Assembly: GCA_030077755.1 (NCBI GenBank)
Contig: JAQJZZ010000008.1
Span: 1-64,000, forward strand
Origin: Filosporella fistucella
Lineage: Eukaryota; Ascomycota; Leotiomycetes; Helotiales
Length of the DNA: 64,000 bases
Reading direction: 5' to 3'
Shown here one piece after another: positions 1 through 64,000 of this stretch; position 1 is the stretch's first letter, and each line of letters begins with the position of its first letter. Made by a program: the position numbers and the translations under genes. Below the pieces are notes generated by a model. That model was given only the letters and a program-made list of their open reading frames with translations. It ran no database searches and was not told where the DNA came from.

Positions 1-98
1 CTAACCCTAACCCTAACCCTAACCCTAACCCTAACCCTAACCCTAACCCTAACCCTAACCCTAACCCTAACCCTAACCCTAACCCTAACCCTAACCCT
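1..98. repeat. Telomere, (CTAACC)n
   Basis: About sixteen uninterrupted copies of the CCCTAA hexamer, C-rich strand reading 5' to 3' into the chromosome, so this is a left chromosome end. The array passes directly into protein-coding-like sequence with no spacer. The hexamer is the usual telomere unit of filamentous ascomycetes. Confidence 0.98.
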
Positions 99-1284
99 TC
101 CTAGATGGAAGGCTGACGGATCCGTCGTTACCCCGCTCTTTGATTGGTGGTTCCAGAACCCGGAGTTGAAGAAACAGATGTTGGATGAGTTTGATATGTA
201 CCGCTGGCATCTTCGAGAAATTAATGGTCGCAAGAATATTGGCTGGCTAAGAAACATGTTCTACTCGATCGCTCAGCAGTTGATGCGCCAAGATCATGCC
301 TACTACATGCTATACGCGGCACTGAGACCTGATGCTACATGGCGCTTGGTTAGCTACCCCTACTATGCGAAGTATTGTGTTCCTGGAGATGGTACTTACT
401 TTTGTCATATCGATCTCAACATACCAGACTTGCTGGCCAAGTAGCGTGGCGTACACATGATTCAAGGAACAGTATCGATGGATGAAGAGGACGATGAGAA
501 TTGCACATTCTTTCTGCCTGGAATGTAGCACAAGCTAGGAGAATGGTGGGATCGCGTAGTTGCTCGAGGACAGGCTATAGATGGGTTTGTTTATCGGATC
601 ACTGACCAGCTTTTTACCAAAGAAGACGCCAAAGTTCTAGGATTGGAGGGCTGGAGGAACGTACCCTGCAGGCCAGGAGACGCGAGAATCACGTTGCTAT
701 CGATACCCCATGGTGCTACCGGTCCTACCACAAAGGTGCGACGTATGATGCTTCCCTGGTTTGTGGGCATATAGGATAATGAGGAGAACTTGGAAGTGAC
801 TGAGGGAGGCACTTGGCGTATGCTATCCGAGTCGCACAGAGATTAGACTGCTCTAATGGCTACGCCATCCGGGCTAGCTAATAGATATGGCGCTATACCC
901 TTTAGATTTCCTGCAAGCTTTGAATTAGGGGGTTTAGGGGCCTTGTCTGATGCTCTCGTGTGTCGTAGACGCTGGAGCTTACCTGTAGTTTTAAAGGAGA
1001 GGAACATATTGCTGGGTGACGATAGGGAAGCTGCTCACAGATTTATTATAGAAGGACGTGAGAGAGCTGCGCGTGTGGCTTTGGCTTTATATAGGGATAT
1101 GATAGAGGAGGAGAAGCGTGTGTTTAAGGAGAAGTCGTTCTATTTTCACTTAGAGCGATCTCGTGCTTCCGGAACTCCCATGCCTGAGGTTGAGCCAGAT
1201 GTGGATATATTGGATAAAGGGGTTTTGACGGAGGCCTATAGGGAGGGTCTTTACTTTGCAGAGGATTGGAACGTGGAGAAGTAG
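97..1284 (+). pseudogene. Telomere-truncated gene relic with four in-frame TAG codons
   Basis: One reading frame runs from the last telomere repeat to the TAG at 1282-1284 and is interrupted only by TAG codons at 442, 526, 772 and 844. All four can be explained by CAG to TAG, the CpA to TpA change expected from RIP. The protein reads as an ordinary globular sequence across each stop. A GDGTYFCHIDLNIPDL segment at about 388-432 followed by TFFLPGM at about 505-525 resembles the HxD region of a 2-oxoglutarate/Fe(II) dioxygenase fold, but this is a weak motif call. The 5' end is missing because the telomere begins inside the gene. The family is not identified with certainty; that it is a broken gene is well supported. 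Confidence 0.8.
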
Positions 1285-1329
1285 GTGTGGAATAGTCAAG
1301 GGGCGACTGTTCTTGGGGGAGGACGTATG

Positions 1330-1486
1330 TGGTGGGGTTGAAGCCCCGTGATTTTAGGTCATGTGTTTTACCGGTAGATAGTTTTTCCGCTCCGGTGCTC
1401 ACTTCACATATAGTGTAGCCCGAGCATAACTTAATAATGTAATCCTTCTTCTTCTTTCAAATACCACCCCTATTATTTTGGTTATT
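1330..1486 (-). repeat. Dispersed repeat R1, telomere-proximal copy
   Basis: The reverse complement of this segment matches 17979-18135 nearly base for base over about 155 bp. Shared blocks include TTTGAAAGAAGAAGAAGGAT, GTGAGCACCGGAGCGGAAAA and TCTACCGGTAAAACAC. The differences are almost all C/T or G/A transitions, with the 18 kb copy the more AT-rich. Read on the minus strand, the distal part has a tRNA-like anticodon arm around a TAA triplet and a TTCAACC loop, so a tRNA-related SINE is possible. This copy lies just downstream of the truncated telomeric gene. Confidence 0.85.
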
Positions 1487-4400
1487 GTGTTGTTTATCGT
1501 GCACTCAGACGGCACACTTCCTATCCCTTCACAATATGAGAAAGCTCTAGGTGCACGCTACTTTAGCTAATATAATTATTAAGGAAGCCGATTATTTATA
1601 ACTAGTAGACTAGATAAGGGATTAAATGCCTACTTTATAAAAGCATCTAAGCATATTACCTCATAGAGCAATAATAAGAAGAATTAAGATAATGGTTTTA
1701 ATATTTATAACGGCTATGCTAATTATAATAATCAATGTCTTACTAGCACTAGTCCCAAGGACCAAAATCACCTATTTAGCAGGCTATAAACCTATAATAG
1801 CAAGGATTTCATTCCGCTAACCGGGTGCCCGGAATTATAAAGAAGGATTATTATAAAGATTCCGAGCTATTACTAAGAGGTTAATCTTAGAGTAAGCCCC
1901 TTTATAACGAAGCTAACCACGCTTAAAAGCATTAAGCATTCAAAGTAAGAGGGTCTCTAAAGCACCTCGTGGCCGCTTTCTTTAAAAAAGGTAATTAAAC
2001 CGGAAAAACGTATGCCAATTCTTAAATGCTTAAAAATTGCGGTATAATAGAGCACTTATAGTGAGTATAATAATGCCTGCATACGCGTGATTAAATATAT
2101 AATAGCTATAATAGCTATAATTGCTTTATTTGGCCAAGGCTATTAGGTTTAATTCATTTTCAATATTTTCTCTTATATAATTCTCGAAATTAAAATTGGC
2201 CCGATTCTTAGCTAAAAACTTCTCTTTAGTAATTAAAGCAGCTATTTATTACTATCATGCACTTTAAAACTATAAAATCTTTACACGAGTGCATGCCTTG
2301 CATAAATAGGCTAAAATGCTACTATTTGCCTATATAGTGCCGTTTAGCTTTGCCTATAAATATGGTGAGATTAAAGCACTTGGTTTCTATTATTAAAAGA
2401 ATATTTGGCATAGTGATAAGATATAAATAATATAAACTAATAAGAGATCCCCGATTATTTTAGGCAAGAACCTAATATTATCTTTATAAGCCCTAAATTA
2501 CTATTAGCCTTTATAATATTAAGTATAAATTATAACCAGTTTTTCCTATATTAATAAATAGCGCTATTAAGTAATATTTCACTATATAATAAATAATAAT
2601 TCAGGTTCCTATAATGGGGGGCTAGGTGGGATATGGCATAGCATTAATACGTGCTTTAAGAAGTCCTAAGCATATAACTCGTAAATATTTATAGCTTTAG
2701 GATATAAGATTATGCTTCCGTCCTTACCCTTGGTTAAAAACATAGCCTGGAGCTTAGCGTTACTTTGAATTTGCTAAAAAAGAGCGAGTTTAGCATTATT
2801 AAAGAGTTTAGAATTATTTAGGTAAAAGAGCCACGAGCTTCTAAAGTCTTCTAAATCTAGATTATCCTTTAACCTCTAAGATTCTATTGGGACTAAGTCT
2901 TTTGCCTAGAATAAGAGCTTATTATAGAATAGGCCATAGGCGTGCTAATACTCGGAAACCATTAAGTCGGAAATCTATAATATTTGCAATTTGATTCCTT
3001 AATATTCTATTAATTATTCATTTAAGAACCACCGAGCTTGCTTTTTAATAATAGCATCTTTTTTAACTTTAAATAGGTATAGTCTCCACTATAGGATATA
3101 CCTAAATAGGGTCTCGGCTAGCTATTAAAAGAATCTCTTATAAATCTTAGCGAGAAAGATAAGTATTTGGTTTTCATCTTTTTATTCTTAGAAATAAGCA
3201 TAATTAAAGATCACTAATTAAGCAATTTAGGTTAAAGCTAATAAGTGGCTATTAAAGTTTCCCGGTTCCTTTTATAATTCCCGGTTTTTCCCGCGGACTT
3301 TTTTATTAAGTATAGCATAGAAATTTAGGATAGGTAATTTAAATAGCACGCTATTAATAATATAGCAGATTAGAGCGAAATAGAGTCGCTAAATAGCATG
3401 CTTTAAAGCTAGCTTTGCCTCTTTTTTATCCTTAATATTTAAGGCTTTTATAATTTTATCCATAGCCTAGATTTGCTAAGCAATTAGCTAAATAACGTCC
3501 CCTGAGAGTATTTATTTTGGCTAGGCTCAAATAAAATAACCGTTATTATAATATATTATTCGATAATAATATATTAATAATTGCTTTATAATAGTAAAGT
3601 ATGTAATTAATATTAATGCATTCTTAAAATACCGAAACCCATTAGCTTTATTAAATGCCCCGGCATAGAATTTATTTAAGATATTAGCCTACTATTATAT
3701 TATTTTCCGGTCCGGTAAGGTATTATTATATAACCGGTACGCATTTCTTAATATAGCCTTAATAATAATGAGAATTCAAACGAGATTAGGATCCGTAACA
3801 TTTTCACTATTTAAATCAAGCTCTTTTTTTAGTGGTAGTTTATATGAGCTCCAAATCTCCTTATCCTTTAAATTGGATATATAATATGGAAACCCGGTTA
3901 GGTTATATAATTATAGCACCCGTTTTAATCTAAAATCTCTAATATTATAAATAATATTAGCCTATTCCTCAATATTCACCTTTATATTTTTATAATCCTT
4001 CTTTAGCTTAATAAATAAGTCTTTTTTAGGCGGTAATAATGGAATGGAATTTATAAGAATCCCTCTAAATCTATCTTTTGCCTCCTCTTTAATTATTATA
4101 AAATAGTTTACCCGGCTCCGAGTTATAAAGTAGCTTTATAATAAACATTCTTCCTAAAGCAGCGTTTTTTTATAATCTTTCGCCTTCTTTCTATGGACTA
4201 TTATATAATCCCGTATACGTGGAAAATGAATAATATAGAAATCTCCGGGCTCACATAGCAAATAGTGATAGCTAGTCTAAAGCTTAAGATGTTTAATAGC
4301 TAGGCCACCACTAATAGGCTTCTTATCTTTAAGAGTATCTAAAGATCGCAAATCCAATGAATTAATATACTCTAGATAGCTCTTTAATGTCTGGCCTATG

Positions 4401-4700
4401 AGTCAATGCGGCTTCTTTCTTAGGTGTTGCTTAATACTGGTTTAACTTGGCCCAATGCACGTCTAGCAACGCTTATACACCATAACTTGGTGGCCTAAAT
4501 CATATGCCAGATCCATTTCATATAAATAAAGAATAAAACACGCTAAAATCAATGCTTAACGTGAAGAAACTAACTTACTAGCTAATCTTACCAAACCCCT
4601 TTTATGAGATAACCTTTAATGAGCGAAGCAGGGATCTGCCATGGGTGGGACGGACCACATACTGGTCCGCAAACTCCTTTTATCCTCCAAAAGGGCCTTC
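1487..4700. other. AT-rich, RIP-like block without an intact gene
   Basis: About 3.2 kb dominated by A, T and TA dinucleotides, with stops in every frame and no reading frame of useful length. Isolated GC-bearing words suggest mutated former coding sequence; the stretch near 4200-4490 read on the minus strand gives short coding-like pieces broken by TAA and TAG. This is what a RIP-inactivated transposon looks like, but the element type cannot be recognised by eye. Confidence 0.7.
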
Positions 4701-4712
4701 ACATAAGAGGTA

Positions 4713-4737
4713 GCCTAAGCCTAAGCCTAAGCCTAAG
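4713..4737. repeat. Interstitial degenerate telomere-like array (GCCTAA)4
   Basis: Four tandem copies of GCCTAA, one base different from the CCCTAA telomere unit, at the inner edge of the AT-rich block and before the first intact gene. It could be an old internal telomere tract altered by a single substitution and then expanded, or an unrelated hexamer. Confidence 0.75.
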
Positions 4738-5076
4738 ATAGATAATCACCGGCTCATAGATAATTTACGAGAAGGGATTTCATTTATGGTTCTGCAATAA
4801 AGCTTTTACAACTTTTCACTAGTCCTAGTCTACCGCCTCGCCCTACAAGATTTTCAAGTACCTGGCGGGCTTTTGTTTCGCGGATAGCGCGAATGTTAAA
4901 CCTGCCCAGCCGAAGTAGTGCTCTTAGTCGAGAGGATTAGGATCGACAATAAATATAGCCTCTGCCAGATGCCCATCCATGTCCTTCCCCGAGCTATCCA
5001 ACAAATGGCGAAGAGCTATAGGCGCAGCAAGAAACTGAATAATCATCAGAATATAGTTTTTAGCTAATGGAACTCC

Positions 5077-6459
5077 TTAACAGCCGTCAAATACTGGCGG
5101 AATACCACTTTCATCCCACGAAATCTTCACACCAGCCGCCTTACAAGCCTTAATAACTTCCTCGCATCCTTGCTCATCTTCCAGAGCATGAACATCACCA
5201 TCTCCCTTCAGCCAAATTGCAATCGAGCGTAGCTTTGGAAAGCGCGTTTCTTTCTTCCTAACAAGCTCACAAACCAGGTCACTTAGTTGACCTGGGTAGA
5301 AGTCTTCATCGTATTCTTCTTTATCACGGGAGAAGTAACTTGAACAGTCGTAATTTTCGAATTTTGTAGAGATCTCTAGTTGTAATACTTCAAGAGTAGG
5401 CGGTAAGATCTCAGACCAGACAACAGGAACGATCGGGACACCAAGCATGTTGGCATATGATAATGATTGAATCAGGAAAACGACCGGCAGCCCAACGTAT
5501 CTCAAGCTGACAAATGTGTGAAGATCAATCGTTCCAGTTGGTTGTAAGCCTCCGGAACAGTCGCCTTGGGAGTCGCCGTAAATAAAGAGTTCTTCAAGAC
5601 TAGACGCTTGTGACTGAAGGGAATCGCTGAATTCTTTTGCTTTAAGGACGGGTACGAATCCCGTATGTCCTATTTCGAAAAATTCGTCATTGACCTCACT
5701 GAGTTTCAGCTCGAAGTGGAGAGACTTCAATGCTTTTGGCCAGGAGAGAAGTTTTGCTAGACTTGGATCTGCTGGAAGAGTGTTGATAAGACGTAAGGAT
5801 GCGACATTTGAACTTTTTGGTTGTTGAGTGCTGTTTTGTGTGAGAAATTGCCAATTTCGTATGCCAGATATACTGAGGAGATGAATGTTGGGAAAGTTGC
5901 AATAGGAACAGATTTCCTCATTGCATCCGATGTTTTTGAGATTCCCAGTCTGGTAGTCGATGTCTTGACTCTCCACGATCTCAACTTCGATATGAGTTGC
6001 AGTAGAGAGAAGTTGTCTTTTTCTGTGTAATGTGTCTAATGAGAACTTGACATGGAGAGATGAAAGTGACGGCTGCAAAGCTTGGATTAGTGGGAGAACG
6101 GTCTCCTCTTGATCAGGCTTGCAATTGAAGGAGGCTCCCATGATGTAAGAACGTAATTGATCGGATTCTGAAATCGTACGTAGAAGAAGAGAGGAGTTGA
6201 ATATGCGCGTTGCATGGTAAGGAGGTTTGCGGGAGAATTGCTGATGATTACTTTTCCAATCTGGTACAAGAGATGGGTTGTAATTCGAATTTCCACGCAG
6301 CCGCAAGCTTTCCGAGATGTAAACGTATTGATAGATATGAGAGACAGAACTTCGATAGAGAGCTTTCGACACTCTCGCAAGTGATAGAAGGGAGTCACTG
6401 GGGACTTGTAATAGGATGAGTCGAATGAGGTCCTCGTGCATGTCTGACCAGTCCGTCAT
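5077..6459 (-). CDS. F-box-like protein
   Basis: Single-exon gene of 460 residues. The N-terminus (residues about 6-45) has the F-box pattern: MHEDLIRLILLQVPSDSLL, then LARVSKALYRSSVSHIYQYV. The rest is leucine-rich with repeated short motifs (LRLINTLP, SLHFELKL, LEELFIYG, LEVLQLEI, LRSIAIWL), consistent with a solenoid substrate-binding region. F-box proteins bind Skp1 and select targets for SCF ubiquitin ligases; the target here is unknown. The ATG at 6457-6459 starts the conserved part, and the frame is clean despite RIP-damaged flanks. It is the most telomere-proximal intact gene seen. Confidence 0.75.
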   Translation of the reverse strand: MTDWSDMHEDLIRLILLQVPSDSLLSLARVSKALYRSSVSHIYQYVYISESLRLRGNSNYNPSLVPDWKSNHQQFSRKPPYHATRIFNSSLLLRTISESDQLRSYIMGASFNCKPDQEETVLPLIQALQPSLSSLHVKFSLDTLHRKRQLLSTATHIEVEIVESQDIDYQTGNLKNIGCNEEICSYCNFPNIHLLSISGIRNWQFLTQNSTQQPKSSNVASLRLINTLPADPSLAKLLSWPKALKSLHFELKLSEVNDEFFEIGHTGFVPVLKAKEFSDSLQSQASSLEELFIYGDSQGDCSGGLQPTGTIDLHTFVSLRYVGLPVVFLIQSLSYANMLGVPIVPVVWSEILPPTLEVLQLEISTKFENYDCSSYFSRDKEEYDEDFYPGQLSDLVCELVRKKETRFPKLRSIAIWLKGDGDVHALEDEQGCEEVIKACKAAGVKISWDESGIPPVFDGC

Positions 6460-8031
6460 GATAGTTTCCAGACTAAAGACTGCCTGGTGAAGTTATAGAA
6501 AGCTACGATATCTGGTGTATCGAATCTTCCTGTTTGTATAGAAGACAAATTCACGAAATGTTGAAGTGTGTATGTGTAATGCCGGTATTGGATGGGGGTT
6601 ATTTTCTTAGGGGAGGAGAATGCCTTGAACTTTAGTTTGAGGTTGTTGGGATTGGGGTAGTGTACGTAAGCATTCATTAATAAGCAGAATCATGTGACGT
6701 AAGCGACTTTGTCCTTAGGTATTTTGTCTAGCGTGCATTCAGCTGACCTCAGTTGTATTGGTGCTTATCAGGAGCCGCAGCAGCTTCCAAACTCGAAACA
6801 CCAACAATCTTTTCGACAACAACCACGGTTATACGCCATAGTCTATCACGGTACCTGGTAATTGAAGATTCCATGCAGCTTACGATGAAAAGCCAAATCG
6901 CGGGAGGACATGCCAATGAGAAGCACCCCGCCTTCAATGCAAAACGTCCACCTCCAACATCGGGCAACCACCAACCACCATTCAACAAAAAAACACCTAC
7001 CCAAACTACTTCGCCCCATCCTCTCAAATCACCAACAAACAACAAACACTCATCTGCCCTTCGAACAATAGCAAGCATCCGCAGCACTAGTCCGGCCAGT
7101 ACTACCAGCCCATACCGCCACCCAACAAATCGGCCAAAAATCAAGACACCAACAAAACAACCATTTCTGCAACCCGAGATCCAAGAATCCACAAACCAAC
7201 AAAAACAGCCCCGATAAGAATCCTCGCAGGCAGGATTCAAAGGATTGCAAACATGCAACTTCCCTTGCCTACGCACAAAACAAATAATAAATATTAATAT
7301 TCGGAGGCCTTTAAGCCTATTAAATGATACCGAGTACTAAACTAATTGTAGAACAAAGAAGTATAACTCAAACTTACATATCCAAACCTTTAATTTACTA
7401 ACTGAAGTTGAATGCTAAACAATACTTACCCCAGACCTAGATCTATTAAAATCTTGGTTACAACAATTGCATGACAATTTTACATGGCATTGCATCACTA
7501 TTCCCAACCCAACCCAACCCAACCAGCTCCAGCTGATCTTCCGCGCGCCTACAAACGCATCCTTCAGACCTTCAGCCGTATTCTATGCAATCCTTCTCAA
7601 TTCTATTCCCAGAGAGCCTCTTCACCCTTCGATAGATGTTACTTCTCCTTCTTCCCCTAGCCCCCTAGGCCTTAGGAATGTACTGTTGGGTCCAATTTGA
7701 GGCCAGCAATAGTCGATCACTACCTATCGTGTACCTGCTTTGAATTACGTTTTCACCTCATTCTCGGTTGTTTCTACGAGAATAGGTAATCTTGGCTTCC
7801 TACGGCGTTGCTACTATCTTAGCCTTTACCTTAGAGCTTGAATCAAGAAGCTGCTTTGAGGGGCCTGAGTCTGTCTGATTTGTGCCCCCTTTACGCGCGA
7901 TTACATAGCCCAGATTTTCGTTCCCGGTGTGCAAAAGGAGCTTTATGTTGGTAACAATTCAAGTTGTCCTTATTTTTGGCCGCCTCTGATGTTTAGCCTG
8001 CGAATTTGCCGCTTATTATACTGCTCGGTGA
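6460..8031. other. Intergenic, with a strand-asymmetric CA-rich stretch
   Basis: No supported gene. Positions 6930-7210 are C/A-rich and G-poor on the plus strand, which opens overlapping frames on both strands; neither starts with ATG or shows a domain, so both are treated as compositional artefacts. A short (CCCAA)4 run lies at about 7504-7523. Confidence 0.5.
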
Positions 8032-8095
8032 GGGGGCTATTGCAATCATTTCCTACCTAGGTATGCGCTAATCTATTTTAATTCCGACTATTCAG

Positions 8096-10340
8096 CGAAA
8101 ATCAACACCATTAAGTCAGAACTCTGTGTCGGTGGAGCCAGAAAGAGAGCCTTGAGCTGCGGCATTGAATTTGTTGATAAGATCGCCGCCATATTCGACA
8201 TTTACGCCGGAGCGGAAGCTGCGAAATGGGCTGGTGCTGGAGGTGCACTGGTAGTTGGAGGCATGTTTGCTGCACAAGCTAAGAAAATTGCAGAGGGAGG
8301 AGGTGATATCCCATTAAACATGAATATCAACAAGGACGATTTCAATAAGGCTAAACCGGTCATCAGTAAGATCATTACCATCACGAAATCTAACACCGTG
8401 TCTATAGAGAGCTCGATAGCATCATCGACTTCGTTAGATCTTGGTGCTGGTGGTGGCAAGGATCCGCAGGAAACAGGTCTTCCTGGTGCCGATTGTTGGT
8501 TGTATACTGGAAGTACTCCGGATACGTCGAATGTTGACGATTCGGAAGATCCAGATTCTGATGATGAGGTGTCTTCTCTCAAGATTCGACGACTTGCTGG
8601 ACGTATCACCTACGATCCGTCATTACTCGATAGCAGAGAGACCCCCACCGACATCTCAAGCAATCCAGGTAAGAAGATGCAAACTTCACAGTCCATCTAT
8701 TAGTTCTAGTAGCAATGTCCCAAACCAAGCTTTCCCCAATCAGACCTTCACTAACCCTCCATTTCTCCGTAGCGGATCTCGCAAAACGAGCCTTAGAAAA
8801 TCTCGGAAACTGTCCACAAACTTTCCCCGCCAACTTTAAGGCTTCTTTTATGCCCGGTGTTAAAGGTATTGCCAAGATCCCTAAGGATTTATGGTGGTGG
8901 GTTCCTCTACCACAAACAGATGCAGCAGGTCTCTATACCATCAGCACTTTATAAAAGGTTCCTAATGACCAAGTGGGAGGTACACCGCCTGTACCTATCG
9001 GATATGTTTAAGATCCGAATGCGGCGGGTAAGAAAGTCAGCGTTGATCATATTTGTGAGTGCCCTTTTTTCCATCCATTTCAATGTCTTATGTACGAGGA
9101 GAGCGTTTTGGACAACTGGGAATCCATGATTTGTTCGACTTATGAATCCTTATGGACCTTCTCATCTTTTCGTCGAGATCTGCTAGCAAGTAGTTATATG
9201 AAGGCTACAATGTCTCTTCCTCGTTTCTCGAATGTAGCACATTGAGAGATGTAGAAAGGCTACCATTGTCTTTCTCTCATTCATCGACTATAGCACATTG
9301 AGATGCCACAAGGTAACCGTCTATACAGATGAAAAATCCTTCCTTAAGGATTTCTTCCTCTCCGTCTTCAAAGACGCAAACGATCCACGATGTCAACCAT
9401 TTTTCGATCTAATGCTCCAGAATTCAAAATATGTGAATCCAACATATCCAGGCAAAGATAAGGGTTCTCGCATGCAGGTAAGGCTTATTAGGGAGCAAAA
9501 AGCTTCCCAATCCATCCAGTGCCGCTCTTAAAACATATTTTACTAGCAAATACTCCTATTCGTCCCTTCATGCAATTGCTAACTCACCATTCTTCCGTAG
9601 CTTCTATTCAATCTTTAACCAAACGTGCAAAACGGAGCTTTCCTCGGACTCGAAAGAAATATCAACTCCGTTAAAGGAAGTCTTATGAATCCTGGGTTGG
9701 TTGGTATTCAAGCTGTTAATGAGAGAAAAGAACTCGATGCAACGGATAAGAATTTGAATTTATTAAATGACATGTAAGTCTTCCTAGCCTTTTCAAATAG
9801 CAAAGCTTATACATTATAGCGCTATGGCTTGGTCTATTCTTAAGATTCCGGCGGCAGCAGAGAAAATGAAGACAATCAACAACAATATCTATAGAGCCTT
9901 ATAAGTCACCTCACCTCCATCTCGCCTCTCAAATCTAATCCATCAACAGCATAGCAATCGACAAGTTAGAATCCTGCGCCCCTATCAAAGGAGGTGGCAA
10001 TGGACCTAACGCCCAAACATGGGCATCAGCCTACCAAGATTGGATCAGTGCCTTCTTTAGAGACAGACAAGCTGAAACCATCGCCTATGTGACGAAAATC
10101 AAACAAACCATCGAAGCCACCCCAATGACATTAACCGAAGCAGGCGGACAGGAGAAGAACAAATTCGGACGCGCTTTCGACGCTATCAATGCTGCTTTCC
10201 CTAATGAACACTGGGTACTCGATATAGCTTCGCTACTAGACTTTTTAGGCGACGCAATCGAGACGATTCAAAAACGAGATAGTTCTATTATTGGATGTCC
10301 CGGTTGTGATAACCTCTTAAAATTATATAAAAAACCATAA
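8096..10340 (+). pseudogene. Broken multi-exon gene, family not identified
   Basis: Several coding-like exons with good splice sites: 8096-8668 (possibly preceded by an intron ending TTCAG), intron 8669-8772, exon 8773 to 9054, exon about 9300-9477, exon from 9601, intron about 9775-9818, and a last part ending 10340. The first exon has a hydrophobic glycine/alanine segment (about 8205-8280) and acidic linkers; later exons are rich in Asn, Asp and Lys. In-frame TAA codons occur at 8952, 9009 and 9616; the last two sit where CAA (Gln) would fit. The track-like start at 8152 is TTG, so no ATG supports it. It resembles non-catalytic tails of large secreted fungal proteins only loosely, and no function is assigned. 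Confidence 0.55.
9199..9303. repeat. Two-copy tandem repeat of about 50 bp
   Basis: Two diverged head-to-tail copies, about 9199-9247 and 9253-9303. Both begin GAAGGCTAC or GAAAGGCTAC, contain a TCTCxxTC block and end TAGCACATTGAGA. The array lies between two coding-like exons of the broken gene, probably in an intron. Confidence 0.75.
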
Positions 10341-10429
10341 TTAAATTAGGTTATAAAATAAGGGATTATATAATAGGATTAAGGGTTTTAAGGGGTTTAA
10401 GGAAATTAGGCCTTAATTTACTTAAATTA

Positions 10430-10610
10430 TCTTAAGCTAAATAAACTTATTAAAAATAAAGGTTTTATATAAGATTAGCACTTTCATTATTAAATAAGAT
10501 TCTTTATATTTAATAATATTATAATTAAAACGTTTATATAATATATTTATCCCTTACCTAAAATTATTATATAAGCACCGGCCTATATAGCAACTATTAT
10601 AAAAGGCTCT
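10430..10610 (+). repeat. Dispersed repeat R2, heavily mutated copy
   Basis: Matches 11040-11230 in the same orientation. Aligned words include TTTTATATAAGATTAGCACTT against TTTTATATAAGACTAGCACTT, ATTCTTTATATTTAATAAT against ATTCTTTATACTTAGTAAT, and AAGCACCGGCCTATATAGCAA against GAGCATCGGCCCGTATAGCAA. Nearly all differences are C to T or G to A in this copy, the direction expected from RIP. It may be a long terminal repeat remnant. Confidence 0.75.
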
Positions 10611-11039
10611 TTATTAAGCTTTTAACTATTAATAATTCTTTTAAAGAATTTTAAAATAAAAGGTAAAGAGCTAAGAGCATAATTATATAAAAATATAATA
10701 AAACTTACGGGTTTTAAATATATTATTAAATATAAGCTAATAAGGAAAATAAGAAGAAGGTAATTAATATAAGAAAAAAACGATTATAGGCGCTATATTA
10801 TAAAGCTTAAAGCAATTTGACTTAAGTATATTTTTCCTTATATAATAACCTCTTATATTTTAGCAAATTATTACGGTCACAGGCTCATCACGAGAGCAGG
10901 ACAAAGAATTCGCCGTCTCTTAATAGTTTTAAGAACCGCGTGGGGAAGTCACGGGAAAAGGTCACGTGATGGATCCCCGGATCCCTATAAGCGAGATAGC
11001 GAAGGGGAATTCACGGATCCAGCCCTAAGGAATCCTAGG

Positions 11040-11230
11040 ATCTAATTAAGAACGAGGATTTTATATAAGACTAGCACTTCTGCCATTAGATAGGAGCTTC
11101 GTGCTCAACTTTAAATAGTATTCTTTATACTTAGTAATATTATAACTAGAATGTCTTCGTGATATACCTATCCCTTACCCAGAACCATTATACGAGCATC
11201 GGCCCGTATAGCAACCGTTATACAAATTTA
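11040..11230 (+). repeat. Dispersed repeat R2, better preserved copy
   Basis: Second copy of the repeat at 10430-10610, about 600 bp downstream in direct orientation. It carries roughly 25 extra bases (GGAGCTTCGTGCTCAACTTT region) absent from the other copy. The direct orientation and TATATAA plus CCTATCCC words would fit LTRs, but no primer-binding site or internal coding region remains. Confidence 0.7.
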
Positions 11231-11781
11231 GCCTTTGCTAGCCGGTATTAATATAGTTTTACGTATGTTAATTAGTTTTCCTATATAAATTTCGCATATT
11301 GCTAGCGTTTCGCGCATTACTTACTCTCACCCAATACTAGGACTAGTAGTGGGTATAAGGGTGCTAGCCGAACGATTATTGCTTTTTATTTAGTCCTTGC
11401 GGTCTGATTTTGCAGGGATTTCCGCGGGGACTTTAGGAAAGGGACGGTGCTAGGTTTTAACAATTGAATACAAAATCGCATAGCTTTCCAATCTTGATTG
11501 CACATGTGATTTGAAGCTGTTACTTAATTATAACAAGTAAGAAGCTAGAGGCTATGATCAGCTTCGCCGATTACACCATTACATATTCCTCTATGGACTA
11601 GACGTAGTGGCGTAATGCAATTTCGCTACATTTAATATGGTAGAGGCGTTGTAGTACCACCGCCTCCCCCTCTGCCTTGCCATTCCAAAGGTGACGATCG
11701 CTGGGACTTTGTGATATCCTCATGAATTTGAAGGTTCTTGGTGAAAAGGAGGAGTCAGCGGCGCCTTGGGTTTTCGTTTAA

Positions 11782-12615
11782 TATCACAAGAAAGCCGAGC
11801 CGAGGGTCAGGTTCTTCACCCAGCCGGCAATCAAGTCAAACTTCCAGCCGTCGCAGCCCAGTCAATCCTCTCCTCATTTCGACATTTACATATGCCCATT
11901 TCCCACGACGCGAAATTGCAGAACCAACATATCTTCAAAACTACCCCCAGGGGGCGGTGAAAATCGAAATATGATTGACCCAGCGGAGGTGTACATAGAT
12001 GGGCATGAGCCAACCCAGGGGTTGCTGTGCGGCAGAGAAGTAGAAGTCTAGAGACATGGTGGCAATTGCACAGCGACTGTGAGAGGGTTGATAAAGGTTG
12101 TGAGCCATGGTGGAGATTCTGTACTATGTGCAATGACCGCGGGGCATTTTCTTTCGCAGGTGGAATATGAGGAGATCGAGGATGAGGAGGCAGAACTGAG
12201 TGATGACTTTGACGTCACCTTTCCAGAGGATGGAGATAGGTTCGAGCTTGACATTGGTTTACCCGATGAAGTCTTGCAGATAGAAGATAGTCTCGAAAAT
12301 GGTACCCCTAAGACGAACGAGGCGGTATTAGCATCAAGCTCTTTCGCGCCGCTCAAGCTCAGGCACGTATACAAAGCATCTCATGATAATGTCGGAAATG
12401 GGCCAAACCTTCACTGGGCCCTCATCACGATCGATAATAAGTCGCTCTCCTTGCCAAACATCATCAAAAAGCACCCAATCGCAAGTCCTCAGCCAGCGAT
12501 GTCGACTGTGCAACGCACGGTAATCATAGCAACATCTATTGACCAAATCCACAACGGAACTTTGTCCCTCTCTTGGTCGTATCTTATGCTGGCTCCTAGT
12601 CAAACTTCGTCGTGA
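11782..12615 (+). pseudogene. Trypsin-like serine protease relic
   Basis: One frame is open from 11782 to the TGA at 12613-12615 apart from a TAG at 12049-12051. A TAGH motif at about 12135-12146 (within LCAMTAGHFL) is the catalytic-histidine signature of chymotrypsin-fold proteases, followed by an acidic loop and HWALITID near 12415, where such proteases carry the catalytic Asp. A serine motif of the GDSG type is not found in frame; sequence past 12615 continues coding-like only in other frames, so the C-terminus is frameshifted or lost. It lies tail to tail with the NLR gene, whose own last domain is a protease, 200 bp away. Protease family assignment is probable; inactivation is well supported. 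Confidence 0.6.
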
Positions 12616-12811
12616 ATGTATCTCTTGACCTTGGCCACCAGTGCAGGTATGGCCATATTTTCTAGGTGTCATAGCAAGCGCTAACCAAGAGCAAGGGCAG
12701 TTGTGATGGTGGTGGACACATCGGCTTCTTAGCCATGGCCAGCTGTACTCCACCTCTCTACAACACAGAGAGCACAGAACGTTGGCTGTATGAGTTTAAG
12801 TGGCTCTTGAT

Positions 12812-15800
12812 TTAAACAGAGGGAGGAAACCGCGAGCTGGGTTCGTCTGGCTTGTCGATAGTTGGTTCTTCATCGTTAACCTCAAATATCTCTCTCCCTT
12901 GGGACGTTCCAGTCCGCTCCCTTGCATTAATTCTCAAGACCTGTGCATCGCGGCCATTGTTCAACACGCGAATAAATTTCTTCAAATTTGTATCTTGAGA
13001 TTGATTGTTACTTAGCAGTTTCCATGGAACCACGTAGGCGTAGCCGCCTCTGCTCGAAGACATGTAGCTGAAAAGTGATCGGATCCCCTCGGGGCTTGAA
13101 ACGGCAGATAGCTCAGGGGAATCGAGAGGCAAGTTCTGTCTCGCGTATTCGAGCACATTCGCTGCAATGGCAGCAGCAATTGGAGTTGCAAACGATGTAC
13201 CGGATTTGCGCGCTGTTGGTCCCTGACCGAGATGTTTAGGCCAGGCTGACTTAACGGCTTCTCCCAGAATACTAAAGTTATCGCTGCCATGTATCGGACC
13301 TGGATTGAAAGAAGAACTATTCCCATAGCCATCTGCAGAGCTTATGCCAATTACGTGTCTTGAAGAGGCAGGAAAGGCAACACCGGTTTGGATGGATCGA
13401 TGGGAGGTAGCTGCGAACATGATGATCCCCTTATAATGCGCCTTTTGAATTGCTTCTTGTATCGCCGGCTCGGCTCTCTCAAAGCCAAATGACATAGAGA
13501 TGATATCGACACCACGATCGATTGCAAACTTTATAGCCTAGCAGACCGTCAGCACGGGTACATCATCTGGGAAAATGCATCTTCAATTCACCTCCAATAC
13601 CTTGCGAGAATGCACCTCCGTGCCAACGTCACCAGAACTTCTAGTCACCTTTGCAACATAGATCTCAGCCATGGGAGCTATTTTAAGCAATAAGCTAACC
13701 ACATGGGTACCATGACCTTGTGTGTCAGAGAAATCCGAAGAGAGATTCCCAGAAATTGACTTGATCACACCAGCTTCCTTTCCAGCTAACAATTCATCGT
13801 TGGTTATGTCAACGCCAGTGTCAAGGACAGCAATTCTGACCCTTTTGTAACCCGTATTAGCTTTTAATAGGGGCATCGTTTCCCTTTGGAGAGTCTCAAG
13901 CCAGCGGTCGGCAAGTGAGGACAAGGATCTAGAAATATTTAGCAGGCATCGCGTTCAAATTGAATGGCCACGTACCTGTTCTTTGCGGGTTCGTACGAGT
14001 CACTCTTACCAACGTACTCATCTTCCTCTAGCAAAATATGTGGTGTACTTGATACCAGACGCTCCATACCGATGATCCCGATGGTGGGCAAATGATCTTC
14101 AAATTTACCAGATTGAGCTTCGCAACTGAGAATGTATTGCTCTTCTTGGTCTCCTTCTCGTGAAAAACTGCCATGCAATAAGGGGTTGCTGGACGGAGAT
14201 TTCCCTGGCATAGTGCGAGGCCGTAGATTACGAGGCGGGCGCGAAAAGGCATTTTCGTCATCCTCTTCATCCTCTTTATCTTCATCATCCTCATCACCCC
14301 CTTCATCCTCGTCATCCTCGTCGGCACTTGAAGCAGCACTCGACCCTGCTACTGGGAGCTGATCACGAAGCTGCTGCAACCCAGTTTCCTGCAAAAACGT
14401 TCGCACAGTGTGATGGATAAATAGTGCGAGGGATGAGCCGCTGCCTCCTGGTGCGTCATAAAATCGAGCTTCTATAAGACCACCCGAATAGCTTCCGACA
14501 TAGTCCCCTAATCTATGTATTTCATTGTTCTGTTGTTCAGAATTATCCGTTGATATAGAGAATGGCCAGGTGAACCGGACATCAGTAGCAATTTGGGCCA
14601 GATACATAGGATCCGTGGCCTTTGCTGCCCAAGACAGTATGGAGTAGGCATCCCCCCGATCTGCTGGCTGAATGATATTGTTGAGCATGTCTGTATAGAT
14701 CTCTCCAAGTCGAGGAGGGGCAAAATCCAATCTAGACATGACTTTCTGTACTGGGTCGCCTTTATTCAGCCTGTCAACCACGATCGGGATGACTAATGCC
14801 ACCCAGAGAAAGACACCAGCTGATTTTTCTACGATCTGCTTTCTTAGGTCTGATAAAGTTCCATCAGATTCCAGGGTTCCTCTTCTGCGGATATTGCGAG
14901 TTTTGAATTCATCTTCAACATAAACGGTGATGTCGGTTAAGTTTTCTTTCTCGAGGACAATTGTATGCTTTTCAGGAACCGGCGGGAGTGGGAAATGCCT
15001 GCTTGAGACGCAGACCCGCACATTCTTTCCAACACGTCGAAGTCTGTTATCGAGGTCGAAAAGATATCTCCCGATCTCCTCCACATGCGCTTTGCCTTGA
15101 ACATCTTCGTCTATTGCATCGACTAGGATTCTAATATTCACGGTGGCTGTGTCCAGGTTTTCCAGTTCAGTATTGAGGAATTTTCTAATTTGATTCTGAT
15201 CCTCATCGCGCCACTCGATCACGTGGCCAAGGCGTACAAGTTTTGTCCTTTCATAGAAGCGCTGAAATCTGAAGGCTGCTGACGGAACCTGTTCGAGAAG
15301 TTGAACGAGGAGAACCCTATACATACCTGCGGCAGAATTCTTCAATGGTTTGTTGGGGTCTCCAAATGCGTTGAAGAAGTATATCAACACAATTGAACGA
15401 CTGGACTTCTGGAGCTCGAAATGATCAACTAGTGTTTTCATGGTCGTTGACTTGCCAGCCCCTGGTTTACCTTTAATCCATAGTATTCCTTGAGGATCAT
15501 TGTGCCATGCAACATACGCAGGATGTTTGAATATCCATGTGCCAGTCTTTGAATGCGTTCTGTCATCAAGGTCCAATATTTTGTCGTACATTTCTGGGAA
15601 CTTGAGAGAACTAAGTGATGGAGCGATGGGTAATTGCTCTATGTACATGAGCTTGTGTTCATTGAAATCAACAAAAGGTGACTATTAACCTTGCGCCACA
15701 GAATTACTGGGCAGAATCTCTGTCCACTCCTTCAATACTCCTAGAATGAGTCCATAATTGCCATTTCGTTCAGGAAATCGGCACATGCTCGTATGGTTGC

Positions 15801-16984
15801 ATCCTTGCATATCAAATACCTGCTCTCCGACCACATGCATGACCGCACTATGCCGGTCTACAATCTACCCCAGATCAGCAAAAATATCGTTTATCATGGC
15901 ACTTGGAATATGTTACTCTTTCCTTCGCAGGTGGTTGGGCTTCCATCTCGACGAATGTTGCTATTTTTATGGATGCTGTCTGTTCTACAAACTTGCCAGA
16001 TATTGAGTCGAGAATCGGGGCCTCGCGCTCGAGGTTTTTGATCAATTCCGTTCTAGCTCTCCCGAACAGCCTTGACGTCCCAACTGTTGCGATATTGACT
16101 ATGTTTGTGAGCAATTTTGGGAAGCCGACTGCTTTTGAGCCACGGTGAGGTGTTCCGAGGAAGATGATACCAAGACAAGACTGCCGGATATTCTCGAACG
16201 TAGCGCCTTTGACAAGAGTGGTGATGATTGCCTACATCGTGGTCAGGTAAGATGGTGAAAATCAGTGGCAAGTACTTACCTCTTTAACAATGATACCACC
16301 CATGCTATGACATATGAAGATGATTGGTCGAGATTTGGTTGCCTTTTGATGTTAGGTCTTGTGCTTTACGAGCTGATGCCGTAATTTTACCTGTGATGTC
16401 CGGGTCTGCTTTAAATGTCCCAGCAGAGTTCCGGCAAATTCCTCAAAGCCTCCTGTAGCTAAGCTGAAGAAGACACCGGCGTCATATCCATAAGAGAAGA
16501 TACGAGCTCCTGGCAGGTCATCGTTGAGAAAATCGCGCAGCCACAGCTTGTTATTGCCGTGCGTCCAAGTATTGTACGCGTCTCCGGTAATGCCATGCAA
16601 TGCTACTATATCAATTGGATAACTTTCAATGTCTCGAGCAGCAGCATGATCTCGTTCCAACGTGCCAAGGCCTTGTGCGTTCAAATTTATTGGGAATAAC
16701 CCATACTTATCATTTCCACGCTCAGGAGCTGAAGCAACAGGAGCAGGTTGAGTAAATTGAATAGGTGGAGGAGCAGGTGCTTCTGGCAAACCGGAATCTA
16801 CTGCTGGCTCAGAAAGTGTGATTGGAACTCCTGCTGCTTGAGAAGATACAGCTGGTTGTACCGAGACAGCTGTGTTCTCGAGAAGACTTGAGCTTGTGGT
16901 CGTTGTAGAATCTGGTCCGGTAGCCTTATCTTTGCCTAATCCCGATCTGCGAAATCTGCGAAGGATTGGCTTCAGAAATCCCAT
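12812..16984 (-). CDS. SesB-type hydrolase - NACHT - subtilisin-like protease, NLR-like protein
   Basis: Seven exons (16984-16391, 16342-16280, 16231-15917, 15864-15690, 15638-13976, 13928-13601, 13537-12812) join in one frame of about 1287 residues; all six introns are 47-63 nt GT-AG. Residues 1-13 (MGFLKPILRRFRR) could be N-myristoylated. Residues about 115-380 form a SesB/DUF676 alpha/beta hydrolase: IVALHGI, nucleophile motif CHSMGG (Ser about 211), FLGTPHRGS, and a late His in GCNHTSMC. The NACHT domain has Walker A GKPGAGKST (about 439-447), Walker B LVDAIDE (about 554) and SSRHFP (about 594). An Asp/Glu-rich linker (about 820-845) precedes an S8 domain with Asp in AVLDTGVD (about 973), His in GHGTHV (about 1009) and Ser in GTSFATP (about 1161). 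STAND proteins of this kind act in fungal self/non-self recognition and cell death. ANK, TPR or WD repeats are absent. Confidence 0.88.
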
Positions 16985-17690
16985 TCTGGCTTTTTTTCAT
17001 TCGAGGAGTTGCGGTTGTAGGACCGAGAAAGTCTCGCATGCATGTGGGCTTATGCTGTCAAGAAACCCAGACACCGTTTGGAACCACGAAGAAATAGCTG
17101 TCGTACTTCATCGTGTTGGGGGCATCCATGCCTTAATAGTTCACTCCATGGTGCGCAGCCTGATTGCAGCATGACCTGGTGGCTTGGGGCTGGAAAATCC
17201 CATCTCACCGCGTCCAATGAATGAAACTCAGCAGACGCTTACTGTCTTGTTCTGTCACACCAAGGTGACAGGACCTGCTTCAATTCGAACCGCGATGTGC
17301 AAGGCATCCAATCCAGGAAAGGAAGAGATCGAGGCATTAAAGATGAGATGTAAGTCCGTAGACTCGAAGTCGAAAATAAAAGGATGTATTTGGGCTATTC
17401 TGTGGGAGCCCAAACCCTAGAGAAACTAGGTCGTTAAAAACGCTCATAAGCCCTAAAGGGACTAGCTTAACTTGTGCCAAATCCGGTAAATGATTGGTCC
17501 GATATCTAGCTTTGTCAACATTTAAGATGTTGGTGAGGTTGGATGTAGGGACATGTTGATTGTATGCTTGATGTTGTGTGGAACACTATATCTGTGTATA
17601 TGGAACTTGGGAAGATGTAGTGAGGTCAGGGTCTCATATTGGGCTATGGAGATTGTAGCGATTTATGTGGAAGTGCACAGAGAATGAGAA
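16985..17690. other. Intergenic upstream of the NLR gene
   Basis: The promoter side of the NLR gene. No protein gene is supported; the short frames here lack ATG-proximal domains or homologous-looking composition. GTTGG/GATG-rich words occur at 17510-17650 without clear repeat structure. Confidence 0.5.
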
Positions 17691-17694
17691 CGTG

Positions 17695-17772
17695 ATTTAG
17701 GTAAGTGAGGCTTGAACTCAAGCCTGTACTAGCAACGATTGCATGAAACCTCCTCACTATACCTTCTTACAA
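17695..17772 (-). other. tRNA-like sequence with A-box and B-box-like words
   Basis: On the minus strand, GTATAGTGAGGAGGTTTCATG resembles a tRNA D-arm/A-box and GAGTTCAAGCC resembles the T-loop B-box, spaced as in a tRNA. The ends (GTAAG and CTTAC) can pair for five bases. The anticodon stem does not fold well, so this looks like a tRNA relic or the head of a tRNA-derived SINE, not a functional tRNA. Confidence 0.4.
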
Positions 17773-17837
17773 CCCTATTACAAATATATATCCACCACCT
17801 CATCCGCTCCCAGACCAGCCACTGAATCCCTACTTCT

Positions 17838-17906
17838 TATGTGAGGCTGCTCTTTTGGTAAGAGTGCAGAAATGCGGCTCTGTGGTTGGTCCGTGATACC
17901 CCTGCC
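17838..17906 (+). other. Second tRNA-like sequence
   Basis: GCTCTTTTGGTAAGAGTGC forms a D-arm-like hairpin (GCTC pairing with GAGT) close to the tRNA A-box consensus. The following GGTTGGTCCG is a poor B-box. Its position beside another tRNA-like piece and repeat R1 suggests a cluster of Pol III-derived retroposon remains. It is a weak call. Confidence 0.3.
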
Positions 17907-17978
17907 AGATATAATTTCCGGTAAGAGTATAATAATAAGAATATAATTTTCTATTATTATAAGTTATATTAGTTTTAT

Positions 17979-18135
17979 TAACCAAAATAATAAGGGTAAT
18001 ATTTGAAAGAAGAAGAAGGATTATATTATTAAGTTATCCTTGAGCTATACTATATATAAAGTGAGCACCGGAGCGGAAAAATTATCTACCGGTAAAACAC
18101 GTGACTTAAAATCACGAGGCTTCAACCCCACTATA
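17979..18135 (+). repeat. Dispersed repeat R1, internal copy
   Basis: Inverted copy of 1330-1486. A segment near 18100-18117 folds as CGTGA-CTTAAAA-TCACG, a perfect five-base anticodon stem with a seven-base loop whose central triplet TAA would be a Leu anticodon, and TTCAACC downstream looks like a T-loop. Acceptor and T stems do not pair properly. This copy has more A/T than its partner at most differing sites. It lies less than 100 bp upstream of a GNAT gene that carries a nonsense mutation. Confidence 0.85.
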
Positions 18136-18232
18136 CTATCACGATATTATGGTTTTGGAATTTTCATCTAGCACACTTTTTAATTATTTTAAAAGCACAA
18201 AGCAACGCGTGAATATCGTTTGCATAAAGCCC

Positions 18233-18979
18233 ATGCCTATTATAGTCCGCAAGGCGACTTTAGCCGATCTTGATGTTATCCTTGAAATCAGGCTCGCGTC
18301 AATCCAAGGAGGAGAGCAGTGGCAGTATCGTTACCCATACTACAATGAATTCCCTAAAGATCATGCTACCCTCTCGAGACGCCGAATAGAAACATATCTA
18401 AAGGACGAAACTGGAGCTTCCGGTTACGTGATGCTTGCTGAAGCTTCTTGCGAGAACGTTATGGTTCCAGTGGCGTGGGCTGTGTGGATGATGCCAAACT
18501 CTTATGATAAGACACCACCAGCTATAGGGTTGAAAGCTCCAGGTTAGATTGCTTTCGCTATTGACTTCTTGTGGGAAAAATTGAATGCAGTAGCTGAAAG
18601 ATGTTTGGTAGAGATCGAGGAACAATTCGCCCGACGTGACACGAATCCAGCACATGTCAAAGCTTTCAAAAGGGCTTGTAAAGGCGCGAGGAAAGAATTC
18701 TTCTATTCAAAATACGGCAATAAGCAATTGTTTCTTCACAATATAGGCACACGGCCGGAGTACCGGCGGTGTGGAGCAGCATCGGCGTTGATACAGTGGG
18801 GTCTGAATTTTGCAGAGCAATATGAATTTCCAGTGACGCTATTGGCAAATCCTGTTGCAGTTTCGTTGTACGAAAAATTGGGTTTCAATTCTCTTTCTCG
18901 CGTCAAAGTTCAAGTCGATGGCGAGTTGGAGATACTTTCCATCATTCCAATGATTAAGGAGTTTAAAACCTTAAGTTGA
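18233..18979 (+). pseudogene. GNAT-family N-acetyltransferase with one internal TAG
   Basis: The frame from ATG 18233 to the stop at 18977-18979 would give about 248 residues if a TAG at 18545-18547 were a sense codon. The same frame resumes immediately with IAFAIDFLWEKL, so there is no intron and a CAG to TAG change is the simplest reading. The first part has the GNAT start pattern (MPIIVRKATLADLDVILEI). The second part has the acetyl-CoA-binding motif A (GTRPEYRRCGAASALIQWG) and the closing motif NPVAVSLYEKLGF. GNAT enzymes move an acetyl group from acetyl-CoA to amines; the substrate is unknown. The ATG at 18149 is possible but adds 28 unmatched residues. Damage may have leaked from the adjacent repeat. 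Confidence 0.8.
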
Positions 18980-19246
18980 GAGTGCATTCAATATCAAAGT
19001 TTAGATCATACTATAATCAATAGCATTATATGCTACAATTTCATTTGCAGAAAAGATGGCGCAAAGACTCCACCAAGTGAATTACAGCTTCATAATGCTC
19101 AATCAAAATCTGAAATCTGAATTTACTCTGTGTTTCTATATTAATTATCTGATTATCTCTCACAGTTCGTCTATAGCCAAGAAAACAATGCACCGAATGC
19201 AGATATCAAATGCGACCTTAACGCCAACTCTATCCTGTCTCCAGGA

Positions 19247-19666
19247 CTATTTACCATCCACAAGTTGATCGATTTCATTCAAAGCAAATTCATCTCGATC
19301 GAGAGGTATCAGATCCAAGGTCTGAGCCAGCTTTGCCCTACACAGATTAAGAATTGGACAGCTTAATGCCTCAAGGTGGGGAGGTACCTCAGTAGACCAT
19401 GAGTCCGATTCGGCATGAATACGTCGGAACTGATCGTGAAGACCATGCGTGGAGAAGTCTGAGTATATTTGTTAGAAGATACAGATGGTAACAGCTTGTA
19501 GTGCAGACTTGCCATTGTTTGAGAGAAGATTCGTGTATGTACGAATTGAAGTGTCTATCCCAACAAGATCTTCGAGATCGATATCATCGTATTCACCAAC
19601 AAACTTGGCGGCATCTGCCTTGTTCATCCGAGCCGTGGTACTCGAGGCTTCATTTGGAGTCATCAC
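19247..19666 (-). pseudogene. Broken unknown gene fragment
   Basis: On the minus strand a frame starting MMTPNEASS (19666) runs to TAG at 19247-19249 with one internal TAA at 19472-19474. Sequence on both sides of the stop is protein-like (LEDLVGIDTSIRTY before; STEVPPHLEALSCPILNLC after). A further open piece upstream (19663-19848) may be an earlier exon. No family is recognised. Confidence 0.4.
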
Positions 19667-20440
19667 GTCAAATTATCAGCCTGTATAAAATGAGATAGAT
19701 CTATATACAGCTCCACTGCGTAGGGATGAATGACTTTCTTTGTGAAATCACACCAGAGTGGCAACCATTCTTTTATACTTGCAACTAGGCGTGAACTGGA
19801 AGTGCTGCCGCATTGACCGGTTACGGTCGTGACTGAAGTTTTGGCCAAAGAATGGATTCTGTCCCGACATCGTCATGTGGGTTTCAGGAGACATCTTCAC
19901 CGGTTTAGAGCGATGAGATGCTGATCAAGTTGAGCTCTGCCACTTTATCAATATTCTCCAGTAAGATGCCATAGATTCCTTTACCGGTTGTCTGCGGTTG
20001 AAATGTTCTCACGATCCTCCTAACTACCAGACTGCCACATCACTGCTGCAAGCTCACGGCGAGACAGATCAGGGCGTGACGTTAAAAGCCTAAGGAGGAG
20101 CTAGTGCCCCAGATTTGGGAAGCCAGAGCCCTCATCGGGTGGAGAGAGCCAATGAATTGTGTAATTTAGCTCTCGACGTATCGGCCATTTTGAGCAGCCC
20201 TAACCGGCTCATATTCGTCTCCGCTGATGGCTACAGGGGTATGACGCTTTCTGGCCAGTTGCAACACTTTCTGGAAACCGATGAAGTCTCCTCGAAAGCG
20301 GCACATAGGGCAGATCTGACAAACATCAAAAGAGCATATTTGAGTGGAAGGCTGCAAACGCACAGTCCATCAGTGGACCCATAGAGATGGGTCGGAATCA
20401 TGCAAGGGGCCTTTGGTGAATAATCAGAACTAATCTTATT
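19667..20440. other. Intergenic or decayed sequence
   Basis: Short frames on both strands, none with a recognisable domain. It may include a 5' exon of the broken fragment to its left. Nothing else is supported. Confidence 0.35.
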
Positions 20441-21651
20441 TTAAACTACGAATAGATCATGCTTTCGGTGCAGCCGAGCACACACCTCAATGATTTTGGG
20501 CTCATTGTCTGGACTCACAATCCCATGCCGAATGAAATGGGCCACCCAAGTCATGGCTCTAAAGTTGAATTCCCCTCGATGCAGTGCTTCCACGACTTCC
20601 TGAAGAGTCATTAATTTGAATTTCTCAACCTCGCCATTGAATGGTTTTGGAATCATATTCTCAGTCAATTCCATCTCATAGACATACTGAACATGGTGCT
20701 GACAGCCTGGCTTGCCCTCATTCGTGCGACTCATCTGATAAGTCACTGTCCCGCACGCTTTTGCATGTTTTGCAGTGTATTCAACAGGGATTGACGCTTC
20801 ATCAGCTGCTCTTCGAAGGAGCCTGTCAAGCGGTTTCTGTCCGGAGAATAAATTTGCAGATACAGTATTGTCCAGCATACCAGGGTATGGTGTCTTCGTT
20901 ATCGCTCGCCTCGGAACCCAATATTTGAATCCTTCGTTGGTTCTGACGTACGCTGTGAGGTGGACTCCAAATGTTCGGATTCCGAAGACATCGACGCCGC
21001 AAAGATCCATGTCTAGCACATGATCTCCGTTAGCTGAGATTACTGGGAGTACTTCCGCCCCCCACCTTCTCAAGCAATCGACTTTTCCTCGCTGGTGTCC
21101 TTGCTTGAGTGTTGCTTGCATCGCATCAGTACGTTCCTTGAAGCTTCCGTTGACAATGAGAGTCAACATTCGCTTCTCATTATCCAGTTTCCAATATTCC
21201 GACCATTCAATATCCTCAATGAAGGCTCTGTGTGCATATCCCAGTGGGGCCTTGTATCCTTCGACCATGAAGTAATAGTAATCATCCATGAATCGTTGAT
21301 AGCTTTGGGGATCTTGTTGAAAGTATGGCCATCTGAGGAATGTCAGCAAGTATATAGGGATTTCAAAGCTCGGATCACTTGCGTATCAATCTTATTCACT
21401 AGATCCCAACTTCCGATGCTGATGTCCCCACTTTGCACGATATTTGGCTCCGGTCCTTGTCCATAAGAGGCATCATTGCCGATGGAGTTCATGATGACAC
21501 GCATATTGCTATCGGGAAGCCAAATGTCAACTGATGAGGCCGGGGTGACGAGAGTCGCTAGTGCGAGATATCTTAAGAGAAAGAGAGGGTAAACGAGGAA
21601 CACTGCGACCGAGGCTTCTACCAAGGTTGAAAAGAGTTTCAAGCTCCGCAT
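20441..21651 (-). CDS. DUF4743/Nudix-family protein with a degenerate Nudix box
   Basis: The main exon (20441-21332) and an upstream segment ending GSWDLVNKIDTQ (to 21651) together resemble the fungal thiamine-pyrophosphokinase-related Nudix family: N-terminal DUF4743 features (LVNKID, YYYFMVEGYKAPLGYAHRAF) followed by a Nudix-like region. The expected box GX5EX7REUXEEXGU reads A-x5-Q-x7-R-R-A-A-D-E-A-S: the first Gly and two of the metal-binding Glu are changed. Catalysis is therefore doubtful. The apparent intron between the two parts (donor GTGATC, acceptor TTCCTCAG) leaves the frames out of register, so the gene may also be frameshifted. The segment before residue IMNSIG is hydrophobic and may be a mis-joined exon. 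Confidence 0.6.
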
Positions 21652-22140
21652 TCCATTTCCGGTCAGATTGTAGAGAAGACTTGAGCATGAGGGCATCAGA
21701 TCATCAGAATGTGAGCTGGCATTTTTGGTCAGTATAGCTTCATTTCGCGACAATTGGTGTTCTAAATAATCGGGAGAGCACTCACCGGTTAGGAATGGCA
21801 CGCGTTCATTGGTTGCTTCAACGCCTCATCTCGACCACGCCCTAACACATGTGAGACTAGCCTCCTCATGAGAGTGATCACCAATCAAGCATTCACCGGT
21901 TTGCTGATTGTCGATGAATGCTTCATCGGTTCAAGTCGTCTCGACGAGTCCCTCATCGGTTTGCGTCTGACTGGCTATGAGTGAAGACTTTCCTTGCCTT
22001 CAAGCCACGGCTAAACCGGTCCCATCACGTGCTATACCTCCCAGTACGCACTGCCAGGAGATGGATGGCACGGACCTTTCTTACATTTGACAACATGAAC
22101 ATCTGAACAACATACGAATGTCATCTCCAGGTCTCAACTA
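21652..22140. other. Intergenic region with repeated CGGTT words
   Basis: No gene seen. CACCGGTTTG, CATCGGTTC, CATCGGTTTG and AAACCGGT recur at roughly 50-60 bp intervals between 21890 and 22020, possibly a loose regulatory repeat upstream of the Zn2Cys6 gene. Confidence 0.35.
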
Positions 22141-24717
22141 GAGCTCCTGGACATACAAGCAGAGGCTCACCGACTTGGTCAACTATCAAATCCAAGATCA
22201 GCCAAATTTGCTTGCGCCGTCTGTTTCGCTCGTTCGACGCACGCCGTCACAGGCATTTGAATGGGAATTTGTACACCCGCCAGATACTGCGCCACTAGCC
22301 TTGCCTGGCTGGATGGACGCGCATCCACCAACTCCTATGGGCGGCAGCTCCAATGCAGACTTGGGCAATTTGCTTAAGACGGCAAACTATCTAGGAGTTT
22401 CAGTGACTGACCTCCTAGATCTGTCGAAGAATAAAAGGGCAGCCTCCGGAAAACCCTCCTCAGCTCATCATGAGGACAGCGGAATCGCATATCCACACAG
22501 AACGAATGCCTACTTTGATGACAGTCTTCCAACCGGCATTCATGAATCAAATTTTGGAGTATTATCCGAAGATTCTCTACAATTTTCGCTGCCTGACCAT
22601 AGTCTGCTTGTTGAGAATACGTCTCTCAACGATTACGCGTTCAATTTAGCGGATACCAATGTCCCTGGTGGCAATGGAGCTTTTACTGAGAATAGGAGCG
22701 TTGGAAGCGGGTGGCATAGTTGTGACGAAGACTACAGCTTCCTATCCAACGATCCGACATACAGTGGCCGCCACTGGCATCAACAATCACCTTCCAAAGG
22801 ATCTGACAATCGTAGCTTCATATTATTGCATGAAACGTCATCTACCAGTCTCGAGTCATCTCGGCGGCTTACTCCAGAAGAATCCAATGATCAAGAATGG
22901 ATTCAACTTACGCCTCAGTGGTCTGGAGAGTCAGCAGGAAGCAACGGATCGAGCAACGCATCAAGCGACAGCTCCTCTATAGAAGCCCCAATCGGTGAAG
23001 AATTAAGTGTATTACAATCGAAGGAGCGATCGCTCGCAGAACAGAGCAAGAAAAATCCAGCAAGCACGTCGGAAGAAACCACAAGAATCTTGAAGTTATT
23101 GGCACCAAAACAACTTCCTTCTACAATCGATTCCAAATATGTCACTGGCGAGCCCTGGTTGGAAAAAGTTAATGAGACCTTGCGCGATATGGTGCAGCCC
23201 AGTTCTAAAGGGTCAACATCTGTGAACTCTTTTGGACGAAAGCGGAAGAGGAGAAGTCCTTATACCGACCATAGAGTGCGAGAAGAGACCGGCCTGACGC
23301 GACAACTAAATGCTTGCGTGAGATGTAGGATGCAGAGAAATAGGGTATAGACGTTTATTGTCTGTATTAGCATCTCTAGCTAATGGGAAGTAGTGTATCC
23401 CGGACCCGCTGAATCCCCAAGGACCCTGCAAACCATGTCAGGAAAGGCTAGCTCGCATGACTCGACTTCCATGTCTACGGTATAAAATAACAGACAGCAT
23501 CCTGTTCAGGACTGGGCTTGATTACATGCCATTCTACAAAAGGCATCCAATGTGTGGTCCGATGTATGGCGATTTTCACATTGCTAAAGACTGGGCAAGT
23601 GCTACCACAAGGCTTTTGGATATCACTCAAGACCGTGGTCCTGTACCCCTAACCCTGGAAGTCCGCGAGTTCAAACCCCCTACCGAAGACAATGCTTTGG
23701 ATCTCAAGGGCAGATCTATGTATTACATTCCATGGGCGATTGTTGATGCAGAATCCGCAATGAAAGCTGTCAATGATTATGCAAATGAGAATGTTGAGGC
23801 CTATCTTGATGCTCTTCTCGACGATTCAAACCACTTGGTATGGGATGTTTTCCACGCGGCCTTGCGCTTGTCTGTATTCCCTTCTATTGTAAGTGTCAAC
23901 TCAAACGATGAAGAGACATCCTCGACTAATCATAACAAAGAACAAACTACTTCGAAACACTCTACGCCTCTGGGTAGTAAGTCGCTTCATCGAATCTGGT
24001 TGGCGGGTCTGCGGTAATGAAACACTGAACGCAGAGAACTTGAAGGACCCATTCTATGACTGGATATCCCCTCCACCTTACATCGACTATCAGCTTGCAT
24101 CGGCAATCATCCAACGAGTTCTAGAGCCTTTACGCCTCGAAGTACTCCGTGGCCTGCAAGCACTAGTCCTTGCCAATAAATCGAGCAATTGGTATCAGAT
24201 CTTCCTTGTCTCCTTCATACTCCTTCACAATTACGAGTTACAAGTGCTTTTCCAGAGACAATTCGCTGCCAGACGAAAAGCCACCGTACGTGGAAACCAC
24301 CATCCCCTCCTTCGGATCATCTGTACTGATGCTACTCAGGTGCGCTACCTTGACATGCCACTTGTTCGCGCTACCCATTCTGGGGCGAAAACGATTCTTG
24401 CCCATTTCCATTATGTTTGCAAAGGGCAGCGCCCATTTCGCGAGGATTTTGATTGGAAAGCACCGCAAATAAAAAGAATGGCTCAATTGGACACCGAACA
24501 GAGCCATTTTATGGAGCGCTACAAGGAGCAAGTCTCTCGAAACGGTAATGTAGCAGTCAATCAGATCAAATTAATACACCTAACATTTTTCACAGCCACT
24601 TCCTTTCGAGCCATCAATCGCACTGACAATTATGAAGCTAACTACTGGTTTGTCAGTCAGCTATTTGAAGAAGAGTGGTCTCCTCGTGACACATGCGAGC
24701 ACGCTCCACCTGTGTGA
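22141..24717 (+). CDS. Zn2Cys6 (Gal4-type) transcription factor, C-terminal-region zinc cluster variant
   Basis: Exons about 22141-23344, 23394-23888, 23941-24285, 24340-24544 and 24596-24717, with introns of 49-54 nt. The zinc cluster spans the first intron: CVRCRMQRNR then CIPDPLNPQGPCKPCQERL and a final Cys in RLPCLRY, giving C-x2-C-x6-C-x10-C-x2-C-x11-C. It lies after about 390 residues of low-complexity sequence and is preceded by the basic stretch GRKRKRRS. The downstream helical region (RYLDMPLVRATHSGAKTILA and FHYVCKGQRPF) is typical of one fungal regulator family. The 5' end is unresolved: the frame opens with TTG, and a 3' splice site CAACTAG sits just upstream. It is followed 600 bp later by a dioxygenase gene it may regulate. 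Confidence 0.75.
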
Positions 24718-25303
24718 AGATCGACTTGTGTGTTTCGAGGCTCTTATCTTGAAGCCCTCCAATCATAAGCCGATTCCTAATCACCTACTCGACTTCCACT
24801 ATGTCATCTGGGCTTTGTATATTATAAGATACGATTTGGTCCGGCCAGCACCAGTGGCAGTTCTTGTCTGGCAACTATCAAACAGAAGATTGACAGAAGT
24901 CTCATTACTAATGCAACCTTTGTTCTGCAAGCCTAGCAATGACAACAGTGCTTTGAAGTGCGGGGCTGGATGGGGTTCTCATTCGCAGTAGATTACCTGC
25001 ATGCACTCGATTGGTTGATCTTCATCCACCATAAGGCGGCAAGAGAAGTTTATCGAATGGAAACATGTCTCGCCTGCAGGATTAAAAGTGCCAGCCCAAC
25101 CATGAGTTCAGCGCTCAGCCAATTCCAGCTAGGAATGGGTTCAGGTGATGCAAATCGACGCCCGGCTTGTATCATTAAAGCAGAAATGCGTCTGTGTGTG
25201 CCAGAGATAAAGCTTTGAGCCTCTCTTGCCACCTGGTTCACGAACAGATTTCTAACATTCGATCAAATCAAGAATCCGATCTGAAAGCAGTTCTTTCATT
25301 TCA

Positions 25304-26680
25304 ATGGCGCCAGGCATTCTCTTCGATGATGAGGTCTCGAATCCTTTCCACCAACAAAAGCATCGGCTCCCAACCCCTTCCATTAAGGCTCAAGTTCAAG
25401 AGTGGCCCCGATCCTTGAGGGGCGGTCAAACATGGAACCCTGATACATTCCGCGATGAAGGAACATATACCCACAGCCTTAACAGCGCCGAGCGACTCGA
25501 AATTGAAGATGCTCTTCGATACTTCAAGAGTTAGTTCCAGACATTGTCCTAAATTCCAATTTTGCGCTTGCTGATTTACGCAGCCCTTGGCCTGGACGGC
25601 AGTGATGTCAACCAAATCACATTTCCGCTACCCACCTTGGGCGAGACGCTCCTCCGGTATGCCGTGGAAGTCCATCGTGGTAGAGGCTTTGTCAACATCC
25701 GTGGTCTCGATCCCTTAAAGTATTCTCTGGAAGACAACATTCTACTGTTCTTGGGGGTATCCAGTTACATAGGAGAAGCAAGGGCTAGACAAGATGAGGA
25801 TGGCAACATGCTGAGTACAGTACCCACTCCCCAAAACAAATCAAACCTACTCATACCAGCCTTGAAGTGCATATTTGCGATGCCAAACGGTCCCGCGAGC
25901 CACAGCAAAACCGACCGATACGGTTTTCATGTCGAGCTTCGGTAAGTCCCCCATGTATTCCCCCATATATCAGCTCGTTAGGCTTTGCTGAAAGTACAAG
26001 ACATTTCATACCGATACCTTTTGCGATATTCTTGCGTTGCAAACCCGAAGCAACGCCGCGCGAGGAGGTAGACACATTATCTCTCCTTCGTGGACTATCT
26101 ACAATAAGATCGCAACCCAGAGACCAGATCTACTAGAGATTCTCGCAAGTCCTAACTGGCCGTTTGATAGGTTAGCATCTCTGGTCTCTCATGCCTTTTG
26201 TATAGAAATCTCACTTAATATAGTCGTGGAGAGCTCTTCGACTCCAATACCAGGTCATTGTTGCACTATCACGGTGGAAAAATCATTCTCAACTTTGCTC
26301 GAGAGCCCTTGGTAGGTTTAGAACATGTACCCAGGACAGATAATCTACCAGAGCTATCACCAAAGCAAATCGAAGCCCTCGACTTGATCGAAGTTCTTGC
26401 ACAAGCAAGCCAACTCCCATTGGTGACTCAACCCGGCGACTTGACTTTCATCAACAATCACTCCTTACTTCACTCCAGAGAAGCGTTCGAAGATAGTCCT
26501 GAAGCAACTCGATACTTTGTGCGCATGTGGTTGAAAAACAAATCACTGGCTTGGAAGCTGCCCAAGTCTCTGCAGGTGGGCAACTCGAGAATCTATGAGG
26601 ATAACGAGCTTGGCAATCGCTGGAATATTGCTGCCGTACCCAAATTGCGTTTTAAACTCAGCGAAAGATTATGCTCGTAA
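25304..26680 (+). CDS. TauD/TfdA-type 2-oxoglutarate dioxygenase
   Basis: Exons 25304-25529, 25584-about 25941, about 25995-26170, 26224-26680. Fungal TauD-like enzymes oxidise small substrates with Fe(II), O2 and 2-oxoglutarate. The iron-binding HxD is in FHTDTFCDILAL, followed by GGRHIISPSWTIYN; the distal His is probably in INNHSLLHSREAF, and the 2-oxoglutarate-binding Arg in RYFVRMWLKN. The first and third introns keep frame exactly. The second does not with the obvious GTAAGT donor at 25942; a phase-0 donor at 25931 (GTCGAG) would restore it, otherwise there is a frameshift. It starts at ATG 25304 and sits beside the Zn2Cys6 gene. The substrate is unknown. Confidence 0.75.
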
Positions 26681-27339
26681 TGAGTGCTTCAGGTTGCGTG
26701 TCGAATTTGTCATGATAAGATTTTGCATATGTGTTTTACAGTCGGGTTCGATTATCTCTGAGCAACATTTGGCTTCGGAATGATATTTTCTATTCAACCA
26801 CCTTTCCGAATTCTGCATTCGCAATTGAAAGACCTCAGTGATCAATCATCAGGACGACTCATAACTATATCCCAGTCTCTTACTGAGTTTACATGAACTG
26901 CTCTATGTAAAACAATGCTGAAATATCCGACAAGAAATTTGGCAGACTTTGAAGGGAAATTGAGTCTACCAATTTGCCTACCCTTCTGTGGTTTCGCCCG
27001 CCCACATTTTTAGACCTCAGAAGTCACCGAGTAGCAGCTGACAATTCTCAGCCTCATCGATGTCAGATTTGAGCATTGTGCATGCTAAAGCGGCCCCCTT
27101 TGCTCACGCCTAATCTCTTCTCGGTTTAGCCTAAATTCGCAGAATGTGTGATTGATTCTCCCCTAACGCCGCAATCTGGGTCTTCCAACCCTTTGGGGAG
27201 TGTTCTAACCAACAGTGGGTAGCTATCATTGTCTACATCTTCGGTGCCGATTGGGGGCTGATGATTTCATCGCTTTGCGTATACCAGTTTCCTTGTTTGT
27301 TCAAGCAATGAATTCTTCCCTCTTGGAGACATTGCGATC
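26681..27339. other. Intergenic
   Basis: Shared 3' end of the dioxygenase gene and promoter of the kinase-like gene. No gene or clear repeat is seen. Confidence 0.5.
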
Positions 27340-29109
27340 ATGGAACCTTCAGTATCTATGTTCGATGCGATGCTAAACCCAACAGCCGCCTACACGCCAA
27401 TTTTAGACTGGGAAGAAAACCTCAAGGCTCCGCCAGCCTGCTGGGACACATCATTACTCAACCCAAAAAATCGCATCGATAGCTTAACCCCACTCAAAGC
27501 AGGTGCTTGGCGTTTAGATGGTATTGATATTGATGGAACCCGGTTCTTCGTGGTGCCACTCTTCGCACTCGGGAAACCTCCGTTGAGAATCGATGTATAC
27601 ATCCCTGGCCAAGATGAGCAATCGCTGGCAGTGCGAGAGATTCTTCAACCGGTTTCGGCAATGGTTGGTAATGGTGTTGAAGGACATCGACTAGATATTT
27701 CAGTACATATACTCAGAGCACTTCAGATATGGTCCTCAGAGTTCCCAGATTTTGAAACTCGGTACAATTCGTTGCCCTTTGGCTCTCGAATTATCTTTGA
27801 CCACTTCTGCCCTGATGTACAACAAATGGAAATACATTTGGTCCCAGTGTATGATGTAGAGCAACAGTGGTACTCTCTCAATAGTCTCCAGGAAATGTGG
27901 CACCTAGATCCAGTTTGCTGGCCAGAAATTCTTGACTTCACGGAAGTACGCTATCAGTTCCAACACCACGAGGCCATCACAATAGTACAAATTCCTCGAC
28001 ACCATGGGTCAGAAGAATTTGTTTTCAAGTCTTTGGTTCGAGATGCCAAGTATCTATATCATGAGCTAAAAATGCTTCTCATCTTAGACCCTCACCCAAA
28101 TATCAACTCGCGACCACTTTATATAGTGACTAAAAAATGTCGCTTTGGAGGAAAGCTCGGTGTTTGCGGTTTTGTGATCAAGTACTACCCACTTGGCACG
28201 CTTCGAGATCAGCTCTGGAAATCGACTTTGGGTATCATTCCCAGTATATCTCTCTCGGATCAGTTTCGTTGGGTGCGAGGTATCACTATGGCCCTCATTC
28301 ACATCAACACATCCCCATTAGGGTTCTATCCAGACATCAAACCGGACAATATCGTCTTGGCAGAAAGAAGGGGGGAACTTGAGGTAATTCTTATCGACAT
28401 GGAGCAGCGAGGTGGCTGGTACTCTTGGTCTCCACCAGAAATTGCATACGTGGAGTACCTAGAATATATTGCAACACGGAGCGACGACGTAATCATCGCC
28501 GAGAAATACACAGCACTCTTGCGATCCTACAAGCCATCATGGAAGCTGCTAAATCAAAGCGATCGATATCGTGACTGCGAACATGGGTTTAGTTCCGCCT
28601 GGGTTTCTCTATCCAAGGCTGAGCGCGAAGCTGCACAGGTCTTTATGCTTGGCAAGCTCCTATGGTGTATATTTGAATGCTCAAGCTCCATCAACTGCGC
28701 TCTAGGAGTCGACATTCTCCATGAACGAGATAGAAGACTTCATTTCCCCCAGTTTCAGAAGACCCCTACGCGGATGCGCTCGTTGATCAGATCTTGTACA
28801 GCCGGTGCACCGGAATGGAATGGACGATATCGAAGTTTGGTAAAATGTGGGACTAAGCTGTTTTCAACCGAGAGGCTTGAGGGACACAATACGGGTGCTA
28901 GAAGCGGCCGTCAAGCACAAATTTCTGCGAAGAAGTGGTGGTGTCAGGAGGTGGAAGATGCAACTGCCTTTTTAGAAGGTAAAGTCAAGAGTATTAGAGG
29001 CCAAGTCGATTCCGGAACTGTTTACAACAAAACTAGTATAGATGCCAGCCAGCGGCCGAGCTTGGCTCATGTTTTGGCAGCAATTGAGGAGGCAGAAAAG
29101 GGTGATTAA
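27340..29109 (+). CDS. Kinase-fold protein, probable atypical kinase or pseudokinase
   Basis: Intronless, 589 residues from ATG 27340. A kinase-like C-lobe is visible: YPDIKPDNIVL (about residues 327-337) replaces the usual HRDxKxxN, and IDMEQRG replaces the DFG segment, followed by WSPPEIAYVEY in the activation-segment/APE position. A possible Lys in FVFKSLVRD and Glu in YHELKMLL stand where the N-lobe pair would be. Asp and Asn of the catalytic loop are kept, so activity is not excluded, but the HRD His and DFG Phe/Gly are not. The first 200 residues match nothing recognisable. Related fungal proteins are uncharacterised. No neighbour indicates a pathway. Confidence 0.65.
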   Translation: MEPSVSMFDAMLNPTAAYTPILDWEENLKAPPACWDTSLLNPKNRIDSLTPLKAGAWRLDGIDIDGTRFFVVPLFALGKPPLRIDVYIPGQDEQSLAVREILQPVSAMVGNGVEGHRLDISVHILRALQIWSSEFPDFETRYNSLPFGSRIIFDHFCPDVQQMEIHLVPVYDVEQQWYSLNSLQEMWHLDPVCWPEILDFTEVRYQFQHHEAITIVQIPRHHGSEEFVFKSLVRDAKYLYHELKMLLILDPHPNINSRPLYIVTKKCRFGGKLGVCGFVIKYYPLGTLRDQLWKSTLGIIPSISLSDQFRWVRGITMALIHINTSPLGFYPDIKPDNIVLAERRGELEVILIDMEQRGGWYSWSPPEIAYVEYLEYIATRSDDVIIAEKYTALLRSYKPSWKLLNQSDRYRDCEHGFSSAWVSLSKAEREAAQVFMLGKLLWCIFECSSSINCALGVDILHERDRRLHFPQFQKTPTRMRSLIRSCTAGAPEWNGRYRSLVKCGTKLFSTERLEGHNTGARSGRQAQISAKKWWCQEVEDATAFLEGKVKSIRGQVDSGTVYNKTSIDASQRPSLAHVLAAIEEAEKGD

Positions 29110-30231
29110 ATGAGCCAATGCGGGAAGATCAACACAAAACAAAGGATCTGTTGTGATGAGATGGACACGAAGTGAATTTCACATCAGGATACTGTTTATC
29201 AAACTATCGCTCAAGTGAGCTAGTCAGGCTCAGTCTTCGTGCTCCAGGCTTTCTGGAATCCTGGTATACTATACCCCTGCCAAAGCGTATTGTATAACTC
29301 ACTTATTGTAATAGTAGCTATTGATGCAAATTATATGCCACGTTATAGATTACTAATTGCTTCTTTTTAATATCAGAGGGTTTCTTTCCTTTAAAAAGTA
29401 TATCTACTTACTTAGTAAAAAGTCTAAATTTCCGTTTGAATAATTTGTATAAGGCAAGCTTATATATAGCCTAATATCTTACCTTAACCATATTAATTGC
29501 AATTTTGCAATTGAGATTATTTAAGCTTAAAATTTCTTTATAAGCTTTAATTGTATTCAAAAAAAAATATTGGCTTACTGTAACGATCCGTCGTCACATA
29601 GGCTTGGTCACCTGATAAGTTGGATACTAGGAGCAGATTCGGGAGGGTTTTAAAAGGGCATATATATTTAAGGAGCTTCTCTCCCTCTCTCCTTCCCTCT
29701 TCATCTTTCTTGTTTCCTTTATATTAGACCTAATAGCATATGATTCGCCTCCGTTTATACTCCTATATACAATCCTGCTTATTGTATGCTCGTGTCATTA
29801 TAATTTTAAAATCATTTAAATCCTTTTTGTAATTCTCTTTAAGCGAATCCCTTTATTATTATTTTATTCTTTAATATTTAAATATTATAATAATTATAAT
29901 TAAGGCTTATAAGTTTGAAGTTTAGTTAATTTATTTAATTAGCTATTATTTATAATTTAAACCTTAATTATTATTATCTAAAAGAATTTTCCAATAATAT
30001 AAATATAACTTTCCAGCTAATAAATTTTATTTTTGATTTGGTTATTTGTTTTCTTAGGAAATCGTCAAAGAACTTAATTATAACAAAACTTTATAATAAC
30101 TCAAAAATATAGTTAGTTTTTCGGAGCTCTAGATTGGGCCAAAATAGTAGAGTCTATATAATGAATAAGTATTGGCAATGTGTCCCTGCAAGATCCTCAT
30201 CATTATGCAACCGAGTCCATTAAAAGAACAT
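29110..30231. other. AT-rich intergenic stretch
   Basis: AT-rich sequence without genes, RIP-like from 29290 to 30120. It contains the LTR-like segment described separately and separates the first three gene groups from the sugar cluster. Confidence 0.55.
29579..29800 (+). repeat. Possible solo LTR remnant
   Basis: Starts TGTAACGATCCGTCGTCACA, then has a TATA-like word (GGGCATATATATTTA at about 29655), a polypyrimidine run (CTTCTCTCCCTCTCTCCTTC) and ends among AT-rich sequence. That order is common in fungal LTRs. No second copy or internal domain is seen in the window. Confidence 0.35.
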
Positions 30232-32221
30232 TTATTGCACACGTCCCTCCTCCGAGTTTGCGTCTATAGAGCGATCTTCAACGTGCACCTTCCCCATGTC
30301 ATTTTTCTCCTCTCTGGCTAAAGCAAAGCTGTTGGGATCCATGGCATCTGCGTGGTCCCCATCAAACACAAATGCAATCTCTTCCAACGAACGGCCTCTC
30401 GTCTCAGGGAACAACGTATATGTCACAATGACAATTCCAATCAATATAACAACGTAGACGAGGTAGTATTTCCATGCGATTGACTGCAAGGCAATTGGGT
30501 TGACGAACAAATTGAAAAAGAGGGCAAGATACGTGGATCCAAACGTGACAGCCAAACCTCGGGATCGAAGAGAGTACTGCCAAATCTCAGCAGGATATGA
30601 AACCAGTAGGGGTGTGAATGCAATGTCGTAAAATCCATAGAAGATGAAGAGCATAGGTATCACAGCGATGCCAATTCCAGCGTGTTGGGTGCCTGCAAAT
30701 GAACCAGAAAGGCCGGTGATGACGATATAGCAGACCAACATGCCTGCAGAAGATGTGGTCAACAGCATGCGTCGACCAAGTCGATCTACTGATGTGGCTG
30801 CCCAGACTGCAATGATGAGATTCCAGAGCTGGAGGAAACCGCTGATGAGAGTCTGCTCGGTTACAGATGTAATACCGACAGTGGTGAGAACAGCCGCGAG
30901 GTCTGAAGATGAGTTAGCAGAGACTCTAATTGGCATATAGAATTTGGTAGAAATTTCTCCTATATGGAATCACTTCGATGGCAGCGGTTTAACGTACAGT
31001 ATGATACCTACAGAGAATGTTAGCATGCGATTCATTTTTGGAGCAAAAGACACTTACAACTCCGACACCGTTCCACTGTGCAAAGACACCCAGGAAGACA
31101 GACAGAAATAGTCTGTGTCTGTTTCCCTTGGTTTTGAACATGTCAATGTACCCTACACTATTTGCGTGGAGCTTCTCAAGCTCAATTGCACGCTCAATGT
31201 CTGCCATTTCGAACTCAACAAGTGCGGATGTCTCGTCACCACCTGCATGGTATTTTATCAACGTTGCTCGAGCTTCTGCGATTCGACCGACTGAGATGAG
31301 CCCTATGATGAAGATACAGATTAGTGAATTGTTGTTTGACATTTACAGAATTTAAGGTATGCTTACATCGAGGTGACTGCGGGCACATGAGGAAACCCGG
31401 AGCGCAGACTATTGGCAAAAGAATCTGCAGAACGGAAGGAATTCTCCATGCCCAGCTGTTGGCGTAGTTTCGAGTCCCAAATGTTGCCCATGCTGCAATC
31501 AAGGAACCTACATAGTAGAAGGTGCTGCACATGTTAATGACAATTGTCATTCTAGGTATACAATCGACTTACTTGAATCCTGCAGTCACCTTTCCACGAT
31601 GAGTCGGGTATGCCACCTCGGTCTGAGAACTTTATCATCAGCTTTTGCACGGAATCGATTTCAGATATAAGATTCGACATGACGATGCAGCAACTTTTAT
31701 GGCTGGGGGAACGCACCATGAGAATTGGAACAACTCCGAAAAAAGCGGATGCTGTCCCGACGAGAGCTCGCGCAACACAGAACATGCCAGTATTGATAGC
31801 ACCAGTTTGAAGTCCAACCCCGATCGCCAGAATGACCCAGCCCACATAAACTGGCAACTTGCGTCCATACTTGTTCGCAATCAGGGCCATGAATGGATAT
31901 CCAAAGACAGCACCTAGAGTTTGGACTGCATTGATAAATCCCAGCCATGCTCCCGTCGGATAGTTCATAAATTCTTGCCACTGAGGAAGGGCTTGGAGGC
32001 CATTCATCATAGAGTTATCATATCCGGTACTTCCAGAAAGCAAGGCTGCGCTGAAGAGGCAGAAGTTGAGCGTCAGAAGGTGGGACTTCTTCCACCAAGC
32101 GTTAGTATCGTCGGGAAGAACCTTAAAATATCAGTCGACGCTTAGTAGTATTATGATATTGGAAACTCACTGCTGCGAGGTCCGCACCCACTGCGTTGGT
32201 ATCTTTGTCATGGATACCCAT
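30232..32221 (-). CDS. MFS sugar transporter
   Basis: Seven exons (32221-32171, 32121-31717, 31616-31573, 31524-31367, 31302-31058, 31008-30999, 30902-30232) join in frame to 527 residues; exon 6 is only 10 nt. Twelve hydrophobic segments are expected. Family signatures: GYDNSMMNGLQALPQW in TM1, NKYGRKLPVYVG after TM2, AYPTHRGKVTAGF after TM4, SPRWLISVGR at the central loop, DRLGRRMLL and PETRGRSLEEI after TM12. These fit the hexose/lactose-permease branch that imports sugars by proton symport across the plasma membrane. It neighbours a Zn2Cys6 regulator and two Gfo/Idh/MocA enzymes, so uptake of a sugar or polyol used by them is likely. Confidence 0.9.
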
Positions 32222-33020
32222 ATTGAAGAAGGAAGTTCTGACGGAAAAGACTACCTTGGTATAACTACTGCAAGTTGCTGATGGAATCGATGCGGTATGC
32301 TGATGGACATGATTTTTTAAGGGGAAGAATAGCAGGGTACTTATGCTGTCAATCTTTGCAACGAGGCGTCAGTGCAGAATATACTTTCGGAAATGACCAG
32401 TAGCATAGGGTTCCCCAGTCCAGATCTGATAGCGGAGAAAGGACACTACCGAAGATTCGCCGTGGAATAAGATCACTGTATGGGGTTTATGGGGTTCGCG
32501 TGGAGATCCTGAGTCAGGACTGCCCAGGTAAAGTAGAGTGAGGCTTGTTTGCCGGTGGGATGGCGAATGGGCCGTTGTTTTTCCGATGAAAATAAGGACA
32601 TGATAAGTACCCAAGGCCCAACACGAGGTCTTCTCCGATACTCCCCTTAGTCCTACCTGTATGAAACACATGGTGGCGTCATTGGCAGCGTGGCTTAGCT
32701 GCATGGCGTCAAATGTCACATCTGTGGGGGATTGCTTCTAGGCATTCACCCCTATTTTCCAAAGCAAAGCTTCCACTGGCCTTTTAGCGAGCATCAGGGT
32801 GTCTGGCGCAAACTTCTCGGACCGAACAAGCCCTATAGCTCTCAGGATGCATCACATCCTACAACGCCAGTATCAAAAATGGCAATTGAAACTGAGGACT
32901 AATAATCAAACAGTCTCCCGGTTGTCAATTGCGGCATGTAAGAACGGCAACCTGACTAAGGATCTCGAAACAAATGATCACGTTAAAATATTTGTTATCT
33001 TCTCCACATTTCGATTACAA
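32222..33020. other. Intergenic
   Basis: Promoter side of the transporter and 3' side of the regulator. A minus-strand open frame at 32369-32719 has no domain and is not called. Confidence 0.5.
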
Positions 33021-35369
33021 TTACCCTAGACATTGCTGCCTATCAGATGTTATATCTCTGTACATATCCTCCGTGATCTCTCTTGCCCTCCTGATATCTG
33101 GAGATTCTGCTTCCCAATACCTCAAGCTTGTGAGATGACGCTCAATCAAGTGAGGCCAATCCCGTGGAACATCTAGTGTGCCGCATTTGATAGCGGCGAC
33201 TAGGAGAAGTGTAGCGACCATTGACCCACGCAGGAAAAACCAGATTCCGTGGTGTCTATGAATCGGTGGCATCGGCTTGATGAAGAATTGACTGCATAAT
33301 AATGCCTTATAGACATGTTGCTGAATGACCTCTCGGTATGGGTCATCCTGTGATGTATGAACTGCATAGTAAAGAAAAGGGAGGTATACGAATAATCTCG
33401 TTTCCCAAAAACGACCTCTCACGAATACAATGAGCTCCTCTTGTGGAATTGAGTCAATGTCCTCGATATCAAATTGCAGACTTGATGGTAGACCTGAGTA
33501 CCTGAATTTTGGTTCAGCAGCAAAGGGATGAAAATATGTTTGGCTCCTTACCATTGCGAACATTGAACTTCAAAATCAGCAGCGACAGATACCATGTCTA
33601 AAATTGGCATGTTCAGTGTCAATCCATCTTTATAGAACAGGCTCAGGACCCGATTTCCAATGCGACGTAGTGCTAGTTCAGTCAGATAGTAGTACCAGCT
33701 CAACTCTTGCGTTTGGAATGCCGCCAAGTTCCGACGTGATCGCATAAAGCTGTCTCGTGATGATGGTGTATCAAAGTAGCTTTCTGGTGAGTTACTTGAT
33801 TCACCGACTTCTACGAGACTTGGCTGGGTTGGTGGTGATGGGAACATTCCGGGAGATCTAATTGTCGTTATGTTCGACTTGGGCAGAGATAGTTCCAAAC
33901 TCAGCTCGCTGTCAGGTGTATCGTCAGTATGAATCCTGAGTGAGCAGCAACTCTTACCATTCTGACTTGAAGCATGACCAATACAAACGTTGCTCAAGTT
34001 TATGCGATACATTTTCGGATTCTCCGACTCCGGCTTCTCGATATGACCGAGCTTTCAAATAAATATGTAGAGTTGTCGAGGCTTGTAGAAAATTCTGCCA
34101 TGCCTCCACTGGTTTGACCGTGTACATCAAATATACTCCAGACCAGAAATAGCATTGTGATCTGACGATACTGCTTTTCAAAAGCCCAATCCGCTTTCTA
34201 GACATCGAAAAATAATGCTCTCCTCTGCGCAGATCCTGTTTAGCATATTCGTGGGATGTTATTCCTGGCTTTATACCGTTCTCATTGTAATATTTCCAAG
34301 TATCACCAAATGGTCGGGCTACTGACCCAAGCGCACATGTTAAAAGCTGAAGAGAAAATTAGCTGCCAGAAAATTGTGATTGCACCTGGAGACAATTTTT
34401 TAGGGGGTGGGGGATAATTGCAAACATTGGCGGGTAGGACAGTATCTATAGTTACATACTTACAAGTAGTGCTTGGGCTGGAAGAGGAGAATAACAAAAC
34501 GCAGCTTGTGTGAAAAATCAAGATAGTGAATTTTGACTTACCACTAGGCAGGACATTTCGTCCCACCCTGGACCAAGTTCAGCAATCCTTCTAGCCGCTT
34601 GAGTCAGGGCCTCTATGTCCAAGATTGGATTTTTTGTATGGACGTGTGCAAGGAAATTGTCTACGAGCCTCAATATCTCATCCTCATACGCGCCGTAAGC
34701 CGAAGCACCGGAGTAGTCTGTTACCACAGGACCGGTGTCCGTGTTTCCTTCAGCTGCAAGAAGGACATCCACCAGACATTCGGGTGGGTATTTGCCGTGG
34801 AAAATTGGCCATAGTAGTATATCATCTGCCGAAATGTGTGCCGATGGGATACGATGAAAGGCATCATCTTGGTCTTCCGAGGTTTCGGCCTGTGGTTGGT
34901 TATGTGGCGATTGCTTAGATGTATTCCTGAGGTGGTATGGTGTTATGCAAGACTGGTCTGATTGCTGCACTGCGGGATGCCACAGTGGACTCGGGCCGAA
35001 GCTATCCAACTTTTGACTTATTTGGTTCAATTGCTCTATGATAGCTAGACTTGCTGGGTCGAATCTAAAGTATGAATCAAGCATTAACAAGTCGCTTTAC
35101 TTGCTAAAACCCTTGCTGAAGGCTGATGTTGAAAAGACCTACGATGAGTGGTTTGAACGGTCTTCGTATACACAATCTGCTCCTGAGTCTTGACAGAAAC
35201 GGCATTTCGGTCGAACATTGTCACATTTGGTTTTCCGAGCACGACAAAGCTGACATGCCGTGACAGCTCTCTTGCGAGGATATGATAGTGCAGTTCTTGT
35301 ATTCGAATTTCGGTGTCTTTTATTGCTCTGCCCAGGGGGAGAAGTGGGGGACGATTGTGGGTCAGCCAT
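33021..35369 (-). CDS. Zn2Cys6 transcription factor, probable cluster regulator
   Basis: Begins MADPQSSPTSP at 35369. Exon 1 (35369-35143) holds a complete zinc cluster, CQLCRARKTKCDNVRPKCRF then CQDSGADC, after a basic segment (SYPRKRAVTA). Exon 2 (35064-34542) continues in frame into a coiled-coil-like region (LAIIEQLNQISQKL) and the fungal-TF start HPILW-like block. Later exons (from 34346 down to 33021) give LLTCALGSVARPFG, RRIGNRVLSLFYKDG and RGRFWETRLFVYLPFLYY, the middle-homology pattern of these regulators. The intron 34347-34541 (195 nt) is long for this locus and may hide a mini-exon. It sits between the transporter and the oxidoreductase pair and probably controls them. Confidence 0.85.
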
Positions 35370-36063
35370 TTGTGTATGGACGAGAATGCACAAACATATG
35401 TGACACGACGCGGATCTAGTAGAGTTGTGGATATGTCTGTGAACACCTGGGGAAATCTGGGGTTTGAAAAGAATCTGGGGAGTATCGGGTATAAGTATTG
35501 CAATATTCATAGTGGACGGTCAGGTGTGGGCGGGGTAAATGCGGGGTTCAATCAACCTGACTCGGAAGCTTGGCGTATGAAGCCATGGAGCCGACAATCC
35601 CCGAAAAAGGGATAGCTTCAAGAATTCAACATTTTCAAATTGCAACCAGGTGCAATGACGAGATTTGCTATTAGCAGTGTCATTAACCGTCAATATCAAC
35701 AATTCTTGTTACTCTCCTAGATAATCAAAGATGACAATATATCTATGGCAAATCAGCCGAGGTCTTTTAGTGAAGCTTGCAGAATTTTTGTCAGCTGCCG
35801 TGTATCGTGAGAAAGAAAGTGAGAAAGAAAAACGAAAAATAATAAAAGTATCATTTTCTTTGCACACATATGTGCTTGCGAGTATCTCTGGTACGCCCGT
35901 CCTATCTATATATACTAGTATGGAAAAATCCCAGTGCGGTTGTTCAAAGTTCACCTAATTGTAGTCATTTTTCCACACTGGATCATAAATAGAGATATCC
36001 ATTATCGCCATCTATATAATACAAGAAGCAGCACCGAGAAGAAAATGAATCGAGCATGGACTA
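35370..36063. other. Intergenic between regulator and oxidoreductase genes
   Basis: No gene is seen. Purine-rich AGAAAGAAAGTGAGAAAGAA at about 35807-35830. It holds the regulator's promoter. Confidence 0.5.
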
Positions 36064-37297
36064 TCAGTTCTCTAGCTTTGCTAACTTCGAGCTCGTCTGG
36101 CCAGCTTGCATAATCATCCTGAATATGTCCAAGTCCAGAATTGCGTCTGCTGGTGACGTCTTGATTTTCTTCCCCTGAGTGACCACTTGATAGAGTTCCT
36201 TCATTTCCAAAGTATAAGCATCCTCATATGTTCTCCTGACCATTGCTTCTCGATAAGCTCCATTAACATTTTCTTGAATATGCATTATGGTTGGAAGGCC
36301 CTTAACATATGGTGAATCGTATTTCACTCTGACAATCTTGTTGACGCTATGAATCTCGATACAGGCATCGAAACGAGGTATATTGTCCAAGCCGGATTCA
36401 TAGGTAAGTGCAAAACCTGGGAATTGGAAGAGAACACTGTCGCAATGTTAGTAGAAAAACTCAGTATGCTTGAAGTTGCAAATACCTCCAAAATGGAAAA
36501 CCAAGTGAAGCGCCAAGCACAGCAGTGGGCATCCCTAATGCTTCTCGCATCACCGAAAGATCATGAGATCCTAGACCACCCAGCACTCTCCACATGAGTT
36601 TGTTCGCATCCGTCGCCTCAACTCGACACTCCTCACTAAGTGCATGTGTAAGTGTCTCCTCGCTCATCATCGTTTTGTGGTCCGAATCTTCTTGCCGAAA
36701 ATCCGTGAACTTCTTGGGAAATGTCCCTGACTGATTGACGAAGTTTGCATTGGGACCAATAATGTCTAAATTGAAGTTAATGTCATCAATCTTTCATGAA
36801 GAATGAGCAGACTTACCACGAACCCGTGCATACACAATCTGGTCAAGTCCACCAATCTCTTTCACAGCATCCAAAAACGCTGTGGCATACCTTCTCATAT
36901 ACCCCACAAAAACTTTACCGGCAGATACCTTCTCGGCTTCAATGATCAGTTCAGCGTCTCGCCTGGTTACTGCCATCGGCTTCTCCACAAATACATGCTT
37001 GTCGTGTTTCAGTCCTAGGATTGCATGGAGGGCGTGATACTCGTCGGAATTGGCAACCAAAACGATGTCGACTTCCGGCGAAGAGCATAGCTCATTGGGA
37101 TCCCGAGTCGTGTGAGGAATTCCGCCGATGACTTTTTGTTTGCAGTGTTGAAGAGCTGCCTCGGAAACATCGCAGAGGTAGATGATTTGGTAAAGATCAG
37201 AAAGGAAACCGAGTGTTGGGATATGTGCCACCTGGGAAATCTCCCCACAACCTATAATTCCAACCCTCAGTATGGATGGTACTGAAATTGATCCCAT
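36064..37297 (-). CDS. Gfo/Idh/MocA-family oxidoreductase
   Basis: Three exons: 37297-36817, then one starting G|ACATTATTGG near 36770, then one starting AG|TGTTCTCTTC near 36438 and ending 36064. They join in frame. The Rossmann motif VGIIGCGEISQVAH is near residue 13, and the conserved HVFVEKPMAV near residue 105 holds the Lys of the EKP motif that helps hydride transfer. The C-terminal alpha/beta domain ends QAGQTSSKLAKLEN. The family oxidises sugars, inositols or dihydrodiols with NAD(P). The substrate is unknown. It reads away from the second family member 580 bp upstream, and both are next to a sugar transporter. Confidence 0.85.
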
Positions 37298-37874
37298 CTT
37301 CAGAAGTGAAGCAGAATTTCTGGATTCAAAAGCTGAGGAATACAGGATGTGTTTTCTCCCCTTGTGAGATAGCATATATGGGAAACATATTGCCCAGATA
37401 ACTTTTCCGAGAGCTTGGGTAATAGTGGGTAAGGCGGGGTAAATTGTTGGTTAGGATAACTCCACCATATCCAAAGCTCATTTCAGCCATTGCATCTCTG
37501 ATCCCGTCAAATGTGAATGTTCTTGGGAGGTGGTCGTTGCTAGCCGAGACTCCCCGTGCTACCGATATTCCGCGACTCTGGAAACATGCAGGAGCCAGAG
37601 GCTTCTCAGTTTCATCTAGGCCAGGAACGCTTCCGAGAGGTGTATCTAAACTGACTGGGTCGCCCTCCTCCAGGGCCTCACACCAGTAAAGTGGAAGATA
37701 TTGAACCGTGTTAAAAGTGGATTTAGCAGGTAATAAAAGTGACCTGTCCATAATTTGAACAATGACCCCCACTAATGACTTCAGGTATATATAAACTATT
37801 TTGCATGGAGTGATAAAGAAACTGTTTAAAATATCCCCTAGTGTTCAATTTTCTGCTTATTCCATCACCAAATC
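37298..37874. other. Shared divergent promoter region with an unclassified open frame
   Basis: Separates two divergently read oxidoreductase genes. A minus-strand frame (37326-37772, ending QGEKTHPVFLSF) has an ATG and normal composition but no recognisable domain; it could be a small gene or chance. The bidirectional layout suggests shared control by the cluster regulator. Confidence 0.4.
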
Positions 37875-39065
37875 ATGGGTTCAATTGAAAATGAAGCGCA
37901 AGATGTCCTCCGTTGGGGAATAATAGGTAAGTGACAATGCCCCAGGTCAAAGTACTCGCTGACATGAATAAGGATGCGGCCAAATTTCATCCTGGTTTGT
38001 CGCGGACATATGCTTGAATCGTGCAAATGCTCCTGTGAAGCATGTTGTTGGAGCTATTGGCTCGTCGTCGTTTGAGAAAGCAAAATCTTTTGTTTCCAAA
38101 CACTGTCCTACATCATCACCGGCTTTGTACCCGAGCTATCAAGAAGTGTACAACGATGCAAATGTTGATGTTGTCTATATTGGAACCCCTCATGCGCTTC
38201 ATTTCAAGAATGCACTCGAAGCTATCAATGCTGGCAAGCATGTGCTGTGCGAAAAGCCTTTGACGATCAATGCCAGGGAAGCTCAAGGACTTGCAGATGC
38301 TGCAAAGAAGAAGGGTGTTTTTTTCATGGAAGGTTTGTTGTACTCGTCCGCTACTTGGATAATGAAAGACTGATTTGAAACAAAGCTGTGTGGACTCGAT
38401 TCTTCCCTATCGTGAAAGCTCTTCAAAAGCTGGTCCACCACGATAAAGTCATCGGCGACATATCTCGAGTATTTGTCGACTTTGCATTGCCTATGCCTCT
38501 CTCAAAGATGGAAGTAGGTTCTCGGACGGCTGATCCCGCATTGGGAGCTGGTGCATTGTTAGATATTGGAATTTACACCCTCACATGGGCAACGGTAGTC
38601 TTGGATCAACATCCGCAGCAAGTTGTCGCAGGAGAGAGCAAAGCTCCAGTTGTTTCCTCGAGTCTGAGCATTGTCGGAGGTGTTGATGATATGTCCACAG
38701 TTGTAATCAATTACCCGGCACTTCATGCGCAGGCCATTTGCACATCGAGCTTGAACGCATCTTCAAGTAAGAAACTCACAGACTTTTGCAACATTCAAGG
38801 GTCAAATGGAAGCATCATCGTTGGAGGAATGGCTGCGTCAAGACCATCGTACCTGATAATCCAGAAGGAGGGATCGCCAGATGAAAGGATTGAGTTTGAG
38901 ACACAAGGCTTGGGATTCTGGTATGAACAGGACGCAGTTGCAGCGGATGTGAAAGCGGGCAGGACTCAAAATGAGGTAATGCCTATTTCTGAGACCCTGA
39001 GGATGATGAAGTTGATGGATAGCATCCGTATTGCGAATAATCTAAAGTACCCTCAAGATATATAA
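37875..39065 (+). CDS. Gfo/Idh/MocA oxidoreductase, dihydrodiol/xylose dehydrogenase-like
   Basis: Exons 37875-37926, 37973-38332 and 38386-39065 join in frame to 363 residues; introns are 46 and 53 nt. The Rossmann motif straddles intron 1 (LRWGIIG then CGQISSWFV). The EKP motif is in HVLCEKPLTINAREAQ (about residue 100), and GAGALLDIGIYTLTWA is a signature of the trans-1,2-dihydrodiol / D-xylose dehydrogenase branch. Enzymes of that branch oxidise sugars or diols with NADP. Start ATG 37875 is preceded by a normal promoter and gives the family's usual N-terminus. Substrate choice is an inference from the neighbouring transporter. Confidence 0.9.
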
Positions 39066-39225
39066 AACAAATACATGGTTTTTGTTCCATGCTATCCAAG
39101 TCGCAGGAAGCAGACAGTAAAGCAAAGTAGCTAGCTGTACCTCGTACTCGCGAATATAGGCTATTCCTTTGTCCCTTGACGTCCAATAGAATTGATCTTG
39201 CTGAGTGCCTCGACAGGTACTAAAA

Positions 39226-39249
39226 GGGGGGGGGGGGGGGGGGGGGGGG
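39226..39249 (+). repeat. Poly-G run of 24
   Basis: Twenty-four consecutive G residues just after the oxidoreductase gene. Such a run can form G-quadruplex DNA and is prone to length error in sequencing, so its exact length is uncertain. Confidence 0.95.
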
Positions 39250-40350
39250 TTCGTCAATGAGGACATGGATATAGATATCTTCCACTGTTCGATCATCTTC
39301 TCATAAAATCTCATCAGGTCACCATTATATCACCGAAGAGCTCAGTCACTACCAATTTGAGGTATAATAATCAGGTCTCGTTCCAACTTCCTAGTAAAAT
39401 ACGAACTGACGCTTATTAGTTTTATGTCCTTTACTATCCTCCTCTCGGGCGCCTTGGCACCTCCTATCTCAAACAAAGTCAATGTGCTTCCAGTAACAAA
39501 GCATGTTAATGAAGAGGAGTGGATGGAGAGCACGTGGAGAAGCAGTAGCATTAGATAATAAGCCAGGCATATATTAACTTTCTGAAACAGAAGAGCGCTG
39601 ACGGAAACGCAAACCATAGCAGCAAGACCCAGAATATTCCTCCTAGGACTGTTGGTTTTGGATTCCCCAACTTTGGGACTACATATCATTAGGGTTCGCC
39701 TCGACCCCCTTTTTCGATTGGCGAGATTTTATGCACACTCTTCAGTTTGGCCTCACGGTGTTGAAACAGCAACACATTCTCAGGGTGGTTGCATTAAAGT
39801 AACCACGTTGTGTCTGAAATTCGCGCCGAGCTGCTGCGATCCAGACAGATGTTTAATCATGGTGCTCTAAATTTCACAGTATGCACAGAGGTAACTCTCG
39901 ACATCCTCTTGTGCACGATGGCTAATTTCTTACTAATCCTTTTCTTTCAGCCCTCCCTGATAACGGCTCTGGTTTTCGTTAGTAGATTCAAAGGCATCGT
40001 TGCTGGGCAGCCATTTTTAATTGCTTGGGACAATGCACTTTGCGAGATCTCTCTGCATCTTATCATATGGGCAGAAGAGAAGCAAGAAGTGAAGTATTCT
40101 TTGCAAATTGCTAGTCAGTATTCCTACAGACGAGAATTTCTTACTAGCTGAATACAGGCGGAATTGAAAAACAGTTTTATACATGGACTCCGAGCCCCGA
40201 TATTCGGGACGGCCATTCATACAGTATCCAATTGAGTTGCAACAAAACAATTCAGGCTGAATCAGAAACTTTCTCTATTGATAAGGCTTCTTGGCCTGTG
40301 TTTGTACGTGAGAATGCCGAAACTTTGAAGCACTACTGAGAATTACTTAG
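39250..40350. other. Intergenic
   Basis: No gene is supported. A minus-strand frame at 39342-39689 has two hydrophobic stretches but no recognisable family and no splicing evidence. Confidence 0.45.
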
Positions 40351-40773
40351 CGCTCTCAATCACGACCTCTAGTGTTTGAGAATTTGGAACCAAGAGAAAT
40401 CTCGCCCACGACGAAATCCAACGCGAAGGCTTTTAATACTCGCGATATCAACACAGATCTAGGAGCTCGAGTAGCGATTGCAGTGACTATAGTCGTGTTG
40501 CTTGTAATGACCTTCGTCTCTTTGGTTGCATTTGAGAATGGCAAACGTTGGGCAGTACGAAACCTGACTTCCGAAATGAGACCCGAACAAATCCAGAATC
40601 TTCGATCATTTGAAAATGGCGAGGCGCTAGTCATGCACAGTGTGGGTTTTGGAAGCCTTGGGATATTTGGATGGAACAAGAATAAGAATGATCCAAAGGA
40701 TTGTGGAAAAAATAATCAAATAGGAATGCAGACGCTGGGAAGCCCTGTGAGAAGTGTGTATGAGCTTGGTTGA
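40351..40773 (+). CDS. Small single-pass membrane protein, possible exon
   Basis: An open frame of about 140 codons that follows a good 3' splice site (ACTTAG at 40345-40350) and a plausible intron from GTACGT at about 40304. It has one transmembrane segment (VAIAVTIVVLLVMTFVSLVA) after a polar N-terminus, and a Gly/Asn/Lys-rich tail. No ATG begins the frame at the conserved part, so an upstream exon is likely. No family is recognised. Confidence 0.4.
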   Translation, partial: RSQSRPLVFENLEPREISPTTKSNAKAFNTRDINTDLGARVAIAVTIVVLLVMTFVSLVAFENGKRWAVRNLTSEMRPEQIQNLRSFENGEALVMHSVGFGSLGIFGWNKNKNDPKDCGKNNQIGMQTLGSPVRSVYELG

Positions 40774-41214
40774 GATTGGGGGCAGGGTCAATGTGTGGGC
40801 ATCGTGAACGCTACAGTTTCTACATCTACCTAGGTAGTTAGTCCTCTTCTTGTAATTATAGGTAGTCAGGATGGGAGGTTGATTTATTGGCAAGCCTAAT
40901 AGATGTCTGAAGGCGCGGGGTACAGTACAATAGCGGGGTAATGAATTTTAAAGGAATACAATTTCGTACTTGTGCTTGCGGCAGCAGTCAATATAATTCC
41001 TAAGGGAACACCTTTCCTTCAAGATATACAGTACTCGTACTGGGGAAGACATGCAACAGTGCAAGATTGACTCGTGTTTCTGTTTCCGCGTTCAAGATGA
41101 TGTCCGGGGATAGCACAATCACGTGCAACTATACCCTGAAAAAAAGCTGCTGTTCGCGTTTCCTACAAACACGACTCGAGCAAGACACAACGAGATCCAA
41201 GACAACAGTCCAAA
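40774..41214. other. Intergenic
   Basis: Promoter region of the next gene; nothing distinctive is seen. Confidence 0.5.
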
Positions 41215-42348
41215 ATGTCTGCAAACACTCAAGAGGACTCCTTGAGCGTCGATGAAAATTGTGCATTTTTGACGATGCTACCTCTAGGTATATTTGCATT
41301 CTGAACGCAATTCTACAAGATGCTGATGCTTGCAGAAATTCGCCTGAACATTTACAGATATCTCCTTCTCCCGTACCGCATGACATCGATGATCCCCTTA
41401 GACACCAACAGTAATATTGAATCGGATACGGAAGATGAATGGACTGATTCAGAGGACTCTGGATCGGAGAGCGAATTGGATTCAGACCTTGAGCAAATGA
41501 TTCGAAAGGAGGAGGAATACGAGGAATCGATGAAGGTTCATCCAAGAGACTTCAGGAGACACCATGAGATTCTCCGCGTGAACAAGCAGATACACGAGGA
41601 AGCATCTACGGTCCTTTACAATGAAGGCATAATTGTAGTCGAGCCTGGTGACATCTTTTGTTTGAGGAAAACTCCACACAATCTGCCATTCGGTGCCCGC
41701 CACAAAGGAGTCTGGAGACACAATCCATTAAAAGGAACGGGCAAGAAGGTGGCACATACCGTTGTCTATGATACTCCCGAACTTGATGGGAGGATGGAAC
41801 CGCACGTGTTCGCCAGATTCCGGAGGGTTCATTTCGACGCCTGCTTCGATCTTCAAGACACCCAGAACGTCGAGCTATGGATTGATGACGAGACACATAT
41901 TGTTAGGCAGGACAGCGCGAACAAGTACATGGAAGTTCTTCGGTCATCCCGAGTCATCAAGGACCTTGTCAAAGTCTTGCGCAATTCACCGCAGATTCTG
42001 ACTTTCGAAATGAGTCTTGAAGTGGAGGTAATGGCCAATTCCAACCTGATGATGGAGTATAACGATGTAGACGACGATAGCGAGGAGGATGACGTAGAGG
42101 TGGAAGAGAAGATTGACAAAGTCATGGATATTGCCAACGAGCGGGCTACTGAATTGTTCCTTGATAGTGGAATCTGCGACCGATTCTTGAGGCTCTCCAA
42201 CGTCATGTCCTTCGGTTTTTCATTTGATTTTTCGCACCGGTTATCGGAGGATCCATACGTACCATCAGAAAGGCATCTACAGCTAGTCAAAGACACGAAG
42301 GCGAGAATCGAAAGTAATAGTATCGCCGCAGAAAGAAGCAGTTCATAG
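41215..42348 (+). CDS. 2EXR/F-box-like domain protein
   Basis: Exons 41215-41287 and 41336-42348 (intron 48 nt) join in frame to about 361 residues. The join makes LPLEIRLNIYRYLLLPYR, the 2EXR/F-box-like start shared by a large set of fungal proteins. It is followed by an acidic stretch (residues about 50-80) and HHEILRVNKQIHEEASTVLY, the second conserved block of the family. The tail has another acidic patch. Role unknown; related proteins are thought to be adaptors. Start ATG 41215 gives MSANTQEDSL. Confidence 0.8.
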
Positions 42349-43013
42349 CTGGACATGAAAAGAACGTTGTAGCAACATCAATATTTGCTAGAGCAGCACT
42401 CCGTCTGGTTTGACTTCAACCATTGAATCGGATCATGGTTAACTTTGCGAGAAACCTGCACAAAAGATACAAGTAATAGTATGATTATTTTTTCTTTAGT
42501 TTGCTCTTGGTGTGCCACCAGAGGCTGTGTTTTACAAGACACATAACCGATGTATCGTGGCGCACCCGATTGACTATTGCTCTCTTGTTCAAGTTGTGCT
42601 GCAAATCGCTAATAATATAGTCAGGTATTCTCATCACCATGTCTCTAATCGTGTTATGGTATTCCCTTGCTACTTGTTTCCAGAAGCTTGGGGTTCTCGG
42701 GCTCAGTGGATCCTGCGCGTCGTCAACCACTGCGACGCGCATACTAGAGATAATACGCTCCTCTCTTGTCAGACCTTCAGGCACTGATGAACATGTTACT
42801 TGGCTTCTACCCTTGGCCTGACAATCAATCGTTCGTCCCGAATGTACTCAACTCTACGATTGGTACCCAAGCTAAATCTCCGTGCATGGGTGCGTTGGCA
42901 GTGGGAGGCGACGTGTCTAGCATGAACGTGTCTTGCATGTACTATTTTGTACATTTTGTGTCAAGCCTTTGCGTCGATTATTCTCGTGTTTTTACATCGT
43001 TCATGTAAGGAAA
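42349..43013. other. Intergenic
   Basis: Open frames on both strands at 42485-42821 overlap and have no domain. Nothing is supported. Confidence 0.45.
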
Positions 43014-45266
43014 ATGGGAGTGATCAACAAATCCTCGAGGGGTTCCATTCATAATTTCTGGGCTGGTGTTCTGGGCGAGACCTGTAGCTGTCCCACTTGC
43101 AACCGAATCTGGCAACATGACACGGAATTTCAACAAAATCGGCCGTCAACATCGCAGAATGGAGCTGCCACTCAAACGCGATATAGGATAGCTAAAGATG
43201 TTGCAAGACCAAAATTTGGAGAGGTACATTCGAGCGGAAAAGCAGGTTGTCAGGTATGCTGGTTGATCTGGTCTGGCGTGTTTATGTCAAACCCCAATAT
43301 TCACAAAGAAGCGGTGCTCCGAGGTGAGCTTCTCCAACCAAGAAGCGATTTCTCCTTCGTACGGTTGATAACTGGGGAGGGATATGGATCTCGGATTAAT
43401 GATGGCATTGATTTTATGCTGCAACCTTGGTCGCGTAAGTGCTTCTTGTCTTCTGCCACATATCGGCACGTACTTACAACTCTAGGTTTCACACCCACCA
43501 GCGATGACGAACCAGCTACAATTCTTGAGCCCGAGTCTTCGGAGTGGCTCAATCGAATAGAGTCCTGGATATCTGTCTGCGAGACTCATCAAGACTGTCT
43601 ACCAGATGGAGCTAGTGTCCTCCCAAGCAGGATCATACAGGTCGATTTGAACGATGGCAGTATGGATATCCGCCTGGAAGAGCACACCAACAAGAAAGCA
43701 GCGTATATTGCATTGAGCCATTGTTGGGGTGGCCGTGAGCCCATCAAAACAATATCCACAAACTTGGGAGATCACAAGCAGAGAATATCGTGGTCATCAC
43801 TACCGAAAAGCTTTCAAAATGCGATCTCGATTGCGCGTGGAATTCAGGTTCAATACATATGGATTGATGCGCTTTGCATTGTACAAGACGATCGAGTTGA
43901 CTGGGCGGCTGAAGCGGCGAATGTTGGCACATATTTCCGTCAGGCATGGCTGACAGTCTCCGCAACTTCATCACCTGATAGTTTTCATGGCTTGTATCCA
44001 GAAAGTGTCAAAGATCATGTTATCCCAGGACACAGCTCTCGCAAAACGGTATTTGTTCGTAAGCTTCCCTCGCACTTCGAGCTCGGGAAGGTTGCCAAAC
44101 CTGGAGCTTCTAATCAACTGCCTATATTTGAACGGGCTTGGACCTTTCAGGAAAGGCTATTATCCCGAAGAATCTTGCATCTCGGTCCAGAGGAGATGGT
44201 ATGGGAATGCCGATCTACTTCCTGGTGTGAGTGCATGAATCCGATCGCACAGAAGCTGCACCATCATGAAGAGCTTCCTTCATCCGTCTCTCGACAATTT
44301 CAAAATCTCAACTCACACCAGCCCAACCACGCTTACCAACAATGGTGCAACTTACTATCTTTATATCTTCGACGGGATATCACACATCACAGTGATAGAC
44401 TTCCTGCAATTGAGGGTCTTGCAAAACAATTTTGGCGACAGCATCAGCGATCTCTTGGTCGATACTGTCTGGGCATATGGTCCAACCATCTTCCTCAATC
44501 ACTTTACTGGAAATACAATGGATTCGCAAAAGATCGAAGTTCTTCGGTACCCAGCTGGTCCTGGGCATCTGTTGATTGCTCAGGCTCCTTGGAATTTGTC
44601 AGCGATATTGACTCTCCCCCAGAGAAATCATTTTGGAAGGATACCTGCAAAGTATTTACCTGCCCTCCTCAGACTTGGGACCTCTCGACACGATCTAAGT
44701 CTGGAGACTTGGACATGATTCTTGTCGGCCCTGTTTCCGATGCTAAGTTCGGATTTCTCACGATAGACGCCAGGTCGCAAACCGGAAGATGGTGTCCAGT
44801 CCTGATAGATCCAAAAGCCTACATGGACAATACCGATCTGGGACATAATTCATCGGATGGCAAACCTCCATTTTCCAGATCTCCCCCGGAAGCCGTAGTC
44901 TTCTTCCCTGATCTTGAGTCTGTGGATGGTGTCTCTCCGGGTGATACTGTTTTCTGTTTGCAGATTGCACGGGCTGCAAAAGAGGGAGAAGACTATGAGG
45001 TCAGGCGACCTCACGATGATGAAGACGCATGGGAAGATTGTGATGAGGAGGAAGAGGATGATCGTGGACTTGGTTCTATTTCCGAAGGATTTGTTGAGGA
45101 TTTTTCTCGGGATCAAGAAACCCACAAGGAGGAAGCCCGATTTCTGATCTTGAAGCTTTCCACTAAAGATGATGGCTCATATTCCCGCATCGGGGTCATG
45201 ACGTGCGACCTGGTGGGAAGACCCTGGCTTGTTAGTGGCAAGAAGAAAGCAGTGAGGATCTCCTAG
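43014..45266 (+). CDS. HET-domain (heterokaryon incompatibility) protein
   Basis: Intronless frame of 750 residues from ATG 43014 (777 if an upstream ATG is used). The HET domain is clear: YIALSHCWGGREPIKT, then LPKSFQNAISIARGIQVQYI, WIDALCIVQDDRVDW and FRQAWLTVSATSS. An N-terminal Cys-rich segment (CSCPTCNRIW, GCQVCWLIW) and the later FERAWTFQERLLSRR complete the usual pattern. HET proteins trigger cell death after non-self recognition in filamentous fungi. The C-terminal region has an acidic stretch (about residues 670-690). Allelic variability is common in the family and cannot be judged here. Confidence 0.92.
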   Translation: MGVINKSSRGSIHNFWAGVLGETCSCPTCNRIWQHDTEFQQNRPSTSQNGAATQTRYRIAKDVARPKFGEVHSSGKAGCQVCWLIWSGVFMSNPNIHKEAVLRGELLQPRSDFSFVRLITGEGYGSRINDGIDFMLQPWSRKCFLSSATYRHVLTTLGFTPTSDDEPATILEPESSEWLNRIESWISVCETHQDCLPDGASVLPSRIIQVDLNDGSMDIRLEEHTNKKAAYIALSHCWGGREPIKTISTNLGDHKQRISWSSLPKSFQNAISIARGIQVQYIWIDALCIVQDDRVDWAAEAANVGTYFRQAWLTVSATSSPDSFHGLYPESVKDHVIPGHSSRKTVFVRKLPSHFELGKVAKPGASNQLPIFERAWTFQERLLSRRILHLGPEEMVWECRSTSWCECMNPIAQKLHHHEELPSSVSRQFQNLNSHQPNHAYQQWCNLLSLYLRRDITHHSDRLPAIEGLAKQFWRQHQRSLGRYCLGIWSNHLPQSLYWKYNGFAKDRSSSVPSWSWASVDCSGSLEFVSDIDSPPEKSFWKDTCKVFTCPPQTWDLSTRSKSGDLDMILVGPVSDAKFGFLTIDARSQTGRWCPVLIDPKAYMDNTDLGHNSSDGKPPFSRSPPEAVVFFPDLESVDGVSPGDTVFCLQIARAAKEGEDYEVRRPHDDEDAWEDCDEEEEDDRGLGSISEGFVEDFSRDQETHKEEARFLILKLSTKDDGSYSRIGVMTCDLVGRPWLVSGKKKAVRIS

Positions 45267-45437
45267 TTTGCCATTTTTCACACGGTGCTAACCCAGGGAT
45301 CTTCTTATTGTTATATCAGTCTGTGTATCTTCATATTCTATCACACCACAACATTGTAGCGACGCGTTACCTTCAGAATTTTCAACTATATGCATTCAAA
45401 AGAAAAGGCTTCCCAGGAAGTCTGCTCACCAGCCATT

Positions 45438-46028
45438 TCACATCTTTCTTTCCACCATTGCCATTAATTCCCTGGCAGCTCCTCTGATGCTTTCCTTCTC
45501 ATCTTCCCACATTCCACTCCCCACCACATCCAACTCTCCTTTTGTAGCCAAGCCCAATTCGTTCCTGGATGGAAAAGTTAAAGCTGGCATCGTTTCCACA
45601 ACATCCATGTGCACACCATGTAAGACTTGATTAAGCTGTGCTGCACCTTTTGTTCCTCCGTGCCCTCCATAGCTGACAATCATTGCGGGCTTCGAGTGCC
45701 ATTCGCTGAATAAATATTTAATTGCATTCTTGATCACGGAGGGGTAACCCCAATTGTACTGGGGCAAAATGAAGATGAATCCGGAATAACTCTGTATCTC
45801 AAGGCTCCATTCACGAGTGTGAGGTTTCACGTAGTCCTCGGCGCTTTTGATTTGAGAAGGAATTGTTGGCTCGTCGAACATGGGGAGGTTCCATTCAGAT
45901 AAATCAATGAGCTTGAGATTCGCGGAAGTTGATGCTGATTTGATCGTTTGCATGACGTACTCTGCGATTTGAGGACAAACTCGTGGCTGGCGTGTAGAGC
46001 ATAGAATGACGCCAATTTGTGGAGTCAT
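45438..46028 (-). CDS. NADPH-dependent FMN reductase-like flavoprotein
   Basis: Intronless, 196 residues from ATG 46028 (an upstream ATG at 46127 would add 33 residues with no match). Flavodoxin-like fold: IGVILCSTRQPRVCPQIAEY as the phosphate-binding loop region, GFIFILPQYNWGYPSVIKNA with the conserved P-x-YNxxxPxxxKNA block, and IVSYGGHGGTKGA. These proteins reduce flavins or quinones using NADPH. It is followed on the other strand by an FAD monooxygenase, which could use reduced cofactor. Confidence 0.9.
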   Translation of the reverse strand: MTPQIGVILCSTRQPRVCPQIAEYVMQTIKSASTSANLKLIDLSEWNLPMFDEPTIPSQIKSAEDYVKPHTREWSLEIQSYSGFIFILPQYNWGYPSVIKNAIKYLFSEWHSKPAMIVSYGGHGGTKGAAQLNQVLHGVHMDVVETMPALTFPSRNELGLATKGELDVVGSGMWEDEKESIRGAARELMAMVERKM

Positions 46029-46769
46029 GTTGTTCGATGGGGCACGGTGCTGCAGAAGTCGATAGTGTGTGATATTTGAAGCAGAGAATACCGATGATTG
46101 CAGGAGGATACCCGGGAGAATGGACAAAATATTTGTACAAGCCTACATCGATAGCCAGCAGAATCGCGGCGACCAAAAACCATCTCCGATCAATATATGT
46201 TAAGTCCGGCATCAGGTCGTGTTGAGTTGTGGCACAGCGCCGGAAGGTCCGCGGAGCTGAGGCTGCACCCCGAAAATAGCGAATTTAGTAGTATCCGTTT
46301 CCTTCGAACAGGGCTGCAGCTCAGCAGCAGCTCGGTCCCGAAGGCGTATGGCCAAAATTCAAGGGAACACAAACACAGTTCCAAGAATCGAAGCATTGAG
46401 CTTCAAGTTTGTCATTCGGTTCCGAATCAACCCTTCCGACAATATAACCTCAGTTGTGTACTCGGAGGTCCATGGAGGAACGGGACACGCGAAATTGATC
46501 TCACAATGCCTTGACAAACCTTTTGGGAAGTAATACCTAAGTATGATTTCCAGATATAAAAGACAGAGCTGTTCCCCCAAGTAGCTGATACACACCTTCA
46601 CAATCACACCCTTCTAATATATCTTGCCAGAACGCTGCTTCCATCAGTACTTTTCACATACGATTCCTCACATCTCTTCACACCTGAAGCCTCTTGGTCT
46701 AATTAGCATCATCAATTTCCAAATACGATCAGAACTCGAGCAGCAGCTTCCGCACTTCAAACCATCAGA
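46029..46769. other. Divergent promoter region
   Basis: Lies between the divergent reductase and monooxygenase genes. Both overlapping short frames here look like shadows. A shared promoter is an inference. Confidence 0.45.
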
Positions 46770-48024
46770 ATGGCTCCAAAAATCGCAATCATTGGAGCAG
46801 GTCCTGGCGGCCTCACACTGGCATCCATCCTGCAGAAAAATGGAATAGCCTGCTCAATCTACGAAGCAGATCTGAGCAGCTCCAGTCGTGATCAGGGTGG
46901 AATCGTTGATCTTCATGAAGGAACAGGCCAGCTCGCCATGCGTGAAGCAGGTCTCATTGAGCAATTCCAAGCCAGTTGCATCGAGGGGGCCGAGGCGATG
47001 AAGCTAGTCAAAAGTGACGGGAGCGTTCCATGGAATGAAAACACCATGACCAATATTCCGCAGCGAAATCGACCGGAAATTGATCGTAAGACTTTGAGGA
47101 AGATCTTGCTTGATTCTTTGAACCCAGGAAGTATCCACTGGAACAAGAAGCTTGTCAATATTGTACCAAATGGTGCCCAATATAACTTGCACTTTGTTGA
47201 CGGAACCGAACCCGATTTCGACTTGGTCGTTGGTGCTGATGGAGCTTGGTCAAAAGTCAGACCTCTCCTTTCAGATGAATTTCCGTTTTACTCAGGAGTG
47301 ACGATCATCGAATTAAGAGCTGCGGAAGTCAGCACGAAGAAACAATGGCTCAATAAGTTCACAGGAAAAGGCAATTGTTTCATGTTCGATGAGGGGAGAG
47401 CTCTGGTTTGCCAACAAAATGGGAACGATAACATTCGCGTGTATGCTGGCGTCCGACAGGCAGAAGATTGGTTCAATGGTTGTGGGATAGATTGGACACA
47501 GGATGATGCACGAAAAAGACTCGCTGAGGAGTATTTTGCAGACTGTCATGACGATATCAAGCGAGTCATTGAAGAAGCGACAGATGATCTTATCCCACGT
47601 CCTTTATATATGCTTCCTGTTGGATTCAAATGGCAGGCAAAAGCCGGCTTGACACTTCTCGGAGATGCGGCTCATTTGATGACACCTTTCGCAGGAGTTG
47701 GTGTGAACGTGGTACGTATTTTCTGTCGCTGGTTTGTTCTGGCTAACTTTCCAGGCGCTCACTGATGCAATGACTCTGGCGAAGGCGCTTTTGAAACAAC
47801 CCAACCTTGATAATTCAAATGCTCTTGTAAAGGCTCTACATGAGTACGAAAGTGCAATGTTCGTGTACGCAAAAGAGAATATGGAAAAGACTTGGAATGG
47901 ATTGGAGGGGCACTTCAGCGCAGATGGTATCGATCGGAGGGTGGCGCTAATGAATCGAAAGTTGAAGCAGTTGCTAGAAAGAGTGGAAGCGCCACAGAGG
48001 CAGGTAAAGAAGGAGCATCGATAG
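46770..48024 (+). CDS. FAD-dependent monooxygenase
   Basis: Two exons, 46770-47711 and 47755-48024 (intron 43 nt), join in frame to 403 residues. It has the FAD GxGxxG motif IIGAGPGGLTLASIL at residues 7-21, then DRQ-like DQGGIVDLHEGTGQLAM, the DG-type LVVGADGAWSKVR, and the GD motif LLGDAAHLMTPFAGVGVN that straddles the intron. This is the layout of TetX/salicylate-hydroxylase-type enzymes, which hydroxylate aromatic or polycyclic substrates using NAD(P)H. The substrate is unknown. It shares a promoter region with the FMN reductase and precedes an NmrA-like gene. Confidence 0.93.
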
Positions 48025-49044
48025 ATTTGCGTTGATTGCCCACAGACGAATGGGCATTATGATATTGTGATTTACAATGCTAGCGATTAGTTCCTTCAAT
48101 GGTTGCATTTAAAGAAACACCCTCAAAGATTTGAAGCGAGCTCTACCTTCCAATATAGTTGAACGTGTAGTATCAAGTCCTTTGAAAGACTTCCTAGTGT
48201 TGTCAGGCAACGCATGAAACGATTGAAACATTTACAGCGCCTGACTTTCCTCGCGACTTCTAATTTCACTTTCATAGTAAGCGTTGGAACCCTACTGCGG
48301 AGGAAAACCCTAAACCCTCATAACAACTTCCAAAATTCCGTGGGGGAAGAGCTTCGTCCACGAAATGGCAAACATATTCCTTATTTCATCCTGGTCTGTC
48401 CACATCCAGGAAGCATTATTCACTCTTTTTGGCGTCAACTATGCTTTGACGCTTATGAATCATACCGCTTCCTCCCTACTCTAGCCAGCTTTAATCCCAC
48501 CATTCTACGTAACTCAGCTTCAGTCATTACTCTCTCATCACACAAGGACGCATAGTCATACATGTTTATTTCCGGAGTAAATTCGAGCCGGGGCCGTGAA
48601 CGATTGATAATTTACTCCATTTTAATCTAGTCCAACAGTGGACCACGTTACGTCCACAAATATAATATGTGGATAAGTGGGAGAATTATCTTGAACTCGG
48701 AAGGTAGAGCTTCCAGAACCAACCCGGAAAGATGGGTAATTACTCATCATTTGATAGTCGAGATGTGAGTGGTCGCTGTGCCTCAATGGTACTTGAAGCA
48801 CGCAATTACACCCCTGATATTCAAGATTGGGCGAAAGGGTGATGTGGTCACACATATCATAAGAGACTTTGATTTATAATGTCTTTTTCTCAAATATTCA
48901 TACCTTAAGCTTCCTTCCACATACCATTCCTACTATCTAAAGTCATTTGTCACTCATCACCCCGAGCAAAATATTCTAGCTCTTCCCTAGCAAGGTGGAA
49001 TCTTTAATTGTATAGTTCACCGCTTTCCGCTACAATCCATCGTA
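48025..49044. other. Intergenic
   Basis: No gene is supported. A plus-strand frame at 48214-48555 lacks a domain. Confidence 0.5.
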
Positions 49045-50058
49045 ATGACCTACCTCATTACTTCTGCTACAGGCAATCAGGGCTCATCGATAAGTACGTA
49101 AAGCTACAGCCCTGTTCACAGCAGCCAGCCATATAATATATGCTAACCCATCACAGTCCGAACTGCTCTGTCCTCCTCCTCCAGCCTCAAAATTCACGCC
49201 CTGACCCGGGACCCAGCATCAATCAACTCGCTGGCCCTTCAGGCTCTCGGCGCCACACTCTTTGAAGGTTCTTTCTCCAACATCGCATCCCTCGAAGCAG
49301 CCGCCAAAGGCGCCACGCATCTCTTCTTAAACGTGAGTCCGTCACCGGTTCCTGGAAGGGAGCTGCAGGATGCTAGGAATGTCATCGAAGCGTCGCTTAA
49401 GGAGGGGATCAAACATATAATCTACAGTTCTGTGTTAAATACGGGCCAGCATACGAGTTTCCCAGGATGGGACAAAGTAGTGGAAGAGAATGGTTTCACT
49501 CAGAATTACTGGGAAAGCAAACATGGGATTGAGGAATTGGTGAGAGGTGCTGGATTCGAAACTTGGACAATCCTTCGCCCCGGTTTCTTTACTTCCAATC
49601 TGATTGGCAAGAACGCTGCTATCATGTTCCCGGAATTAGCTTCTGAAGGCGTATTCAAAAGCGCTTACAAGCCAGAAACGAAATTATCTTTGTTAGACAC
49701 TGATGATATAGGTAAAGTCGTGCTCAAGGTTTGGGAGAACCCGGGGAAGTGGAACGGCAAGGAAATTGATGTTATTGGGGAGAGTCTAAGGGCTGATGAG
49801 GCAGTTAGGATCTTGCAGGAGGTATCTGGAAAGCAAGTCAGGTTTGAGGGTATCAAGGAGGATGAGTCGGTGGAAGGTTTCAGAGGATTGATTGCTGCTA
49901 GTCAAAGATTCATTGTGAAGATTGATGAAACGGGCAAGTTTGAATCAAATTTAGAGCCATTAAAGGAGTTGGGTGTGCACTTGAAGAATTGGAGACAATT
50001 TCTTGTTGAGCAACAGAACACTGGAGAGCTAGAAAAGTTTGTTGGAGGAAAATATTGA
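49045..50058 (+). CDS. NmrA-like atypical short-chain dehydrogenase
   Basis: Exons 49045-49093 and 49157-50058 (intron 63 nt) join in frame to 316 residues. The NAD(P)-binding motif TSATGNQGSSI is at residues 6-16, with the family's RDPAS and the YWESKHGIEE block (Lys-containing active-site-like motif) around residue 155. NmrA proteins bind NAD(P) and either sense redox state or reduce quinones and aldehydes. It lies next to two other redox genes, so a common role in handling aromatic compounds is plausible but unproven. Confidence 0.92.
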
Positions 50059-51194
50059 AAGACATCATGGAATTTTGAGCAGGATTGCGCTTCAAATGTG
50101 CGAACCCCTCCACAACTACAAATTGCTTAGGCTGTGTTACTAAGCGTGGGAGTTGATTACTTCGTCGCGTGGAAAATGATTGGATGATGCCTCCCCAATC
50201 AACGACTGAGTTGGACTGCAATATCAAAGCAAACTAAAATTGTCGTGGGCATATGAAGCAACATTCCGCGTCAAGCCCATCGTGAAGATACGGGCTAGAG
50301 ATCGGCATCTGCTAGGCTGGAAGCCACGTTTCAAGGCTGGGAGGTAGACATCTGGAATTATCTTTGAAAGAACACACCTCTTTGTCTATTTACATGTGCG
50401 CAAGTGCAAAAATGCTTGTTTCGACTTCGGTGAATCGCATGGCTTCGTAGGGTAGTGGTGATAGTAGTCCCACGTATGACGAACAATAAGTGTAATAGCC
50501 TTCGGTCGAAGGCAGACTGCAAACCGAAGCCCAATGCCATAGTAACATACTGAACTTAGTGGCGATTCAATATTTCTGCCCGCTATTTCCTACAATCGTG
50601 CCTATCACGGCATCACGTTACGCTCTCGTTTCTGTTTTGTAGCTGTTCCATCTATGTCCGAGGGTAAAGTTTATTTTGACGACATATATCAATCGTGCTG
50701 TAGTATATAATATCTCGCATGGTCGTCCCTGAAACGGTAACGAGATGAATGCTAATGTCGGCTAGTGGTAGTCTATTCTCTGCTTCTAGCTTCTCGTCAA
50801 TTCCAAACGCTTATGGATCAGCTTTCTGGAACGATGTTCTTGACTCGAGGCTTAGTTGACGCTCAGGGTTCTCTGGGGCCGCATCAAGTAGATAAGGTAT
50901 AAAATTGTTCGTGCTTGTAGAGATTAGCTTCTCGAGATTTTCTCGGCCCCTTATGTCTAAAGATATGAATAGGTTCGCTCTACGTATGAATGTCCCTAGC
51001 GCTTTGGCTGCACAAAACATTGATCTGAGCCCCCAGTATCATTTGATATTTATCCTCCTACTTCGAAGGCGAGAAGAAGCACATCAATCTGCTCGTTGCC
51101 CTTTGTCATTTATCAACATCATTTCGAGTTCGCAAATTCTCAATTTTCTCTGTTTTTGGGTCTTGGCATCTATGTGCTTAACAATACTGCAAGC
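50059..51194. other. Intergenic
   Basis: No gene is supported. Open frames at 50358-51020 are domain-free. It includes the receptor gene's promoter. Confidence 0.5.
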
Positions 51195-53084
51195 ATGGCC
51201 AGCAAATTCTCTTTTGTACTGCCTATACTACATCTTTGTATGTCCAGTATCGCAATGGCAGTATCCTTGCCACCTAATCTCGAAAGCACATTCCCATCCT
51301 GCTCCGTTAGTAATCCAAAATCATCTAATGACCAAGGTCCATTCACTAATATTCCACAAGCTCGGTTGCCTCTTTACGACAGTTACCACTGAGCCAGCAA
51401 TAGCTGAAAACCTCAAATTGCTGTGTGCCCATCCTGCCCTGGAAAAGGCTCTCGCGGACTGTGTTAGAGCGGCGTGCACTTTCTCCGACCAGCAGAGTAT
51501 ATTGTACCACGGAATGAACCTAATCGAATGGCTGACATTACTACAGAGGTTGGAACCCTAAACAGCAACTTGTGTAAGCATGAACCTGTCGAGGCGAACG
51601 TTGTGCTGGCAGTCTCAGTGCTTGGTCTTATTGGTATTATAACAAATATCGCCGTCGGCTTAAGGGTATATACTCGTTGCAAACTCGGAAGAGGAATGGG
51701 CTACGATGATTACTTGATCATTGCAGCAGGTGCCGTTCTTGGCTATGTGCAGATATCAGGGACAGTCGAAGTTGTTGCTTTTGGACTTGGCAAGCATACT
51801 TTCAACGTCGATCCGAAATTCCACCTCCCCAACCTTTATCTTTACTGGTCGAATGAGATGGCTTATCAAATTGCAATAACTCTTATAAAAAGCTCAATTC
51901 TTTGTCTTTATGTAAGTGTTCCTGTCCCCCAGAGAAACTGTGGGGCATACATTGACTTGAAAGCTGAAACTATTTCCTGATGAGCGGTTTCGTATAGCGT
52001 GTTATGGGATGCTCGTCATCACTATCGCTACTGGCCTTGGGTTCTTGTTTGTTACAATTTTTCAGTGCAAACCCATAAGTAAGTCTTTGCATTTCGCCCT
52101 CTATAATGTACCTATACTGAAAGGTAATAGGAGGGGTCTTTGACAAAAGTATTCCATCCTCATGCTTGGATGTCAACTCTCTTACATATGCATCAAGTGC
52201 GATGTCAATTGCAATCGACTTCACAATTCTTCTGATGCCAATTCCCCAATTGATGAAGCTTCGAGTACCTACGCGGCAGCGAAACTCAGTACTGCTTCTG
52301 TTCAGCTTCGGACTCTTGTAAGTCCCTAGCAACATTGCGCTCCAAATGAAACCAATGACAGTATCTGACACCTCAGGAAGTGCTTCCGTCATCAGGTATG
52401 ATTTTAGGACTCTCTTGCTTTGAATAGGGTAATTGATTATTAAGGAGAACATTAATTACTAATTTCGTTCCAGTGTCACGCGACTGCCTTTCATTATACG
52501 GTATGGCAAAACAACTGACCCTCTCTGTAAGATGTCCTCCCTTCTCAGTGAAAAATTCTGGCTAAATTTATCTCAGTTGACAACATTGGTCCGGGAATAT
52601 GGTGTGCATAATTCTGTCTTGTTATCATCTGAAACATAGCTGATTCCTTCGCAGGACTATCTCCGAAATGGCATCCGCCATCATCGCTGCCTGCCTACCA
52701 ACTTTGAAGCCATTAGCTACGAAGCTGCTGCCCCAATATTTTTCATATGATTCTAATTCATCAAATCAACAAGCAAATGTAAACCATCAGGATCAACCGC
52801 AGCCTCGAAATCAGCCAATAGGACATTTCTCTCAAGAATTCAATTACCTGTTCTCGCGTATGGTGCACAATACCAGAAATGAGAATATCGAGTCACGAAT
52901 GGTGCGGCCGTATCAGAGGAAGTATTTCGATCTGCAAGATGGAAAGATTGTGCAGCTTAACCCGAGACTTTCCGCTCTAAGCATTGGCTTTGTGTCGCAA
53001 TATGGATACGCAGATGAAAGCATGAAACGGGGTATCGGTGAAGATTCAAGTGCGTCATCTGTACTTCACCCTTCACAAAGTTAG
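51195..53084 (+). CDS. CFEM-type seven-transmembrane receptor (PTH11/rhodopsin-like)
   Basis: Nine exons (51195-51305, 51361-51496, 51547-51911, 51964-52078, 52131-52317, 52381-52395, 52474-52526, 52577-52601, 52655-53084) join in one frame to 478 residues; exon 6 is 15 nt. A signal peptide (MASKFSFVLPILHLCMSSIA) precedes a CFEM-like segment (PSCS, LGCLF, LLCAHPALEKALADC, RAAC) with only about five of eight usual cysteines. Seven helices follow; characteristic words are GLRVYTR, GYDDYLI, KPIRGVFDKS, PIPQLMKLRV and ISEMASAIIAACLPTLKP. The C-terminal tail is polar. Such receptors sense surface or host cues in related fungi. The ligand is unknown. Confidence 0.88.
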
Positions 53085-53745
53085 TAGTGCTGAGTGAGGT
53101 TTCGGGTCAAATCTCTCTGCCTTCGCATTCCCATGTTCTTTTCCACACTGGACAAGAAGCAAAAGCCACACTCTGAAAAAGAGCCGATAATTCCCCAGCC
53201 TTACATCCAGGCACACACAAAATCGATCCTTCGACACTGTATTTATCCAAACGAGACTTTCTGGAATGTTACCTCGGCTTCCTTCGCAGAGTTCTCCACC
53301 AGAGTGGCTGAAAAGTCGGACCTGAGAAGTTGCGCATGAAAATGTAGCGCTTACTCATGCAGCACAAAGTCGTTCTTCGCACAACACATGAGTGGAGAAG
53401 TCACCTCAGCTCAATTGAACATCATACGATTCTCCATGGACCTGAATCAAATTTGATAGACGAACATGAGATGAAGGTTCTGCCGGTGGTGTTCGGAGCG
53501 ACTGACTGTCAATACGAGCCGGCTATTGTGAATAGCTTCTTGCCAAGGGAATAACAGTACCCACAATACCTCCACAAAAGCCGAGAGATGAGAAGATGGA
53601 TTGTGTATGGTGGAAATGAGGGGCGTATGGATGATTGGTATTCTCATCAAGATATAAGGCTTTTCAATGTGCTCTAAAAATCTTCCATCATCAACCACGC
53701 TTCTTCTCTTCTAAAATAATACCAAATTTTCAGCAATACTTCGTC
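53085..53745. other. Intergenic
   Basis: No gene is supported; the short frames have no domain. It holds the GH45 promoter. Confidence 0.5.
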
Positions 53746-54508
53746 ATGATTTCTTCATATCTCGCAGGCCTTCTGCTGAGTATCACATCGCTCACGTTTA
53801 CTATGGCCGAAAGCGGTGTCACTACTCGCTACTGGGACTGCTGCAAGCCCTCTTGCGCGTGGAATGACAAGGCTCAAGTTTCTGAGCCGGTTCGAACATG
53901 CAACAAGCAAGATCTCTGGCCAAGCCCACTGGATCCCAATGCAGCTTCTGCGTGTGGGGGAGGAGAAGCATATACCTGCAGCAACAATGGACCATGGGCA
54001 GTTGACGCGAATTTGGCCTATGGATTTGCGGCAGCCAAGTTGAGCGGCAAAGGAGAGAAACAGTGGTGCTGTGCTTGTTATGAGTAAGTTCAAAACGTAT
54101 CGATTTCATCGAAGAGATATTATGCCATCCCTGGTGATATGTTTGCTGACATCAATTAGGCTTACGTTTACATCTACCTCTATCGCTGGTAAGAAAATGA
54201 TTGTGCAAGTCACCAACACGGGCGGTGATCTTGGTGCCAATCACTTCGATATTGCAATGCCAGGTGGGGGAGTAGGATTTTTTCCAGAAGGTTGTGCAAA
54301 ACAATTCAACGGCGCTTGGATGGGAAACACGTATGGAGGTTATACGGACCGAAGTCAGTGTGATATATTGCCTGCTGGGCAATTCAGGGATGGATGTCAT
54401 TTCCGATTCGATTGGTTTCAGAATGCGGATAATCCAAATGTTGATTTTAGGGAGGTCAGCTGCCCACAAGCCATGATTGATAGAACGCATTGTGGAAGAT
54501 GGAGCTAG
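53746..54508 (+). CDS. GH45 endo-beta-1,4-glucanase
   Basis: Exons 53746-54083 and 54160-54508 (intron 76 nt) join in frame to 228 residues. A signal peptide (MISSYLAGLLLSITSLTF) is followed by the GH45 signature TTRYWDCCKPSCAW with the first catalytic Asp. The second is in ANHFDIAMPGGGVGFFPEGC. Many cysteines (including WCCACYE at the exon join) match the family's disulfide-rich fold. The enzyme should be secreted and cut cellulose with inversion. There is no cellulose-binding module or linker. It is the only plant-wall enzyme seen in the window. Confidence 0.95.
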
Positions 54509-54983
54509 ATTTCGTATACCGGTCGGAATTCCGGCGATGTGGATGGAGCTGCATTGATGTAAGAATTCATTTACATTGAATGAACGATAACGTGTGGGGT
54601 GGACTGGAAGCTGTTTGTGAAATAGATATACTCATAGATTACATGAGAGAACCCAAGAAAGAAAAGAGTGTGTATTTGGAAGGCGACCTCAAGTTCAAAT
54701 TTCAGCCAACTTGATACATGACTCCAAATATAAAGACTAAGATCACTCACGGATCCTACCTTCGATTGTCTGCAGCACGTTGTGCCAATTCAAATTCCAT
54801 TTTTCGAAAGTCAACGAAGGTGAAGTTCAATATTTTACATTGAAGCAAGTTGCTGGTTTTGGATGCCATGTTGCAGTTCACTTTTCTTACCCTAGATTCA
54901 CATGTTCTTTGTCGCTTGGATTTTGTCTACTTGAACACAAAGACAACTTTCGCGTTTCGATCTTCAATTAAATCGATTTGAAG
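54509..54983. other. Intergenic
   Basis: 3' flank of the GH45 gene. Nothing is supported. Confidence 0.5.
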
Positions 54984-56019
54984 ATGGATTCTTCCTTTGG
55001 CAACCCTACTGATGGTATGAAGCAACAGATCCTCAATTTTCCAGCACTAATACAGACCACAGGGAGCAAACCGAAAGCGGAGGTCGAAGAATCTACTCAG
55101 GATAGCCTGGAGATCGCGTTTCACACCTGCATCAAAAAATGCGTGGGAGAGCTCATAGACCTGCAAATCGGTAACATCCAGATTCAAGAGACAGCAGTAG
55201 ACCCCCAAGCTTCTTAAGCCATCGAAGAATAATCAAAAAACTTTTCGCAGAACTCGCTCAAGAAGCTTCAGCATCTAAGCATGTCGAGTCTGATGATGAG
55301 CCTGACCCAGAGCAAGTCAGCTACGCGCCGCTTATCTGCAATGGTACGACGATCCCCAACGAGAACAGCAGATACGCATCAAAGTCAAAATGTCAAAAGG
55401 AGGTTACAGATTTGTGCACTAGGATGGATATTCGTACACTTATCACCTGCATAAGAAGAATGAAGAAAGATAACTCGAATGGATCACAGGCGAAGGTGGC
55501 GAAAAGCTGATTCGTTTGATGGATCAACTCATGAAAGCACCATTTCTCTTTGGTTAGTATTCATCCAAGTGCAAATTTCGCGTATTGATTAGTTATATCA
55601 ATGACGCCAGACGCTTTCGAAGTCAAGAAACAGCAATGCATCCAACTCGTGGGCTCGGGCCACCATCCAGCTGCAGATCTGTTGAAAGCTCACCATCTTC
55701 CACACATTGCCACGCTCGCAAAAGCCATTATACCATACGAAAACATCGATGACGATTTACGTAAATACCGCCAGTTGTTTTTCATCAGTGGAAGGTAGAC
55801 GGTGATGATCTGTACGACTTTCCGACACGCGATTACACCCGGGACAAAGACCAATTTGGACTTGGCAAGGATGCAGAAGCTTGCTCTGAGTTTATGAAAC
55901 TTCGTATCGCCTGGCCCTTCTTCTCCTTTGTCATACATGTTGTTGCATCTGGTGGTTTGGACGATCCAGACGTCCGAAAGAATTTCCCTCACGACTCCTC
56001 ACATTGGCGCAAAAGATAG
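54984..56019 (+). pseudogene. Broken gene of unknown family
   Basis: Coding-like pieces in order: MDSSFGNPTDGMKQ (from 54984), a second frame around 55340-55550 (KMSKGGYRFVH, then LEWITGEGGEKLIRL) containing TAG at 55420 and TAA at 55471, an intron of about 57 nt ending CGCCAG, an exon DAFEVKKQQCIQLV, and, after a one-step frame change near 55785, WKVDGDDLYDFPTRDYT to the stop at 56017-56019. Both stops fit CAG or CAA to TAG/TAA. The family is not recognised. It is a damaged gene about 55 kb from the telomere, so nonsense of this type is not confined to the end. Confidence 0.6.
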
Positions 56020-57104
56020 ATGCATAGGGTAGGCCTCCCCCGCCATCATGTCAAAACTGAATACCATGCTAACTATGGATAGTAATGGATAGCATCTGCT
56101 ACGCATTCGCACCTGCCTTTGATATAAAGCAATTAAATGCAAACGTTGAAACCCGCGAGTAATTCAGGGTGATGATCGCTCGCCTTGCAGACGATATCTA
56201 CCAATTCCAAGTCTGTGAACCCATATCTCTCATATGAGCCCATATATCCTACACCACTTCGCGGAGATCGTCACCTGCAAAGCCGTATGTCAGCAAGTGT
56301 GGTTCGATAGAGATTTTGGTTTTCATTAGACGCCGCGTACAGGGGGTGTGTCCATTTCGTTGTGTGCAATATTGGTTCCCGACAATCAATTAATCAGTTA
56401 GTTAGGACGAGAGTCTATGCTTGACAAAATTCAAAGGCCACCATTATTCATTAATTGTCCTAAGATTATCTTACGGAACACTGTAACTTACAAAGTGGCA
56501 AAATCCTCTAAAGGGTCTTAAATCACCTTTTTAACCCGATAACTAAGTAATATAAGGTTAACGTTAACTATTTACGCATATTAGAAATAGTATTAAAAGG
56601 GGGCTTATCATATTTTTTACTTATTCCTCTTTAGGTTTTATTTCTTTCCTTGCCATCTCCCGCTCCCCTCTACCTTTACCTCTCTTCTCCTCTCCTCTTT
56701 TGTATAATTAAAGTGACCAGGCGGGTGATAAAGAGAGGGATAGAAGGAGAGAAAGGAGAAAGAAGGAGCGGGGGGGAGAGGGAGAGAGAGGAAGGGAGAG
56801 GGAGGTAGAAGGAGGGATAGAGAGGGAGAAGGGGGCGAAAAGATTCTCCGGGTAGCTGCATTATAGACTTCCTCTTTATAAGCATATCATATCATCGAAT
56901 TTTCCAATTTTAAATGATATAGGAGGAGGTTTTGTCACTTCGTAAGTTAGAAGGGCCCGTAATTTTTCGCAAACTGCTTTCTTTACTTGGACTGCGATCT
57001 TGAGCCACACTATATATCTCAACTTCCACCTCCAAGACTTTGCAGCAGCGCAATCAAAATCAGTATTTCATACATCATCTCCTCAAGACCAAGTGAGGGA
57101 TCTC
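56020..57104. other. Intergenic with AT-rich stretch and polypurine tract
   Basis: No gene is supported. 56440-56630 is AT-rich with a TATA-like word and may be an LTR relic. The polypurine/polypyrimidine block is listed separately. Confidence 0.5.
56640..56845. repeat. Polypyrimidine followed by polypurine tract
   Basis: C/T-rich DNA at 56640-56700 is followed, after a 25 bp gap, by nearly pure G/A from 56727 to 56840 with GGAG, GAGAGG and a run of seven G. The two halves could pair as an imperfect hairpin, or the purine strand could form triplex DNA. An open frame at 56676-56885 on the minus strand is a by-product. Confidence 0.7.
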
Positions 57105-57390
57105 CTATCCCTGTGTTTCTCCCTCTTGTTCTGTCTCGGCCATGATATATGAGCTTTCGGAGGATAAACGATCGTCCTTGGCGACCAAGTTGAGATAGCT
57201 TCTCCTGATCTTTCTTTATGAAATCGTTAGCATGGTATTCTGAATCAGACTTAACTCACTGACCAGGGTGTATGGCAGAGGTCGATCTCATGGCCTTGAG
57301 ACCAAGGTACCCGACCCAAATTGTGATCAATGCAAGACATAGCCCTCCGAGTCCGATTGAGAGGGAAATTATATTGTCAGAGGAGAACAT
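57105..57390 (-). CDS. Tiny single-pass membrane protein
   Basis: Exons 57390-57260 and 57213-57105 (intron 46 nt, GTGAGT to AAAG) join in frame to 79 residues. MFSSDNIISLSIGLGGLCLA begins the protein and LALITIWVGYLGL completes one membrane helix; the C-terminus is charged (AKDDRLSSESSY, ETEQEGETQG). Short proteins of this build, one N-terminal helix and a polar tail, are common and poorly described in Pezizomycotina. A longer start at 57567 is in frame but gives extra sequence with no support. Confidence 0.5.
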
Positions 57391-57989
57391 GGCTCTGTGC
57401 TGAAAAGTCGAAGACTTTTCATGAACCACGTGGTGTGATTGGAGTGGTATAGAGTGCATAGAGTCCGAAAGTTGAAGCAGGTAATAGGTTTGAGTTTTGA
57501 TAGATAATTCACAACAGAAGGAAGTATTTGGATTCTTATACCAAGACCAAAGCTCTCCCTTGTTCAAATCTCTTGGCCGTCATCCTATTGGCGTTGCAAA
57601 AATTGCTTTCCGTGCACAGCCATAGATATGGTACAAACTTGGAGCAGGCAAGGATTTCTGGCAAAAGGAAAGGCCTTTGGGAAATAGGCAAGGCTACTTC
57701 TCGTAAATACAAGGCTGTGACAAAAGTTATGTGTGAGTAGGCATAATTGGTAGACTTATCGCTTAACAAAAGTTCCAAATTGGAGAACGAATGATGAGCT
57801 GGCCCTCTACATCCAGGAAACGGAACTTTTGCGCAGCGAATGGGGTCCATCATGGCTAACTGCGCTTACACCAATTCCGCCCTGCAAGGCAGCGAATCTA
57901 GTCAAGCAAACATTATAAGACTAGCGATTCCATCGCGGCACTTCCCCTCAAGTGTTTCCTTCCTTGCACGCCGCTCCAAGAACAACAAG

Positions 57990-59011
57990 ATGGATTTCGG
58001 AATCCCAAACCATACCTCTACCACCCGCAGGTACTCTGCAGAACAGTGGGAAGCACAGAAGAGCAATATAGAGCGTCTTTATATCACTGGTAATCGGTCC
58101 CTCAAGGAAGTCATTCACATCTTGAGTCGAGACTATTGTTTTACTGCCAGGTATTAACACACCCAGAAAAATATGTATGTTTGTGATCTACTAACTTTCT
58201 ATGTAGTATAAAACAGCTCAGGAGAAGACTCAAAATATGGGAGCTGGACAACAAGAATGTCAGAGGCGAAACAATGCTAGAGCTTGCTCGTATGAGAGCT
58301 AAGCGGAACTTGGAAAACAAGAAGAGTTGCTTCCGCGTCTCAAAAAAGCCGGTCGAGGATCAGAAAATCGATAGATTTCTACAAAGGAAGGACATTACTG
58401 AGGATGAGCTGTTGTTAATGGCAAGTCCGGTCGAGGGTAGATCCGTATTTGCAGATCTCTTAACATTCGAGCTGATAAATTGTGTAGCACCATCTCAATC
58501 CTTCAGCGTGTGCACTCCCGAAGGCGTACGCTCTCCACCACCAGCAGTGTTCTCATCAGAATCAATAGCTCCAGCACGAGTCGAAATGCCATTTGAAGCC
58601 GCCACACAAAAAAATCAACCTGGACTGGACAGTGTGATACCCAAGATGACTCAACAGGTGGAAGGCCAGCCGAAGTCAATTTTTGGACGCCCAGCGCAAG
58701 ATCGACATAGAGGGAGCAATTATCACGAATTTCTAAACAGCGTCGGCAAAACAACTTGGACCAGTGAAGAATTGAGTTTAAAAATGGACTTATATCTTCG
58801 AGATAGACAAGAGAGATTTTTCCCCGTTCGCAATGCGAAAGATATTCTAGAGCCTGAAAGACCGAAAAATCAAGCCAAGGTCAAACTTACCTCTAGTCTA
58901 CCTAAGCATTGCGGACGAGTATGTTATTGTCCGTCTCACGTTATAGATGTCTGGTCTTGCGTAAGTAATACTTTTGATGCTATCTGCAGAGCTAGAACAT
59001 TGCATTGCTGA
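57990..59011 (+). CDS. Clr5-domain protein
   Basis: Exons 57990-58150 and 58207 to about 59011 (intron 56 nt) join in frame. The Clr5 domain spans residues about 15-70: YSAEQWEAQKSNIERLY, SLKEVIHILSRDYCF, then across the splice KQLRRRLKIWELDNKNVRG. The domain is named after fission yeast Clr5 and is thought to bind DNA or chromatin. The rest is polar and low in recognisable structure. The end may be shortened by a splice site near 58960 (GCGTAAGT). In many fungi such proteins are numerous and variable in gene-poor regions. Confidence 0.75.
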
Positions 59012-60392
59012 ACTTTGCAAGGATATTTGTGAGGAAAAGGCTGCCATGGATCTCTTCCTATGCCATGATCATTGCCCTTTGTGTGGGCATCTTCGTTGTC
59101 CACAATGCACCATTTATAAAGTGCCAACACCGGAGTATCTGTAATGAATCTCAGAGCCGCTTCGACAGTTGATCCGCTCCCCCAGACTCGGAAAAGTGAT
59201 ACATACATTTGGAACTTTCAGGAAGGCGAATGAAAGCCCCAAATATTTCACCATCTTCAAGCACGAGCCTTTCCATCGGGTTTAGAATTTCAGGGACATA
59301 TCATCTCCCCAGGAAAGCCATTATGGTCCACACGAATACCAATTCGATCGTGTATCCAAATTCATTCTGCTGTAGAATCGCTGTATTTGAGTCGCACCAA
59401 GCACAATCAAGAATGCTATCACATGCGCGAGATTTCAAACAGGACCATCTGGGGACGATGAACGGCATGTTCTGGTTAGTTTATATGACCATTGGTTGGA
59501 CAATAGAATAAAAAGGCTAGGGGAGAAGAGGGTGGGATTAAGTGCGGAGTGAGCATGCGGAAAACTTCGGAAAGGGCTCCTGTAGGCTTATCTATATGGA
59601 TTTAATGATGTTAGCGGAGTTGAGTTTGATCCTATGTTGAGTGCTTAGTTTAATTGTTTTTATTTTTGGGTATTGTTTTATTGTATTAAACCGTGGAGTT
59701 CCAGATGTAATAAATGCATTCTGTACTAGCTTTCACATCTGACCGGTGGTCGTTGTCCCTTGGTAGTATATTGCATTCGATTTCCTGCCTAAGATATGTA
59801 AGAGTTAAAGCTTGAATATATCACTCCCGTCAATTCACAACACAGGTAGCTATGTGGAGTAAGTGTCTTACTTCCTCTTCCCCTGCTCATCTCTCCCAAT
59901 CTCGGTATTCCCTTTACGGGCTTCTTTTGCTGAGGAAGTTTCGAAAGGAACTTTGAACATAAAGCAGGATTCAGGAGGAGAGGGCACGCGAGACATGAGA
60001 GAAAGGGAAGACACTGACATAATATATATACTCATTGAGTGCTGTTGGACACTCCCTTAGTTGTTCTCAATTTTTCTGTACCAATATTCGCGACGAGGGA
60101 ATAGAATGTCGATTTAGTTCCAAGCTTAAGTTAGGGTCATTTGAAGGCCACAGTAACCGTAACTGGCTTTGCTATTGTGCATTACACATTAAAAGAATGC
60201 TGTATTTCAGATGTGGACGGTATCACGCAAAAGTGAATCTAGAAGTAGGTATGTATATACAAAGAGTTTAGGGTTTTGTCCTGCGGTCTTAGAAGGAATG
60301 ATCCTACAAGTCCTCAGAACCTTCTCCCCCCTTAGTAGGAGCAGGCACTAACAGCACAAAACATAACCCTGTATAACCTCCTATACCCCTGT
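59012..60392. other. Intergenic
   Basis: Several short domain-free frames. Nothing is supported as a gene. Confidence 0.5.
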
Positions 60393-61471
60393 TCACAACT
60401 CGTCATAACAAATCTTTATCGTAAATTCCTCCTTGCAATGACACTCCCAGTACGCATCCCAAACCCTCCTCGTCCACAACCCCACCTCTCCACTCCCAAC
60501 TCTCTTCCCATCCAATTCCGCAATAGGCATAATTCCTCCGGCTGTCGTACACATGAATACTTCCTCCGCTTCATACAACATTTCAACCGGTACATCTTGA
60601 ACTCTCGTTTCTAAGCCAAGGGAGGCTGCGATTTCGAGGACTGTTTTGCGGGTTATACCCAACAGGCAGCCGCGGGAGGGAGTGTAGAGGATTGAGGAGT
60701 GGAGGAGGAAGATGTTGAAACCGGAGCCTTCTGTTAGGAGGTATGGTGGGGAGGAGGTAGTGAGGAAGGGGTGCCTGTGAAATTTAGCGTTGGTTGAGAC
60801 AGTGGATTAGAGTGAAAGAAGTACATAGCATCCCGATCTTTAGCCTCATACATAGCTTTCGTAAAATCTCCCCCTGTTTCAACTCATCAGCGTCCCAATC
60901 CATCAAACCATCGAAGTAGAGAAAACAAACATTGTAAATTCTTAACAGTAGGATCCATACTCCCTTCCGGGATCCTTCTAACCGTCTTCGCCACAACCGC
61001 ACTCCCACCCACTTTCTGCACTTCCGGCGGCATAACCCATACATAAGGCATAACAAACATATATAGTAAATTCTTCATCTCTCCTTCTGCACCTCTAACG
61101 CCTTTTAATCCCCTTGTAACGATAATCTCTACAAACGCATCTCTAATTCCGCTTTTTGCAACCATATCTATCAAAATGTTCTTAACTTCTTCTTTAGGTA
61201 AAGGAAGCTTCAATCTGATTTTCTGACAGGAGAGGGATAGGCGATCGATATGGTCATCGAGACGGAAGAATCGACCGTCCCATACTGCAGGCACATCATA
61301 TGTGAGATCGCTGTGCAGGAAGCCTTGGTCCATAAGTGGTATACGTGCTTTGTGGAGAGGGGTAAGTTCGCCTGCTACCCAGGCTACGCCTTTGGCGAAA
61401 GGATTTTGGACTGCTTGAAGGACGGCCAGACGAGATTCATAGCCGGAAAATATCCTGTCCATTGTTGCCAT
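60393..61471 (-). CDS. PLP fold-type IV transaminase, (R)-amine transaminase-like
   Basis: Exons 61471-60931, 60873-60825 and 60774-60393 (introns 57 and 50 nt) join in frame to 323 residues. The class IV pattern is complete: [20 protein letters not shown] with [27 protein letters not shown] with the PLP-binding Lys (about residue 178) at the first splice junction, [13 protein letters not shown], and [16 protein letters not shown]. Length and these blocks match fungal (R)-selective amine:pyruvate transaminases more than branched-chain aminotransferases. It should move an amino group between a chiral amine and a keto acid. The specific substrate is an inference. Confidence 0.9.
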
Positions 61472-62194
61472 AATGAAATTAGATTGATTGCGTTGCTTTT
61501 AATGTTGACTTGGGAGATACACCTTTGTTTCTGAGGTGGGTTTTCACTTATGAGGGATGCATAAGTATACCCCACCTTTGTGGAGGTGATAAGAGTTCCC
61601 CTCACTAAAAGTGGAAAGTATTCCCGATATGCTTCAAAGTGCTCTGAGCTGCAAGCAAGATAAATTGAGCCAATCTATATTACATACCTAGGGACGGGTA
61701 TAAAGAATACATTGCACATATATTGACATGGGTTATCTAACACGAAATTGTCGCTATTTTCTAAAATATCAAGGGCTGGGTACCTGTCCGCTGAAGCAGA
61801 TTTGGGCGGTATAAATTAATATTGAGTTCAATGCAGGTTTGTAAAACCTGTCTCAAAGCATCGAGTTGATTTAATAACCAAAACTGAGTTAGAGTCCATA
61901 TTGGCGAGAAAGCTAGCAAGTTGACAACAGGGAAAGCGAAAATTCCATTCATGGAAAAGCCAAGCACACTCATGCAAATCTCGCCACTTGGCGGATATAT
62001 TTACTGATATGGTAGGAGGAGAATTTGAGAACACCCTCGAGCCTTAAAGATCAATTTACTGAATCAGGAAGCCCTGAAAGGCATCGTGTCATAAGCCAAA
62101 ATCTATGCGATGTGTATGTCGTGAGTATATACCACAATCCTTATCCAATGAACGCCCCAACTCCAACTCCAAAAGATTGTCTCTTTCCAAGTGC
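61472..62194. other. Intergenic
   Basis: No gene is supported. Overlapping minus-strand frames at 61761-62034 have no domain. Confidence 0.5.
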
Positions 62195-63782
62195 CTACTT
62201 GTAATGCTGTGTTTGTGTATAAGCTGGCGCAATTCTCTCCAATTCCACATTCCTCTCCCCACTGTTCTCCTTTCTCAACACCATGGGTACGCCTTTCCGT
62301 CTGACGATCGTGAGAACGATATATATCAGTCCCACGACGCCAGCAACAACTCCATAAGCAATCTCGCCATTCTTGCTGTTGGCAGCGAGTCTCAGTCCCA
62401 ATCCACCATTTATAACTGCAAGGACCATCAAGATTCGACCAAACCAGATATGAAGATGCGAAACACCCGCTCGGGCGAAGTTCCGGCGGAATTGGATATG
62501 GTGAATGATACCGAAAACGGGTTGGAGGAGGAATAGTACGCAAATCACAAGCCCAAAGATGGTATGTGAGTTGTTGAAAAGCTAAAAAGTCAGCATTATC
62601 ATCAAAGGGTTACGATATCTCGCAGAAAGCGAGGAGGGCAACAAATCATAATGATAACGGCGCCCTACCTCGCTTCTCCGTTGAATACCTGGCCTGCCAG
62701 GAAACCCATTTGGATAACCGCCTGGAAATCCATTGGGCCGACCTCCTCCAAAGAATGGGAATCTTACATAGCTTTTCATTTCCGCCAATTTGATTCCAAG
62801 ACCAAGACCGCAAAGAAGTGCGACAAGACTGAACATTTGGATTGCTGAGTGAACGAACATGTTACCTCCCATTCGCATCCAGATTCCTCCAATCGGGAAG
62901 AGTAGGACGACCACAACACCCATTATGATTCCATGTGCCTTTTGGTAGTCGTGGACGACTGCTAAGCTGTTTCCAACAACTGTTGCACCTGAATTTCCAC
63001 TGTTTGAGTTGCTGTTCCCATCATTTCCATCATTGCCATGATCATCGCCTGTCGAGGTAGATGTCGGACTGGAGGCAGAGGCCGTAGTGGTAGCAGATCC
63101 GACAAAAGGATTCGAATTTGCAGAAACGGCCGCCTGGGTAAGATCTAGTCTGACTTGTGTATAACTGCCGTCGCTGTGTTGGTTGATGGAGTATGAAGTA
63201 TCGGAGCTGTCAATGGCAGAGCCAGTCGACCAAGCGGCAATGAAGGGAGAATTCGTAGAGGAAGCTGAGCCGGAAGAGAGTTTGCAAGTTGTGCCTAATC
63301 ATTAGCTTTGTCTCCGCCAGGATAGAAAGACTTACATAGAATATTGGCAATCATCCTTCCATTTACAATTCCACTTCCCCCGAGAAGTGTAACCCCAGAT
63401 GCCAAAGACGAGCTGTATCTTGGCTCCACATGCCCACTTCCCGTCCTTGGACTAATAGTCACATTCCCATTTCCATCACTGTACATGACAAAGATAGTGG
63501 CTCCCGACATCTGCGATCCAATTCCCAATCCCACCCATTGGTAACTTGTCGGCGCACTGAGTTGTAGGTAAATAGGTCCATTGGCAGAGGAAGAGATACT
63601 CGATCCAGAGGGAACTCCAACCGAGTAGCTAGGACCAGGAGAGAAAGAAGCTAAAGCATTTGTTTTTGATACTATTCCCAACATCAGTTACATTCCTCGG
63701 CCGCAGCATATAACTAAACACAAGCAAGATCCGACGTACCTAAACCAGCAATAGCCAGCAGATTCTGGTATTGAAGCCTCAT
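62195..63782 (-). CDS. DOMON - cytochrome b561 membrane oxidoreductase
   Basis: Four exons (63782-63740, 63671-63336, 63294-62669, 62581-62195) join in frame to 463 residues. A signal peptide (MRLQYQNLLAIAGL) precedes a DOMON domain of the cellobiose-dehydrogenase cytochrome type; likely heme ligands are Met in IGSQMSGA and His in GSGHVEP. A Ser/Thr/Gly/Asn linker leads to the b561 part: VVHDYQKAHGIIMG, NMFVHSAIQ, NNSHTIFGL and VSHLHIWFGR supply the four His. The DOMON side should face out of the cell and pass electrons across the plasma membrane. Pro/Gly repeats (NGFPGGYPNGFPG) sit between b561 helices. Confidence 0.93.
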
Positions 63783-64000
63783 GATGAAGAATCAATCGAA
63801 AGCAAAATCCAAGAAATGTACGGAATATTATTGTTCAACCTTGCAAACCACACACGGCGACAGGGACAATAAATATATAAAAAGAGAATGGTCGGTGCAC
63901 TTTAATAGATCTCACCTGTGTCTTACCCTGTTCCTTCCCTCCACCTCAATCCCTTGGGTGTTTCAGGCCGGGAGAGACGACCGCCGTGCGCTTGCGGGGT
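63783..64000. other. Promoter region of the DOMON-b561 gene
   Basis: On the minus strand a TATA-like word (TTTTTATATATTTATTG at about 63868-63885) lies about 90-100 bp before the start codon. No further gene is seen before the window ends. Confidence 0.4.

Follow-up and report, generated by a model that had tools for sequence, protein, structure and literature searches.

A gene near a chromosome end of Filosporella fistucella encodes a predicted NLR-like protein that contains a SesB-type hydrolase, a NACHT domain, an acidic linker, and a subtilisin-like S8 domain, in this order. The S8 domain lies where relatives carry repeats; its catalytic triad is kept, and its oxyanion loop is altered. 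We tentatively read it, with confidence just short of even, as the likely sensor of the receptor: an integrated decoy that imitates gasdermin-activating proteases and through which the SesB effector would be triggered. The evidence for the gene, the fusion, and the altered active site is presented below, followed by the alternatives.

Gene structure and domain organization

The window, i.e., the whole stretch of 64,000 nucleotides analyzed, is the left end of contig G000:C7 (4.63 Mb) in a genome of 45.8 Mb and 19 contigs. It starts at the chromosome end with a telomere repeat array (Table 1), and TTAGGG repeats are also present at the opposite end of the contig. The focal gene (16984–12812, minus strand), the predicted product of which is called the window protein here, is located approximately 13 kb from the telomere. 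Its spliced model, made from the sequence alone, consists of seven exons with 1290 codons plus a stop in a single open frame, and the six introns, of 47–54 nt each, all have GT..AG ends. The exon number and the unbroken frame agree with the earlier note, although the length of about 1287 residues given there was slightly too low. The earlier note's remark that the gene stands intact among otherwise broken genes was checked in part, through RIP-like signals: RIP-like, AT-rich 2-kb bins were found at 2001–4000 (TpA/ApT 1.19) and 10001–12000 (1.10), whereas the 2-kb bins of the gene itself were not RIP-like (0.56–0.77). No tRNAs or Rfam families were found in the window, and the ORFs at 8032–8700, 9939–10337, and 12052–12612 had no Pfam match.

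In the Pfam search, the window protein matched NPHP3_N, a NACHT-type NTPase family (E = 6.6e-26, residues 414–596), and Peptidase_S8 (4.5e-23, residues 965–1184). DUF676 scored 19.9 bits (5.8e-4), just below its curated cut-off of 20.3. The identity of the SesB domain is better supported by homology: a SesB profile, seeded from the window protein itself, matched residues 115–380 with 343 bits, and the domain was 52% identical over 265 residues to each of the two Apiospora proteins described below. Ser211, in a GHSxGG-like motif, was kept in 98% of 163 SesB rows, and His348 in 99%. The NACHT motifs were located at approximately 439–447 (Walker A) and at D556/E560 (Walker B), with G439, G442, G444, K445, S446, D556, D559, and E560 matching the Walker A and B motifs. 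The window protein matched 28/28 of the columns conserved at >85% in SesB and 20/22 of those in NACHT. Judged by its sequence, it possesses both the NACHT NTPase and the N-terminal effector domain that characterize fungal NLRs (STAND NTPases). No ANK, TPR, or WD family was listed for the protein in Pfam up to an E value of 1, and because no C-terminal ANK, TPR, WD40, or HEAT repeats were found, it was classified as NLR-like with a non-canonical C-terminus. Pfam and homology together thus bear out the earlier description of a single NLR-like protein with SesB in front, NACHT, and S8, in which a protease occupies the slot of the sensor repeats.

The linker separates S8 from the helices with which the NACHT part closes (around residue 800); the same position is occupied by ankyrin repeats in the nearest SesB–NACHT relative in this genome (L042). 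Linker residues 804–936 aligned poorly and had no clear counterpart in homologs. A structure model of the homologous protein P0128 reached a mean pLDDT of 79.8 with a 52-row alignment (without an alignment, the value was 35.7 and the model was unusable). In this model, the S8 domain is predicted to adopt the subtilisin fold, and the counterpart of the linker has a pLDDT of <50.

Table 1. Positions of the telomere repeat and of the exons and special regions of the focal gene in the window
Feature	Positions	Strand	Description
Telomere repeat (CTAACC) x16	1..98	+	Tandem-repeat scan; uninterrupted run of 96 bases
Exon 1	16391..16984	-	Residues 1-198: Pro/Ser/Thr-rich leader, then start of SesB-type hydrolase
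Exon 2	16280..16342	-	Residues 199-219; nucleophile motif HSMGG, Ser211 at 16306-16304
Exon 3	15917..16231	-	Residues 220-324, SesB; Glu314 kept in 98%, candidate catalytic acid (inferred)
Exon 4	15690..15864	-	Residues 325-383, completing SesB; His348 (15795-15793) is the candidate catalytic His
Exon 5	13976..15638	-	Residues 383-937: NACHT 389-619, helical region to ~803, acidic linker from ~804
Exon 6	13592..13928	-	Residues 937-1049: first part of S8; triad Asp973 (13822-13820) and His1009 (13714-13712)
Exon 7	12812..13537	-	Residues 1050-1290 and stop: remaining S8, Ser1164 (13195-13193), altered oxyanion loop, tail
Acidic linker, predicted disordered	13922..14376	-	Residues 804-939, 136 residues, 26% Asp+Glu; spans intron 5 (13975-13929)
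Altered oxyanion loop	13394..13411	-	Residues 1092-1097, A-T-S-H-R-S; His1095 (13402-13400) at the oxyanion Asn position

Homologs and origin of the fusion

Three protein searches yielded the matches considered here (the best 120 of 230, the best 120 of 258, and 21/21 significant matches); each scored the 7,984–7,991 candidates with the most shared words, so more fused proteins may exist. Among the matches listed, three other proteins contained S8 C-terminal to NACHT. P0001 (Apiospora saccharicola) and P0002 (Apiospora sp. TS-2023a), each a single predicted protein, have the SesB–NACHT–S8 order that the earlier note had proposed to search for, and P0128 (849 residues, from metagenome data) has NACHT–S8, its front end with the SesB part being missing. 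Six others among the matches listed showed the reverse order, with S8 before NACHT and WD40 families present. In the tree of the NACHT domain and the region following it, built from the best-scoring 110 of 142 rows, the window protein, P0001, P0002, and P0128 formed a single clade with an SH-aLRT value of 100, indicating that the fusion is old and real. In the tree of 125 S8 domains, a branch supported at 94, just below the value of 95 that the program stars, had all four fused proteins on the same side. The simplest reading of these sequences is a single fusion event. The earlier note would have been overturned by homologs that always encode the two parts as separate genes, and the three fused relatives in one clade with the window protein show the opposite.

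They also led us to reject a two-gene artifact, in which neighboring SesB–NACHT and S8 genes would have been joined by a false intron 5. Such an error would suit a gene model predicted from sequence and a linker that lacks a clear counterpart, but both parts occur in one protein in P0001, P0002, and P0128, the ends of intron 5 are canonical (GT..AG), and the alignment of exon 6 already begins with its first residues; we consider this explanation hardly credible.

The domains of the fused proteins have diverged at different paces. P0001 and P0002 were 86% alike in SesB, 76% in NACHT, and 56% in S8; the values for NACHT and S8 were 67% and 47% between P0001 and P0128 and 64% and 43% between P0002 and P0128, so that among these three proteins, S8 was about 20 points below NACHT. 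In the pairs that include the window protein, faster divergence of S8 was weak or absent (S8 vs NACHT: 49 vs 45, 36 vs 44, and 45 vs 48). In the control set, made up of NLRs whose S8 precedes NACHT, S8 was more alike than NACHT in 7/10 pairs, equal in one, and lower by 2–3 points in two. The effector, switch, and sensor therefore diverge in the order expected of NLRs clearly in three pairs, but not in those of the window protein.

Active site of the S8 domain

The Asp–His–Ser triad is kept in the S8 domain of the window protein (D973, H1009, and S1164), as it is in all four fused proteins, although the Ser motif of P0002 is degraded. The change concerns the oxyanion-hole Asn, which is Asn155 in subtilisin and the role of which is described in PMC11593635. 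When the window protein was part of the profile, Asn occupied this position in 118/124 S8 rows; the remaining six were His (window protein), Ser (P0128), and gaps in P0001, P0002, and one fragment each of P0132 and P0239, of which the respective second fragments have the Asn. With a profile from which the four fused proteins were left out, Asn was present in 122/122 background S8 rows (119 database proteins and three genes of the same genome), and the window protein had His1095. His1095 also aligned with the Asn of bacterial subtilisins taken from PDB sequences. P0002 scored as Asn in the profile alignment made without the fused proteins, which counts against its reading as a loss; in our judgment, the preceding helix (LEAASNNG) was probably misplaced there, because the strand FTSAGSNW follows. 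In the MAFFT alignment, P0001 (FASSNLAW) and P0002 (FTSAGSNW) had gaps at the oxyanion position, with an Asn one place off, and the oxyanion loop was shorter by several residues in both Apiospora proteins.

Departures were scored over the 28 columns that are ≥95% conserved in the background S8 domains. The window protein departed at three of them (T1093, H1095, and S1097), P0128 at four, and P0001 and P0002 at eight each, against a background mean of 0.63, a 95th percentile of 2, a 99th percentile of 5.4, and a maximum of 11 (one protein). All three departures of the window protein and all four of P0128 lay within the oxyanion loop; the changes in P0002 were scattered across the whole S8 domain, including the Ser motif. 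Fisher's test on the oxyanion Asn (0/4 fused vs 122/122 background) gave 1e-7, to be taken as a description because the four proteins share ancestry and P0002 is counted according to our reading; given one fusion, the four losses are not independent. The sequences point to an S8 domain that is probably folded and catalytically weak.

Relation to known systems and the gasdermin link

The hydrolase, the NACHT domain, their order, and their motifs are shared with the SesB–NACHT–ankyrin NLRs of Ascomycota, represented in this genome by C1:873992-876464 plus the following ORF (L042), which shares 50% identity with the window protein across part of SesB and 32% across the NACHT region. L042, however, carries an ankyrin array behind NACHT, where the window protein has S8. 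The S8–NACHT–WD40 NLRs (P0135, P0147, P0152, P0166, P0189, and P0198) also combine an S8 of the same clade with a NACHT domain in one protein, but their S8 lies in front as the effector, WD40 lies behind, the oxyanion Asn is kept, and their NACHT is only weakly like that of the window protein (approximately 50 bits). With the HET-Q2-like (Q2L) proteases that are paired with fungal gasdermins, the window protein shares an intracellular S8 domain, which in the longest matches is 40–47% identical to the gasdermin-paired S8 domains of C3 and of the right end of C7. It differs from them in that no adjoining gasdermin was found, the loop is altered, and the domain is fused behind SesB–NACHT.

An integrated decoy has already been proposed for Sordariales, in the form of a kinase located behind NACHT (PMC12258605), and some known NLRs carry two effector domains at the front (PMC10197012). 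The putative Sordariales decoys, with a C-terminal CHK2-like kinase, likewise carry a host-related enzyme domain at the C-terminus of a T-NACHT-type protein; unlike them, the window protein has a protease rather than a kinase, which replaces the repeats instead of being added to them and shares the loss of a catalytic feature with its relatives. In passages from eight papers (PMC4986451, PMC12258605, PMC9815663, PMC10197012, PMC12881547, PMC10989679, PMC5658179, and PMC5485727), the S8 domains described are N-terminal NLR domains or separate proteases, and none lies behind NACHT. The idea of the integrated decoy is thus already known, and neither a protease version nor a connection of one to gasdermins was found in these portions of the literature searched. 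A separate host protein homologous to a putative decoy is available here in the form of three S8 genes of the same genome; as to loss of enzyme activity, which the decoy concept does not strictly require, the altered loop and the kept triad point in different directions.

These three other S8 genes of the clade are located on C3 at approximately 508 kb, at the right end of C7 at 4.58 Mb, and at the left end of C16 at 18 kb. The gene family common to all three neighborhoods is gasdermin-like: the members on C3 and C7 matched RCD-1 gasdermin-like proteins of solved structure (E = 4.3e-6 and 7.3e-6), and the C16 member was identified by its matches to these two. Two six-frame searches of the genome found gasdermin genes in the same three places and no further ones, which is a lower bound. 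Each of the three adjoins an S8 gene with an intact loop (FAAASN); one of these S8 genes has TPR, and one has DUF7580, before S8. This arrangement agrees with reviews, which state that approximately 80% of the gasdermin genes of fungi have a protease gene nearby, in most cases an S8 gene, and that HET-Q1 is a gasdermin cut by HET-Q2 (PMC10197012, PMC12881547, and PMC10989679). In the 64-kb window, no gasdermin gene was found when a profile of the three gasdermin genes was run against all six-frame ORFs of ≥25 aa; there were three matches at E values of 4.1–8.6, the best being 4.1. The profile detects single exons of the C16 gene, which was itself used in building it. A gasdermin gene within approximately 10 kb, as expected for HET-Q2-like proteases, was thus not found for the focal gene.

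Alternative explanations

The earlier note had proposed that one activation event could drive both a lipase and a protease. In such a two-effector protein, NACHT would activate SesB together with an active S8, which would cut other proteins or a gasdermin encoded elsewhere. The kept Asp973, His1009, and Ser1164, with the triad present in all four proteins, leave room for some protease activity; the P0128 model predicts a subtilisin fold; some NLRs carry S8 at the N-terminus; gasdermins are among the targets of S8 proteases; and two-effector NLRs have been described (PMC10197012). For the last reason and because of the S8-before-NACHT NLRs, the premise that one effector plus repeats is the norm also needs a qualifier. 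An ordinary active protease is, however, set back by the altered oxyanion loop: the Asn and nearby loop residues are changed in all four proteins against 122/122 background domains, and the Apiospora loops are shortened. The proposal is further weakened by the window, in which no gasdermin was matched, the three that were found adjoining other S8 genes, and by the roughly 20-point lower likeness of S8 than of NACHT in the other fused proteins. We regard a second active effector as unlikely.

The altered site could also reflect decay, with a functionless S8 drifting in a subtelomeric, RIP-exposed gene. The position 13 kb from the telomere between RIP-like bins and the P0002 domain, changed throughout and in its Ser motif, fit such drift. 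Against this, the frame of 1290 codons is open across six canonical introns, the bins of the gene are not RIP-like, the S8 of the window protein departs from the conserved columns in a single loop instead of all over the domain, and the fusion persists in three other sources; decay seems quite unlikely to us. Some receptors, such as NLRP1 and CARD8, cleave themselves, and a slow S8 might similarly cut its own chain once, for example in the linker, priming or releasing SesB–NACHT. A triad that is retained while the oxyanion hole is weakened would fit a single cut better than repeated catalysis, and a long disordered linker lies between NACHT and S8, but neither a cleavage site, nor conservation of the linker, nor a FIIND-like domain accompanies it, and the loop deletion in Apiospora should hurt even one turnover. 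We consider such a self-cutting switch improbable.

Proposed function

The decoy reading assigns the likely effector role to SesB and the likely switch role to NACHT, as suggested by their families. S8 is read as the sensor because of its place, its pace of divergence, and its dulled site, and its ligand is inferred from its kinship to gasdermin-activating proteases. In the fungus, gasdermin would be armed through cleavage by HET-Q2-like S8 proteases. If an invader or non-self factor targeted these proteases, by binding or blocking them, it would bind the receptor's weak S8 copy as well; alternatively, the ligand might be the gasdermin tail, the substrate of these proteases. Binding would free NACHT to oligomerize with ATP, and the SesB domains gathered in this way would attack lipid, so that the cell would be killed or walled off. 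Such a decoy would keep the shape of the active site without the turnover that could itself trigger death; the need to retain the shape of the bound site fits the kept triad and the changed loop. On the other hand, the triad kept in all four proteins could mean that catalysis is kept, and His or another residue might serve the oxyanion hole; moreover, a gasdermin-activating protease as the decoyed target is suggested by analogy, through kinship. It is a more doubtful step, though one worth considering, that this pseudoprotease bait would guard the gasdermin route, with sabotage of gasdermin-mediated death setting off a SesB lipase death.

To our knowledge, no protease-type integrated decoy has previously been known in a fungal NLR. 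The ligands of fungal NLRs are largely obscure, since the repeats do not reveal what is bound. An enzyme relative in the sensor slot would name a candidate, namely a binder of gasdermin-activating S8 proteases. If the decoy reading is true, an effector protease may have become a sensor by moving behind NACHT and having its active site dulled. The receptor could then be a guard on a fungal pyroptosis-like pathway, connecting gasdermin-mediated with NLR-mediated cell death in fungi in a guard/decoy model that can be tested.

S8–gasdermin gene pairs and chromosome ends

Three gene pairs encoding an S8 (subtilisin-like) protease and a gasdermin-like protein were found in the genome that holds the window, all detected via a neighbour gene family that is common to them. 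The gasdermin-like identity was confirmed in two of these pairs by similarity to RCD-1 structures, and two of the three lie <50 kb from a telomere. The telomere repeats at the start of the window and at the right end of contig C7 indicate that this contig spans telomere to telomere.

Coordinates of features in the window and elsewhere in the genome
Feature	Location	Position (strand)
Telomere repeats	Window start	1–98
Telomere repeats (L057, L058, L059)	C7 right end; left ends of C16 and C3	
S8; gasdermin (L039)	C3	508155–509087 (+); 509238–510116 (−)
Gasdermin; S8 (L040)	C7 right end	4576067–4576915 (−); 4579716–4580665 (+)
Gasdermin pieces; S8 (L041)	C16 left end	about 16249–17464 (−); 17919–18992 (−)
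RIP-like bin, GC 0.29	Window	2001–4000
RIP-like bin, GC 0.37	Window	10001–12000
Open frame, 187 codons	Window	12052–12612 (+)
HET-domain ORF	Window	42921–45263 (+)
SesB-NACHT-ankyrin relative (L042)	C1	870001–880000
SesB-NACHT-ankyrin relative (L043)	C2	450001–460000

Related domain architectures

Long ankyrin ORFs were present in the SesB-NACHT-ankyrin relatives L042 and L043, the latter with a second, weak NACHT-like stretch on the opposite strand (locus positions 2773–2417), interrupted by an in-frame stop. Among the database matches listed, Pfam assigned patatin + S8 fusions to P0179 and P0213 and an ankyrin + S8 fusion to P0217.

Other features of the window

Two 2-kb bins were RIP-like, being AT-rich with TpA/ApT >1. 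Just past the 3′ end of the NLR gene, the opposite strand holds an open frame that had no Pfam match and could be a gene remnant. Another ORF carries a heterokaryon incompatibility (HET) domain (E 2.9e-25) and is a further candidate gene for allorecognition near the left chromosome end of C7.
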